Shown here piece after piece: positions 1-64,000 of a stretch of DNA of 64,000 nt. The position numbers were made by a program, and so were the translations under genes. Source of the DNA: Pogonophryne albipinna (lineage: Eukaryota; Chordata; Actinopteri; Perciformes; Artedidraconidae); contig CM053244.1 in assembly GCA_028583405.1 (NCBI GenBank), forward strand, positions 620,001 through 684,000, written 5' to 3'. The notes under the pieces are model-generated. The model did no database searches and had not been told where the DNA came from. It was given only the letters and a program-made list of their open reading frames with translations. Positions within the stretch are counted from its first letter, which is position 1. Each line of letters starts with the position of its first letter.

Positions 1-534
1 AATGTTAATAGGGGACCCAATTATCCCAGTGGTGGCCGCCGGAGCTAACGGAGCCACAGGGGGCTAGCTCCAGCCGGCGTCCCGGAGCTAGCCCACTGCG
101 GCTCCGTTAGGTCTGGGCGGTGGAGTCCGTCTTTTCTTAACGTGTGAATGACAAGCATTAAGAATAACAAAATATAGCTAATTCTCTTGCAGATTGTCTC
201 ATTTGATTATGAATGTAACGTTTATATAGGGGAACTACACTGTTAGCAGTAACTTGGTATGCATGTATTTCATGTTAGCTTAGCTTCTTAGCCTGAGCTA
301 GCTCTGTTTACTTCCAGTTTGGAGGCAGCAGGTCCCGCCTCGGCTCCGCCTCTTTGCCCTTATTTGGAGCAGGCGGGATTAGACTCTGACGTCACAGTCG
401 AGCCGTTAGCAGCCGACTCCGCCTTCTAAGGGCTTCACGGCAACTCTGCAGAATCCTATGGGTGACGTCACGGACACTACGTCCATTTATATATACAGTC
501 TATGGGCTTAACTAACCCAAAACAAACGCGATCT
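1..534. other. pcdh10 last-intron DNA, repeat-derived
   Basis: No coding exon was recognised here. Lying upstream of the pcdh10 terminal exon, it is probably intron. The stretch ending near 505, with a TATA-like run before 'acagtctatggg', looks like the end of a dispersed fish repeat; this is recollection, not a search result. Other pcdh10 exons must lie left of the window. Confidence 0.4.
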
Positions 535-1845
535 CGCTAAACGGTCCTACGACGCTGGTTATCAACTCGGTAACTCAAGCCAGGGTTTCTCTGTCCGGCT
601 GAGAGCACGTTCACGTGAAAGGGGCGGAGTTAGCAACATTTGACCAATCACAAACATGGCCAAGCGTACTTAGAGCGCAGTGTCATACTTCATGAATCAA
701 AAGTAAACTATCTCGTTAGACAAATATGAAGAAGTTAAACTTTAAACATCCATGACTTAAACACTTTATCCAGGATAAAAGCCACATAGCTGCACCTGCA
801 AGGTGAATACAGAACAGCTGGTAAAAAAATGCATACATTAACAGTTTTATGATATCACTGCCCCCCGTCTAAGACACAAGTGGATCTGACTTTAATTACA
901 TTTGACTCGAGTGTTTCGTCAACTTAATGTGTTGCTTAAAATAATACTTCTGCATACAGTATGTGACACTGAGTGTTGTACAGCCAGATACGGCTCAGCT
1001 GACTCAGATAAGGAAATATATGATACATTATGATGTGATATGATGTGTAACGTCTGCACTCACAGTGATGTAATGTTACTCTGATCCGGTTACTGATGTT
1101 GTGGCAGATATTTAATTAAGCTTTCTTAACGCTAATGTTATAATAGTCAGATTGCTCTGAAGATGGGAGGTGATATTCTATTAATGTTCACGTTCACACA
1201 GTCGGTGATTTTTGCTGGCCGTCTTTCCTGCAACGGCAGTTTTTCTGTATTTCCTCTATCCTGTAATACAGTATTTCTCAAACTTTTTCATACCAAGGAC
1301 CACTTAACCAATAAAAAAATACTCGCGGACCACCTAACTCCACAAATATCCAAAAACACATCGTTTTTACAAATCGCCTGAAAATGGTACAAACAAGTGG
1401 CCACATGTGTGATGAAGGTGTTGTGCTGGGCTATATCATGCAATCGAAAGTGAAACTTAAGCTCGCTCCATTGTGGAGATATTCCCGCGAGAGTGCGGAA
1501 AACTTAAATGTATTTATTTATTTCAAATGTGAAATTTTACCAATATACTCACGGACCACTAGGGGGCACTCACGGACCACCAGTGGTCCGCGGACCACAC
1601 TTTGAGAAGCACTGCTGTAATATGACTTGATCGCTTTAAACTCCGCACACTGAGCTCTGATTGGTCAGCAGGCAGTGCTTTCACTGAGTTGATCTCTTAT
1701 CTGGAGCAGGTTTGCCGTTCAGCATAAGTTACCATGGAGATCTACCTCGGTAAGAAGTGAACCAGCGTCGTAGGACCGGAAACCCAGAGTTTACCCTGAA
1801 GTTACCTCGCTAAGCGAAAATCCTGCTTCGTAGTACAGGCCTCTG
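535..1845. mobile_element. Fold-back/MITE-like element with inner inverted repeat
   Basis: Positions 542-560 and 1760-1778 are an exact 19-bp inverted repeat (cggtcctacgacgctggtt and its complement). Further out, the right edge near 1826-1845 reads as a terminal repeat (cctgcttcgtagtacagg). No transposase is present. A separate hAT MITE sits inside at 1269-1614, so this element is the older one. The left boundary is approximate. Confidence 0.5.
1269..1614. mobile_element. hAT-type MITE with perfect 8-bp target duplication
   Basis: A 346-bp non-autonomous element. Its ends are inverted repeats of the form CAG...TTCTCAAA (left cagtatttctcaaac; right complement cagtgcttctcaaag). It is flanked by the direct 8-bp duplication ctgtaata at 1261-1268 and 1615-1622. 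TIR sequence and duplication length are those of hAT elements. Short open frames inside are not genes. Confidence 0.88.
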
Positions 1846-3502
1846 GAGTCACAATGTGGTTAGCCTAGCTTAATAAATACACTGGCAGCAGGGGAAACAG
1901 CTAATCCTGTAAAAATATACCCCCTAAACCTCTAAAGCTTATAATGAATACACTGTACCCCCCTTTTTAAATAAAACATAAACAGTCAAATGTGCTGGAA
2001 CTTAATCTGGGCAAATAGCTTCAGATTGTTTTTTTTATTTTGTATTCTGTCTGATCAAACACAAGATATAAGATGCTCATTAGGGAACTTTAAAGGATTT
2101 AGCAGACTTCTGTTCTCCCTGCTTGGCGTCTGAATGCTAAGCTAGTCTTCCTCCTCAAACTCTAAACTAAAGTAGAATTTGTGTAATTTTGTGAATCAGT
2201 CAGTAAGTCAGCTGAATTGACATTACAGTCAGGCAGGCAGGTTTCACTTAATGTTCTTGTTTCTTCTTCTTTTTTACACTCAAATCATTTGGGTTAAATC
2301 TTTCATTTTTACCCTTTCATCAGCAGGGCAGCCAATCAGCCGGGGCCCGCACTGTTTTCTTCTCTTTCAGTGCACCCAAATGCACTTTTCATCTGCTCTA
2401 AGATGTATAATAAATGTTCCTTTCATGTTAATGAGGGGATAATGAAGTCCCTCAATAGCATAACTGAAAAGCGCTGCACTCCTTTAATGAAGGCTTTAAA
2501 TTGGCATATTTGATTTGTCTAATTTATTCTTCAGAGATTTTCTATTTGAAGATTTAATATTGAAAAGATCGACTTGAAAGGGAAAAATGCAGGGCTTTTA
2601 GAGGAGGAGTAATTCTGAATGGGTAATAGGCATTGATCGGCCTTGCTGAATTGTCTCTGTGGTAAATACATTGGAGGTACTGTAAAAGGCAGCCTCCTGC
2701 AGAGAGCCTTTCAGACTCATTAGTGGCTAGTTCCACCATGTTTCCAGAGACAGCAGCAGAAACACCTGAGGAGAGCAGGCAAGCTTTAGCTCTGCAGCTC
2801 CTTCTTTAACATATTTATAGTTGTTTTTCTTCTAACATGAACATACACGTAAAAAACAAGAAGATACAGGATAATGGCTGTTAATGGGCTTTTAAGCACA
2901 GCGTGGTAGAATAATTTACTCCGTCCATATAAGAAGAATTTGATATGATAGTTGGTCTAAAATCAACAAATATTGAGATCCACTGTTTTCACTAGTCAGA
3001 ATACCTTTATTCGTCCCACAGAGGGGACATTTACAAGGCCTCTGCATTTTACCCATCCTAGTGTCAGGGCTGTGATCATGTACGGCCCCCGGGGAAAAGT
3101 GTAGGGAACGGTGCCTTGCTCAGGGACACCCTTGTAGCACGTGGACTTTCTGGGACTTGAACTGGTGACCTTCTAGTTCCAAAGCCAAGTCCCCAGACTT
3201 TGCCCAGTCCATTTGTTTCCACCTTTTTGGAAATCATGACGAATCCTAGGAGTTCCTTGTCACGAGTTGTCACTTTAAAGGCTCACATACACCTGCATGG
3301 CACATACAAAACATAAACAATTGCTGAACCAACTTAAAGTGTAAATACAGCTGAAACATTTAGACAATTATTGTTTTAGTTGTGTAATTAACCAAAAGTA
3401 CAGACTTTGGGGTTTTTCTTCCTTAAATGTGAGGATGTGTGCTGCTCCCTGAATCACAGCTCAGTATTCTGATTACTTATGATATTTATTCCCTCTCCCC
3501 AG
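1623..3502 (+). other. pcdh10 last intron, 3' part
   Basis: No recognised exon. At 3003-3030 there is a 'tttattcgtcccacagagggg' type tail resembling LINE/SINE 3' ends found in fish genomes. The intron ends with the polypyrimidine run and AG at 3491-3502. Confidence 0.5.
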
Positions 3503-4446
3503 CTATGAGGCTGTGCACAGAAGAGTGCCGTGTGCTGGGTCACTCAGATCAGTGCTGGATGCCCCCCCTGGCCTCCCCCGCCTCGTCCTCTGACTACCGC
3601 AGCAACCTCTACATCCCCGGGGAAGAATCCCACCAAGCATGCGACCCCTCCCAGGAAAAGAGCCCGCAGCCCTGCACCGACACCGGCCCCACCCGGAACC
3701 AAAGCTTCTCCACCTTCGGCAAGGACCTGGGGGGTGAGGAAGACAGAGAAGAGGTGGAGGGGGGGGCTTGTGTGGGCGAGGCCGGAGATGAAGACTTGTG
3801 TGGGACCACCTCTCTGCTGTCGGAGATGAGCAGTGTGTTCCAGCGACTGTTACCCCAGGGGCTGGATTCCTACGTCCAGGTCAACGAGAACCAGAAGGGG
3901 ACTGGTCTCAGCGGGGTGGGGGTACCGATGACTGGATCTTTAGACCGCAGGAGGGGCCATCTTCCTGGCAAGCCCAACCCCTCCGTCCACCAGCAGGGCG
4001 TAGCAGCCTGGGCCGCCAACACCCACTTCCAGAACCCGGGCAGCAGCATTGGGCCATCTGGCCCCCACCAGGGGGGAAGCTACCACACCCTCAAACCCAG
4101 CACCAAGCTCAGCTCCCAGAGCGGCCACAAGGGCACACAGGCCCCCAAAAACAGCCCCCAGAACAGTGGCCACACACCCAAACCCCATAGCAGCCCCCTC
4201 CTCACGGCACTGGTCAGCCCCACTCTGGTGCACCCCTCACCCGCCCCGGTGGCGGTGGCGCTCTGCCCCTCCTCCAAATGGCTCCCGGCCATGGAGGAGA
4301 TCCCGGAGAACTACGAGGAGGACGACTTTGACTCGGGGCGCGGCCCCCTGCAGGGCAGACGCTGCGACAGCAGGCACGAGCTGGTGGACGCCAGCGAGCT
4401 GGTGGCAGAGATCAACAAACTCCTGCAGGACGTCCGGCAGAGCTAG
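3503..4446 (+). CDS. pcdh10: Protocadherin-10, terminal coding exon
   Basis: This exon encodes the C-terminal cytoplasmic tail of protocadherin-10, a delta-2 protocadherin: a single-pass membrane cell-adhesion protein whose tail links to actin regulators. The exon starts after a polypyrimidine/AG acceptor at 3502 in phase 1. Recognisable family motifs are RLCTEECRVLGHSDQCWMPP at the start, SFSTFGKD, LLSEMSSVFQRLLP, QGVAAWAA.THFQNP, SSKWLPAMEEIPENYEEDDF, and the terminal ELVAEINKLLQDVRQS before TAG at 4444-4446. The central third is a Ser/Pro/His/Gln-rich insert longer than I recall for the mammalian protein. The upstream in-frame ATG at 3439 lies in the intron and is not the start. Ectodomain exons are outside the window. 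Whether this is the a or b teleost paralogue cannot be told from the tail alone. Confidence 0.92.
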
Positions 4447-4980
4447 ACTTCCTGTTTCATTCTCATCCTCTTTATTTATTCACCACCCACGTCTGCTTTC
4501 TTTATTTCAGAATGAAAGTGAGGGACGATGGGTGGCAAAAGATGGACAGAAAAAATACCTGCAATTGTCGTTAAAGTTTTAACATTTCTAATGTAATAAC
4601 TGTGTTTTGTGAATGCTAATTATCCCAAAAATGGTTTGTAATTGCTGGTTTGGTACACAATGTACACTATGTGACTGTATTTATCTTTGTATTTTAAAAA
4701 TACATTTGTATACTTATATTTATAAAAAAAAGTGTATATAAACATAACATAAAATTCTATTTTTATATTTATAATGCATGTTGATTACAAAAACGTTGAA
4801 TCAAGACTTTGACATGCGATTTACATTCTACATATTTTAATTGTCTTTTGTATTGTGGTTCTTTTTTATTTATCACTATGATGTGTATACATGAATATAT
4901 TAATGAATTAATGGACATGTGTCTGTGGATTATTCTGGGGATGGGGACAGTACACAAATAAAACACAAACATTACTCGGG
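4447..4980 (+). other. pcdh10: pcdh10 3' UTR
   Basis: AT-rich sequence following the pcdh10 stop codon without recognisable repeats. It ends near a canonical AATAAA at 4957-4962. Longer alternative 3' UTRs are possible, as several A/T-rich hexamers lie around 4690-4760. Confidence 0.6.
4957..4962 (+). terminator. pcdh10: Polyadenylation signal AATAAA for pcdh10
   Basis: AATAAA in a T/G-rich setting about 510 bp after the pcdh10 stop codon, with TG-rich sequence following. It is the best candidate for cleavage and polyadenylation of the transcript; its use is inferred. Confidence 0.5.
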
Positions 4981-5752
4981 TCTGACTGTGGGTCATATTT
5001 TGCTGCGGCACAGGGAGGTTTAACAGTATTTCATGTATTGGATCACCAAAAAGAAAAAGGTTTACCCTTTGGTATCATGATCTTACATGAACAAAAGTTC
5101 ACTCTGAAAGGAGGTCAATTGGGTCTTCATGGATTGTCTCATGTAAACGGAGGTTAGAATGATTCTACACTGTCAGAGAACTTTATTTGGGTCTTTCTTT
5201 AGGCATCAAACAACAATAATTTATATTAGAATGACAGGCTGCAACAACCAAGTGAAAATGAGTTAACATTAAGAAGAAATTAGTGGCTCACAACATACTT
5301 TTAATGGAGGGATCTCATTCCACTGTGTGCATAAGTGTCCGTGTCTCCTGATCACACATACCTATACATACCTGATAGTTGTTCCAAAGTGTGGGACTGA
5401 AACCTCTGGGAGTCAGATTTGAGTTTCTGTCTGAGGATCTGAGAGCTGTTGCTGAAATGATTACATTTAAACCAAAAAACAATTATTTCAAGCTGGCCTT
5501 TGATTAAGAATTATTTATAAGTATATTTATTAATTGTACTAATTTTGTATAATTTATCTAAGTTTGAAAATGATATCCTATGTTATTAGTTTTGTGCCAT
5601 GCATTTTAACTATATTACTGTTTATCATAGCTTTTAATTTAATATTGTGTTTCTATCTAAAATATTTCTATCAATATAATGTCTCATGTGTTTCACTTTT
5701 TCTATCTTACGTCCTGCTAATCAGTCTCATGTGAAGCACTGAACTGCACTAA
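4981..5752. other. Intergenic, nothing recognised
   Basis: AT-rich sequence with no convincing ORF, RNA gene or repeat boundary. Confidence 0.5.
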
Positions 5753-5760
5753 CCTGTGTG

Positions 5761-6304
5761 CAGTGGTATAAAGTAACTACATAGATTTACTAAAGTACTG
5801 TACTTAAGTACAATTTTGAGGGGCTTGTACTTTACTTGAGTATTTCAATTTTGTGATATTTGTACTTTTACCCCTCTACAGTTCAGAGGTAAATGGTGTA
5901 CTTTTCCTCCACTACATGTATTTAATACCTTTAGTTACTTCACAGATCTGGATGAATGATGTGGAATATAATCAAGTGTTAAATCAGACTTTAGTTCCAC
6001 CTGGAGTAAATCCACCAGCTACCCTGCAGTCTACAAAGTCATTCAGACTAGCTGCACCTTCACCAGCTTTGAGAACACTTTCATGATCAATCATTATAAA
6101 ACATATCATATATATTATTCTGGAATGGACCAATCTGCACAACGACTACTTTCACTGTCGCTACTTTCACTATATTTTGATGATAATACTTTTCTACTTT
6201 TACTTGAGGAACATTTTGAATGCAGGACTTTTACTGTGACAGAGTATTCCTACAATGTGGTACTTTTACTTTTATTTATGATCTGAGTACTTCTCCCACC
6301 TCTG
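5761..6304. mobile_element. hAT-like MITE (CAGTGG / CAGAGGTGG ends)
   Basis: A 544-bp element starting cagtggtataaagta and ending in the complement of cagaggtgggagaagta. It is rich in tacttaagtac/cttttacttg motifs typical of a very common fish MITE. Flanks are cctgtgtg (5753-5760) and cctgtatg (6305-6312), an 8-bp duplication with one mismatch. It has no coding capacity. A related fragment occurs near 41522. Confidence 0.75.
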
Positions 6305-6383
6305 CCTGTATGAAGGTGCTGTACAATTACGTTGGTTGACAGATTATTTACGAGTAAAAGCTCCATACATTTTATAAGTGGTT

Positions 6384-6386
6384 TCA

Positions 6387-6417
<31 letters not shown>

Positions 6418-6419
6418 CC
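6384..6419. repeat. Short (CA)n microsatellite
   Basis: About 36 bp of near-perfect CA dinucleotides. Confidence 0.9.
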
Positions 6420-8410
6420 ATATCAGGTCAAACACGATCCAGCGTTCAGGCAAATAGCCATCTTAATTAAAAATACTTATCAGGCCAATTTTATATTTTA
6501 ATGCAATAGTAATGAAACCAAAATGTTGTGTGGGGGTATGACTTTCTTGTGCAGTGTTGCAACATTTAGGCAGTGTTACAACAAACAGCAGTGAACTGAT
6601 TATTCAATCAACAGAAAACTTAAATATCATTAAATTAGATAATAAGGTCATTATTTAAATTATTAATTTATTTAAAGTTGTCACATTGGGCCCTATAAAA
6701 TACTTAAAAATGAATGTATTAACATCATTTTTGTTCAGCTAATTGAATCTTTGTTTAGTGATATATCGCTGATATAATCATGAACTGCAGCCCATGTTGA
6801 GGTGACCTGGTGAGTAGCATACACTGTGATGTTCTCTATCAAACTTAAGTCTATATGAAAACACTGTAGATACATAGAACCTACAGGTTTTACAATGACT
6901 AAACCCAGCACCAGGCTTCACCCTCATGGCCAGATTTGGTTTCTTGTCAGTGTACAATTTGTACAAAATGCTCCTGTTCGTATGAGAAGCATTTCCACAA
7001 AAACAGGATGATTGCTCTCAGCCCAGAGCAGAGAGAGGGTGGGGGTCTCTTAACATCTAGATAATGGGCGACACCTAGAGGTTCCTCTGGTGCACTGACA
7101 GCCAAAGACTCCAGCACTCAGCTCTTCCCTTCCCTCCACCAGCTCCAGCTCACAGAGCCCCCTGCAGGACAGAGCAGTAGCTGCAGGGAGTCTGCAGGGG
7201 ATCACACACACGAGCTGTGAAATATATAGAAAATACATATAGACAAGACAAAAAGTAAATGTATAAAGTGGAGTAAACTTTATTTCCCCTACAGGACAGT
7301 AACATTGCTTTTGTCTCAGAAATAAAGACTATGAAGATAAGTAAGAACAATAAATAAATCATCAACACACCATAAATGTTCAATCAGCCATTAAAGCAAA
7401 CGTTGCTGTTATTGACACAAGACGTGGCAATAATGCTCGTGATTACACATGGTATAACAGATCCCTTAATTACATATTATTTATTTACGAGAGGTTTTTT
7501 TCTCCATCATAGTCTTAATTTCTCGATGGAGGGAGTGTTAACAGATAAGAATATTAAACATTCCTGTATACCCTATATTGAGCATCTGATCTATTGACCT
7601 ACCATTTGACACAGTCAAGTTATCATTTTTAAACCCAATGATGCAGGTTAGCATCTTATTTTTCTAGAAAATTCTGAATGACTCTAAACCCTTTTATTTC
7701 TTGATGATAAATAGTATTGAACAGGCTTGTATATAATGCAACCCTTGTTTTGTGAAAACGGATAATTCAGGAGCTCCATTTAAATTATTCGAAATAAGAT
7801 ACAGAAATAAAAAAGATTGACATTATCAGTCTCATGGAACAGACCAACTATATTACCAGGGTATATGCAGGAATCCTGAAGTCAATTTCAATACCTTTTA
7901 AGACCTTTTTTAAGACCCTTTCCATACATTTTAAGACCTCATCGCAACTTCGAGTTCTAACCGGTTACATTGGCGACACACTTTACCTCACATTGACTAT
8001 ATTGATTGTAAGATAACTAAACAGAGTGCAGACAGACTACTGAAGCCTCCTCTCCACATGAACTTCAACCTCTCTGTGAAGGTCAGGTTTAATGCAGTAT
8101 GCTGCTTTGTTGCTTCTGTACTCTGTGCTCTTTCATTCCAGTAAAACTCCTCAGAAACCATTAGAAACCAGTATTTGACCAATAAACAAAACAATTGACA
8201 AAACTATGAAATATATTAAACTTTGGTGAGCTTCAGCGGGGTAATGCCATATAGGAGCTCCCTCACAAATACCCAGGGGTTAAATTGGGCCGGGGCTGTC
8301 CGGGGCTAAGCCCCGGTGTTGTGCCGTAGGTTGAAACCTTGCCGTAGATTGAAGCCCTGTTCCCGGGGACGCGCAAACGTGACGTCATCGCCTGTATTGA
8401 GCGTTCATCT
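6420..8410. other. Intergenic, only repeat scraps
   Basis: No gene recognised. At about 7895-7945 there is a 'tttttaagacctttt...taagaccc' stretch like a known fish repeat end. At 8274-8350 a 'caggggttaaattgggccggggct' stretch resembles an hAT-type terminus. No matching second ends were found. Confidence 0.4.
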
Positions 8411-9440
8411 AGTTTAATAAGCTTTTTTCTCTCTTTTGAATGATATATTTCCCATCAGATTAAACAGCAAACGGCTGAATAAATAATGTGCATACAATTG
8501 CGAGGAGGCTCGTTTTAAGGACAGTCACAATCTTCGTATTGGAACAAACTTCCGTTTTGAAGTGTATTCCACTCTGTTATGTTCCTCCTTCCTACAGAAC
8601 AGACAATGAAAGGATAATATGTCATTTGTCAGTATAGTCCTATTTCTTAAAACCTTCTCTGTTGTGTAAGTGTCTGATACTTGATAACCACGAATAGTAA
8701 GCAATTATATGACAGTAATGATATAACATATATGATAATGTCAGACAATGTGTTATTTTCAATCAAGCCTAAAAGATAATTTGTTCAAACTGGCTTCACT
8801 CACTTTAATTGCTCCTTTGAATGTAATTTTCCTCTGGTTTCCTACTCAACACATGTTTGTATTGTAATGTTATTTTAAAGTGACATTGAATGTTTTGAAA
8901 GGTGCCCTAAAATAAAGTGTATTATTGATCTTATATCTGTGCCTATATCACACTATTAATGTTCCTTATTTTAGACTAGGTTTTTCCTGGTGTCAATAGG
9001 GAAGATCTGCACTGTTCTCTACATAACATGTTCAGCAGAGCAGGTATTTCTCCTGCCAGATATGGCACCCCCCCTACAACTTTGTCCAGGAAAGTCACAA
9101 CGTCACCAAAATCACACTGGTGTTGGCTGTTCCCCTCTAGTGTGTGCTCACCAAAGCATTTTACTCTGGGCCCAGCAGGTAAAAAATTAAAGAGGGGCTT
9201 CCAAATCCGGCAGAGAAGGTGTTGTTGCTGCCGGATTTGGAACCCCCCCTATATCTTTGTCCAGGTTAGTCATAGACTCACCAAAATCACACAGGTGTTT
9301 ACTCTGGGCCGAGCAGGTGAAAAACTAAAGAGGGGCTTCCAAACCCGGCAGAGCAGACTTTCTATCCTGAGGAAGATTAAGATCTTGTTTTTGCATGCAG
9401 TCCAAGTCATTTCTGCGTTTCTGTGTAATATCTGAATAAA
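8411..9440 (+). repeat. Repeat family 'C', copy 1
   Basis: About 1.0 kb that reappears in inverted orientation at 43580-44732. The segment 8990-9190 is base-for-base the complement of 43949-44149 over long runs. It contains tandem copies of a unit of roughly 125-165 bp carrying 'ctgccggatttgg' and 'tctgggcccagcaggt'. The second unit is internally shortened here compared with copy 2. No coding capacity or clear terminal repeats; class unknown. Boundaries come from where the two copies stop matching. Confidence 0.7.
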
Positions 9441-9660
9441 GTTATCCTTTTTCCAGGCAATGAAAAATCCCTGTTTTTATAAGTTCAAGTGTTTTGAATT
9501 CTTTCAACAGTGCACACGTTCTTTATTACCCTACATGGACACAAAATAAAGGGACATTCTTTTAACCTCACCCAAACATAATTGTTTACATTTGTGGTAT
9601 CTTCTCCATTTCTTCACTTTATTGCAATAGGTTTGTAAATTATAAATAATTAGACCAATA
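9441..9660. other. Short AT-rich spacer
   Basis: Nothing recognised; ends at the TA target site of the next element. Confidence 0.4.
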
Positions 9661-10388
9661 CAGTATTTTTCGTTTGCAAACACACTAAAATTACACATTA
9701 TTTAAAGTGACACTCAAAAAGCAAAACCTCAGCTCAAGTCTCCAAAAATCTAAACACATGTTCAGCTTTGCACTCAATTTTAAATTCAACATGGCACTTT
9801 TGCAACACTGCACGCAGTTCTACAGTTCAGGCAAACAAGTGACATTTTCAAAACACTGCCATTAAAAATCAATAATCAAATACACATGCCAAATGACCAT
9901 AAACACTGAACTGCTTTATTGTTGACTCATCAATCAGGATAAAAGCACTGTAAAAAGACTGTTCATGCCTCTTCTACAGGCAGTGGAAGAGAGGGGAGAT
10001 ATCCTCTGTGATGGTGAGGTGCTGGGGCCACACACAGCTAAGCAAACAATCTTTATAATATATAATTGTGTTTGTATTTTCCTCAAAGTTGGTTTTCTAT
10101 TGACTGTATTAAATAGAAAGCATATTTTAGTTCTGAATTCTCCCCATGCAGAAATAGCCCATAAAGATGATTGTGCTTTAGATTAATTACATCAGTGTGT
10201 AGTTGTTTGGACAAAGTGCTGTGAATGAAGTGTGTGTGTCATTTTGATAAGTGTTTATGTGGTTTTGAGTGCAGTGCTTCATTTTGCAGCACATATGGTG
10301 TGTTGTGCACTTTGTGTGTGTGGTTTTATGAATTGTGTTTAGTGTTTTGACCTGCTCAAAAATGTGTGTAAACAATTTTAAAAAACTG
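9661..10388. mobile_element. Mariner-like non-autonomous element (decayed)
   Basis: Starts directly after a TA with cagtatttttcgtttgcaaac and ends with a decayed form of gtgtgttagcaatcgagaaaaactg near 10388. Its sub-terminal sequence matches that of the better preserved 11609-12817 element (gcaaaac..cagctcaagtctcc on the left; aattgtgtttagtgtt on the right). It carries no intact transposase. Confidence 0.6.
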
Positions 10389-11099
10389 TTAAAAAAATGC
10401 AGATGTCGAAATTAATTAACAACTGTGTAAAAGTACAATTGAACCTCAGTTAAACTTTGTTTGCATTTATATTGAAAACAACCTCGGGCTATCGTAGGGC
10501 CCTTTACGCTCGTATTACGCTACTTTCATCATTATTTGCGTTATACGTAAATAACTTAATGTTGTCGTAATTTCACCTTTACTCATAAACACTTAAAAGA
10601 CGCGCCAGCCGTAATTTCTTGACAGCAAGTACCAGAGTTTGTAGAGGAAAGTTGTGAGCTTTTCACCTAATTTTGCAAGCAGAAATGGATCAAAATGTCG
10701 TTTGCGAAATATTAAAATAGATTACAAAAGGCAAGTATCCCGAGGGTGCCTCGAAAATGCAGAGAAATTTAATCCGACCACGATCCATGAAATATGAAAC
10801 CAAAGGTGAGAAATATACATATAGGCCTACTGTATAATAAACTATTGTTTTGTGTATTGAATAATCGTTTCTTAATTTTGGGTACGGTTTTAGTCAGTGA
10901 TGATTACACTCAGGGCCATCCCTCCCTACAGGCCGATCACGCAGACTGCGAAACACAAATATACTGTTTGAACAAAACGCACCACCATGCATGCATGCAC
11001 AGAGAGAGTTGTGTGAACTAAAATATGCCTCTTTTCAAATACAGTAAATAGAAAGTAAGTTGGAGGTACAAATATAAAGATTTTTTTATTCAAATAAAA
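10389..11099. other. AT-rich spacer between mariner-like copies
   Basis: No ORF or RNA gene recognised. Confidence 0.4.
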
Positions 11100-11586
11100 T
11101 CTTATTTTCATTTGTGGCCTAGCTATGTGTGGCCCCAGCACCTCCTCACCATCACAGAGGATATCTCCCTCTCTTCCACTGCCTGTAGAAGAGGCATGAA
11201 CACAGAGCTGATGCTCATACAGCTCCATGCTGAAAACAACTCCTCAATCACTAAATCTCCATCTAGCTCTTCCTCTCGCTGTTAGTTCTTACATTTAGTC
11301 TTTTTACAGTGCTTACATCCTGATTGATGAGTCAACAATAAAGCAGTTCTGTGTTTATGGTCATTTGGCATGTGCATTTTTTAATTGATTTGTGTGTGTA
11401 GCAATTTTAATGGCAGTGTTTAGAAAGTGGCAAACAAGAGAATATGTGTCTTACTTAGAGAACTGTGTGCAGTGCTTTGCTTAAAGCATTTTTAAGACTT
11501 GAGCTGAGGTTTTGCTCTTTGAGTGTGTCTTTAAATAATGTTGCTGTTTGTGTAATTGTAGTGTGTTAGCAATGGAAAAATAACTG
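11100..11586 (-). mobile_element. Inverted fragment of mariner-like element
   Basis: Complementary to 9661-10050: for example 11155-11200 (tatctccctctcttccactgcc) mirrors 9968-10010, and 11320-11345 mirrors 9915-9940. It ends in gtgtgttagcaatggaaaaataactg followed by TA at 11587. The two copies form a fold-back pair. Confidence 0.6.
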
Positions 11587-11608
11587 TAACAGTACAATCA
11601 CATAATTA

Positions 11609-12817
11609 CAGTTTTTCTCGATTGCTAACACACTAAAATTATACATGAAGCACAATTATTTTAACTGACACTCAAAGAGCAAAACATCGGCTCAAATCTC
11701 CAAAACTCTAAACACATTTTCAGCTTTTCACACAATTTGCAAATCAACATGGCACTTTGTGCAAACCACTGCACACGTTTCTCCACGTAAGACACAGGAA
11801 TCTGACATAAAGTCACGTGTTAGCACATACAAAACACTGATATTCAAAATGCCTCACACATGGACCAATGATCAAGAAACACGTTCCACCTGACCTGGTA
11901 GCATAATTGTTGGCTCATCAATCAGGAAGTTAGCACTATGAAAAGACCACAGGTGAGTACTTTCATACAGCAACAATGGAAGCCAACATGGAAGCAAGAG
12001 GAAGAGGAAGGGCTGGGCTGAGAGTGAGAGGAAGAGGTGGGGAGAGAGTGAGAGGAGGAAGAATGAGAGGTAGAGGTAGAGCTGGAGGGAGAGGACGTGG
12101 ACAAAGAAGAATACTCTCATGATATATCAGTGCTTATATCTGTTGTGTGAAACGTATTTACTTCATTACTGTAATTGAATTGTTGGCATGTTGCATACTA
12201 TAACTGTACAAACATCCTGCACAATGTACTGTGGTAAACTTACTTTTATACAACACAGACACTGACCGACAACTATATCTTGTTTATCTGAAGGACTGAG
12301 AAACAAAGAGGTGGAAGGCCAAGGATGTCCAATGAGGCACAGGAAGCAGCAGTTACAAACTGGGTTTGGGCAAACAATGCCATCCCACTTAGAGAGATCC
12401 GAAGCATAGTAACCATGTGCTGAGATGCATGTTGCACAATGTTATCTTTGAATAAAATGTGATTTTTTTCAACAACTCATTTGTATTTCTTCCTTTACTG
12501 TATTTCTGTAAACTCAAGCAATCTTTCTCTGCAGAACCCTCTATGTACAGAGCATAGCCCATAAAAGATGAAAGTGCTTTAGATTATGCTCAGCAGTCAA
12601 ACAGTCAAACAATCTAGCATTATGAATGAAGTGTGTTATATTTGGTGCTAAAGTTTGCATTTGGTAAGTGTTTATGTAGTTTTGAGTGCAGTTCTTCACT
12701 TAGCAGGAGAAATTAGGTGTTTTGCACTTTGGGTGTGTGGTTTTGTGAATTGTGTTTAGTGTTCTGAGAAACTGAGCAATTAAAAAAAAAATGTGTGTTA
12801 GCAATCGAGAAAAACTG
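11609..12817 (+). mobile_element. Tc1/mariner-like element, perfect TIRs, TA duplication
   Basis: A 1209-bp element bounded by exact inverted repeats (cagtttttctcgattgctaa and its complement at 12798-12817). TA dinucleotides lie at 11607-11608 and 12818-12819. It contains a basic RG-rich N-terminal coding piece (11976-12122) and, near 12310-12420, a helix-turn-helix-like piece (ANNAIPLREIRSIV) ending in a stop. The rest of the transposase is absent, so it is probably a deletion derivative. Confidence 0.82.
11976..12122 (+). pseudogene. RG-rich N-terminal remnant of mariner-like transposase
   Basis: A 48-codon reading frame starting MEANMEARGRGRAG and rich in RGRG repeats, ending with TGA at 12120-12122. 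In fish transposon proteins I recall such Arg/Gly-rich leaders preceding a helix-turn-helix region. Here the DNA-binding part appears only as a second broken piece about 190 bp downstream, and no DDE catalytic region follows. The annotation as a transposase remnant rests on its position inside an element with perfect terminal repeats. Alone, the low-complexity sequence would be uninformative. Confidence 0.5.
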
Positions 12818-13636
12818 TAATCTGTGTTGATGGAACAGGAGGAGATTTATTCGTGAAAGCAACAGGTAAATCCCAGAAAATCAAAGTGGTCTGTGGTTCG
12901 GAGGAAGCGGGCAAAGTCTTCATAGACTTTCATGTAAGCCCGACAGGTGCCCACGGTGGCCAAAAACCCCCAGAGATGCCATCTCCAAACGCTTTTTCTG
13001 GCCAAGAATGTGCAAAGGCATAGATCAATGGGTGAGCAACCTTCATTATCGCAAACTCTTCTCATATCCACATAACTACTTCAGCCCACATACATCTGTT
13101 ACAATTAATGATGCTTTATCAACCGTATGGGTTACAATGGTAGTGAAGAAATGTGAGAGGAATTGATGCTTATGTTGAATTTCTTTCACCTTAAATTGTT
13201 ATGTTGAGATGATAAATTAAAACATCAACGAAATGTACCAATAACTATTGAAATGGTATGATAACATGACCATTTTCCTGTATTAAGGTTGCACAATGTA
13301 CTGTATGCCAGGCCGGTGCCATTGTTATTAAACAGGAGGTGGAGTACACCCCAATCAAGGTATGTATATGTTCCTGTATGTATATTTAGTTAAAATAAAG
13401 ACCTACATATTATTCATTTGCAGTATAACAGCTTGATAGGATGATTATAAAGAATCCTCTAACCTATTATTGTAATACTCATGTTAATATCTAATTATCA
13501 CACCCTTGAGTTACCCTCTGCAAATAGAATACTTCATGGTCTTTCCATTGTTGTCTTTCGTAGGTCACACAACCCTTTTAACTAATCGGGATGGATTTGA
13601 TTGGGAAGCTGGCAATAACCAAAAATCGGTACCAGT

Positions 13637-13891
13637 CAGGGTTTCCGTTAGCCGGTAATTACCGGTTTTTAGCTGGTAAAATTTAATAAAAACCGGTAAA
13701 TTCAAAACCTGCCGGTCAAAATGTCCGATGCTCCGATCGATTGGCCGCCGATCATTATCGGCCGATATTCACTCTTAATAGTTTGATCTGTGCTCTCTAT
13801 AAAGGCCGATCAGGAGAGCTGGATCTGATCGATATGGACATAAACGCGAGTGAAGTGTAACCGGCGAGAAAAAATTCTTGCGGAAACCCTG
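13637..13891. mobile_element. hAT MITE (CAGGGTTTCCG family), short copy
   Basis: A 255-bp element with ends cagggtttccgttagccgg and complement of cagggtttccgcaagaatt. It is flanked by exact 8-bp duplications gtaccagt at 13629-13636 and 13892-13899. It interrupts the integrase core of the GIN-like pseudogene. A 774-bp relative with the same ends is at 23643-24416. Confidence 0.92.
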
Positions 13892-14764
13892 GTACCAGTA
13901 TGTCTGTGTCATGATAGATTACATGACCAAATGGGCACAGGCATACCCTCTCAGGACTAAATTAGCGGAAGAAGTGACCGGGTGCATTCTGAAATTCTTC
14001 TATTAATTTGAAGCACCAAAAAGAATCCTCATAGATCAAGGCAGATAATTTGTCAATGCCGTAAGTGTTTCTTAATAAAGGCTTAACATCTGTCATGAAT
14101 AATCTATGTTTACTTAATTTAAGTCTTATTTAAGACATTTTAATTTATTTTACACCATGCAATTATAATTAGTTTTGAGGAAGTAATTTCATGTTTTGTT
14201 CCACCAATTTTCAGATCAATACCCGGGTCTGTGAGGTTCTACAGATCAAAAGAAGTCTGTGTTCACCATATCATCCTCAGACCAATGGATTGGTGGAGAG
14301 GATGAATGGTACAATACAGAGGTGAGCAGAGAGTCTGGCAAAGGTTGATGGTAGTGTGGAGGATGTTGTGGGCCTAGAGAGTTTGACAGAGGAAATCCTG
14401 CACCTGGAAGATACCCTGAAGGAAGCCAGGGAGAATGTGACAAGGGCCCAGGAAAAAAAAAGGCAACGCCTGAAGTCTAGCGGTAAGACCATTTTTAAGG
14501 TTGGCGACAAAGTTTGGAGGCAGAACAAGCGCAGCCAGCAGAGGAAGGGAGGCAAGTTGGAGCCCAATTTTCTTGGTCCATTTATTATCAAAAGCCTTCA
14601 GGGAAAAAGTGCAGACCTGCAGGGGGAAAAAGTGGCCCTCATACATAAAGTCAATATAGATCACTTGAAACATTGTAAAGAGGAGGGCCTAAGAATCCCA
14701 CAGAAAATTAAGGATGTCACAAAACCAATGACAAGACCATCGGTCATTGTGTTTGCTGGAGAAC

Positions 14765-14946
14765 CTCCATCCTCACCAGTGCCGCCTGCCCCAGGACCTG
14801 CAGTAGCTACACCTACACCTCCATCCTCACCAGTGCCGCCTGCCCCAGGACCTGCAGTAGCTACACCTACACCTCCATCCTCACCAGTGCCGCCTGCCCC
14901 AGGACCTGCAGTAGCTACACCTACACCTCCATCCTCACCAGTGCCG
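14765..14946 (+). repeat. 54-bp coding minisatellite (Pro/Ala-rich)
   Basis: Just over three near-identical 54-bp units, each encoding PSSPVPPAPGPAVATPTP in the frame of the GIN-like C-terminal piece. The units are almost without differences, pointing to recent amplification in otherwise decayed sequence. Confidence 0.9.
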
Positions 14947-14985
14947 CCCTTACTCACTCTAGCGCACTCGGGCCGGCTAAAATGA

Positions 14986-15869
14986 TTGGTTGTGCTTTTT
15001 ACAGTACTACGGCTTCCACAGATGACATTTTTTTATGGATTTTTTGTCAAAGCACTTAAGATATTCATTGCTATCGGGATGTGAAGAACATTCCATGGAA
15101 TATAACAAAAAGTTTATCTCGAGCCGGTTTCTCAAACTTACCTACCCCACCTTTAAGCCTCTTTGATGTAATAATCAGAGCTGAAACCATCTAACACAGA
15201 CTTCCTTATTTATCTTTGAATAATAACGTAAAAATAAAGACGACTATACTTCAGTCATTTTAATGCAATTAGCTGAGATAATATGATTAACCGACAGCTG
15301 TGGGTATTTGATACAACAAGATGATTTATATACTTGTATGATAAATATTTTAACTATGTCAGCATGACACCACTTAAGAGGGCAGTAAAAGTTGGTTAAA
15401 ACCATATTTATTTTCTTAAAATTATTAGCCTCTTATTTATGTCATAAGCCTGAAAATATTATAATTACATTACTTTACTCTATAGTCTAATCTACTGTTT
15501 GCTATTACAATAGACTGTTTCACTTCACTCCTACATACTTTATTTCTCACTTTACTGCACTATTGGATTAAGATGATGCATATTAAACTATTTGCTAGAA
15601 ATTATATCCATTTTAGATTCCATTGTGTATTAACATTTCAATTATTTTCATATTTGGTAGTTATTTGTTCTGCTAGATCCCCTTGATGGACTCCTAAATT
15701 GCCCTTGTGGTGTGATGCGGGAGACAATAAAAGGCTTATCTTATAGTAAACCAACATTCCTCTGTGGTGTTCATGGTATAATCAAGGTGAATTATCAAAT
15801 GCTTCATTGAAAAACAAAACAAAGCAAAACACACAAAAACTGACAAAGTGTTCCAACTTCCTGTTGTCC
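14986..15869. other. AT-rich intergenic DNA with LINE-like tail
   Basis: No gene. At about 15700-15745 the sequence 'gggagacaataaaaggcttatcttat' resembles a fish LINE 3' tail. Confidence 0.4.
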
Positions 15870-15875
15870 TTTATT
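15870..15875 (-). terminator. Polyadenylation signal AATAAA overlapping a stop codon
   Basis: On the minus strand the stop TGA of the exon at 15875-16159 overlaps AATAAA (TGAATAAA). This is an unusually short or absent 3' UTR signal; other downstream signals may be used. Confidence 0.4.
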
Positions 15876-16159
15876 CAAACTACAGAAATGCATTCGCAGA
15901 ATGCCCGATACCCTCTTTTGTCTCTGATCTCGTTTAAGAAGGTCCACATGTCTTCCAAATGTTCAAACCTAAACTTGAATGGCTCCAAGATTGCCTCCAT
16001 CTCATCCTTGTCACATTCGTCAGGTTTTTCCTCCCAAAGCTTGACAGCCTCTCTTAGTTGTGCTTCCCCCATGCTCACTGCATCGGGCAAATGCACCCTG
16101 GTGCACAAATGTTTGCGTGCCACCACCCATTCCGCTGCCTTCTTGCAGTCCTGCACGAT
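15875..16159 (-). CDS. Terminal exon of unrecognised gene (candidate)
   Basis: On the minus strand a strong polypyrimidine tract (tttctctctcttttccgtag) precedes an open exon. It reads IVQDCKKAAEWVVARKH at its start and RFEHLEDMWTFLNEIRDKR near its end, stopping at 15877-15875. Two acceptors are possible (before 16170 or 16159). With the 16159 acceptor it joins in phase 0 to the candidate exon at 27214-27316. The product is helical, rich in Glu/Lys, and without a motif I can name. The codon pattern looks constrained, not random. The intron between the two exons holds the P element. I do not recognise the family; it may be part of the zinc-finger gene at 41640-42222 or an unrelated host gene. 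Confidence 0.45.
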   Translation of the reverse strand: MVQDCKKAAEWVVARKHLCTRVHLPDAVSMGEAQLREAVKLWEEKPDECDKDEMEAILEPFKFRFEHLEDMWTFLNEIRDKRGYRAFCECISVV

Positions 16160-17879
16160 CTTAGATGTGGCTACGGAAAAGAGAGAGAAAATATATCATA
16201 CCCACTGATACATATTAAGCATTAAGTAGCTTTTTGGCAGACTAACCCATGGAAAGGGCGTCCTCCTTGGATATGATGCATAGAACCAGCGCCATATAGA
16301 CTGAGAGTTACGTCATCTCCGTTCACTCCAATGGACCACTTTTTTACAGCAATGGCGGATCGTGGAGCCTCTCAATCGTTCCCCGAAAGTTAGCGCCAAG
16401 GCTAGCAGAGCTGTAGAGCTGCAGCATAATAGACCGTTCGTGACGGACTTTTAAAGGTAAGAAGAAGTTTAAAGATTTATATTGCGGATATTATCAGCAC
16501 ATCTGATTCAAATGAACATGTGTATTAAAGGATGTCAGTGGATTATCCCTAAATTAGTAGATTTAGGGAACGTTTACAGATAACAGATTAAGCTAGGATA
16601 CCGGATCAAGTTAGCAACACACGTTGAACAGCCTTTTAATTGTAAATTCCGTTCTCTTAATGTCTATTTGGTCCAACGTTGTTGAATTAGAGAAGAGGGG
16701 CTTCTAAACGGGATTGTATGCGGGGGTGGAGGGAGTTAAATATTAGATAAATATAACTTTGGTGCGTGTAAGAGTGAGTGTTTTTAGCAGAGCCATATTG
16801 TGTCCTTGTGATTATTACCTGTCTGTATAATGTTGCAGCTCAGCTGATTTTGGATTGATGGCAAAGGGAGAGGGACTTAAGTGAGAGTGAAAACACAAGG
16901 TAAGTTTAATACTACTGTTTTATATAAGTAAGCATACTAAACATGTATTCTATCACTGTATTATATAAGTAATCTTGTTAGTAACCTACTGTATGGCAGG
17001 TGGAGGGGCAGTGATGTTACAGGTGGAGGAGCAAAACTGCAAGACTGCAAACTCACAAGATAGAGAAATCAAAGTTTGTTCTCCAGAGAAGAGGTTGATT
17101 TCACTTCAATTTTTTATTTCATATTTTCTAAAGATGTGGAAATGGCAAAAAAAAAAACTTGAGCTGTAACCAAGACAACTGTAACAACATGAGTAGAGAG
17201 CCACCAAGGTTTTTCAAGTCCCTCTCTTACTCCATTTTGCCAACCCAAACTTCCAGGTACATGACGGGACACCTTGCTTGTTTTTGTTGTTTGCGCTCCT
17301 GTTAGAAATTAAAATCAATGTTTAATAGCATAATGTAGCTTAAACATACCGTCAGTTTAAATGCTATTTTATTCTGGAAAAAAACGGAAGTTCTCAATAC
17401 CAAGCTTTTATTCTGAAAATCCTTCATGATGACATCCGGGACTACCGTCCATTAGTATCATTAAAGTGGCTATTGACGCCGTTAACATGTATTACATATA
17501 AAGTTATGAAAGAGATAAGGAGGAGAAAAGGCATGTGGAAGTAAGCAATGAATGTAAAATGTCGAAATCCTCTGTTTAACGCGATAACAGACACAGAAGA
17601 CCGAGGGGGAAGTCTCCTACGTCACTACAGCTCCCAGAGAGGAGGAGCGAACAGCCAGCAAGCGGGAAGGACGAATGCTTGTGAGGCCTCTTCTGCTCGG
17701 CCAGCACCTGGGAGAGGAAGCTGCAGCCTTTCTCTCCTGACTGAACAATCTCCTGCTTGTAACATTACCGTGCCTTTTTTATTAATTAAAGTACCATTTG
17801 AACCTTCTCAGAGATTCCATTTAGTCTCCTTTTAAAGCTTCTCTCCTGGACGCGAGAATAACGAACACAACATAACACT

Positions 17880-17995
17880 CCTCTGGCTGGGTGCTGGCAG
17901 GTGGAGGGCAGTGATGTTGGCAGGTGGAGGGGCAGTGATGTTACGGGTGGAAGGGCAGTTATGTTAGCTGGGTGCTGGCAGGTGGAAGAGCAATG
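17880..17995. repeat. Short tandem repeat 'gcaggtggaggggcagtgatgtt'
   Basis: Several imperfect copies of a roughly 23-40-bp unit, with a further copy near 16992-17020. It is a non-coding part of the P element. Confidence 0.6.
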
Positions 17996-18147
17996 TTTAG
18001 TCCAAATATTTCCATTGCAACGACTAATGGAAATGATTGCAGCTGTGGATCTGTTTGGGGGTTGCTAGATGTGGTAGCTTGGCTGCTGTTGTTCCTTTTC
18101 ACCTTTTTGGATTGGCTCTTGCTTCCAAAATGGCCATCTTTTAATTA

Positions 18148-18524
18148 TTATTTTTTTCTGTCATTTCTAATTTGTTTGGCCTCAATTCTCAGCCTCAGCC
18201 GTATGAATCTTTTTACGAGTTTTTGTTGTACTCCACAGCATGACGGAAGCCTGCTGGAGAGGGCCTGAGCTTCTTTCTCCAAGACACCCACTGCGTTGGG
18301 GAGCTGCATGAGGGAGGAACCAGTCTTGGTCCTAAATAGTTCCTCAATTTGGTGAATGAAGTCAAAGGCTTCTTGGGAGAGACGACAAAGAGCACCTGCC
18401 TTGAAGTCTTTCAAGTCCACTAACAAGCTGTTGTCACCAGAAGGACTCTCATCATGGTGCTCTGTTGCAATTTTGCATTTTTCACAGATGCTGGCAAACT
18501 TGATGATTTTGTGGACGATGTAGC
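18148..18524 (-). CDS. P-element transposase, exon 4 (C-terminal domain)
   Basis: This begins after ttgcag at 18525 and encodes GYIVHKIIKFASICEKC (with the G split over the splice). It then has a Leu-rich helical region and ends VKRFIRLRLRIEAKQ before a short basic tail and stop. The GYI..K.....C..C pattern and the FIRLRL ending are what I know from the C-terminus of P/THAP9-type transposases. The phase matches the donor at 18588 exactly. No frameshift or stop interrupts it. Confidence 0.75.
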
Positions 18525-18588
18525 CTGCAAGATGGAAGAGAATACATTTCTAAGTTTTTGTGAGGTCAGGTGCAGCTGCTCTGTTCAC

Positions 18589-18984
18589 CGCCATCAGCTG
18601 TTCCACTCTCACTGATGGAGTGATTTTTGGCTCCCCTGTTGAAGTCTGCCAAAAAGCTACTGTGGTCTTCCTGGTAGCTCCCAGAGCTGATGGTGGTGAG
18701 GAACTGCCCCACAGATATGATTCTCAGTGCATGATGGAATTCCACTGGAGTTGGGACAGGATTTTTAGACCTCACACAGCTGAATGTATTTTCAAGGCAG
18801 TCTTGTGTGAACCTTGACGTTAACACAAACCTGTGTCCTTGTGTAAGCATCTCCTCTTGTATGGCCAAAATTGATGTTGTTGCCATTATCACCCCTGTTT
18901 GAACAGGCTTCCAACCTCCCTTTTGAACTATCTTTATCCCACTTCTCTCAGTCTCCTCATCCCTTCTTCCCTCAATCTTTGAGA
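18589..18984 (-). CDS. P-element transposase, exon 3
   Basis: This exon lies between the acceptor cttacattag and the donor GGCG/gtgaac. It encodes FVLTSRFTQDCLENTFSCVR and PVPTPVEFHHALRI, the conserved block that follows the catalytic core in THAP9/P transposases. The first about 45 residues (SKIEGRRDEETERS) are not recognisable. The RNase-H-like catalytic core with its acidic residues, which should precede this block, is absent: only an intron of 110 bp separates it from the THAP exon. Phases fit on both sides (phase 1 in, phase 1 out). Confidence 0.72.
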
Positions 18985-19094
18985 CTAATGTAAGTAGAAG
19001 ACATGGCACTGTAAATGTTCGAACATTTAAAATATTATACCACTTAAAAATAAGAAATATTACTTTTGTTACTAAGAGTTCATACTTATTATAC

Positions 19095-19290
19095 CTGTGT
19101 CACCTTTCACACTATAGCTGTGATCATGAGCTATGGGCTTTGTAGATACAGGTCCCGGGGTGAATCGTGGTGCAGGGGCCCTTCTCTTTTTGACCACAGG
19201 GCGATGCACGAAGATGGTGGGTATAGCCTCTGCTCTCAGCCTAGTCTTGCCCTTTTTTGTCTTGACAAACTGGTCTGCATCAAAATGTGC
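19095..19290 (-). CDS. P-element transposase, exon 2 (second half of THAP domain)
   Basis: It starts after ccgcag with AHFDADQF, supplying the final His of the C2CH zinc site. It continues with RLRAEAIPTIF, the AVPTIF-like box closing THAP domains, then a basic KKRRAPAPRF stretch that may be a nuclear localisation signal. It ends at the donor gtataa at 19094. Joined to exon 1 in phase 0, the THAP domain is complete and about 77 residues long. Confidence 0.78.
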
Positions 19291-20394
19291 CTGCGGAGTG
19301 ACTTGAGGTTACTTCACACACAGAACAACTCAGTTTTGTCTGCCCACATACATATTCCATAGTGGTTGAATACACAGTATTAGGAAACACTTTATACTTA
19401 CTGGACATGTTATACTCATTACATACTGTATATAAAATATGACCAAGAATGTGAGACAACTTTATAGAAATTCATATCACATCTGTTACTGATGCCATTT
19501 GTCATACTTTGTTCAACTCACAAATAATAAAGTTCCATAACTTCAGTTGGGAACAAAGACCACACCTTCTCTCCCCAAGGCAATTTCCCATCCAATAGGT
19601 GTGCTATATACAGATGTAGCACTCCAGATCAGACTCACATGGGTGTGTCCCAGTCAAAAGCCCAGCGGATCCCAGTGGCTGGGGGTGTTGCCAAATTGCT
19701 AGAGGGCGTTGCCCAATTTCCCCATTTGTTCCATTACAGGATTTAACCATGTGATGGCGCTTCATTCACAAATACACAAAGACAACTGGGTGTTGTAGAA
19801 CTTAGTCTGTTTGCAATGTTTGCAGCTCTGCAGTTGTGTTTGTTGAATACTGTAGCATTTAATCACTTATTTGTTACTGTATGGTTTTCACAGGCTACTA
19901 TAATGAAAAAACATCAATATTTTAGATCAAATAAAGTATATAGTTTGCTTTATGCAGTATATTTCTTGTAATATTGTTGGGGTGTTTTTACACAGTACAG
20001 TAGATTGAAGTAAATCAATTTATACATTAAGATAAGATAAGATGGACCTTTATTAATCCCCGTGGGGAAATTCAGTAGTTCAAACAGCAACGGGGTGAGA
20101 GTGAAAAACAGGACGGCACAGATTCACACAGATTAATAAAATCAAAAATAAGATGAGCGATAAAAATATTAATAATGAAAAACTATGAAATAAGAAATGA
20201 ATAAAACTAAAATGTAATTATCATATCATATAATATAATGTATTGTATTATTAAGTAATATCATACATTAACCCCATTATAGCAGATGCCACATTGAATG
20301 GATGAACACATTTATGCATCAATAATTACAACAGAGTATTTCTAAATACAAGTTGTAAAAATACTTATATGTATTTAATATTAACCCTTTGGAG

Positions 20395-21509
20395 TCGACC
20401 GTCACGCCGGCGTGATCAGATCACATGACCTGTTCAAGCCGGTGCCGCATAAAAACAACAGTCCGGACAACATTGCCGTGTGTTTCTGTCGAAAGTACTG
20501 ACTTGAAACTATATGCCAGTCTTTGTTTCATGCAAAAAGACCCAATAAACACGGAGATACGATGATATAAAGTTAATACAGATATATTTCAGAAGTATGA
20601 ATAATGGAAGCACATATTTTAATATCTTCGCCGTATTTGATCATTTTACGAAACGGAAAATACTGGAAACTGTAGATTCTGCTCAACAGAATGTATTTAC
20701 CAGGGAGGGGGTGAGGTAATCAGGTAAACGGAGTGATACGAAACGAGACGAAACGAGTCGAAAAGAGACGAAGAGGGACGGCGGGAACCGAAGAAAGACG
20801 GCGGGAAATGGAGAGAGACGAAGATATACGAAGACAGGCGGCGGGAGACGAAGAGAGACGGCGGGAGACTGCGATTGAAGTAAAGTGACAGACAAACATT
20901 GAGAATTTAGACATAGTTAGATAGATTTAGAGTTTTGAAGATTCAACTATGATGAAGAGAACTCTGAACGTGAGTCAAGCTTTAAGCTTGTTTTTTGACA
21001 TGGAGGAGGAGGAACCTGTGATGTTGCCCTCTGTGTCGTAGTTGACAGAAACCGCTTTGAAGCGTGGCACAGATAAAGACAGAAAAAACTGATTTGTGTA
21101 CATAATGTGTATATATATATATATATATATTTGTATTATATTTATAATAACACTTTTGCCTTATCAGAATGAAATCCCATGCTACCTCAATCAAACTTTC
21201 ACATTATCATAGTGACATCCCATGTATATATTTCCAGCTTTTAAATGGTTTCGTTGTGTATGTTTGTGTTACCTATATGAAAAATAATATCATTTTCAAA
21301 ATCTGTTTTTATGTTTTTTTTTGTGATTTTGGGTCCAAAATGTTCATATAGTATCTCAAAGTGAAAGAAATAACTATCAGGTTATATAGGTGAGGTTGTC
21401 CTTAAAAAAAGATACCAAACATTGACATGCCAAACATTTCTTAATGGGGTTTAGTAAGACAAATCAAAAGTATGTGAAAACGGCCAAATTAGCCCAGGAC
21501 TCCAAAGGG
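20395..21509. mobile_element. Non-autonomous piggyBac element, in copy A
   Basis: TTAA at 20391-20394 and 21510-21513 flank inverted ends ccctttggagtc / gactccaaaggg. Near 20951 a short reading frame MMKRTLNVSQALSLFFDMEE resembles the acidic N-terminus of a PGBD-type transposase and stops soon after. The same element is in copy B, so it was inside the composite before it was copied. Confidence 0.82.
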
Positions 21510-21782
21510 TTAATAACATAATGATTACTTTCAGATGATAATACTTTTCAGGGGTAGGTCCGGTCTGACAGCGCTTAGCTCTCTGCTGCAGAGAAGATCA
21601 CTGCTCTAAACAAAGTCAAAAATCCTACATCCAAACGGAATAAATATAATTAATTATGATGAATACGTTAAGTCTTGTTCATTGTTTTTCACTTTTATTA
21701 AATGTTTGATATTTCCGGCACAGACCCTTTCATACCGACAATGCGCGATAGAAGCAACATAAAGTGCGACAGTTTAAATATG

Positions 21783-21960
21783 CCAGTGTTAATTTCGTCA
21801 ACGAAAACTATGACGAAAAATGTTCGTCAACGACCTTTTTTACATGACTAAGACGAGACGATGACGAGCTAAAAATAGATTCTTGATAACGAAAACTATA
21901 ACGAAATGTATATTTAGTTTTCGTTGATGAGACGAGACGGACTAAGGTGTTAATGGTGGA
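21783..21960. mobile_element. Small hAT-type MITE (CAGTGTTAATTTCGTC), in copy A
   Basis: It starts cagtgttaatttcgtcaacg and is built of repeated cgtcaacgaaaac motifs. The far end is around ggtgttaatgg and is less conserved. The homologous copy is at about 36064-36236. Confidence 0.6.
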
Positions 21961-22226
21961 CTATCGGACATTCAGAATGCAGCATATTTCCCCCAAGTGT
22001 CTGTCAAAATGCATTTTACGTTTCTAACTTGCAATATCATTATTTCCGCTCTCTTCACTCCAGAAGAGCGATCTCCCTGTGTCTCTCTGTGTGCGGGGGA
22101 TCACAGGAGGGGGGGGGGGGGGGGGAAGCTGTGGAATGTGACTCCACACATTCCGATGGCCAATTAGTTTGAAACAAAGAGTTCCCAACAGCATAGGAAA
22201 CATGGGGGGTTGGGGCTGGTGAACTG

Positions 22227-22376
22227 TTTATTCATCATTCAATTCATTCTATATTTTATTCTGTAGATGGTGTACATTACTTTTCACTTCACTGCTTGTT
22301 GCACCGTTAGAAGCTAAACTGCATTTCGTTGTCTCAGTACCTGTAATCTGTGCAATAACAATAAAGTTGAATCTAA
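22227..22376 (+). repeat. LINE/SINE-type 3' tail, first copy
   Basis: This 150-bp stretch ending in tgcaataacaataaag reappears almost unchanged at 22997-23141. It is therefore duplicated inside copy A. It looks like the 3' end of a non-LTR element. Confidence 0.6.
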
Positions 22377-22996
22377 TCTTGAGCAGGAACTAATGTAGGC
22401 TATTTACTTAGTACACATCTGACATTAACGATTAAACACATTTGTGCATTCTTTATGAATGCAAACCGAGTCAAGCCGACTCCGGAGGAAATCATATTTC
22501 GTTTATTTTTAACGAAATAAATGTGATTTAATCCACATAATTTACTGTGTTAATTGTTTACTGTAGTATTGTTTAACTTGAAGGTGCCTGATGTGAACAT
22601 TTCCAGAATGTATTGTCTTAACTTTTTAAATGCCTCTGTGATGTGCTGCTACCCATTTTCCCCTCGGGGACTAATAAACGAATACTATATATTGAACGTC
22701 TATTGAATGGCCTTTGTATGCATACAGTACAGTATAGCCCAACCATTTACACCTTCCTTTTTTCCCGTCAAGAGTTTGAATTGGAGAAAGGTAGTCGATG
22801 GTGCTTTTAAAGCCTATTGCATAATAACTGTGTGATTTATATTGCTTTTCAAATGCATGTGGCCACCCATTTACACTGCTCTTCCCGTCAAGAATACTGT
22901 ATGAATAGAACTTAGTTAGATCACTTTACATTTCTGCGAATGAATTTGTAACTGTTAATACTGCTCACAGGCTGCTAGATTCATACCCAAGCTCAC

Positions 22997-23141
22997 TGTT
23001 TATTCATCATTCAATTCATTCTATATGTTATTCTGTAGATTGTGTACATTACTTTTCACTTCACTGCTTGTTGCACCGTTAGAAGCTAAACTGCATTTCG
23101 TTGTCTCAGTACCTGTAATCTGTGCAATAACAATAAAGCAG
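22997..23141 (+). repeat. LINE/SINE-type 3' tail, second copy
   Basis: Near-identical to 22227-22376. It lies in the segment missing from copy B, so either copy B lost it by recombination or copy A gained it. Confidence 0.6.
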
Positions 23142-23642
23142 GCATCTTTATTGTAGCCTCAACAATCAAGTTCTAAGTAGATATGAAATAAAAACAACTA
23201 CACTCTTTTGGCAGTGTTGTGGTGCCGAGAGATGGGAGTCGGAGGCGGGGTATCAAAGGTACAAGCTAGACTTTTATTTAGCATCTGAAAACCATTGTAA
23301 ACAACTTCATTCCCGGGAAGCGAAAACCGGCGGAAACAGGAAGTCCGGTTCACTAAAATGTCCGTGCAGAACAATACCCCAACCCATAGATCCGTGGGTG
23401 AATAATGTCAATCACCACAGTGTACACATTAACAACAACTACACTATTTTGGCAATGTAACAATTAAACAAGAACTACACTCTTTTGGCAGTAACAATTA
23501 GATAAATAATAAACTGTCAGCCTGACACTGAAGACAGACAAACTATTTTCAGCAATCAATCTGTTTAGTTGACTCTGGGTGACATGTGGCGATTTAAAAA
23601 AATCGTTTTTTGGCTGTTTAGATGGTGTTGCTCCATCTGGGT

Positions 23643-24416
23643 CAGGGTTTCCGTTAGCCGGTAATTACCGGTTTTTAGCTGGTAAAATGTATTAAAAACC
23701 GGTAAATTCAAAACCTGACGGTCAAAATGTCTGGTAACAATGAGGGATGCTCCGATAGATCGGCCGCCGGTCATTATCGGCCGATATTCACTCTTAATAG
23801 TTTGATCGGTGCTCTCTATAAAGGCCGATCAGGAGAGCTGGATCTGATCGATATGGACATAAACGCGAGTGAAGTGTAACCGGACGCGAGAGAGAGATCA
23901 GATCAGCTGCTGAGTCAGACCGAGACACGCAGCTCTGCATAATCACCTGAAGCCCCGCCTCTGTTTAGCGAGCTGCAGGAGCTGCATGAGAAACTTACGG
24001 GCTGTCAGGAGAGAGAGGGAGAGAGAGAGGAAAAGAGAGGCTCCGTTTCTCCCGTGTTATTATTCAAAGTTGATGTAAACTTTTCAATAATGTACGTTAT
24101 CTACTACAAGTAGTTTGTTTGAATGTAATAATTATGTTGTTTGTTGTTTGTGGAATAATTTATTGAAAAATGAATCAGATTTTTTTTAGATCTGTTACGA
24201 TTATAAACTGAAGCAATATAAAAATGAGCCCCGTGAACTGAGTTTTAAACATCAGCATATCTGCTCATAGTCCGGTAGTTACCTGCTAACGGAAACTCTG
24301 CTACACAACTCTTATTATTATTATTGAAATATGACCGGTAAGTTTCAAATTTGTCCGGTAAAATAAATTCTGCCCGGACGTTTGACCGGCGAGAAAAAAT
24401 CCTAGCGGAAACCCTG
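23643..24416. mobile_element. hAT MITE (CAGGGTTTCCG family), long copy
   Basis: A 774-bp element with ends cagggtttccgttagccgg and complement cagggtttccgctaggatt. Exact 8-bp duplications atctgggt lie at 23635-23642 and 24417-24424. It interrupts the BED-finger exon of copy A. Copy B keeps the empty site, with a single acccagat near 34998. Confidence 0.93.
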
Positions 24417-24424
24417 ATCTGGGT

Positions 24425-24668
24425 CACTGCCGGTGGTTGAGACGGTGGGATCTTTGGCGACTAGTTTTATAGCCTCATGTACATTAGTTAGGTGCTTCAG
24501 GAGATTGGCATTACTGTTATTCGATGTGGACAATGCTTTTTGTCCTGCACACAGTTTACTTTTGACCATAATATTTTGTGCGTCCTTTATCCCCACAAAT
24601 TGAAAATAGTGGTTATATCTCCAAGTTGTAAATGCGCTGCTGCTCTTGCTGATACTTGCATCTGCCAT
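24425..24668 (-). pseudogene. BED-finger exon of hAT-type transposase (copy A, interrupted)
   Basis: It starts MADASISKSSSAFTTWRYNH and has the BED-like pattern W...F, C-x2-C (in copy B; here the first Cys region reads VKSKLCAGQ) and N..HLTNVH. Reading into 24424 runs into the MITE. The frame resumes beyond the MITE near 23634. It is the same exon as 34752-35044. Confidence 0.7.
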
Positions 24669-25903
24669 AGTGTGTGTGTGTTTGTGTTTGTGTGCTGGTG
24701 GTGAGCGTTGCCGTGTATGTGTGTGTGTGTGTTAGCAAGTGTTTGTGTGTCTGTGTATTTTACCCATAAGGCAAGACCCGCCTAACTCTGTCTCTGATTG
24801 GCTTACCCTGAAATGTTACCCCGCGTTAACCAATCATCACTCCTCTCTGGTTACTTTCACTTTTCCATGGTGCTGTGAGAGGACATCACTGTATTCGCCT
24901 GTAAACTACATCCGCAGGGAGATTCGGTTCAGTTCCATCACATAATGTAACGCAGTAACGCACCCATAATATTAGACACTAATAATACAGTAAACTATTA
25001 ACACTGTACATATTATTGTTTGCCCGTGGGATTAGGATGATCGGTAGTGAGAGCGCTGCATTTTCCTCCGGTCGGATGTGATATAAAAACAAAGCGATTA
25101 TTTTTGTTGTTGTAAACTCACGTGGATTAAACTACATGTATTAGTGCATTCATTTCAATTCGCGAACATATGATACATTAAATGATCGTGAGGATGATGA
25201 TTGAAAATCGTTTGTTTGAGCCGGGCTGCATTTCCTGATGAAAAAACATAGCGATGGTTTTGTACTTACACCTACGTGAATTAAACGACATTATTTTGTT
25301 AAATAAAAACATGGTGATGTTTAGTAAATGATTACATGTCTCTTATTTAGCACAGAATATGATCCTATCCGTGACATATGGATCTTAACAAATATCCGCT
25401 ATATCAGATACCTGTAGATCTATCAGCTGTTTATTTCACATGAGTTCCAGTGTGGCAGCTTTTCACGGCTCCCCCTGGTGGATCCATGATCCATTGCAGC
25501 TGGTTTCATTAAAATTACATTTATTTATCAAGGGGGCGTTTCAAGTCCTCGGGGGGGTTTTCCTTTTCAGCAGGGGCCCACCCCGTGCCGATCACGGACC
25601 CGCACGGGTAGGCGTCTGAAATGAAGCGCTACATCTGTAGGTGTGTATAACCCTTTCTCCTGTCTGTTACTCCCTCTTTCAGCACAAGAACCAGAGGGGG
25701 ATTCAATGGAGCCTGAATACCTGCACTGAGACCCTCACCTTGAGTCTCAACTCTCAGTGTTTTTCACCCTCACCCTGAGTCTCAACTCTCAGTGTTTTTC
25801 AAGCCTTTCCCTGTTTTTTTGTATGAAACAAAACATTAAGCTTCCCAATGGTGTGGTTTTCGTTTTGTGAAAAAGTGCAAATGCAGTGTTTGTATATAAT
25901 TAC

Positions 25904-26053
25904 CTCACATATTTTTTTGCTGTTGGTCGTGAAATTGCTCCTGCTGACTTGAGCCAGCCATTTTTTCCTCCGCTCTGTGTCAGTGGGGAAGCCGTACATT
26001 CGTACTCCTTTCTCTGAGCGATTGGAGCATCCCCAGGCAGCACAGCAAACCAT
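25904..26053 (-). CDS. P-element transposase, exon 1 (THAP zinc finger, N-terminal half)
   Basis: The exon has 50 codons from ATG at 26053 to the donor GAG/gtaatt. It starts MVCCAAWGCSNRSEKG and ends TTNSKKICE. Spacing of the C-x4-C pair, the YGFP box, the W in KKWL and the final C-E (A-H in exon 2) match the C2CH THAP DNA-binding domain. This domain binds the transposon ends in P elements and serves as a DNA-binding module in host THAP proteins. An in-frame upstream ATG at 26134 exists, but THAP domains normally begin right at the M-x-x-C, so 26053 is preferred. Confidence 0.82.
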
Positions 26054-26159
26054 GGTGGCGACTAGGAGGCAGCACAGCAAACCAGGACAACACGGAGGAA
26101 AAGGCACAGACAAACTGCATGATATGCTATTCAATGTTTATTGAATTCCATGTATTTGC

Positions 26160-26240
26160 AATGGATGTTCCTAAAACAACACATTTAACATCATCATCAT
26201 CATGCTGCTGCTGCTGCTGCTAGTCCTTTGATAGTCACCT
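26160..26240. repeat. (CAT)n/(CTG)n microsatellite
   Basis: Short runs of atc and tgc trinucleotides at about 26190-26220 inside the P element. Confidence 0.7.
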
Positions 26241-27213
26241 GTCGGTCTCCTGTCCTTTCTGAAAGCCATAAAGATGACATTAGTCATTTAGATAACTTGT
26301 GTCCTCAATTACCATGGGATTACTGAAACTACCATGAATTTAAGAAAATGGTAGAAATTAATCTAATCTGAATTTTAAAGCATTACTTTAGATCCCCTCC
26401 CTCTAAATATATCAATAAACATTAGAAAGTGATGCTCCTGACTACCATACAAGTTTAAGAAGATAATATTGGTTTTAAAGAATTCAAAGCTATAAATAAA
26501 CAGCAACAGGCTCTTTAACCAAGGCACTGTTAGCCTAACATGTAAACTAGTTGTTCACACTAATCCTAATATTATCACTTAATATTAGCAAATTCCATTT
26601 TATTTTTTAAAACATATTGATGTAAATACATACACATATCGATTTGTTGTATAAATATTGCAAATCAAAACCTTTATTCACTAATAATTACCAAAAATCG
26701 TAGTTCTATCTCCTGTTATCAATGCATTCACATTGCCCGCCATGAACTTCCGGGGAACGATCCTCGTCTACATGAACCACGTGACGATAACCGTTTTTGG
26801 ACTTCCGTTGTCGTAACTCTTCTATCTATATGGCGCTGCATAGAACTAGTAAACAAGCCTACCGCTTCCATTGTTTTCTCCACATCTTTTCCAACTGAGA
26901 CATCAGCTAGATGAGGCTGAAGTTGCTCCTCTTTCTAAAAAACTTTGAATGTTCAAAATACAAGGGACTATTGCCATGAACCACCATACTTTTAGTAAAG
27001 TATGATATTTTCAACATATTCTTTAGTTTAAGGACCGTCCTCCAAGATCGTCCTAAATACTGATACCACGAGGAATAATAAATGCAGTAAATATTGACAA
27101 AATACATATATTTTTAAAGACAGAGTGGTGAAACAAATAATGAAATTGAAACTTTAGTGTGAGAGTAGATACAAACACAACTTAAGTGAAATAGATTGCA
27201 ATACAAATCTGAC

Positions 27214-27316
27214 CTCAGTGATGTCATCCAACTTCCTCACTCTGAACACTGGAGGCACCTCACCTCGCAGGAGGGCTTTAGATGTCTCCGTCCAGTGGGC
27301 AAACATTTTACCATGA
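27214..27316 (-). CDS. Candidate internal exon of unrecognised gene
   Basis: An open stretch reading HGKMFAHWTETSKALLRG and FRVRKLDDITE, between an acceptor-like ...ttatttgag and a weak donor GAG/gtcaga. Spliced to 15875-16159 it gives LDDITE-IVQDCKK in phase 0, a plausible continuous helix. The weak donor and unknown family keep confidence low. The LINE at 27374 lies 58 bp upstream in the preceding intron. Confidence 0.35.
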
Positions 27317-28808
27317 CTCAAATAAAAAGGGTTAAACAAAGAAAAAAATAAAGGTACTGTCGGTATAACATTCAATCAATCAATCAATGTTTATTTATAT
27401 AGCCCAATATCACAAATGTTACATTTGTCTCAGTGGACTTCACAGTTTGTACAAAATATCAGTATGACAATACGACACCCTCTGTCCTTAGACCCTCACA
27501 TCGTACAAGGAAAAACTTCGGAAGAAAACCCACAGTTTTAAAGGGAAAAATGGGAGAAACCTCAGGGAGAGCAACAGAGGAGGGATCCCTCTCCCAGGAC
27601 GGACAGACGTGCAATAGATGCCGTGTGTAAATTGAAAAGATAATACATTTGCAACATAGGTAGTCCAAATGTTTGGAAATGCATGTGTGTATAATAGGAA
27701 GATGAATCCACGAGGATATCCATCCAGGACCTATGATCCAGGACCACAGCCACGACTCAAGATCCAGGGCTCGCGATGCAGGACACAGGACCGCAGGATC
27801 ATCCATGACTCCGGATCCCAGCGTATATAGACACCAAAAAGAAAGAAATGTGGGGAAGCTGGGTTAATCGGAACATGAGAGTACACAGGTATAGACAGAG
27901 AGAAGGAAGAAGTAAGATGTCCCCCGACAAACTAAGCCTATATCAGCAAAACTAGGGGCTGAATCTAATCAGCCCTAACTATAAGCTTTATCAAAAAGGA
28001 AGGTCTTAAGCGCACTCTTAAAAACGGATAGGGTGTCTGCCGCCAGAACACAAACTGGAAGTTGATTCCACAAATGTGGAGCTTGATAAGAAAAGGCTCT
28101 GGCTCCCATTGTACTTTTAGAGACTCTAGGAACAACCAACAACCCTGCATTATTGGAACGCAATGCCCTAGTAGGACAGTAGGGTATAATGAGTTCTTTA
28201 AGCTAAGATGGCGCCTGCCCATTAAGGGCTTTGTAGGCGAGAAGAAGAATTTTAAATTCTATCCTATGTTCTATAGGGAGCCAGTGTAAGGCCAGCCAGA
28301 ACAGGAGTAATGTGGTCCCTTTTCCTAACTCTGGTTAGTACACGAGCTGCAGCATTTTGAATCAGCTGAAGCGACTTGACTGACTTCTTGGTACACCCTG
28401 ATAATAAAGAGTTACAATAATCCAGCCTTGAAGTAACAAATGCATGGACTAGTTTCTCTGCATCGTTTTGAGGCAAGATATGCCTGATTTTTGCAATGTT
28501 ACGTAGATGGAAGTAGGCGGTCCTTGAAATTGATTTTATGTGGGCGTTAAAGGATAAATCCTGATCAAATATAACACCAAGATTCCTTACAGTCTCACTG
28601 GAGGCCAAATTAATGCCATCCATAGTTAGTATATCTTTAGATAATTTGTTTCGTAGATTCTTCGGGCCAAGTACAATAACTTCAGTTTTGGTCGTGTTTA
28701 ACATCAAAAAGTTTAAGGTCATCCACGTTTTTAAGTTCCTTGAGGCAGTCTTGAATTTTATTTAGATGATTAATTTCATCAGGCTTGATTGATAAATATA
28801 GTTGAGTA

Positions 28809-29678
28809 TCATCCGCATAACAATGAACAGTTTACAGAATGATTCCTTATAATATTGCCTAACGGAAGCATATATAATGTGAACAAAATAGGTCCGAGCA
28901 CTGAGCCCTGTGGCACTCCATGGCTAACTTTGGTTTGCGTGGAAGATTCATCATTGACACGTACAAACTGAGAGCGTTCAGATAGATAGGACCAAAACCA
29001 GCCTAAAGCAGTTCCCTGTATGCCAACTAAGTGCTCTAGTCTTTGCAATAAGATATCATGGTCGATAGTATCAAATGCAGCACTGAGATCGAGCAAAACA
29101 AGAATAGAGACAAGTCCCTTGTCAGAGGCTATTAGAATGTCATTTGTGACTTTAACCAGAGCTGTTTCTGTGCTATGATGTGTTCTAAAGCCAGACTGAA
29201 AATCTTCAAATAAATCATTGTTTTTTAAGTAATCACACAACTGTTTTGCGACTGCTTTCTCAAGAATTTTTGAGAGGAACGGAAGATTAGAAATAGGTCT
29301 ATAGTTGGCTAAAACCTCTGGATCGAGGTTGTGCTTTTTAAGAAGCGGTTTTATCACTGCTACTTTGAATGATTGTGGAACATAGCCTGATAATAAAGAC
29401 ATATTCATAATATTTAATAAAGAAGTGCTAATTAATGGGAAAACTTCCTTCAACAGCTTAGTTGGAATTGGGTCTAACATACACGTTGATGGTTTAGAAG
29501 AGAGAATCATTGAATTTAATTGTTCAAGGTTTATGGCTGAAAAGCATTCTAGTTTACTATCTAGTGTAATATTAGAACTTACGTTTCCGGGAGCTGTTGA
29601 TAACACTATACTGGTCAAAGGCAAGAGGTCATTAATTTTGTTTCTAATAGTAACAATTTTATCGTTAAAAAAGCACAT
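28809..29678 (-). pseudogene. LINE reverse transcriptase, N-terminal part
   Basis: RT blocks are readable: [57 protein letters not shown] (catalytic Asp) and [19 protein letters not shown]. The frame breaks just before the YADD box ([11 protein letters not shown]); in the inserted copy the same place reads [13 protein letters not shown] second frame continues at 28264-28722. A 1-2 base indel, not a large deletion, inactivates it. Confidence 0.85.
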
Positions 29679-30339
29679 AAAATCATTACTACTGAGTGCT
29701 ATGGGAATAGAAGGCTCAATCGAGCTGTGGCTCTCTGTCAGCCTGGCTACAGTGCTGAAAAGAAATCTTGCATTATTCTTATTCTCATCTATTAATGAAG
29801 AGTAGTAGGCTGCTCTCGCTTTACGCAGTGCTTTCTTATATTCATTGAGAGTAATATGCCAAATTAAACGAGATTCTTCAAGTTTAGTGGAACGCCATAT
29901 CCTTTCAAGTTGTCTCGACTTTTGTTATATTTTGCGGGTTTCAGCATTATGCCATGGAGCTAATCTATGTTGTTTTATTTTCTTCTTTTTCAAAGGAGCA
30001 ACAGAGTCTAATTTTATTCGCAGCACATCAGTAGCACTATCAACAACATGATCAATTTGTGGTGGTGTACATTTTGTATAAGTTTCCTCCCCTACATGCA
30101 GACATGCTATCGAGTTAAGTATTGGTGGAATCTCTTCCTTAAATTTGGCTATAGCACTAACAGATAGGTTTCTGCTGCAGGAGCTTTTGACTAATGCTTT
30201 GTAGTCTAGTAACAGTACTTCAAAAGTTACTAAGAAATGGTCGGATAAAGCAGGATTATACGGTTCGACTAATAGTTACTCAATTTCAATACCATAAGTC
30301 AGAACAAGGTCGAGAGTGTGATTATAGCAGTGGGTTGGT

Positions 30340-30783
30340 TTATTTACACTCTGACAAAAAACCAACAGAATCTAATATAGAGTTAAATGCAACAGTAAGA
30401 CTATTTTTATCATCGTCAACATGAATATTAAAGTCACCTACGATAATTACTTTATCTGTTTTAAGAACCAAAGTTGATAAAAACTCAGAGAATTCTGATA
30501 AGAATTCTGAATAAGGACCTGGTGCACGGTACACTGTAACAAATAAGATTGGCTGCAAAGTTTTCCAGGTCGGATGCGTAAGACTAAAAACGAGACTTTC
30601 AAAGGAGGTATAATTTAATTTTAGTATTGATAAGTAAACTTGAGTCAAAGATTGCTGCAACTCCACCTCCTCGGCCCACGCCTCAATATGAGTATTGATA
30701 TGGCTGGGTGGAGTGGCCTCATTTATGCTGACATATTCTTCATGTCTCAACCAAGTTTCAGTGAGACAGCATATATCAATCAA
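30340..30783 (-). pseudogene. LINE apurinic-type endonuclease fragment
   Basis: IDICCLTETWLRHEEY, VYRAPGPYSEFLSEF and VGDFNIHVDD are the E, Y/R and D-x-N boxes of an APE-like endonuclease. The reading begins exactly where the inserted LINE copy ends. The missing upstream residues ([20 protein letters not shown]) are at 32790-32870, on the other side of the insertion. Confidence 0.8.
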
Positions 30784-32790
30784 TCAATCAATCAATGTTT
30801 ATTTATATAGCCCAATATCACAAATGTTACATTTGTCTCAGTGGACTTCACAGTTTGTACAAAATATCAGTATGACAATACGACACCCTCTGTCCTTAGA
30901 CCCTCACATCGTACAAGGAAAAACTTCCGGAGAAAACCCACAGTTTTAAAGGGAAAAATGGGAGAAACCTCAGGGAGAGCAACAGAGGAGGGATCCCCCT
31001 CCCAGGACGGACAGACGTGCAATAGATGCCGTGTGTAAATTGAAAAGATAATACATTTGCAACATAGGTAGTCCAAATGTTTGGAAATGCATGTGTGTAT
31101 AATAGGAAGATGAATCCACGAGGATATCCATCCAGGACCTATGATCCAGGACCACAGCCACGACTCAAGATCCAGGGCTCGCGATGCAGGACACAGGACC
31201 GCAGGATCATCCATGACTCCGGATCCCAGCGTATATAGACACCAAAAAGAAAGAAATGTGGGGAAGCTGGGTTAATCGGAACATGAGAGTACACAGGTAT
31301 AGACAGAGAGAAGGAAGAAGTAAGATGTCCCCCGACAAACTAAGCCTATATCAGCAAAACTAGGGGCTGAATCTAATCAGCCCTAACTATAAGCTTTATC
31401 AAAAAGGAAGGTCTTAAGCGCACTCTTAAAAACGGATAGGGTGTCTGCCGCCAGAACACAAACTGGAAGCTGATTCCACAAATGTGGAGCTTGATAAGAA
31501 AAGGCTCTGGCTCCCATTGTACTTTTAGAGACTCTAGGAACAACCAACAACCCTGCATTATTGGAACGCAATGCCCTAGTAGGACAGTAGGGTATAATGA
31601 GTTCTTTAAGCTAAGATGGCACCTGCCCATTAAGGGCTTTGTAGGCGAGAAGAAGAATTTTAAATTCTATCCTATGTTCTATAGGGAGCCAGTGTAAGCC
31701 AGCCAGAACAGGAGTAATGTGGTCCCTTTTCCTAACTCTGGTTAGTACACGAGCTGCAGCATTTTGAATCAGCTGAAGCGACTTGACTGACTTCTTGGTA
31801 CACCCTGATAATAAAGAGTTACAATAATCCAGCCTTGAAGTAACAAATGCATGGACTAGTTTCTCTGCATCGTTTTGAGGCAAGATATGCCTGATTTTTG
31901 CAATGTTACGTAGATGGAAGTAGGCGGTCCTTGAAATTGATTTTATGTGGGCGTTAAAGGATAAATCCTGATCAAATATAACACCAAGATTCCTTACAGT
32001 CTCACTGGAGGCCAAATTAATGCCATCCATAGTTAGTATATCTTTAGATAATTTGTTTCGTAGATTCTTCGGGCCAAGTACAATAACTTCAGTTTTGGTC
32101 GTGTTTAACATCAAAAAGTTTAAGGTCATCCACGTTTTTAAGTTCTTGAGGCAGTCTTGAATTTTATTTAGATGATTAATTTCATCAGGCTTGATTGATA
32201 AATATAGTTGAGTATCATCCGCATAACAATGAAAATTTACAGAATGATTCCTTATAATATTGCCTAACGGAAGCATATATAATGTGAACAAAATAGGTCC
32301 GAGCACTGAGCCCTGTGGCACTCCATGGCTAACTTTGGTTTGCGTGGAAGATTCATCATTGACACGTACAAACTGAGAGCGTTCAGATAGATAGGACCAA
32401 AACCAGCCTAAAGCAGTTCCCTGTATGCCAACTAAGTGCTCTAGTCTTTGCAATAAGATATCATGATCGATAGTATCAAATGCAGCACTGAGATCGAGCA
32501 AAACAAGAATAGAGACAAGTCCCTTGTCAGAGGCTATTAGAATGTCATTTGTGACTTTAACCAGAGCTGTTTCTGTGCTATGATGTGTTCTAAAGCCAGA
32601 CTGAAAATCTTCAAATAAATCATTGTTTTTTAAGTAATCACACAACTGTTTTGTAATAGATGCCGTGTGTAAATTGAAAAGATAATACATTTGCAACATA
32701 GGTAGTCCAAATGTTTGGAAATGCATGTGTGTATAATAGGAAGGTGAATCCACGAGGATATCCATCCAGGACCTATGATCCATGACCACC
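30777..32790 (-). mobile_element. Second, 5'-truncated LINE copy inserted in the first
   Basis: The 3' end with an (ATTG)n tail is at 30777-30796. It is almost identical to 27374-29235 of the host LINE up to about 32652. It is then abruptly joined to about 133 bp of LINE 3' UTR sequence (32653-32785) in the same orientation. The insertion lies inside the endonuclease codons, where host sequence ending TATAATATTGAT resumes as ATTGATATATGC; the ATTGAT overlap matches the tail repeat. Confidence 0.78.
31611..32649 (-). pseudogene. LINE reverse transcriptase C-terminal half (open frame)
   Basis: The frame is continuous through [49 protein letters not shown], the thumb region and a C-terminal [20 protein letters not shown] segment. 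It lacks the endonuclease and the first RT blocks, so it is dead on arrival by 5' truncation but not otherwise damaged, implying a young insertion. The extra N-terminal residues ([14 protein letters not shown]...) come from the joined 3' UTR segment. Confidence 0.8.
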
Positions 32791-33093
32791 ATCAATATTA
32801 TAATCTGATATTAAATCATTTACCAATATTGCTTTAGATGCTAGAGATCTTATGTTTAAGAGACCACATTTAATCTTCCTGTTTTGTTGCACTGTAGTAG
32901 TTGTTACATTTACTAGGTTATTATGTATGACACCTCTATTAGGTTTTACCTTAAATTGTCCTTGGGCAGACACACACACCGCTAATATTGGGTATTTTAT
33001 TGGGTTCGGGATTCCTATGGATGACTGCCTAGGAGAGAGCGCAGAGAAGCGTGTAAGACTGTGACTCTGCCTCCTGGTCTCAACTCCCATTTG

Positions 33094-33782
33094 TCATGGA
33101 TTAAGTCCACAAAGCCCTGAAATGTTTGCCGAAATGAGATTTGCACCTTCCAAAGTAGGATGAATGCCGTCTCTCTTAATCAGACCAGGTTTTCCCCAGA
33201 AGGCTGTCCAATTATTTACGAAGCCCACATTGTTTGCTGGGCACCACCAAGACAACCAGCGCTGAAATGATGACATGCGGCTATACATGTCATCATTGAT
33301 CAGATTGGGGAGGGGACCAGAGAAGATTACGGTGTCCGACATTGTTTTAGCATAACTACACACCGACTCCACATTAAGTTTGGTGCATTCTGATTGGCGT
33401 AAACGAACATCATTACCACCGACGTGAATAACAATCCTACTGTATTTACGTTTATTTTTAGCCAGCAGTTTAAGATGTGCCTCAACGTCGCCCGCTCTGG
33501 CCCCCGAAATGCATGTGACTGTGGAGGCTTCGGTCTCTAAATTCACGTGTCTCATAATAGAGCTACCAATAACCAGAGTTGGCTTCTCAGCGGGTGTCTC
33601 GCTGAGTGGGGAATATCTGTTAGATAAGTGAACGGGTTGGTGGGGACCTGCGGGTTTCGCGTTATGCCCCTTCTGAACAGTCACCCAGTCTCCCTGCTGC
33701 TCGGGAGTTGCCGGGGGACGGCTAATAGGAGCTACCTTTTGCCGGTCCGCACCGGCTAACATGGGCTTTACTGTAGCTGAGA
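33094..33782 (-). pseudogene. LINE ORF1 with SGNH/GDSL esterase-like domain
   Basis: On the minus strand this reads SATVKPMLAGADRQKVAP, then a Pro-rich linker, then LVIGSSIMRHVN (block I Ser), VIHVGGNDVRLRQSE (GND block) and DGIHPTLEGANLIS (D-x-x-H block). These are the hallmarks of an SGNH hydrolase fold seen in ORF1 of some CR1/L2 LINEs. The N-terminal zinc/coiled-coil part is at 38552-38718, beyond composite copy B. An apparent start MKRYICI near 33801 is created by the end of copy B. Confidence 0.82.
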
Positions 33783-34751
33783 TACAGATGTAGCGCTTCA
33801 TTTCAGACGCCTACCCGTGCGGGTCCGTGATCGGCACGGGGTGGGCCCCTGCTGAAAAGGAAAACCCCCCCGCAGGACTTGAAACGCCCCCTTGATAAAT
33901 AAATGTAATTTTAATGAAACCAGCTGCAATGGATCATGGATCCACCAGGGGGAGCCGTGAAAAGCTGCCACACTGGAACTCATGTCAAATAAACAGCTGA
34001 TAGATCTACAGGTATCTGATATAGCGGATATTTGTTAAGATCCATATGTCACGGATAGGATCATATTCTGTGTAAATAAGAGACATGTAATCATTTACAA
34101 AACATCACCATGTTTTTATTTAACAAAATAATGTTGTTTAATTCACGTAGGTGTAAGTACAAAACCTTCGCTATGTTTTTTCATCAGGAAATGCAGCCCG
34201 GCTCAAACAAACGATTTTCAATCATCATCCTTCCTCACGATCATTTAATGTATCATATGTTCGTGAATTGAAATGAATGCACTAATACATGTAGTTTAAT
34301 CCACGTGAGTTTACAACAACAAAAATAATCGCTTTGTTTTTATATCACATCCGACCGGAGGAAAATGCAGCGCTCTCACTACCGATCATCCTAATCCCAC
34401 GGGCAAACAATAATATGTACAGTGTTAATAGTTTACTGTATTATTAGTGTCTAATATTATGGGTGCGTTACTGCGTTACATTATGTGATGGAACTGAACC
34501 GAATCTCCCTGCGGATGTAGTTTACAGGCGAATACAGCGATGTCCTCTCACAGCACCATGGAAAAGTGAAAGTAACCAGAGAGGAGTGATGATTGGTTAA
34601 CGCGGGGTAACATTTCAAGGTAAGCCAATCAGAGACAGAGTTGGGCGGGTCTTGCCTTATGGGTAAAATACACAGACACACAAACACTTGCTAACACACA
34701 CACACACATACACGGCAACGCTCACCACCAGCACACAAACACACACACACT

Positions 34752-35044
34752 ATGGCAGATGCAAGTATCAGCGAGAGCAGCAGCGCATTTACAACTTGGA
34801 GATATAACCACTATTTTCAATTTGTGGGGATAAAGGACGCACAAAATATTATGGTCATATGTAAACTGTGTGCAGGACAGAAAGCATTGTCCACATCGAA
34901 TAACAGCAATGCCAATCTCCTGAAGCACCTAACTAATGTACATGAGGCTATAAAACTAGTCGCCAAAGACCCCACCGTCTCAACCACCGGCAGTGACCCA
35001 GATGGAGCAACACCATATAAACAGCCAAAAAACGATTTTTTTTA
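34752..35044 (+). pseudogene. BED-finger N-terminal exon of hAT-type transposase (copy B)
   Basis: Starts MADASISESSSAFTTWRYNH. A BED-type zinc finger follows: W..F, then CKLC, then NLLKHLTNVH. The frame stops in a run of eight T at 35036-35043. A one-base shift reopens it as FFKSPHVTQSQLNRLIAEN, a stretch typical just after the finger in Ac/Tol2-like hAT transposases. The catalytic domain and the dimerisation domain are missing in both copies, so it cannot encode a transposase. It could be a captured exon carried by the composite element. Confidence 0.72.
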
Positions 35045-36063
35045 AATCGCCACATGTCACCCAGAGTCAACTAAACAGATTGATTGCTGAAAATAGTTTG
35101 TTTGTCTTCAGTGTCAGGCTGACAGTTTATTATTTATCTAATTGTTACTGCCAAAAGAGTGTAGTTCTTGTTTAATTGTTACACTGCCAAAATAGTGTTA
35201 TAATAATTGTTGTTAATGTGTACACTGTGGTGATTGACATTATTCACCCACGGATCTATGGGTTGGGGTATTGTTCTGCACGGACATTTTAGTGAACTGC
35301 ATACAAAGGCCATTCAATAGACGTTCAATATATAGTATTCGTTTATTAGTCCCCGAGGGGAAAATGGGTAGCAGCACATCACAGAGGCATTTAAAAAGTT
35401 AAGACAATACATTCTGGAAATGTTCACATCAGGCACCTTCAAGTTAAACAATACTACAGTAAACAATTAACACAGTAAATTATGTGGATTAAATCACATT
35501 TATTTCGTTAAAAATAAACGAAATATGATTTCCTCCGGAGTCGGCTTGACTCGGTTTGCATTCATAAAGAATGCACAAATGTGTTTAATCGTTAATGTCA
35601 GATGTGTACTAAGTAAATAGCCTACATTAGTTCCTGCTCAAGATTAGATTCAACTTTATTGTTATTGCACAGATTACAGGTACTGAGACAACGAAATGCA
35701 GTTTAGCTTCTAACCAGGTGCAACAAGCAGTAAAGTGAAAAGTAATGTACACAATCTACAGAATAAAATATAGAATGAATTGAATGATGAATAAACAGTT
35801 CACCAGCCCCAACCCCCCATGTTTCCTATGCTGTTGGGAACTCTTTGTTTCAAACTAATTGGCCATCGGAATGTGTGGAGTCACATTCCACAGCTCTCCC
35901 CCCCCCCCCTCCTGTGATCCCCCGCACACAGAGAGACACAGGGAGATCGCTCTTCTGGAGTGAAGAGAGCGGAAATAATGATATTGCAAGTTAGAAACGT
36001 AAAATGCATTTTGACAGACACTTGGGGGAAATATGCTGCATTTTGAATGTCCGATAGTCCACC

Positions 36064-36236
36064 ATTAACACCTTAGTCCGTCTCGTCTCATCAACGAAAA
36101 CTAAATATACATTTCGTCATAGTTTTCGTTATCAAGAATCTATTTTTAGCTCGTCATCGTCTTAGTCATGTAAAAAAGGTCGTTGACGAACATTTTTCGT
36201 CATAGTTTTCGTTGACGAAATTAACACTGGCATATT
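36064..36236. mobile_element. Small hAT-type MITE, in copy B
   Basis: Complement of 21783-21960: ends cgttgacgaaattaacactg and contains repeated gttttcgttgacgaa motifs. Confidence 0.6.
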
Positions 36237-36503
36237 TAAACTGTCGCACTTTATGTTGCTTCTATCGCGCATTGCCGGTATGAAAGGGTCTGTGCCGGAA
36301 ATATCAAACATTTAATAAAAGTGAAAAACAATGAACAAGACTTAACGTATTCATCATAATTAATTATATTTATTTCGTTTGGATGTAGGATTTTTGACTT
36401 TGTTTAGAGCAGTGATCTTCTCTGCAGCAGAGAGCTAAGCGCTGTCAGACCGGTCCTAACCTTGAAAAGTATTATCATCTGAAAGTAATCATTATGTTAT
36501 TAA

Positions 36504-37826
36504 CCCTTTGGAGTCCTGGGCTAATTTGGCCGTTTTCACATACTTTTGATTTGTCTTACTAAACCCCATTAAGAAATGTTTGGCATGTCAATGTTTGGTA
36601 TCTTTTTTTAAGGACAACCTCACCTATATAACCTGATAGTTATTTCTTTCATTTTGAGATACTATATGAACATTTTGGACCCAAAATCACAAAAAAAAAA
36701 CGTAAAAACAGATTTTGAAAATGATATTATTTTTCATATAGGTAACACAAACATACACAACGAAACCATTTAAAAGCTGGAAATATATACATGGGATGTC
36801 ACTATGATAATGTGAAAGTTTGATTGAGGTAGCATGGGATTTCATTCTGATAAGGCAAAAGTGTTATTATAAATATAATACAAATATATATATATACACA
36901 TTATGTACAAAAATCAGTTTTTTCTGTCTTTATCTGTGCCACGCTTCAAAGCGGTTTCTGTCAACTACGACACAGAGGGCAACATCACAGGTTCCTCCTC
37001 CTCCATGTCAAAAAACAAGCTTAAAGCTTGACTCACGTTCAGAGTTCTCTTCATCATAGTTGAATCTTCAAAACTCTAAATCTATCTAACTATATCTAAA
37101 TTCTCAATGTTTGTCTGTCACTTTACTTCAATCGCAGTCTCCCGCCGTCTCTCTTCGTCTCCCGCCGGCTGTCTTCGTATATCTTCGTCTCTCTCCATTT
37201 CCCGCCGTCTCTCTTCGGTTCCCGCCGTCCCTCTTCGTCTCTTTTCGTCTCGTTTCGTATCACTCCGTTTACCTGATTACCTCACCCCCTCCCTGGTAAA
37301 TACATCCTGTTGAGCAGAATCTACAGTTTCCAGTATTTTCCGTTTCGTAAAATGATAAAATACGGCGAAGATATTAAAATATGTGCTTCCATTATTCATA
37401 CTTCTGAAATATATCTGTATTAACTTTATATCATCGTATGTCCGTGTTTATTGGGTCTTTTTGCATGAAACAAAGACTGGCATATAGTTTCAAGCCAGTA
37501 ATTTCGACAGAAATACACATATACATGCTGTTGAGCAGGATCTACAGTTTCCAGTATTTTCCGTTTTGTAAATTGATCAAATACAGCGAAGATATTCAAA
37601 TATGTGCTTCCATTTTTCATACTTTTGAAATGTATTAACTTTATATCATCGTATCTCCGTGTTTACTGGGTCTTTTTGCATGAAACAAAGACTGGGATAT
37701 TGTTTCAAGCCAGTACTTTCGACAGAAACACACGGCAATGTTGTCCGGACTGTTGTTTTTATGCGGCACCGGCTTGAGCAGGTCATCTGATCTGATCACG
37801 CCGGCGTGACGGTCGACTCCAAAGGG
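36504..37826. mobile_element. Non-autonomous piggyBac element, in copy B
   Basis: TTAA at 36500-36503 and 37827-37830 with inverted ends ccctttggagtc / gactccaaaggg. It is longer than its partner in copy A because about 190 bp (around 37300-37500 versus 37520-37720, ctacagtttccagtattttc) is present twice. Confidence 0.82.
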
Positions 37827-38551
37827 TTAATATTAAATACATATAAGTATTTTTACAACTTGTATTTAGAAATACTCTGTTGTAATTATTGATGCATAAA
37901 TGTGTTCATCCATTCAATGTGGCATCTGCTATAATGGGGTTAATGTATGATATTACTTAATAATACAATACATTATAATATATGATATGATAATTACATT
38001 TTAGTTTTATTCATTTCTTATTTCATAGTTTCTCATTATTATTATTTTTATCGCTCATCTTATTTTTGATTTTATTAATCTGTGCTGTCCTGTTTTTCAC
38101 TCTCACCCTGTTGCTGTTTGAACTACCGAATTTCCCCACGGGATTAATAAAGGTCCATCTTATCTTATCTTAATGTATAAGTTGATTTACTTCAATCTAC
38201 TGTACTGTGTAAAAACACCCCAACAATATTACAAGAAATATACTGCATAAAGCAAACTATATACTTTATGTGATCTAAAATATTGATATTTTTTCATTAT
38301 AGTAGCCTGTGAAAACCATAACAAATAAGTGATTAAATGCTACTGTATTCAGCACAACACAACTGCAGAGCTGCAAACATTGCAAACAGACTAAGTTCTA
38401 CAACATCTCATGGTTAAATCCTGTAATTGAACAAATGGGGAAATTGGGCAACGCCCTCTAGCAATTTGGCAACACCCCCAGCCACTGGGATCCGCTGTGC
38501 TTTTGACTGGGACACACCCATGTGAGTCTGATCTGGAGTGCTACATCTGTA

Positions 38552-38718
38552 CTTTCTAAGATGCGGAGTCGGGCTTCTATGGCTATGATTCCCGCCTCCA
38601 ACCTAACAACTATACTACATTTAACACATGTATCGGTACCAGTAAAGGAGGTAGGGAAGTAACCAAACATGAGACAGGAAGAGCAGGAAATAACACCCGA
38701 GGGTGGGGAAAGAGCCAT
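38552..38718 (-). pseudogene. LINE ORF1, N-terminal zinc/coiled-coil part
   Basis: Reads MALSPPSGVISCSSCLMFGY, then TCVKCSIVVRLEAGI and IEARLRILES. C-x2-C pairs precede a short coiled coil, as at the start of L2/CR1-type ORF1 proteins. It is separated by copy B from its continuation at 33782. Confidence 0.75.
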
Positions 38719-39241
38719 GGCTCGCTATCAAGCTAAAATAGCTACCGTTAGCAAACCCGAAAAGAGTGTAGGCAACTGTGGAGTTACAGTCGCTAAGAGA
38801 AGGAGAGTTGTGAGTGCTTAAGCTATAGTAACGTGTGATTACAACGTCAGGCAGTTGCCGTGATCAAGAGTTTTAAAACGATCGATTAAGTTAAGATAAT
38901 AAGCTATCAGCAACAGAACAGGCACACGGGATACCCGGAGATGACAACAACAACCGGAAGTTACAACATGCTTACCGCAATAGTGGTCTGTTGTGTTTTT
39001 TAACCATTTCAAAGTTAATCCAACGTCAACATTTTAGTGGTCTCACCTTCCGAGGTCGAAATTCTCCATTAGCATGACACACCACCATTTTCGCAAAGCT
39101 GGCATGTCAATCTAAAAAAGGAAAGAAATATATTATCACTGTATGTCAGATTAAATGTCATAATGGGATTTTGAGTTTACTTTAAATGACCAGATCAACA
39201 TACAATAGTGAAATCATAGGGTGCATCTAGTATGGTGTAAA

Positions 39242-39729
39242 CAGAGGTCGCGTTAACCGAATATTTTCCGCCTATGACGGATTTTTTTTAACAATGACGG
39301 ACAAATCTGAAAGCAGTCCGTCATTTTGACAGATTAGAACAAACTCGGAACAGCGCCAAAGTTTCCCCGCAGCGAGGCTCCGGTGTTATGCCGTGTTATG
39401 CATGCCCTCCAAAAATGAAATTATACCGTTTCCAAACCTAACTGTGCCGTACAAATCATTGAAATGTCTGTAAGTTTTGGCTTTACGCTGTGCACGCTCC
39501 CGCGAGGTGCAGCAGCCATGCATAACACAGCGCATGTGAACTGTCCCCTCCCGTTGACAGTTCACGAGCATGCTTTCCCCCCCCCCCCCCCGTTGACAGT
39601 TCACGAGCATGCTTCCCCCCCCCCCCCCGTCAGAGTTGTGGGCCGACGGGTAATTCTGGATTTTGACGGAAGTTTTACGATCCTGTCCGTCAAAATGACG
39701 GGCAGCGAAAAAGTCTAGCGCAACCTCTG
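39242..39729. mobile_element. hAT MITE (CAGAGGT[C/T]GCG ends)
   Basis: 488 bp with ends cagaggtcgcgttaacc and complement cagaggttgcgctagac. Exact 8-bp duplications ggtgtaaa lie at 39234-39241 and 39730-39737. It contains two poly-C runs (about 39577 and 39617) flanking a duplicated gttgacagttcacgagcatgc motif. No transposase. Confidence 0.92.
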
Positions 39730-39783
39730 GGTGTAAAGGGCATACTATGAAAGAAAAAGATATCATTTAAAAACAACAGAGAA

Positions 39784-41194
39784 AGGGGAGTAATCCAATT
39801 GTTTTAAAAACCTCTATCGACTCGCACTTGTGTTCAGTATGTCTAGGTGGAGTCCATTCGGCGCTAGGTCCACTGCCTCCGACGAGTATCGGAAGATGCA
39901 GAATGCTCTGAGACAGGGTAGACATGATAACGCCGGTGTTCCTGCAGGTGGGGTCTTTGCGTCCGTGTTAGCACAAGAACCTGTCATAGACCGGACACAT
40001 ATCCGCGCAAGAGGGCCCTGTGACAACCAGGGGGTAATTGGAGCTCTAGGTGCTGGCCTCTCACTGAAAAGTATCTTGGCCAACATCAATCTTGCTCCGT
40101 TCACGACGGATGCAATGACTAATAGCCATCTTGGATTCAACGGTCTATTGGCTGCCTCAGTCATATGTTCCATGAGAACAGTTAGCCCAGATGAAAGGAG
40201 AAAGCTTCTGATATTGGAAACAATGGCTCCTGGAGTCCAGCATGGAGCTATGGCCACTGAGGCCGAGTCGAGAGCTGCTCTGGCGGCTATCCTGGATGAT
40301 GGAATGTCTCTAAGGTATTGCACATGGTGGACTTCCTACATCTTGGCAAACCCTATCGCTACCTACACCCTCGCTACAGGACTCTGGGAGGCGGATCTTG
40401 ACCTTCAGATAAAACTGGACCACCTGTGTGCAGCGGTTAATGCCTCTAAAGATGCATTGGTACCGAGAGTGTGTTACGTCATCGTCCTAACAATAATCGC
40501 GTTTGCCATGAGAGGTGACTTGTCCCAGAAAAGGCTCACATGGATCCAGACAGAATTACGGACTACAATGCCTTTCATAACGGATCTGTCACGTGAGGAT
40601 GTGCAAAAGACCTGGCTGAATTATGGACATCTTGTTGATCACGAGACAATCGCTGCCATATTGGCTGAATGGCAGATCCAGCTCCCAGGAGGTGCTCTTC
40701 GACTTCGAGTCATACTCCAGCAAGCCTCTGGGAGCGGGCTCACCTCCTTGGACATAATCGTGAGGGCTCTCAACGATCATCCTGATTTCCCATGGCCACT
40801 GATTGCTCGTATGAAGCCAGGGGAATGGGAGGCCATGATTACTGCTATCCGGACTGTCGACGGGAGGAGGTTCTACGGATTCAAAGCGGAGTTAGGGGCT
40901 GTTAATGCGACAAACTACAAGTTTGTCACCTGGGTGGCAGGACTGCTACTCATTGCGACCGGAGACGATAGCCTGAAGGACTATCGCGGATTCAAGAAGG
41001 ATGCCGGACGCGAAGCTGAAGTTGCAGGGATCGTCAAAGCATACGCAGACAACTTTGCGGTCGAGGACGACCTTGTCTCCCCCATCAGACCTGAAGAGCA
41101 CGCGAGCATGGTCCATCTCCTGGACCTGGCCAGACGTCATCCCACCACATAAGTGCGGAGAATAATCAAAGCACATTTCTTTAAAAAAAACAAA
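39784..41194 (+). mobile_element. Retrotransposed viral-like mRNA insertion
   Basis: The insertion is bounded by an exact 15-bp direct repeat aaaaacaacagagaa at 39769-39783 and 41195-41209. It begins with about 46 bp of leader, contains a single ORF, and ends with about 40 bp of 3' sequence and an A-rich tract (ttaaaaaaaacaaaa). An A-starting target duplication plus terminal poly-A is the signature of LINE-mediated insertion of a polyadenylated mRNA. It is on the opposite strand from the surrounding candidate exons. Contents: the 440-codon ORF below. Confidence 0.82.
39830..41152 (+). CDS. Endogenous viral element: nucleoprotein-like ORF (negative-strand RNA virus)
   Basis: The ORF is 440 codons, uninterrupted and intronless. 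The start may be Met1 or Met4 (MFSMSRW). It is predominantly helical with no signal peptide or membrane segment. The late region has an aromatic-rich block (NATNYKFVTWVAGLLL) followed by a K-D-Y-R-G-F stretch and a charged C-terminal arm. That order resembles nucleoproteins of non-segmented negative-strand viruses, the single-gene mRNAs that were copied into vertebrate genomes by LINEs (for example bornavirus-like N). I think chuvirus/Jingchuvirales or bornavirus-related N is likeliest, but this is from architecture and recollection, not alignment. In the infecting virus such a protein coats genomic RNA. In the host its intact state suggests either recent arrival or retention. No companion viral genes are present. 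Confidence 0.5.
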   Translation: MFSMSRWSPFGARSTASDEYRKMQNALRQGRHDNAGVPAGGVFASVLAQEPVIDRTHIRARGPCDNQGVIGALGAGLSLKSILANINLAPFTTDAMTNSHLGFNGLLAASVICSMRTVSPDERRKLLILETMAPGVQHGAMATEAESRAALAAILDDGMSLRYCTWWTSYILANPIATYTLATGLWEADLDLQIKLDHLCAAVNASKDALVPRVCYVIVLTIIAFAMRGDLSQKRLTWIQTELRTTMPFITDLSREDVQKTWLNYGHLVDHETIAAILAEWQIQLPGGALRLRVILQQASGSGLTSLDIIVRALNDHPDFPWPLIARMKPGEWEAMITAIRTVDGRRFYGFKAELGAVNATNYKFVTWVAGLLLIATGDDSLKDYRGFKKDAGREAEVAGIVKAYADNFAVEDDLVSPIRPEEHASMVHLLDLARRHPTT

Positions 41195-41521
41195 AAAAAC
41201 AACAGAGAATTAAATCAGACCAATAATGTAGCCTACCATCAACATGAAGATGCCACAGTCATTCCCATACAGTTGCCTGGGGAAACCCTAGCATGTCAGA
41301 AAGCATTTAGTTGTTTTGTTATGGTTCGACATTTATGTTGAATATAAATGATACAAATTGTATACTATTACCTCTATTTCCAAACCAGTCGTCTCTTTCC
41401 ACGGTCCAGGATTTATTGACTGTGAAAGGTTTCTAGAATGAAAAACACAGCTGTATGAAGATCTAAACAGGTAGCTATCAAAATGACCAATATGGTCCTC
41501 TTTCATGCACAACGCACACCA

Positions 41522-41660
41522 TCAGAGGTGGCAAAAGTACACACTCTTTACTTAAGTAGAGGTACAGATAGTTGTGTAAAAAAAAATTGTTGGTAAAAGT
41601 AGAAGTACTGATACAACATTTTACTTAAAAAAGTACAGGCTTTGTAATCACACTACAATG
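41522..41660. mobile_element. Fragment of CAGAGGTGG-type MITE
   Basis: Starts cagaggtggcaaaagtac and has tacttaagtaga and acttaaaaaagtac motifs shared with the 5761-6304 element. The far end and target duplication are not clear. It overlaps the 3' end of the zinc-finger exon. Confidence 0.45.
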
Positions 41661-41968
41661 TAACTTTAAATGCCTCTTTTTCGTGGTTTGTGTGTATGGT
41701 GCATGATGTGCACACCAAGGGCTCGCCACTTTTGCAATCAAGCCGGGAGTGGGGGACACTGTTGTTGTTGGAAGCAGGAGAGAGAGCACAGCTGATGTGT
41801 TGGGTTGCGGTGAGGAAGAATATTCAGAAGCTGATGTGGATGGCAACTTGTGGCAAGCCTCCAGGTGTACCTCCATATCTCCTCTTCTTAAAATTGTTTT
41901 TGCACATTGAGGGCAATGGAAGTGAGCCAAGTCTCTGCAGGTTAAATGGCACTTGTAGATTGCCATAC
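41640..41968 (-). pseudogene. Zinc-finger gene exon (CHLTC...HFHCPQC)
   Basis: After the acceptor tctcttag this minus-strand exon reads GMAIYKCHLTCRDLAHFHC, then PQCAKTILRRGDMEVHLEAC: a Cys/His-rich finger with C2H2-like spacing. A Ser/Thr/Pro-rich linker follows, then a third finger-like stretch (WCAHHAPYTQTTKKRHLKL). It is in phase with the exon at 42057-42222. I recall the paired pattern 'HCP.C / HFHC..C..TI..R' from uncharacterised multi-copy fish proteins, but cannot name a function. The 3' limit is unclear because a MITE fragment begins there. A further small candidate exon lies at 41372-41432 (reading SINPGPWKETTGLEIE). Confidence 0.5.
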
Positions 41969-42056
41969 CTAAGAGAAAGTCAAGAAAAATAAGTTTGCCA
42001 ATGACAGACAAGAACAAAAACAAGCACAAACATGTATCAGTATATGTGTGTGTTAC

Positions 42057-42222
42057 CTTTAAACATTATGCAATTTTTTAAGTGCACTTCCAAGTGCTTC
42101 TCGAGTCAGGATGGTGCGCAGGGTTTCAATTTGGGGCTCAAAGGACAGTGGAACAGTTTGCAACATGTTGTGCAGCGTTTCACTGCAGGCTTTGCAGAGC
42201 CACAGAGGATTGAAAGAGGCAT
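42057..42222 (-). pseudogene. Zinc-finger gene exon with in-frame stop
   Basis: It lies between the acceptor gttttttgtag and the donor AAAG/gtaaca. In the frame that splices correctly into the next exon it reads KRCTTCCKLFHCPL, then PKLKPCAPS, a TGA, then LEKHLEVHLKNCIMFK. The TGA is one transition from CGA (Arg), which would give a normal finger helix. Another frame is open throughout (FNPLWLCKACSETLHN) but ends in a stop at the splice site and fits less well. The gene is therefore probably a recent pseudogene, or the stop is an allele or sequencing error. Confidence 0.5.
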
Positions 42223-42759
42223 CTACAAAAAACAGGAACAAATGTTACAAAATGTATGGTTATAGACTAAAACTTCAATTAAAACAATACTTCATACGGC
42301 CAGTCTTTGCACGCTGTTTAAGTGTGAAAACAGCTTATTTCACTATACATTACATTCTACAACTAACGGCCAGAAACGATAGAAACACTTGTATGATCTC
42401 TTCTTTTAAAAGACATCAGTGTCATTGCCAACAACAACAAATGCAGACCTACCCTTGCTAACCTCTTTACACAAACGTTTAATAAAGCCGAACTGACAAA
42501 CACTTAGCTAACAACGTAAAAAGACTATATAAATATATATTTTTCACATTACACAATTGCCTCTGCATTAGATTATTATTGGTCTTAGTAATAACGTAAT
42601 TAATAACTAGCTGTGAAAGCAGAAAGCTATGAAAAAGAATTGCAAGCAGACATTCAAGTGTACAACTATTGCACACTTTATTAAAGAAATTAGTTCAGTA
42701 ACAAAAACACATGCTTGTACATCGGCATGTATGTAGACACGGAAATACTGTATGTGGAT

Positions 42760-43579
<820 letters not shown>

Positions 43580-44732
43580 GGAGAAATGACTTGGTCAGCA
43601 TGCAAATACAAGATCTTAATCTTCCTCAGGATAGAAAGTCTGCTCTGCCTGATATGGAAGCCCCTCTTTAGTTATTTACCTGCTGGGCCCAGAGTAAAAT
43701 GCTTTGGTGAGTATAAACTAGAGGGGAACAAGCAACACCTGTGTGATTTTGGTGAGTCTATGACTAACCTGGACAAAGATATAGGGGGGGTTCCAAATCC
43801 GGCAGCAACAACACCTTCTCTGCCGGATTTGGAAGCCCCTCTTTAATGACTGATTTTAAATGCCATTTTCTTAATGTCTTTCATTTTTTGTAAAGCACTT
43901 TGAATTGCCTTGTGTTGAAAAGTGCTATATAAATAAACTTGCCTTGCCTTAATTTTTTACCTGCTGGGCCCAGAGTAAAATGCTTTGGTGAGCACACACT
44001 AGAGGGGAACAGCCAACACCAGTGTGATTTTGGTGACGTTGTGACTTTCCTGGACAAAGTTGTAGGGGGGGTGCCATATCTGGCAGGAGAAATACCTGCT
44101 CTGCTGAACATGTTATGTAGAGAACAGTGCAGATCTTCCCTATTGACACCAGGAAAAACCTAGTCTAAAATAAGGAACATTAATAGTGTGATATAGGCAC
44201 AGATATAAGATCAATAATACACTTTATTTTAGGGCACCTTTCAAAACATTCAATGTCACTTTAAAATAACATTACAATACAAACATGTGTTGAGTAGGAA
44301 ACCACAGAGGAAAATTACATTCAAAGGAGCAATTAAAGTGAGTGAAGCCAGTTTGAACAAATTATCTTTTAGGCTTGATTGAAAATAACACATTGTCTGA
44401 CATTATCATATATGTTATATCATTACTGTCATATAATTGCTTACTATTCGTGGTTATCAAGTATCAGACACTTACACAACAGAGAAGGTTTTAAGAAATA
44501 GGACTATACTGACAAATGACATATTATCCTTTCATTGTCTGTTCTGTAGGAAGGAGGAACATAACAGAGTGGAATACACTTCAAAACGGAAGTTTGTTCC
44601 AATACGAAGATTGTGACTGTCCTTAAAACGAGCCTCCTCGCAATTGTATGCACATTATTTATTCAGCCGTTTGCTGTTTAATCTGATGGGAAATATATCA
44701 TTCAAAAGAGAGAAAAAAGCGTATTAAACTAG
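43580..44732 (-). repeat. Repeat family 'C', copy 2
   Basis: Inverted relative to 8411-9440. It holds two units with 'ttacctgctgggcccagagtaaaatgctttgg' type sequence. A LINE 3' tail of about 100 bp (43849-43950, ending ataaataaacttgccttgcc) sits within the second unit here and not in copy 1. Confidence 0.7.
43849..43950 (+). mobile_element. LINE 3'-tail insertion
   Basis: The segment tttttgtaaagcactttgaa ... gtgctatataaataaac ... ttgccttgcctt is a familiar fish LINE 3' end. It interrupts the repeat unit of family C copy 2 and is absent from copy 1. Confidence 0.6.
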
Positions 44733-44734
44733 AC

Positions 44735-45544
44735 CAGGGGTCGGCGGCCCTCGAGCCGCATGCGGCCCTTTAAGCCCTCTGCTCTGGCTCCCTTGAGCTT
44801 AGACAAAAATAAGAAGGAAATACAATAAAAGTATTTGTAGGACTATTTATATTTTCTTGCATGGTTGAAAATGTTTCGTATCTTGTATTTTGAGGTGATA
44901 CTGTGACACATAAATAAAAAACAAAACAGTTTTAATTAGGTCAACTAAAATATGCGTCACATCCTGCTACGGTCCCGCGCTAGCGCCTTTTCAGGCGAAT
45001 AACCTGACCCCCGGCTCGATGAGCGAACTATGGATAAATCAAAGAAAAGTACCGGAGGAACACAGGATTTAATTATGCGTGGACAGAGTTATATGTTTTC
45101 ATAGCAAACGATGCTGGTTTACCGCTATGTTTGATATGTAGAGAGAAGTTGTCAAAGGTGCTGCAGCCTTTACGTATCGAGGAACAACAAGGGAGAGGAA
45201 GACAGCTGACGATCTTCAGTCATAATTCAATGGGGTATGTAATTTATTTCAGAAAACACTTTTTGTTATATTCCATGGAATGCTCTTAACGTCCCGATAG
45301 CAATGAATATATTAAATGCTTTGACAATAAATACATAATTTTTTTTATCTCTGGAAGCCGTAGCGCTGTAAAAAGCACGACCAATCATTTTAGCCGGCCC
45401 GGCTAAAGTAACTGGATGGCCTACCTGCCTGTCAGCCTTCCATCTGTGCACAAACTTATCTCGTGCCCTCATTGGTCATGTGCTCGTTTGTGTGTGTTGG
45501 AGGAGGGGCTCTGTAAGGAAGTCTGAAGGAAGAGGCAGATTTTT
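44735..45544 (+). mobile_element. Relic hAT transposon, 5' end with BED-finger exon
   Basis: Starts caggggtcggcggccctcga, an hAT-type terminus. Around 45032-45230 one frame reads FNYAWTELYVFIANDAG, then LPLCLICREKLS, as in the first exon of GTF2IRD2/ZBED-like hAT transposases, ending near a gtatgt donor. The rest of the gene and the right end are missing, probably cut by the DIRS element that follows. Several substitutions and frame breaks are present. Confidence 0.55.
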
Positions 45545-46404
45545 TCCGGTTCTATTTCGTCCCTACTGACCGCCAGAGGCGGTGCTTTAGCACTGGATAT
45601 GTCCATCGCACGCATGCGCAGTTCGAGTACCTAATAACAACAAAGTTACCTGTGACCCACGTGACTACGGCTACATAGGCCGGCGTCATTAGTGGATCGG
45701 TTCCTTTTCATCTTCTCGCTTCGCGAGAGTACCGCGACTACATTCTTGTAGCCTACAGCGTTCAGGTTTGAACGTTTGATCTGAGGGATTTCTCTGCAAG
45801 CAGCTGGCCGCGTGCAGCTTCGCGACTGACAGTCGGAGCTACGGGTTGTTAACGCGTCCTCCAGGAGCTGTGGCCGGCTGTGCGCTGTGCAGGGCCTCGA
45901 CGGACAGGTTTGTGTCAACTTGTTGCTGGTGATGGCTGTGTCCCCGCACCCTCTCCCAGCTAAGTTGTCCTGATTGATGTCTTATTTATTGTTTGGCTTA
46001 GACTTTCTGGTGACGACAGTGTTCCCGCTTCCTCTCCCATAAAGTTGCCCTTATTATGCTCTTTTGAAAGTTCTGCTTGTGGCGTTGTGCCCGAGCTATC
46101 ATTAGCATTTGAGTCCCAGCTTTAGCTGCGTCTCTCATTCAATTTAGTATGGAAGGCCCAGTGTGCCATATTTTGCCCGTTTTTTGTTTAGATGCAGAGA
46201 GTAAGGCAGTGGTACTCAACCTTGTCCTAATCAGGAGCCACATTGACGAAAAAATATTTTTGCAAGAGCCACAATCCAAAAACGCTCCTTTCCTCCCTGA
46301 AACCATTATGCATTTGAGAATATGGATAATAGTAATATGTTACTAAGGAATGAAAAGCATAATGTACAGTGCAATAACTGTGATTTATTATTTTCACTGC
46401 AACC

Positions 46405-46560
46405 ACAAAACACACATTGCTGATCATCACTGCCCATAACAACAGATAACAGACAGCATGTTTACTGATCATCACTGCCCATAACAACAGATAACAGACA
46501 GCATGTTTACTGATCATCACTGCCCATAACAACAGATAACAGACAGCATGTTTACTGATA
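46405..46560 (-). repeat. 45-bp minisatellite, 3+ units, in hAT 3' region
   Basis: The unit tgatcatcactgcccataac / aacagataacagacagcatg / tttac is repeated three times with very few differences, followed by a partial unit. It lies downstream of the transposase stop codon. Confidence 0.9.
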
Positions 46561-46633
46561 ATCACAGTCCATATAACAGCAGATTATAGACAGCAGGGGT
46601 TGTCAGAAGAGTAATGTTGTACTTACTTCACAC

Positions 46634-48535
46634 TCAATGTGATTTCTGACACTCCTTCTGCCGCACAAGTGATTTGAAGTCGGGCTCTGCGCTGGAAACG
46701 GCGATCCGAAGGGCCTCTGTTGTGTGCTGCAGACTCAATCTGTTTCGGTTGCGACATTTTATTTTTGAGAGCGCAGAGAATGCTGCTTCACACCGGTATG
46801 TGGACGGAAACATTGAGATGATGCGTCTTGCCAGTCTGGAGATATTTGGTAGATGCCCCACCAGTTTCCAAAAGTCCACGACATCTGTAATCCGAAACTG
46901 ACGCTGAAGTTCATCTGAGCTCTTTAACTCCACAAACTCCATTTGAAGCTGCACAAGTCCGAGCTGGTCGCTTATTTGCTTCATTTCATTGACCTCAATC
47001 AGGAATGGGTTTTTCACAAGTAGAAAAATATTGCTGTGGTCCTTGAAGTCGTGGAATCTTGATGTGTAGTTTTGCTTGAGCTCAGTTAGCACGTCACAGA
47101 ATTGTGATTGACAGGGCAGGAGAGCGTCTGCATGCATCGCCATCATTTTCTGCACGGTGGGGAAGAAACGGTAATCAGAACCACGGACACTTTGTTCGAG
47201 TACATCCAGTTTGTCAGAAAATACTCTGACAGCCGTGTAGAGCTCATACACGGTCTTGTTTCTTCCCTGCATCTTGATATTAAGTTCGTTCAAGTGCTGC
47301 GTAATGTCACACAGGAACGCAACAGACAGCACCCACTCTTTATCATCCAAAAAGGAAAATCGGGAAGTCTCCCCTTTGCCGACAATGAAGGATTTCAGGG
47401 GTTCAAGCAGGTCCATGAAATGTGCAAGCATACGTCCTTTAGACAGCCATCTGATCTCGGTGTGTAACACCAAATCTCCATAGTGAGTGTCAAACTCCTC
47501 ACACAGCAGTTTAAAATTTAAGTGGTTTCTTGCACGGGCCCTGATATAATTAACCACTTCGATTACATTTGCCATCACTTCATTCAGACATTTGAACTTA
47601 GCAAACAAGGCTTGTTGATGCACAATACAATGGTATGAGAAAATACCCTCAGCAGCAACCCCGCCGTTTTTCAGCGTTTCTTTCAGCAAAGCCACGGCTC
47701 CGTTCCTCTTACCAAGCATCGCCGGTGCGCCATCTGTTGTGAATGCTGTGATTTTTTCTGGTCCAATATTAAACTTTTCTAATGTTTCCAGCACAGCGTT
47801 TTTTATTTCAATGCCCGTTGTTCCATTTTCCAGTGAAACCATGTCAAGCAGTTCTTCTGTAATGTCAAACTTACTGTTGATCGCTCGGATAAAGATGAGT
47901 AATTGTGGCGTGTCATTGATATCCAAGCTTTCGTCCATTGCAAGGCTGACAAACTCAGCGGATGACAGTTTGTCCTTAAGAGTATGTGCAATGTTCTCTG
48001 AAATGTCTGATGCCCTCCTAGCTACAGTAGAATCCGACAGTTGAATTTTTTTTGCCTCTCGTTCCAGGTCTTTTTTCTCAGGAAACAACGTTGAACAAGC
48101 TAGCAGTATGCAATCCTTCACCATTTCTCCATCAGTATATGGCTTCATCTTTTTCATCAGTTCATGTGTGATTTTGTAGGATGCCTCTGTCGCTCTTTCA
48201 CTCGTATTAGTGTGGAATAAGTTTTTTTGAGCAGTTCGGTTCTGTTTGAGTCTCGCCAGCTTTTCCGCCCTCAGCTCTCCACCTTTCGGAAAGTCGGTAC
48301 TGAACTTCGGGTGTTTTGTGTCGTGATGGCGCTGCAAATTGGACCTTTTAAATTGTGAAATGACGTTGTCACAAAGCAGGCAGATGCATTTTCCCGAACC
48401 GGTGGAGACGAAGAAAAACTCGAGTTCCCAGTCCTCTTTAAATGTTCGATATTCCTCTTCATATTTTCGTTTCCTATATTCCTTTGCCATTTTTGCATAG
48501 TGCTGTAAGCTAGTTTTCCCAGTGTGACGGAGCAA
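46634..48535 (-). CDS. hAT transposase, intact (633 aa)
   Basis: Cut-and-paste transposase of the hAT superfamily, acting in the nucleus on the terminal repeats of its own element. The N-terminus has a BED-like zinc finger (C52, C55, H70, H75 in CLLCDN...RSNLQRHHDTKH). The RNase-H-like core shows acidic residues D201 (LAMDESLDI), D268 (TTDGAPAML) and E583 within the C-terminal hATC dimerisation block (STYRCEAAFSALSKIK). CHxxH-type residues are in YHCIVHQQAL, and RW in EIRWLSKGRML. The second Met (residue 17, MAKEYRKRKYEEEY) may be the true start. Length is typical. It resembles the GTF2IRD2/ZBED5/SCAND3-type branch of host genes derived from hAT. No stops or frameshifts, so it may be active or recently so. 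Confidence 0.92.
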   Translation of the reverse strand: MLRHTGKTSLQHYAKMAKEYRKRKYEEEYRTFKEDWELEFFFVSTGSGKCICLLCDNVISQFKRSNLQRHHDTKHPKFSTDFPKGGELRAEKLARLKQNRTAQKNLFHTNTSERATEASYKITHELMKKMKPYTDGEMVKDCILLACSTLFPEKKDLEREAKKIQLSDSTVARRASDISENIAHTLKDKLSSAEFVSLAMDESLDINDTPQLLIFIRAINSKFDITEELLDMVSLENGTTGIEIKNAVLETLEKFNIGPEKITAFTTDGAPAMLGKRNGAVALLKETLKNGGVAAEGIFSYHCIVHQQALFAKFKCLNEVMANVIEVVNYIRARARNHLNFKLLCEEFDTHYGDLVLHTEIRWLSKGRMLAHFMDLLEPLKSFIVGKGETSRFSFLDDKEWVLSVAFLCDITQHLNELNIKMQGRNKTVYELYTAVRVFSDKLDVLEQSVRGSDYRFFPTVQKMMAMHADALLPCQSQFCDVLTELKQNYTSRFHDFKDHSNIFLLVKNPFLIEVNEMKQISDQLGLVQLQMEFVELKSSDELQRQFRITDVVDFWKLVGHLPNISRLARRIISMFPSTYRCEAAFSALSKIKCRNRNRLSLQHTTEALRIAVSSAEPDFKSLVRQKECQKSH

Positions 48536-49104
48536 TTATTTCAAGCACCTGCAATCAGAGCGCGAAACCTGAAATAATTTGTGATTGGTTGTTCAGAGGG
48601 ATGGGGGGGGGGGGCGGCTTAATAGACTGATGTGTGTGATGACTGATGTGTGACTTGTGAGTGATAATGAAATGTTGATGAATTCTGCTGACAATGTTTT
48701 TATTTTTATTTTATTTTTTATATTTTGTTTTTTTTAACTGGGACTTAAAAGAGCCGCAACTAGTCTTAAAGGAGCCGCATGCGGCTCGCGAGCCGCGGGT
48801 TGAGTATCGCTGGAGTAAGGTAAGTACTGGCCATAGTTACGACTGTAACTACGGTCCTAGGCCATGTAAGCACTGGCCATGGTTACTACTGTGACCATGG
48901 CCTACGGTTCTATGCGGGCTGTTCTATTCCATAGAAGCTAATTATCTGGTCTTAACATTTGTGTTTTGACTTGGTTGCTTGATTGTTAGCAGCAGCCGCT
49001 TGGCTAACACCTTGCATGTACTGTTAAGCTTCACTATTTAACTCAGCCGGTGAGGGCAGTGCTCTCGCTCCCGGTAACGTATGGTTTTGATTGCAGTAGC
49101 ACTA

Positions 49105-50332
49105 CAGTGTTTCCCCTAGGATGGAGTCATAGCAGCGGTGCTAAGGCATGTGGGCCCAGCATAATGTGAACGCGGAGCGCATGGAAGTTTTTAGTGTGCG
49201 TGCAAAGTGCAAAGATTTTTTTGAACATTTTAAAGTAAAATGCTTCAATCTGGTGCACTTTGAGCACACAATTACTAGAGACCTGATCTAGGGGGTACAA
49301 CTCTAAAACACCCATATGAAAAAGATCGGTTTACATTTTAATAATCAAATAAGTCTATGAACATAACCAATAACCTACCATAGCCAATAACAAATAAATG
49401 TAACTTATTTTATTTTTGTTGTTCATTCATATCTTATTTTACCTAGTTAACATTTATTTATGCATATTTTTGTATCTCTCCAACTTTAAACGATATTTTT
49501 GGATTACTGTCCTGTAGTATACATTGGAATGATTTCAAACCTGTTTTTATTCATCCTAATAATTATAAAGGAGTGCCTTGGAAATATGTGTTTACATAAT
49601 TTGTGGTCAAAACGTTTGAGACCCACTGAGACTAAAATTAACTATCTAAACACTCAGAAAGTCCTTTACCTCACTGAGCCTCTCAGTCTGACAGGAGAGC
49701 TCTCCTCCACCCTGGTTGTAGAAACACCTACTTCTTATATCCGTTAGCGCAGCTAGCACCAGATTCTAATAACAACAGCGCCGGTACCGGTGCGCCCTCT
49801 CTCTCTCTCCCTCGCTCGCACTTTGGCTGTGAGCTGCAGGTGCCTGATAAGCCAACATCCCCCATTTTCATCACTTACAGCGCCCATCGTACAGGGCAAA
49901 TTAAAAGTGTAACCAGGGTGAAAAGGGTGTTACATTTACTTAATTATGAATGTTGTTACATCAAGGCCGAAAATTAGGATGAGCGCCAACGGTCAAAAAT
50001 GTTTTTTCCCTCCCAGAGCTACCAGCGCAGCGCCCCCCAGATCTGGCGCCCTAGGCCTATGCCAGAAATCGGCCCTGCCAGTATACAGTGGCAATGTCTC
50101 AAGATTTAGCAAAAATACACCTTTATTGAACATACAATAACACAAATACTACACATCCACATAACAAACAATAAAAAATGAAAAAGGGTTGCCACTTATT
50201 ATTATTTTAATACAAACATTTAAAGTAAAAAATATTTTTTTTATTTTTTTGGGTACCTGGCCCCCTAGCAGCGGCGCGCATATTTCAGCAGTGGCGCTGC
50301 GCCGCCACTATTTGTATATAGGGGAAACACTG
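49105..50332. mobile_element. hAT-like non-autonomous element (CAGTGTTTCCC ends)
   Basis: 1228 bp with inverted ends cagtgtttcccctag and complement cagtgtttcccctat. A 5-bp repeat cacta lies at 49100-49104 and 50333-50337, shorter than usual for hAT but seen in some subgroups. A fragment of another terminus (complement of cagggccgatttctggcata, about 50060-50082) lies inside. No transposase found. Inserted in the DIRS leader. Confidence 0.72.
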
Positions 50333-50499
50333 CACTATATCGTTGTATTTACTGCTCCTCGTACTAGACTCTAGCACTAGGATGATATGCAGAGAACAAT
50401 CTTCACTGTGTGTGCTGTGTGCTCTGCATGTGTGGCCATTAAAGAGGATTTCATCCTCCCAATATTATATTATCTAGGGTGCAGCAGTTGGCTGACACT

Positions 50500-51640
50500 T
50501 TTAGCCACCGGCCACAGTAACTACTGTAACTACGGTTCTAAGCCGTGTAAGTACTGGCCATAGTTACTACTGTAACTACGGTTCCAAGCCGTGTAAGTAC
50601 TGGCCATGGTTACTGCTGTAACTACGGCTCTGTGCTGTTCTCTTCTTTAGAAGCTAGTTATCTGGTCTTAAACATTTGTGTTTGACTTGATCTCGCTTGA
50701 TTGTTAGCAGCAGCCGCTTGGCTAACGTCTTGCGTGTACTGTTAAGCTTCATTATTAACTCAGCTGGTGAAGGCAGTGCTCTCGCTCCCCCTCCCGGTAA
50801 ACGTATTGTTTTGATTGTTAGCAGCAGCCGCTTGGCTAACATCTTGCATGTTTTGTTAAAGCTTCTTTATTTAAACTCAGCTGGTGAAGGCAGTGCTCTC
50901 GCTCCCCCTCCCGGTAAACGTATTGTTTTGATTGTTAGCAGCAGCCGCTTGGCTAACATCTTGCATGTTTTGTTAAAGCTTCTTTATTTAAACTCAGCTG
51001 GTGAAGGCAGTGCTCTCGCTCCCTGTAACGTATGGTTTTGATTGTTAGCAGCGGCCGCTTGGCTAACAACTGGCATGTTCTGTTGAGCTTCATTGTTTAA
51101 CTGATCCAGTGAAGGCAGTGTTTTTCGCCCCCGCTCCTGGTAGACGTGCTGCTTGATTCTTGGCGGCAGCCGCCTGGCTAAACTGCCCCGTTAAGCTTCT
51201 TTATTTAATCCAGCTAGGTGAAGGCAGTGCTCTCGCTCCCGCTCCCTCTGCCGGTAACGTGGGTGTAGTTACATCCCTCTCTGTGTTCGGCGAGTAGGAG
51301 CATTGCTCTACTCTTTCCGTTCAGCAGGTAGCCGGTGAAGGCTGTGTTCTTGCACCTGTTCCCGGGTACGCTGCACCTGGCATTCGTTATGAACTCAACC
51401 AGTGAAGGCAGTGTTCTCGCCCCCGCTCCTGGTAGACGTGTTGCTTGATTCTAGCAGCAGCCGCCCGGCTAAGCTATCCTGTTAAACGTCTTTATTTAAT
51501 CCAGCTAGGTGAAGGCAGTGCTCTTGCTCCCGCTCCCTCTGCCGGTAACGTGGGTGTAGTTACATCCCTCTTTGTGTTCGGCGAGTAGGAGCATTGCTCT
51601 ACTCTTTCCGTTCAGCAGGTAGCTGGGGAAGGCTGCGTTC
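50500..51640 (+). repeat. Tandem repeats in DIRS leader (about 114-bp and about 300-bp units)
   Basis: The motif ttgttagcagcagccgcttg begins at 50701, 50815, 50932 and 51042 (spacing 114, 117, 110 bp). Further on, the 'gtgttcggcgagtaggagca' block occurs at about 51280 and 51578, about 300 bp apart. Short 'gtaactacggttc...taagtactggcc' repeats precede them and also occur at 48822-48900, before the inserted hAT-like element. Confidence 0.88.
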
Positions 51641-51699
51641 TCGCGCCCACTCCTGGCTACGCTGCATCTGGCTACCTATAGACTGGCTCATTCATGTAG

Positions 51700-52566
51700 C
51701 GCCTGTATGGCTTCTCTTGAGCCCGAGGGCGGCCATGACCGCTGCCCCCCTCTGCCTTGGCCTCGAGCATTTGAGGGAGGGTCTCACGCAAAGCGCCTGC
51801 ATGAGCTGTAGATTCATGCCTCGGGCGCTCAGAGTGGCTAGAGTCGCAGAGGTGGCACCTCTCCTTGTCACAACTTCTTCCAGCTCAGTCTGACCGTTCC
51901 CGGCGACTTGATGGAGGGATGGCTATGGGTTCACCCCCCAGGTAGAGTGCTAGAAACAGGCTGTCCGCTAAGGTGGGTCGGTTAGCTGCCGTCATGGAGC
52001 AGACGAAGTCGCTCCTGTTGGCCCTTCAGCCAGGGGCCGGTGTACGGGCTACTAGCTTGCCGCCTGGCCCTCCTTCGGTTGCCACACCTCTGCTTGAGGA
52101 GGCCATGTCGCTAGCCGCTCCGGATAAACCTCTTCTATTAAGGGGGGGGGGGGGGGGGGGGGGGCGGGGCCCCGCTCACCTCCGAGGAGGCTTCCCACTC
52201 CTCTGCTCAGAGCTCTCTGCAGGGCACGGAGGACGCCTTCATGGCGGCCATTATTCGTGCGGCCCTGGTACGCTTGCAGCTTCAGGTTCCGCAGGCCGAC
52301 TCGGCTCAGGCTAGTGTCTTTTTCAGGCATAACCCTGCCCCTTTTCACTCCCACTGTTCGTCCTTCAGAGGAGTGCCTGAGGGAGCTCCATGCATGCTGG
52401 AGAGACACCAGGGCCCTCTCCCACTCTGCTGCCAAGCAGGATCCGGCGAGGGTGGGGCTGGGTCGCTTGCCATCCATTGAGCCTGCCATCGCCTCCCCGA
52501 TTCGGGCTCCTGATGCCAGGTGCCCTCGGCCTCAGGGCAGGGTCACAAACGAGCTGCTCTGTAGCA
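51700..52566 (+). pseudogene. DIRS gag pseudogene
   Basis: After CysHis-like GGHDRCP there is a one-base shift (extra C in the run at about 51745). The next frame continues LCLGLEHLREGLTQSACMSC and RVARVAEVA, a block I associate with DIRS gag. A later piece from about 52350 reads ECLRELHACWRDTRALSHS, GLGRLPSIEPAIAS and PDARCPRPQGRVTNELL. A poly-G run (52142-52162) and several frame changes lie between. The sequence ends abruptly at the GC-rich repeat at 52567. Confidence 0.68.
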
Positions 52567-52745
52567 GAGTCCTGCACGGGTCTGATTTTCAAGACCCGCT
52601 CCCGCCCGCACCCGCGACGTGCAATACCGAACCCGCCCCGCTACCCGCACATATTGCCAATTAGTTCCGCAACCCGACCCGACCCGTCGGCACAAGATCC
52701 GCAACCCGACCCGAACCCGCATATATATATATAGGCCTATATATA
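52567..52745. mobile_element. GC-rich MITE fragment (cccgacccg repeats)
   Basis: Starts cagagtcctgcacgggtctg and contains repeated acccgcacccgc and cgacccgacccg motifs, then a tatatata stretch. It resembles one half of a dispersed fish MITE. The other terminus was not seen. Confidence 0.4.
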
Positions 52746-52978
52746 TATGAGCAGTGAAAGAATTTACAGAATTCACATGAGCACGATTAAAGGGAAATGG
52801 AGCTCCCGAGAGAGCGCTGCGCTGCCTTTCATTTCATTTCAAACCTTTATTTATACAGATAAATCCCTTTGAGATCATTGATCTCTTTTTCAAGGGAGAC
52901 CTGCTCAAGTAGTTCCACATGAAACATAAAAACATAAATAGAACAACAAAAGGACATCATACAGCATCATTTACATAA

Positions 52979-54025
52979 TTATCCACATAAACAGGTACCA
53001 ATAGCTTCCGATTGACTAGCATCCAACCGAGCTTTAAAAACATTTAGTGGCACCAGATTGTTCAGTTTCCATTTAATTTGCAGACTGTTCCAAGACAGAG
53101 GAGCTGCGCATCTAAAAGCTGTCTTCCCTAAGACAGTCCTAGCAGTTGGCACATAAACCACAGCATTCGATCTCAGGCAGTAGCCACTTACAATTCGCCG
53201 TGAGATCAGGAAGCAGATGTAGGATGGAAGTTTCCCTAACATGGCTTTGTATATAAAAATGTACCAGTGACTGAGCCTCCGTACAGTTAGTGAAAGCAAA
53301 CCAGCCCTTGCATACAGGGTACAGTGATGGATTAATGCTTTACAGTTAGTCACAAATCTTAGTGCACTGTGATAGGCGGCATCTAACTTGACCAGGCAAT
53401 TGGCAGGTGCATTCATATACATCAAATCACCATAGTCCAGCACAGGTAAAAAGGTCACAGTGACTAGCCTTTTCCTGGCCTCAAGTGAGAAACAGGACTT
53501 CTTCCTGTAGAAGAAACCTAGCCTAACCCTCAGCTTTTTAAGCAGGTTATTGACATGAAGTTTAAAAGTGAGACAATCATCAAGCCAGATACCAAGGTAT
53601 TTGTAACAGGTAACCACTTCAAGTGTTATTCCTTGCGTAGTTACAATATCTACAACAGGCTCTGGTGTCTTTTTAGCTTTAGAAAAGAGCATTACCTTGG
53701 TTTTCTCAACATTTAAAAGAAGCTTTAGTTCAGAGAGCTGAGTCTGAATAATGTTAAAAACAGCCTGTAATTTAACACCAACCTCCTTAATGGAGGGACC
53801 TGCACAGTACATAACGGTATCGTCCGCATAAAAATGTAAAGTAGCTTCATCCACATTTTCACCTAAACTGTTGATGTAGATGGAGAATAAAAGTGGACCT
53901 AAAACAGAACCTTGAGGAACACCATTAGCAATGTTCAACCACTCAGAAGACAGCCCATCAAAATGAACACATTGGGACCTTTCAGAGAGGTAGTTTACAA
54001 ACCACCCCACTGCATGGCTGGACAT
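52979..54025 (-). pseudogene. LINE reverse transcriptase, C-terminal part
   Basis: Reads [50 protein letters not shown] (catalytic YADD), YKYLGIWLDD, and a C-terminal helical domain ending PLNVFKARLDASQSEAIGT. The preceding RT blocks are in the other frame (54049-55797); the join is at a shift between DLSK and the following AFDTVDHH-type sequence near 54030-54090. Confidence 0.87.
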
Positions 54026-54048
54026 GCCTATACTGGCTAGCCTCTGCT

Positions 54049-55797
54049 TTAAAATGTGATGATCGACGGTGTCAAACGCTTTGAAAGGTCAATAAATAGA
54101 GCTGCACAACTCTGCTTATTATCTAAAATACTCGCCACATCATTCACCACTTTCATTGTGGCAGTGATGGTGCTATGTTGCTTTCTGAAGCCTGACTGAT
54201 GTTTAGACAGGATGTCATTTGTACATAAAAACACCTTTACCTGTTCACTCACTAAGCGTTCAAGAACCTTAGCCAGAACTGACAACTTAGAGATTGGCCT
54301 ATAGTTATTTAATAAGGTGACCTCCCCACCCTTTAGTAGAGGCAGGACATATGCTGACTTCCACAATTTTGGAATTGTGTTTGAGCTGAGGTTAAAAAGA
54401 GTAGTGAGAGGTGGAGCAATAAAATCTGCAGCTATCTTTAAAAAGAAAGGTTCTACGTTGTCCGGGCCAGCCGGTTTCTTAGGAGCTAACTTGGTTAAAG
54501 CTTCACGAACAACATCAACAGTAAAAGGAGTAAAACTAAAAGGGTTTTCCAACACACGTTTTTCAGAGTCACATACTGTAGTGTTCACAGAAGCAGAGTT
54601 AGTGACAGAATCAAATAGAGAACCACAGGACACAAAATGCTCATTAAAGCAATTTAGCATAGTAGCCCTGTCCGATATAGAGCCAGATGCTGTGGTAATG
54701 CACGGAGGTAGCTCATTACGGATATCGCCGGTGGATAACGATTTAATGGCTTTCCAAAATGTTCCAGGATTATTCAGATTCTTTGTGGTTACTGACAGAT
54801 AGTACTTTGATTTAGCACTTTTGATATTAGAAGTGAAGCTATTTCTTAGCTGCCTAAAACGCAGCCATTCTACCTCTGAGCCTGATTGCCTAGCCTTTGC
54901 CCAGGCCTTGTTTCTCTCATGAAGGAGACTGGACAGATTAGCAGAAAACCAAGGATTGTCTCGTCCCTTTACTCTAAATTTACGCAGGGGTGCATGTCTA
55001 TCTATGATCTCCATAAAACCAAGATAAAAATAAGACCATGCGGTTTCTACATCAGCACACAGATCGATTTTACCCCAATCAAAATCAAACAGATCATGCA
55101 CAAAACCCTGCTCCACAAAATGTTTTTTGTCTCTCTTAATGATAATGCGAGGTTTAACCTTTTGGACCTTAGTGTCCCTAATTGTGGCTACAACACAGTG
55201 ATCACTCAGATCATTTGCAAATACTCCCACAGATGAATATTTATGGGGAACATTAGTTAAAATGAGATCAATTAGGGAGGATTTATTAGGGGACTTAATG
55301 TTAGGGCGAGTAGGACTGTCAACAATCTGAGTAACATTTAAAGAGATACAAAGGTTTTTAAAATCCTCTGACACTGCAGTTAACCAGTCCCAGTTAAAAC
55401 CTCCAAGTAGCACTATTTCCTTGTAGTCTAGTTGTGATAAAAGATTTGCTAGTGAAGACAAGGAGTCTTTGACAGCTGAGGGGGGTCTGTAACAACTCAC
55501 TACCATGACCTGTTGACCCTTTGCCACTTCTATATTTATGGCTAAAAATTCAAATTGCTTACTGATCGATTTGGAAACTAATGTGGTTACACTGAACTTA
55601 TTCTTAACATAAATGGCAACGCCACCACCTTTATTAGGCCGGTCGGTACGATACACATTAAAACCATTTAAGGCAATGTCAGAGGCCAACATAGATTTGT
55701 TTAGCCATGTTTCTGATAAAACAATGACGTCAGCGTCAGTCGAGCTCGCCCAGATATGGACAAAATCTAGTTTACCTAACAGACTGCGCACATTCAA
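54049..55797 (-). pseudogene. LINE endonuclease and RT N-terminus
   Basis: APE-type endonuclease: LNVRSLLGKLDFVHIW, VIVLSETWLNKS (catalytic Glu), YRPPSAV, and SDHCVVATIRD (catalytic His). A linker follows, then RT blocks with NNYRPISKLSVLAKVLERLV and KHQSGFRKQHSTITATMKVV. One usual endonuclease motif residue is changed: LLGGFNWDW stands where families have GDFN, so Asp is replaced by Gly. It ends with a frameshift (DLSKRLTPS). Confidence 0.87.
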
Positions 55798-56261
55798 GTG
55801 GAACCCAACCCAGACCTAGCTTTAAAATCAGCAGGAGTAGCGATCTGACTACTACTACTGGGCGGACCAGGGTTAGGTTGTACATTTCTTGACAGTAATA
55901 ACACAAAAAAAAACAGGCATCTTTTCCTCTTAAACGACACACACACACCGTCATCTAATTTAGAAACACCGGAAAAGTCTGCGAGAGTGTGATTTGAGCT
56001 TAAGAAGCAGTCCTGAAGAACCATCATCGCAGGAAAACAAAAAAGACAAACATATTTTGTCGAGCAGATTGTCTGTGACAAGGCAACCGGTAATTGTTTG
56101 AGGAACACATCCGAACCTTTGCACGGGATGCCCACTGCGGGTGGCAGAACAGACCTGAATCCAGTAGACTTCTCAGAATGACTAGAGATCTTCTCATAGT
56201 CCAAAACAGTTAACAGGTACAGCAGAATCCCGATATGGGCCATTTTCCCAGACCAGCACAC
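55794..56261 (-). pseudogene. LINE upstream leader frame with 2A-like NPGP motif
   Basis: A 155-codon frame that ends just inside the endonuclease frame. Near its end, NVQPNPGP (NPGP at 55863-55874) follows a hydrophobic stretch FFFVLLLS. D-V-x-x-N-P-G-P motifs upstream of the endonuclease in LINEs can act as 2A ribosome-skipping peptides. Here Asn replaces the usual Asp. A one-base shift separates this frame from GFHLNVRSLL in the next. Confidence 0.55.
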
Positions 56262-56499
56262 AGTATCCGCGATGTTCCTGGAGCAAAATCAGCACAGCAG
56301 CAAAGGACAGGCGAAAACAGCAGCGTGGAAGCGCTCCGGTCCCTCCGTGGTATCCCCGGGGTGAAAGCAGGCCTCTGCAACAGCAGAACCAGGACAGGTG
56401 GAAAGCAGGTCCCAGTGGTGGTAAAATCCTCCTCCGCACAGCAGCACACGCCCGGTGGAAGCAGGCCAAGCCCGAAGCGTGGATCCACTCCGTCTCTCC

Positions 56500-56760
56500 C
56501 CGACGACTCCGGGGTAAAAACCTCTCCAGTACAGCCGTATTCTACAGGTGGGAGCAGGCCTCCGTAGATCGCAGATCGCAGGCAGCAACAGGTGGAGCCG
56601 CTCCGTCTCTTCGCGACGAGCAGGCCTCCGTAAATCGCAGATCGCATGCATCAACAGGTATAGCCGCTCCGTCTCTTCGCGACGTCTCCGGAGGAAAAAC
56701 ACCTCAGTACAGCCGTACTCGACAGGTGGGAGTAGGCCTCCGCAGATCGCAGACAACTAA
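56500..56760 (-). repeat. Tandem repeats in LINE 5' region
   Basis: A unit around 70-85 bp with 'gcaggcctccgtagatcgcagatcgca' and 'agccgctccgtctcttcgcgacg' appears about three times. Such repeated 5' promoters are known in several LINE families. Confidence 0.75.
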
Positions 56761-57116
56761 AACTACTACTTGTATAAGCAGGGATGGCTAAAAGTTTGTA
56801 AGCAGGAGAGCTAGATGCTAACAGATGCTAACATATGCTAACAGATGCCAGATGCTAACAGGTAAGTGCGAGCCTGTAGAAACTGCGACTGCCTCCAATG
56901 ACAGCGTAGGAAGAGTGACAGCGTAGGCCTTAAATACAAGCTGTAGGACTTTGAGGAGCTGTCCAGTAACACTTACTGAAAATAAACTATTCATTTGTTG
57001 CGTTTCCCATAAATGTTCAGCTGGACGATATATTCGAGCTGCTAACTTATGATGCAGAGAATCATGTAATTATGAATACACGCAGTTGCGTATTTCGCTC
57101 AAAAAGCGTGGGATGT

Positions 57117-57152
57117 TAATAATTACATAATAATAATAATAATAATAATAAT
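57117..57152. repeat. (TAA)n microsatellite
   Basis: About a dozen taa/aat trinucleotides. Confidence 0.9.
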
Positions 57153-57849
57153 CAAGTAGCCTAACCTACGACGTTTAAAGTGATAATTGTTGGCCATTTC
57201 ATATGTGAAATTTGGATAGTATATTTTAAAACGAAGGTAGCCTAATCCAGGAAATACAATGCCTAAATGATGCCGTTCATTCCATTTAATTATTCATGTA
57301 GACACATATTAATTAGTTGGTCCTCCGCCCCTCCCAAAAAACGTGACTTATTAAAAACGGAACGTTATCATATTGTTATGCAACAATCACGTGCATTTAT
57401 TTGGTTTCATAATGTTAGTCATTATGGCTGACGATATAAAACAAATTGAAGCCAACTGAAACCAGTGCAATTGCAACAAGGCGGCCGTGGCCTATGTCTG
57501 ACACTTTTAAACTGTTTAGAACAGTCAAGCTGGCTAATGCCAAAACAACATACATTTTTTAACAGACGTATAACCTTTTACAGAGTGTGTAAAAGGTTAT
57601 ACGGATTATATAATATACGAAATATATACGTACATGTATATAAAACGTAGCCTACATATAAAACAACATATATTCCGTATAACACACTTTTTTTTAACAG
57701 ACGTATAACCTTTTACAGACAGGCTGGCCAACGCCATGTTCATCTCACAATTCAGTGTTTCTTTAGATTATAAAGTAAACAGATATTGTTCTAAACTGTA
57801 TTAAAGTAAACCGGTATTATCTTGAACTGTATTGAAGTGAACATGTATT
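57153..57849. other. AT-rich DNA, direct repeat around 57555-57720
   Basis: acagacgtataaccttttacaga occurs at about 57560 and again at about 57697; the intervening part has inverted similarity. No gene recognised. Confidence 0.4.
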
Positions 57850-58508
57850 ATTTGGGACTGTTTTAAAGTAATCCTATATATATAAACCTTCTTACTTACA
57901 CTCAATGACCCAGATACCCTGCCACACACACTTACACCTCCTTCTACCAGCACACACGCATATTCTTTTTCAAGGTTCTTTCTGGGGCCAATATAATCTC
58001 AAGCACCAATATATCTGTGTACAATGTTTGATACCAATATCTGTGTACAATGTTTGATTGTTTGGGAAAGAATAGTTTGTGTGAAATCTTCCTTGAGAAA
58101 TTAAAGGAGTGAAGTTAGGTGGAAGATAAAAAGTGATTCTGACCTTGACTAGTTCCGAGGCTCTCACGCTTCACTTAGGAGTAAAATGGGACGGAAGAGC
58201 TGACCCACATCTCCGCCCCAAATATGTCCATATATACTGTTGTTTATTCATGCAAAAGGCCCCCTGTTTCTGACTGGCTGGTCCCGATACCTGTATCGCA
58301 CGGCAGTGGAGCGGGCAGCCCGGAGTGCTCTGTTACAGGGCACTCTGTATTTCGTATTGTGTTTTTTACCATTCAAATCAGATTATTGTTATAACTTTTA
58401 TTGCCGGTGTTTTGAACTCCTTCTCTTATTAATCTGACCAGGCTCATCTAACGGACGGCGCGGAGCAGAGGTGGGCTTTAAGCCACCACTACTGTGTTTG
58501 TTCCAACA
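57850..58508 (+). mobile_element. Probable 5' LTR of an endogenous retrovirus
   Basis: Ends ...gttccaaca at 58508 just before a primer-binding-like TGG. Contains TATA-like boxes (tatatata at about 57878; catatatactg at about 58231). The right LTR is outside the window, so the left end cannot be fixed; the start given is a guess. Confidence 0.4.
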
Positions 58509-58511
58509 AGC

Positions 58512-58529
58512 TGGTGACCTCCCGACGTG
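58512..58529 (+). other. Probable retroviral primer-binding site
   Basis: tggtgacctcccgacgtg begins with TGG (complement of a tRNA CCA end) 3 bp after the presumed LTR CA end. Which tRNA is used is not certain. Confidence 0.4.
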
Positions 58530-58754
58530 ATGAGTGCTGGTCTCTAGAAGGACCACCGACAGCCAGCGGACAAATTTCTGTCCAGGGGAGGACACCCCGG
58601 ACACCGTTGACAACTAAACCAGGACGTCCAGATACAAAGGTAAAACAGATACCTGTTGATTACCAACATCTGTGATTTGGCTTTGCTACAAAAATTTTAG
58701 AGTTGTCAGCGGCGTTCTCAGTGTTCTTAGTCACGGTAAAAAATACAATACTTA

Positions 58755-59145
58755 AGAAAGTGTTTGTATAAGAGTCAGGTAGGACATTCCGGACCTATAG
58801 GGCACTGAGTGTGTGTAAGAGTCTGGTATTGTATTCCAGTACCTTAGCTCACTAAAGCAAAGTCGGTGCTCAGAGTCAGGTAGGACATTCCAGACCTGAG
58901 GCATCGAGTTATATTTAAGAAAGTGTTTGTATAAGAGTCAGGTAGGACATTCCGGACCTATAAGGCACTAAGTGTGTGTAAGAGTCTGGAATTGCATTCC
59001 AGTACCTTAGCTCACTAAAGCAAAGTCGGTGCTCAGAGTCAGGTAGGACATTCCAGACCTGAGGCATCGAGATATATTTAAGAAAGTGTTTGTATAGAGT
59101 CAGGTAGAGCATTCCGGACCTAGCAAAGTGAACCAGTGAGGTCTC
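58755..59145 (+). repeat. Tandem repeat of about 163-173 bp in the ERV leader
   Basis: tgtttgtata begins at 58761, 58924 and 59097. Each unit has two copies of 'agtcaggtaggacattcc' with 'ggaccta' or 'agacctga', and 'ctcactaaagcaaagtcgg'. The third unit is truncated. Confidence 0.9.
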
Positions 59146-62089
59146 CGTGAGGTAGTCTAGTCCTGCACGGCTGACTCGCTGGGGAAATTCTGTAATAAAC
59201 TCTGTGTGATTTTTTACGTCAAATCTGTGTAATAATTGAGAGGAAAGGGCAGAAGTATAGTTTAGTGCAGAACAGGAGACAAGGTTTGCAGAAGCTGGGA
59301 GCTTCATCAGACAGAGGAAGTTCATTCGTGGTCAGCTGCTGCCCTCTGGAGGCGAACAGGGTGTATAACCATATGCTGTGTGCACGTCTGAATTAAGAAC
59401 ATTCAAATAAATAGGATAAGGACATTAAGAGTAACGACAAGATTTGTCCAGTGTATTAATAAATACAAGTGAACACATATCAACCTAGTCAGATAATAGA
59501 TACAAAGTTGGAGTGAATACATTGAAAATTAATTGATCAATGTGTGATTTGAGGTGGTAGATATTGAAATAAATAAGAAACTATAATTTGTTGTTTTTAG
59601 CATAAGTTTTTGTGGGACACAGTTACGTCACTTTGTGGTTTTATGAGAGGTTTTGAGAACTGATTGGTACCATTGCATTACATTGTGAATTTCATGGTAT
59701 TTGTCATGAACTAAGGATTGTACTTAATTATATTTCAAGAAAAAATTATATTACATACAGTAACGTTAAGGGAAAGTAAAAAGTGGTTATGTATGACAGG
59801 GGTGCTTATGCCCGCTTCGGTTTTCAATGTCCGCCATCACGTTAAAACCATGGTTAAAACGGAGGATTGGTGGCATTTTCAGTTCATTGCTTACTTCCAC
59901 ACGCCTTTTCCCCTCCTTGTCTCTTTCATTACTTTATTTAATGCATTAGAACGATTGTTATCGTAACTTTCCGTGTTTCTAGAAGTCAAGCTCACTGTTC
60001 ACATTACGGAGTATATTTCCGGAACGGCCTTTCAAAATAAAAGCCACAGGCCGCTGTTCACCAGAGATGCCTTCACAATAAAACAGTAATTCGCTTAACA
60101 ATATATTTAACTTATATTACGTCATTAAATATTGATTTTAATTCATTACAGTTTTCAAATACGGTGCGGATTGAATACAGTTATTTGTGTATTCTGTTAC
60201 AACCTCACCATGCTTGTAACACAACTTAGATAAACAATTTGAAAATGAATAGAATAACCAAGTAGATAAAAGATTAATCTGTGGTTAGGGAGAGTTTCCT
60301 TGTTTTGCCTATTAACTTAGAACTGAAGTAATAAAGAATAGGCAGACTACTATCATTAGTTTGTTTTAACATTCACATGTTTCAGCATTCCTGACCTCAG
60401 CCGTTTTATTTTGTAACCCGTTGGGAGAGAGATTTAAATAGAGTTTTTCTCAGTAGCTGAATGGCTGTGATTACAGCAGCATTGGATAGTTGTGCACCAC
60501 CTTTTGGGTTCTCTGAATCAGTGTGTTGGTGAAGAGTTGCTCACTGCAAACAGAAGAAGTGTGCAAAGAACGCATCTCTGAGGAGATATTGACATTATGC
60601 TTGTGCCTCGTTGTCAAGGCAACAGTGGTGTGAAGAGGTACTGCGGTTTTGGGGGATTTCTGCTGGACAGAGGACAACGTGTGTCTGCCAAGTGATTCCT
60701 TCCCTCATCCCAATGCCAGGGAGTTTCCTTGAAGGCCACTGACCAGGGCCGGTCCTAGCTTTTTGGGGGACCCTGCCACTGAATACAGCTGCATCACTGA
60801 CTGTGCTCATTATGACAAGATCTTGAGACATGCTTGTCTCAGATCGTTCAGACTCTGAAGGAATGATGCAATGATTTTACAGCATAATTGTGCAAGAGTT
60901 TCCCAGGGGGTGGTGTAGAAACCTTAATGCTTAGTGTTTAGATAAGAGGCTGCTTGTTTAAACGATGGTCTGGAATACTGAAAAGAATAAAGTTTATTAT
61001 TCTTGTTTAGCAAACAAGACATCTGATTATTATGTCACACATAATAATCTTGACATAGAAACTAGCTATGGGTAAAACGTGTGGTTGTTATACCATTGTT
61101 ATCATGAACAAAAGATAAATAAGGAAATAGTATCTTCTTAAAGATGAACGGATTTCATATCCTAGAGGATTAGTTATTGTGAATACTCCACAAGGTATCT
61201 ACTAATGTATTTTAGAGAACCAAATTTGAAGAACTTGAATTGACTTGATAAATAAGTGAAGATAAGAAGATGTATTAACCATGAATTAATCAATTGGTAA
61301 ATAAAAAATAGCGGTAAAGAGGAAAACTATTAAAGTGAAGTGAAAAATCATCCTAAAACACACTGATGGAAAAGGGGGGAGGCGTGATGGAAGTATGCAC
61401 TAGACTTTAAGTAGTGGGTGTTTGGGAGTTAGGAGTACAGTGTAGAACCATATTCTTCAATCTTTTCATCATGTTTACAAATTATTCTTAGAGTTTTTAT
61501 TCATGTGTGAATTTGGTAGTGTTTTAATTTGTTACAGTATTGATCAGTTCAAAGGGAGAGTTTTAGTAACATCTCTATAAGATCAGACAAATATTTATTT
61601 ATATAGGCCATGTTGAAGGGAAAGCTAGTTCTAAACAAAATATAGTATTTCAATTTGAGGTATTGGCTTCACCATTGTAGCATATATTACTACAGGAGAA
61701 CTTTTTATGGGGAAATAACTGTTGTTTGTCGTCCAAAATGTAGAGTTTAAAATAAAATTAAAATTAAAAAACAGCTAATTTAATTTTGAAAAAGCAATAT
61801 AATTGGGAGTAAACAAATGTGGGGCCTTGGATCACCCATTGTAAAGGTGCATATTATTGACAACCAATAGGGAGAATGGGTCACTTGACCCACCCTGCAG
61901 TGGTTTTTAAAATCTTAGTTGCAGCTTCACAGGGAGCGCACGCCACCAGATTATGAGTTTAAAAGACAAGCGTCACCACCTCCTAATGGACATCTATTTA
62001 ATTAGTAGTTGGCTGACATTTAGAGATGTTAAAAAGTAAAAACATACCTACCATAAGTGATAATTCCTAAATTCAACTACAAACCATTG
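59146..62089 (+). other. Decayed ERV gag/pol region, unreadable
   Basis: AT-rich with no long frames. Expected to hold gag and protease of the retrovirus, but no domain could be read. A short hAT-type terminus (cagggccggtcctagctttt) lies at about 60746. Confidence 0.35.
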
Positions 62090-62310
62090 ATGAAATTACT
62101 TCTGTTTTTAAATCCTTAATAAAGGAAGGAGTGATTGTTACATGTTCGTACACCCAAGGTTCCACTCACTGTTAAAGAGGTTAACATTGTTCTTTAAGTG
62201 GACCAGAATTGAAGATAAATTAATATGAGTTATGAAATACATAGCAGAGCTTTACAGATCCTAATAATGTTTTGACTCAAGATAATAATTATATGCACAA
62301 GTTTCTGAAA
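62090..62310 (+). pseudogene. Retroviral reverse transcriptase relic
   Basis: Broken frames read IDEITSVFKSLIKEGVIVTC and, after shifts, a piece like LPDPNNVLTQ. This order matches the first RT block of retroviral pol (the segment before 'PVKK' and up to the 'vPDPxxLL' box). Several stops and indels; inactive. Confidence 0.5.
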
Positions 62311-63690
62311 TAGATCTATTAGACATTTTAATATAGATTAGGTGTTAATAAACTGCAGTCGTAGTACTATAAGGAAGTGACATTTTTGGCAAACACATTT
62401 CAGGAAATGTGGGAAACAGCTGTTCCGATGAAAAGTTAGAGATATCTGGAAAAGTATAGTTGTAATTGTGAATTAATAAATGATGGCGCTCCATATATGA
62501 CAGATTTTTGTAGACAAAGGATACTGGCCTATGCTGACATATCAAAGTCTCTGCAGAGCACGACACATGGCCAAAAGGACTGAGACCAAATGACCTTTGA
62601 CCCTGACCGACAGTGTAACTTGAGAAGGCACTGTCAATGACTGACTCTGGGGTGAACCTGACCAAACTTGACTTTACAACCTGACAGTGTGAATGTGAAT
62701 GTGAGTGTATGTCTGCATGTGATCAGTGCAACTGCATGATTTAAAACAATGACTAATCAAGCATGCTTTTGGACTAACACATTATTCTGGGGCTCTGTGG
62801 GAGAGTAACTCAGTCAATGGTTACCTGAAGGTTTTCTTCCCATACAGGATTTTGGTTACACATGAGTTCATGTGTAAAAAGGGGGAGTGTAAACTTCACA
62901 ATGTACATTTTTCATTTAGGGACTGAAAGGAACCTGCCGCCCCAACTCGGATGTTCAATCTGACCATTGATTGACAGTTTTAGAATTGACCTGCTCCATA
63001 TCTGGGGATAAGATACTGTTTGATGAATGTTGACATGTTTCTAATATTGATTGAGTTATAACAGGTAACATAGATGCAGAATCAGTGGCCAAGGGGCTAC
63101 TGTGAGTGATGTAAGTCCAGAATGGAATACTGAAGAAGTTGACCTGTGATGAAGAAACTATTTTGTAATATTTCAACAGGTATTGAAGTAACTGAGGTTT
63201 GAAATGTAGAAAGAACAAATTACAGTTAAAGCTAAAACATAGTAATGTAATGAGACAGAATTTAATTTAGACAACATCATGTAACTAGCCTGGTAAAGAA
63301 GTAAAAGCCATAGACTTTATTGTTTAGGTCATTATGGGGATATACATTTCATCTAGATTCATAATAGAAAGACATTTGATGACAGTTTGTTGGAATTCTG
63401 TATTCATTTTTTCAGCTTGATAATATCTCAGCACTGACAGGTATAAGCAGTATCACCAGGAAATCATTCACTTTGTCAGTATCATGGTTTTGGGTGTTTT
63501 TGAATCCATAACATTAGTGTGTTTCTTTACCAGAAACATTAGCAGTTCATATTATATTTATATTTTAAATGGGATCTCAAGGAGGCTGAGGGCCCAGGAG
63601 CCCTGAGCGTAGGCTTGAGGGATTTGTATCAGATTTCTCCACACAGGTTGGTGACGCCAAAGAGGGACCCAGGAGGCCGACACAGCGGAG
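62311..63690 (+). other. Decayed ERV pol, nothing readable
   Basis: AT-rich with many stops in all frames. Position suggests the RNase H and integrase core, but no motif could be identified. Confidence 0.35.
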
Positions 63691-64000
63691 TTAGTCTGGC
63701 TGAAGGTCATCAGGACAAAGTGGCTCAACCCCAGGCTCTCCGGCCCCGACCGAGTGACCCAGCGGATCTCTCATGCCGTCCATCTAGGAGGAAAGGGGGA
63801 CAGCTGGAGCCATTGTGCGGCGGGGAAACCACCTGCTAGGACCGTGGACGACATCAGGACGGACTTGGCCCTCGACGAGGAGGTCGACTCGGAAGCAGCC
63901 ATCAGCGGACTGGAGGAGCAGGATCGGGAGGACATCCCTCCAGCAGTCGACCCAGAAGGCGCCATCAGCGGACCGGAGGAGGAGGATCGGGAGGACATCT
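63691..64000 (+). pseudogene. Retroviral integrase C-terminus, running off the window
   Basis: An open frame from 63691 to the edge. RTKWLNPRLSGPDRVTQR and ISHAVHLGGKGDSWSHC match the C-terminal SH3-like end of fish gamma/epsilon-like retroviral integrases. An acidic tail follows, with a tandem repeat (AISGLEEQDREDI / AISGPEEEDREDI). It has no stop within the window, unlike the rest of this provirus. Envelope and the 3' LTR would lie to the right. Confidence 0.6.

What the first reader, a model, noticed from the sequence alone, without database searches (positions are those of the whole stretch)
39769..41209. Intact nucleoprotein-like viral ORF captured by LINE retrotransposition
Seen: a 440-codon uninterrupted ORF (39830-41152) with short leader and trailer, ending in an A-rich tract, flanked by a perfect 15-bp direct repeat aaaaacaacagagaa. 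Established: non-retroviral RNA virus mRNAs, notably bornavirus N, enter vertebrate genomes as LINE-copied cDNAs with poly-A and target duplications. Inferred: the source is a negative-strand RNA virus N gene (chuvirus/Jingchuvirales or bornavirus-related). Full openness beside heavily decayed repeats suggests recent insertion or retention for host use.
Basis: partly seen in the sequence, partly recalled or inferred. Interest (0 to 1): 0.88.

Follow-up and report, generated by a model that had tools for sequence, protein, structure and literature searches.

The report
Young intact chuvirus nucleoprotein gene fossil
An unbroken gene whose closest named relatives are nucleoproteins of chuviruses (RNA viruses) sits in an animal genome, likely a fish, where it was likely pasted in recently by the enzymes of a LINE jumping gene; empty versions of the landing site survive elsewhere in the same genome, and nothing found here shows that the host uses the gene.

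Summary
A 437-codon ORF (39839-41152) lies in a 1,411-bp insert (39784-41194) with an A-rich tail and a perfect 15-bp duplication. The landing site is a dispersed host repeat: in 5 of 7 fetched sister copies the 15-mer stands once, after TT, without the insert, which is direct evidence of insertion at a TT|AAAA target, as L1-type retrotransposition leaves. No Pfam family reaches its cut-off. Foldseek, on a poor model, puts the nucleoprotein of Wenling fish chuvirus-like virus first (37% identity, 453 columns); a homologue's best match is a Piscichuvirus protein. So the source is likely a chuvirus N mRNA, not a bornavirus. The host copy has 1.2% private substitutions, an upper bound for the insert's age; about 0.5 stops would be expected without selection, so youth suffices to explain the open frame. 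Small deletions in the flank leave some room for constraint. The genome also holds five decayed N copies, likely from a different chuvirus, multiplied as passengers. Chuvirus N fossils in teleosts are known (PMC11521997, PMC11089739); this is a clean new member.

The parts
39784..41194 (+). the whole insert: likely retrotransposed copy of a chuvirus-like N mRNA (1,411 bp)
   Evidence: absent from the sister copies of the landing site; 5 of 7 keep the 15-mer once; the insert itself found no match in three of those copies
39839..41152 (+). 437-codon open reading frame, chuvirus-like nucleoprotein (N)
   Evidence: homologues P0001 and P0002; Foldseek best match Wenling fish chuvirus-like virus nucleoprotein
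39784..39838 (+). 55-nt leader of the copied mRNA
   Evidence: sequence between the duplication and the ATG
41153..41182 (+). 30-nt trailer
41183..41194 (+). A-rich tail (A8 C A3), continuing into the A-rich start of the duplication
39769..39783 (+). target-site duplication, left copy, preceded by TT
41195..41209 (+). target-site duplication, right copy
38991..39241 (.). host dispersed repeat, left part, about 98% identical to sister copies
39730..39768 (.). host dispersed repeat, middle part up to the landing site
41210..42761 (.). host dispersed repeat, right part (extent from the copy L030)

Best explanation
The insert carries an unbroken 437-codon gene whose closest named relatives are chuvirus nucleoproteins, and it was likely made when the endonuclease and reverse transcriptase of a LINE (likely L1 clade) copied a viral N mRNA into a germline chromosome at a TT|AAAA site. 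Shown: the open frame, the A-rich tail, the perfect 15-bp duplication, the empty landing site in sister copies of the host repeat, L1-type ORF1 genes in the same genome, and protein relatives. Inferred: that the template was a polyadenylated N mRNA made during infection of a germ cell, that an L1 and not another poly-A LINE did it, and that the host is a fish. The frame is most simply open because the insert is young (no older than the 1.2% private divergence of its host repeat copy); selection is not needed for the lack of stops.
For: ORF, tail and duplication. Empty site: the right flank matches 8 further places in the genome; 7 were fetched; in 5 of these 7 the 15-mer stands once, preceded by TT, without the insert, and the other two (L032, L035) have deletions there. 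L1 ORF1 family PF02994: 13 places over the cut-off (150 of 227 candidates scored), 8 of 13 in open frames of 268-363 codons. Identity: P0001 (E 2.9e-61) and P0002 (E 4.8e-60) are the only homologues found among the 7,998 candidates scored. Foldseek against BFVD: first row Wenling fish chuvirus-like virus nucleoprotein, 37% identity, 453 columns, E 6.2e-15; of 18 rows with E up to 0.001, 12 bear the name nucleoprotein or nucleocapsid, 3 are uncharacterised or hypothetical and 3 unnamed. Homologue P0002: the single row under 0.001 is Sanxia atyid shrimp virus 4, genus Piscichuvirus, Chuviridae. Age: 17 private substitutions in 1,454 columns; 3.28% of random substitutions make a stop, so 0.50 stops expected, P(none) 0.60. 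G+C 52.3% against 39.0%.
Against: Both structure models are poor (mean pLDDT 42.7 and 36.0), TM-scores are low, and the solved-structure fold search gave nothing under 0.001; the family call rests on the sequence part of those matches. One of the 18 rows is a qinvirus (row 14; lineage), outside Jingchuvirales. The best-matching virus is itself only 'unclassified Riboviria' in the taxonomy. The A tail is short and interrupted by a C. Viral gene-start and gene-end signals were not checked. The window's repeat copy carries four private deletions of 7 to 15 bases and a 1-base insertion in the aligned flank, so an insert as old as that copy should probably have met a frameshift; that points to a still younger insert or to some constraint, and cannot be decided here.
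Confidence: 0.92

Rival explanations
1. The gene is kept by the host: a young endogenous N, possibly interfering with chuvirus infection, as reported for some bornavirus N fossils.
For: Fully open frame with no stop or frameshift, while the flanking host repeat copy took four private deletions and a 1-base insertion. PMC11521997 (passage) cites a squirrel bornavirus-like N that inhibits the virus.
Against: At the upper-bound divergence only about 0.5 stops are expected, so no stop is the likely outcome without selection. No expression data were available; the insert lies inside a dispersed repeat, and no promoter was tested.
Confidence: 0.1
2. The source is a bornavirus, nyamivirus or other non-chuvirus N gene.
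For: The capture mode is well documented for bornaviruses (PMC4865735, PMC10288550, passages); one qinvirus stands among the 18 best rows and some other viral N proteins lower down.
Against: The best match is a fish chuvirus-like N at 37% identity over 453 columns; no protein named as bornavirus or nyamivirus in the 50 rows shown of 139; the homologue P0002 matches a Piscichuvirus.
Confidence: 0.03
3. An ordinary host or transposon gene that only looks viral, for example a gene of the host repeat.
For: It lies inside a dispersed repeat and near transposon ORFs.
Against: The repeat's sister copies lack it; no Pfam family reaches its cut-off; the composition differs; its named relatives are viral N proteins.
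Confidence: 0.02
4. An assembly artefact: viral RNA/cDNA contamination joined into the contig.
For: The frame is intact and the genome search found one full-length copy only.
Against: A perfect target-site duplication around the insert inside a 47.6-Mb contig, with the empty site known from sister copies, is not what contamination produces.
Confidence: 0.02

Closest known systems
Chuvirus N-like endogenous elements of vertebrates (PMC11521997, PMC11089739; abstract and passages seen)
   Same: Nucleoprotein gene of a chuvirus fixed in a vertebrate genome; PMC11521997 mentions frames over 400 codons with similarity to chuvirus N/L, and several elements in one species.
   Different: Here the insert is complete with its duplication, tail and paralogous empty sites, and is bounded in age by its host repeat; PMC11521997 dates by orthology (11.9-35 million years, three pairs shown). 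Whether this locus is in their lists could not be checked.
Endogenous bornavirus-like elements (PMC4865735, PMC10288550; passages seen)
   Same: Viral mRNA copied by LINE-1, with poly-A and target-site duplication; some with intact frames.
   Different: A different virus group by the matches; the duplication here is longer (15 bp) than the 6-9 bp ones in the passages seen, and still perfect.
Nucleoprotein of Wenling fish chuvirus-like virus (BFVD A0A2P1GMT6, 447 aa)
   Same: Best match of the window protein, 37% identity over 453 columns, similar length.
   Different: From a virus record, not a genome; the taxonomy lists it as unclassified Riboviria.
Decayed N copies of the same genome (C668, C6)
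   Same: Homologous protein, 45.6% identity over 270 aa to one open piece.
   Different: Broken, multiplied within a larger repeat, likely derived from a different virus lineage.

Membership tests
Chuviridae/Jingchuvirales nucleoprotein | Sequence relationship to chuvirus N proteins | tested here: met
   Foldseek first row: fish chuvirus-like N, 37% over 453 columns, E 6.2e-15; homologue P0002 best matches a Piscichuvirus protein
Chuviridae/Jingchuvirales nucleoprotein | N fold (two helical lobes binding RNA; recalled) | tested here: inconclusive
   Mostly helical model but mean pLDDT 42.7; PDB fold search none under 0.001
Chuviridae/Jingchuvirales nucleoprotein | Place in a curated N phylogeny next to Piscichuvirus | not testable with these tools
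LINE(L1)-mediated non-retroviral viral insertion | Target-site duplication | tested here: met
   Perfect 15 bp
LINE(L1)-mediated non-retroviral viral insertion | Poly-A at the 3' end | tested here: met
   A8 C A3 running into the A-rich duplication; short
LINE(L1)-mediated non-retroviral viral insertion | Endonuclease target TT|AAAA in the empty site | tested here: met
   TT before AAAAACAACAGAGAA in 5 of 7 sister copies; the consensus itself is recalled
LINE(L1)-mediated non-retroviral viral insertion | L1 machinery in the genome | tested here: met
   PF02994 over the cut-off at 13 places, 8 of them in open frames of 268-363 codons; activity itself not tested
Bornaviridae N | Similarity to bornavirus N | tested here: not met
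   No Pfam family over its cut-off; none named in the 50 rows shown of 139
Domesticated (host-used) viral gene | Purifying selection across species | not testable with these tools
   No relatives of this genome are held (note)
Domesticated (host-used) viral gene | Frame kept open longer than expected by chance | tested here: inconclusive
   0.50 stops expected at the upper-bound age, P(none) 0.60, which gives no sign of selection; the flank's private deletions and insertion would predict a frameshift if the insert were as old as the repeat copy

The most novel reading that the evidence does not exclude
A very young, possibly still polymorphic, full-length chuvirus N gene that is expressed from a new locus and acts as an endogenous brake on chuvirus infection, in a host lineage that has captured chuvirus N genes at least twice from different viruses.
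Probability: 0.12. Interest if true: 0.75.

Novelty: new member of a known kind. Interest (0 to 1): 0.42.

Why it matters
The locus gives a clean before-and-after picture of how an RNA virus gene enters an animal chromosome: viral message, A-rich tail, duplication, and the empty target known from sister copies of the same repeat. It would extend the mechanism well described for bornaviruses to a chuvirus, and its youth makes it a good place to test whether a fresh viral N gene is expressed or kept. The five older copies suggest that chuviruses reached this lineage's germ line at least twice.

Tried and rejected
Pfam, PHROGs, solved-structure sequences, phage records and IMG/VR contigs gave no convincing relative (Pfam's only row for the window protein, DUF2087, lies under its cut-off, and the solved-structure rows have E above 1). 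A second protein search with an alignment found the same two homologues. A search for a viral polymerase (PF00946) in the genome found none, but the controls did not ring either, so it says nothing. The idea that the older N copies form a third gene of a gypsy-like element was considered, because an integrase zinc-binding fragment lies upstream on the same strand; it was set aside because a neighbouring stretch of the unit (L010 1260-2200) has 68 matches in the genome, a lower bound, while the N stretch matches only in the five copies on C668 and C6, so N looks like a passenger. Dating in years rests on a recalled rate only. Expression, orthology and population frequency could not be tested.

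Full report
What is there. It sits in a 1,411-bp insert, 39784-41194, with a 55-nt leader, a 30-nt trailer and an A-rich tail (A8 C A3). A perfect 15-bp repeat flanks it, 39769-39783 and 41195-41209, and is found nowhere else in the window.

The landing site. The right flank is part of a dispersed host repeat: a search of the whole 1.07-Gb genome with 41195-41520 gave the window itself and 8 further places; 7 of these were fetched, the weakest (82% identity) was left out. The repeat covers at least 38991-39241, 39730-39783 and 41210 to about 42761 of the window; stretches of 225 bases or more within it are 88.7-98.4% identical to the sister copies, shorter ones near the landing site lower. Aligned with the window's joined flanks, 5 of the 7 copies (L029, L030, L031, L033, L034) read through the landing site with the 15-mer present once, preceded by TT, and no insert; L032 lacks part of it and L035 has a deletion there. 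The insert itself found no match in three of these copies, L022-L024. This shows an insertion with target duplication at TT|AAAA, the site preference of L1 endonuclease (recalled). The genome holds L1-type ORF1 genes over the family cut-off at 13 places, 8 of them in open frames of 268-363 codons.

What the gene is. No Pfam family reaches its cut-off and no solved structure is related by sequence. Among 7,998 candidates scored, out of a database of about 5.8 billion proteins, two unnamed homologues appear, P0001 (310 aa) and P0002 (697 aa, 37% identity over 392 columns). AlphaFold with these three sequences is poor (mean pLDDT 42.7), so the fold itself is not evidence. But the Foldseek comparison with predicted viral proteins, which also scores sequence, puts the nucleoprotein of Wenling fish chuvirus-like virus first, with 37% identity over 453 columns and E 6.2e-15; of the 18 rows with E up to 0.001, 12 are called nucleoprotein or nucleocapsid, 3 are uncharacterised or hypothetical and 3 unnamed. 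Lineages were looked up for three of these rows: Wenzhou crab virus 2 (row 3) is Chuviridae, the qin-related virus (row 14) is Qinviridae, and the first-row virus is filed only as unclassified Riboviria. The homologue P0002, also modelled poorly (mean pLDDT 36.0), has one match under 0.001: a protein of Sanxia atyid shrimp virus 4, genus Piscichuvirus, family Chuviridae. Both routes lead to chuviruses of aquatic animals. No protein named as bornavirus or nyamivirus stands in the 50 rows shown of 139.

How old and why open. Over 1,454 comparable columns the window's repeat copy has 17 private substitutions (1.2%) against six sister copies (L035 left out), with pairwise distances from the window of 0.021-0.037. 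The insert entered after this copy existed, so its own neutral divergence is at most about that. In this frame 3.28% of random substitutions make a stop, so about 0.5 stops are expected and none with probability 0.60 (0.22 at 3.5%). At recalled fish mutation rates of a few 1e-9 per site and year the upper bound is a few million years. Youth alone therefore explains the lack of stops. Against a wholly neutral reading at that upper bound, the flank copy has four private deletions (7 to 15 bases) and a 1-base insertion, so an insert as old as the repeat copy should probably have met a frameshift; the simplest reading is that the insert is younger still, and constraint is not excluded.

Older captures. 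The same genome holds 12 further protein matches, which resolve into five copies, three on contig C668 and two on C6. They are broken by stops and frameshifts, with an in-frame TGA at the same place in 4 of the 5 (the fifth alignment starts beyond it), and are 94-99% identical in DNA to each other in the long stretches. A 401-base N stretch matches only there, while a neighbouring stretch of the repeated unit has 68 matches in the genome, many at lower identity; the unit also bears an integrase zinc-binding fragment. So the broken N was likely multiplied as a passenger. One open piece is 45.6% identical to the window protein and 44.4% to P0001, which suggests a different virus and a separate, older capture.

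What is known. [quoted passage not shown] PMC11089739 (passages) reports chuvirus-like elements in ray-finned fish. LINE-1 capture with poly-A and duplications is described for bornavirus mRNAs in PMC4865735 and PMC10288550 (passages). One library search for chuvirus together with target site duplication and LINE gave a single paper, on another retroelement (search listing only), so an explicit target-duplication or empty-site account for a chuvirus N was not found in that search; absence from the literature at large is not claimed. The finding is a clean new member of a known kind.

Noticed in passing
window 39242-39729: A small DNA transposon with inverted ends CAGAGGT...ACCTCTG and an 8-bp duplication GGTGTAAA (39234-39241, 39730-39737), hAT-like by duplication length (recalled); it is absent from the 7 sister copies of the host repeat aligned.
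   Followed up: yes
L002-L008, contigs C668 (about 261.8, 356.1 and 583.2 kb) and C6 (about 6.451 and 6.515 Mb): Five decayed chuvirus-like N copies, likely from a different virus, carried within a larger repeated unit holding an integrase zinc-binding fragment.
   Followed up: partly
window 39730-39768, beside the landing site: The window copy lacks about 14 bases next to the left duplication that 5 of 7 sister copies have; whether this was lost at insertion or at another time is open.
   Followed up: partly
window 46634-48535, minus strand: A 633-codon open frame with Spin-doc-type zinc finger and hAT dimerisation domain: an apparently complete hAT-like transposase gene.
   Followed up: no
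window 52979-55797, minus strand: Endonuclease and reverse transcriptase frames of a non-LTR retrotransposon, interrupted.
   Followed up: no
window 28264-29678 and 31611-32795, minus strand: Two reverse transcriptase stretches that share long identical protein sequence: two copies of one non-LTR element close together.
   Followed up: no
window 33094-33801, minus strand: A 235-codon frame with a GDSL-lipase-like domain, upstream of reverse transcriptase stretches on the same strand.
   Followed up: no
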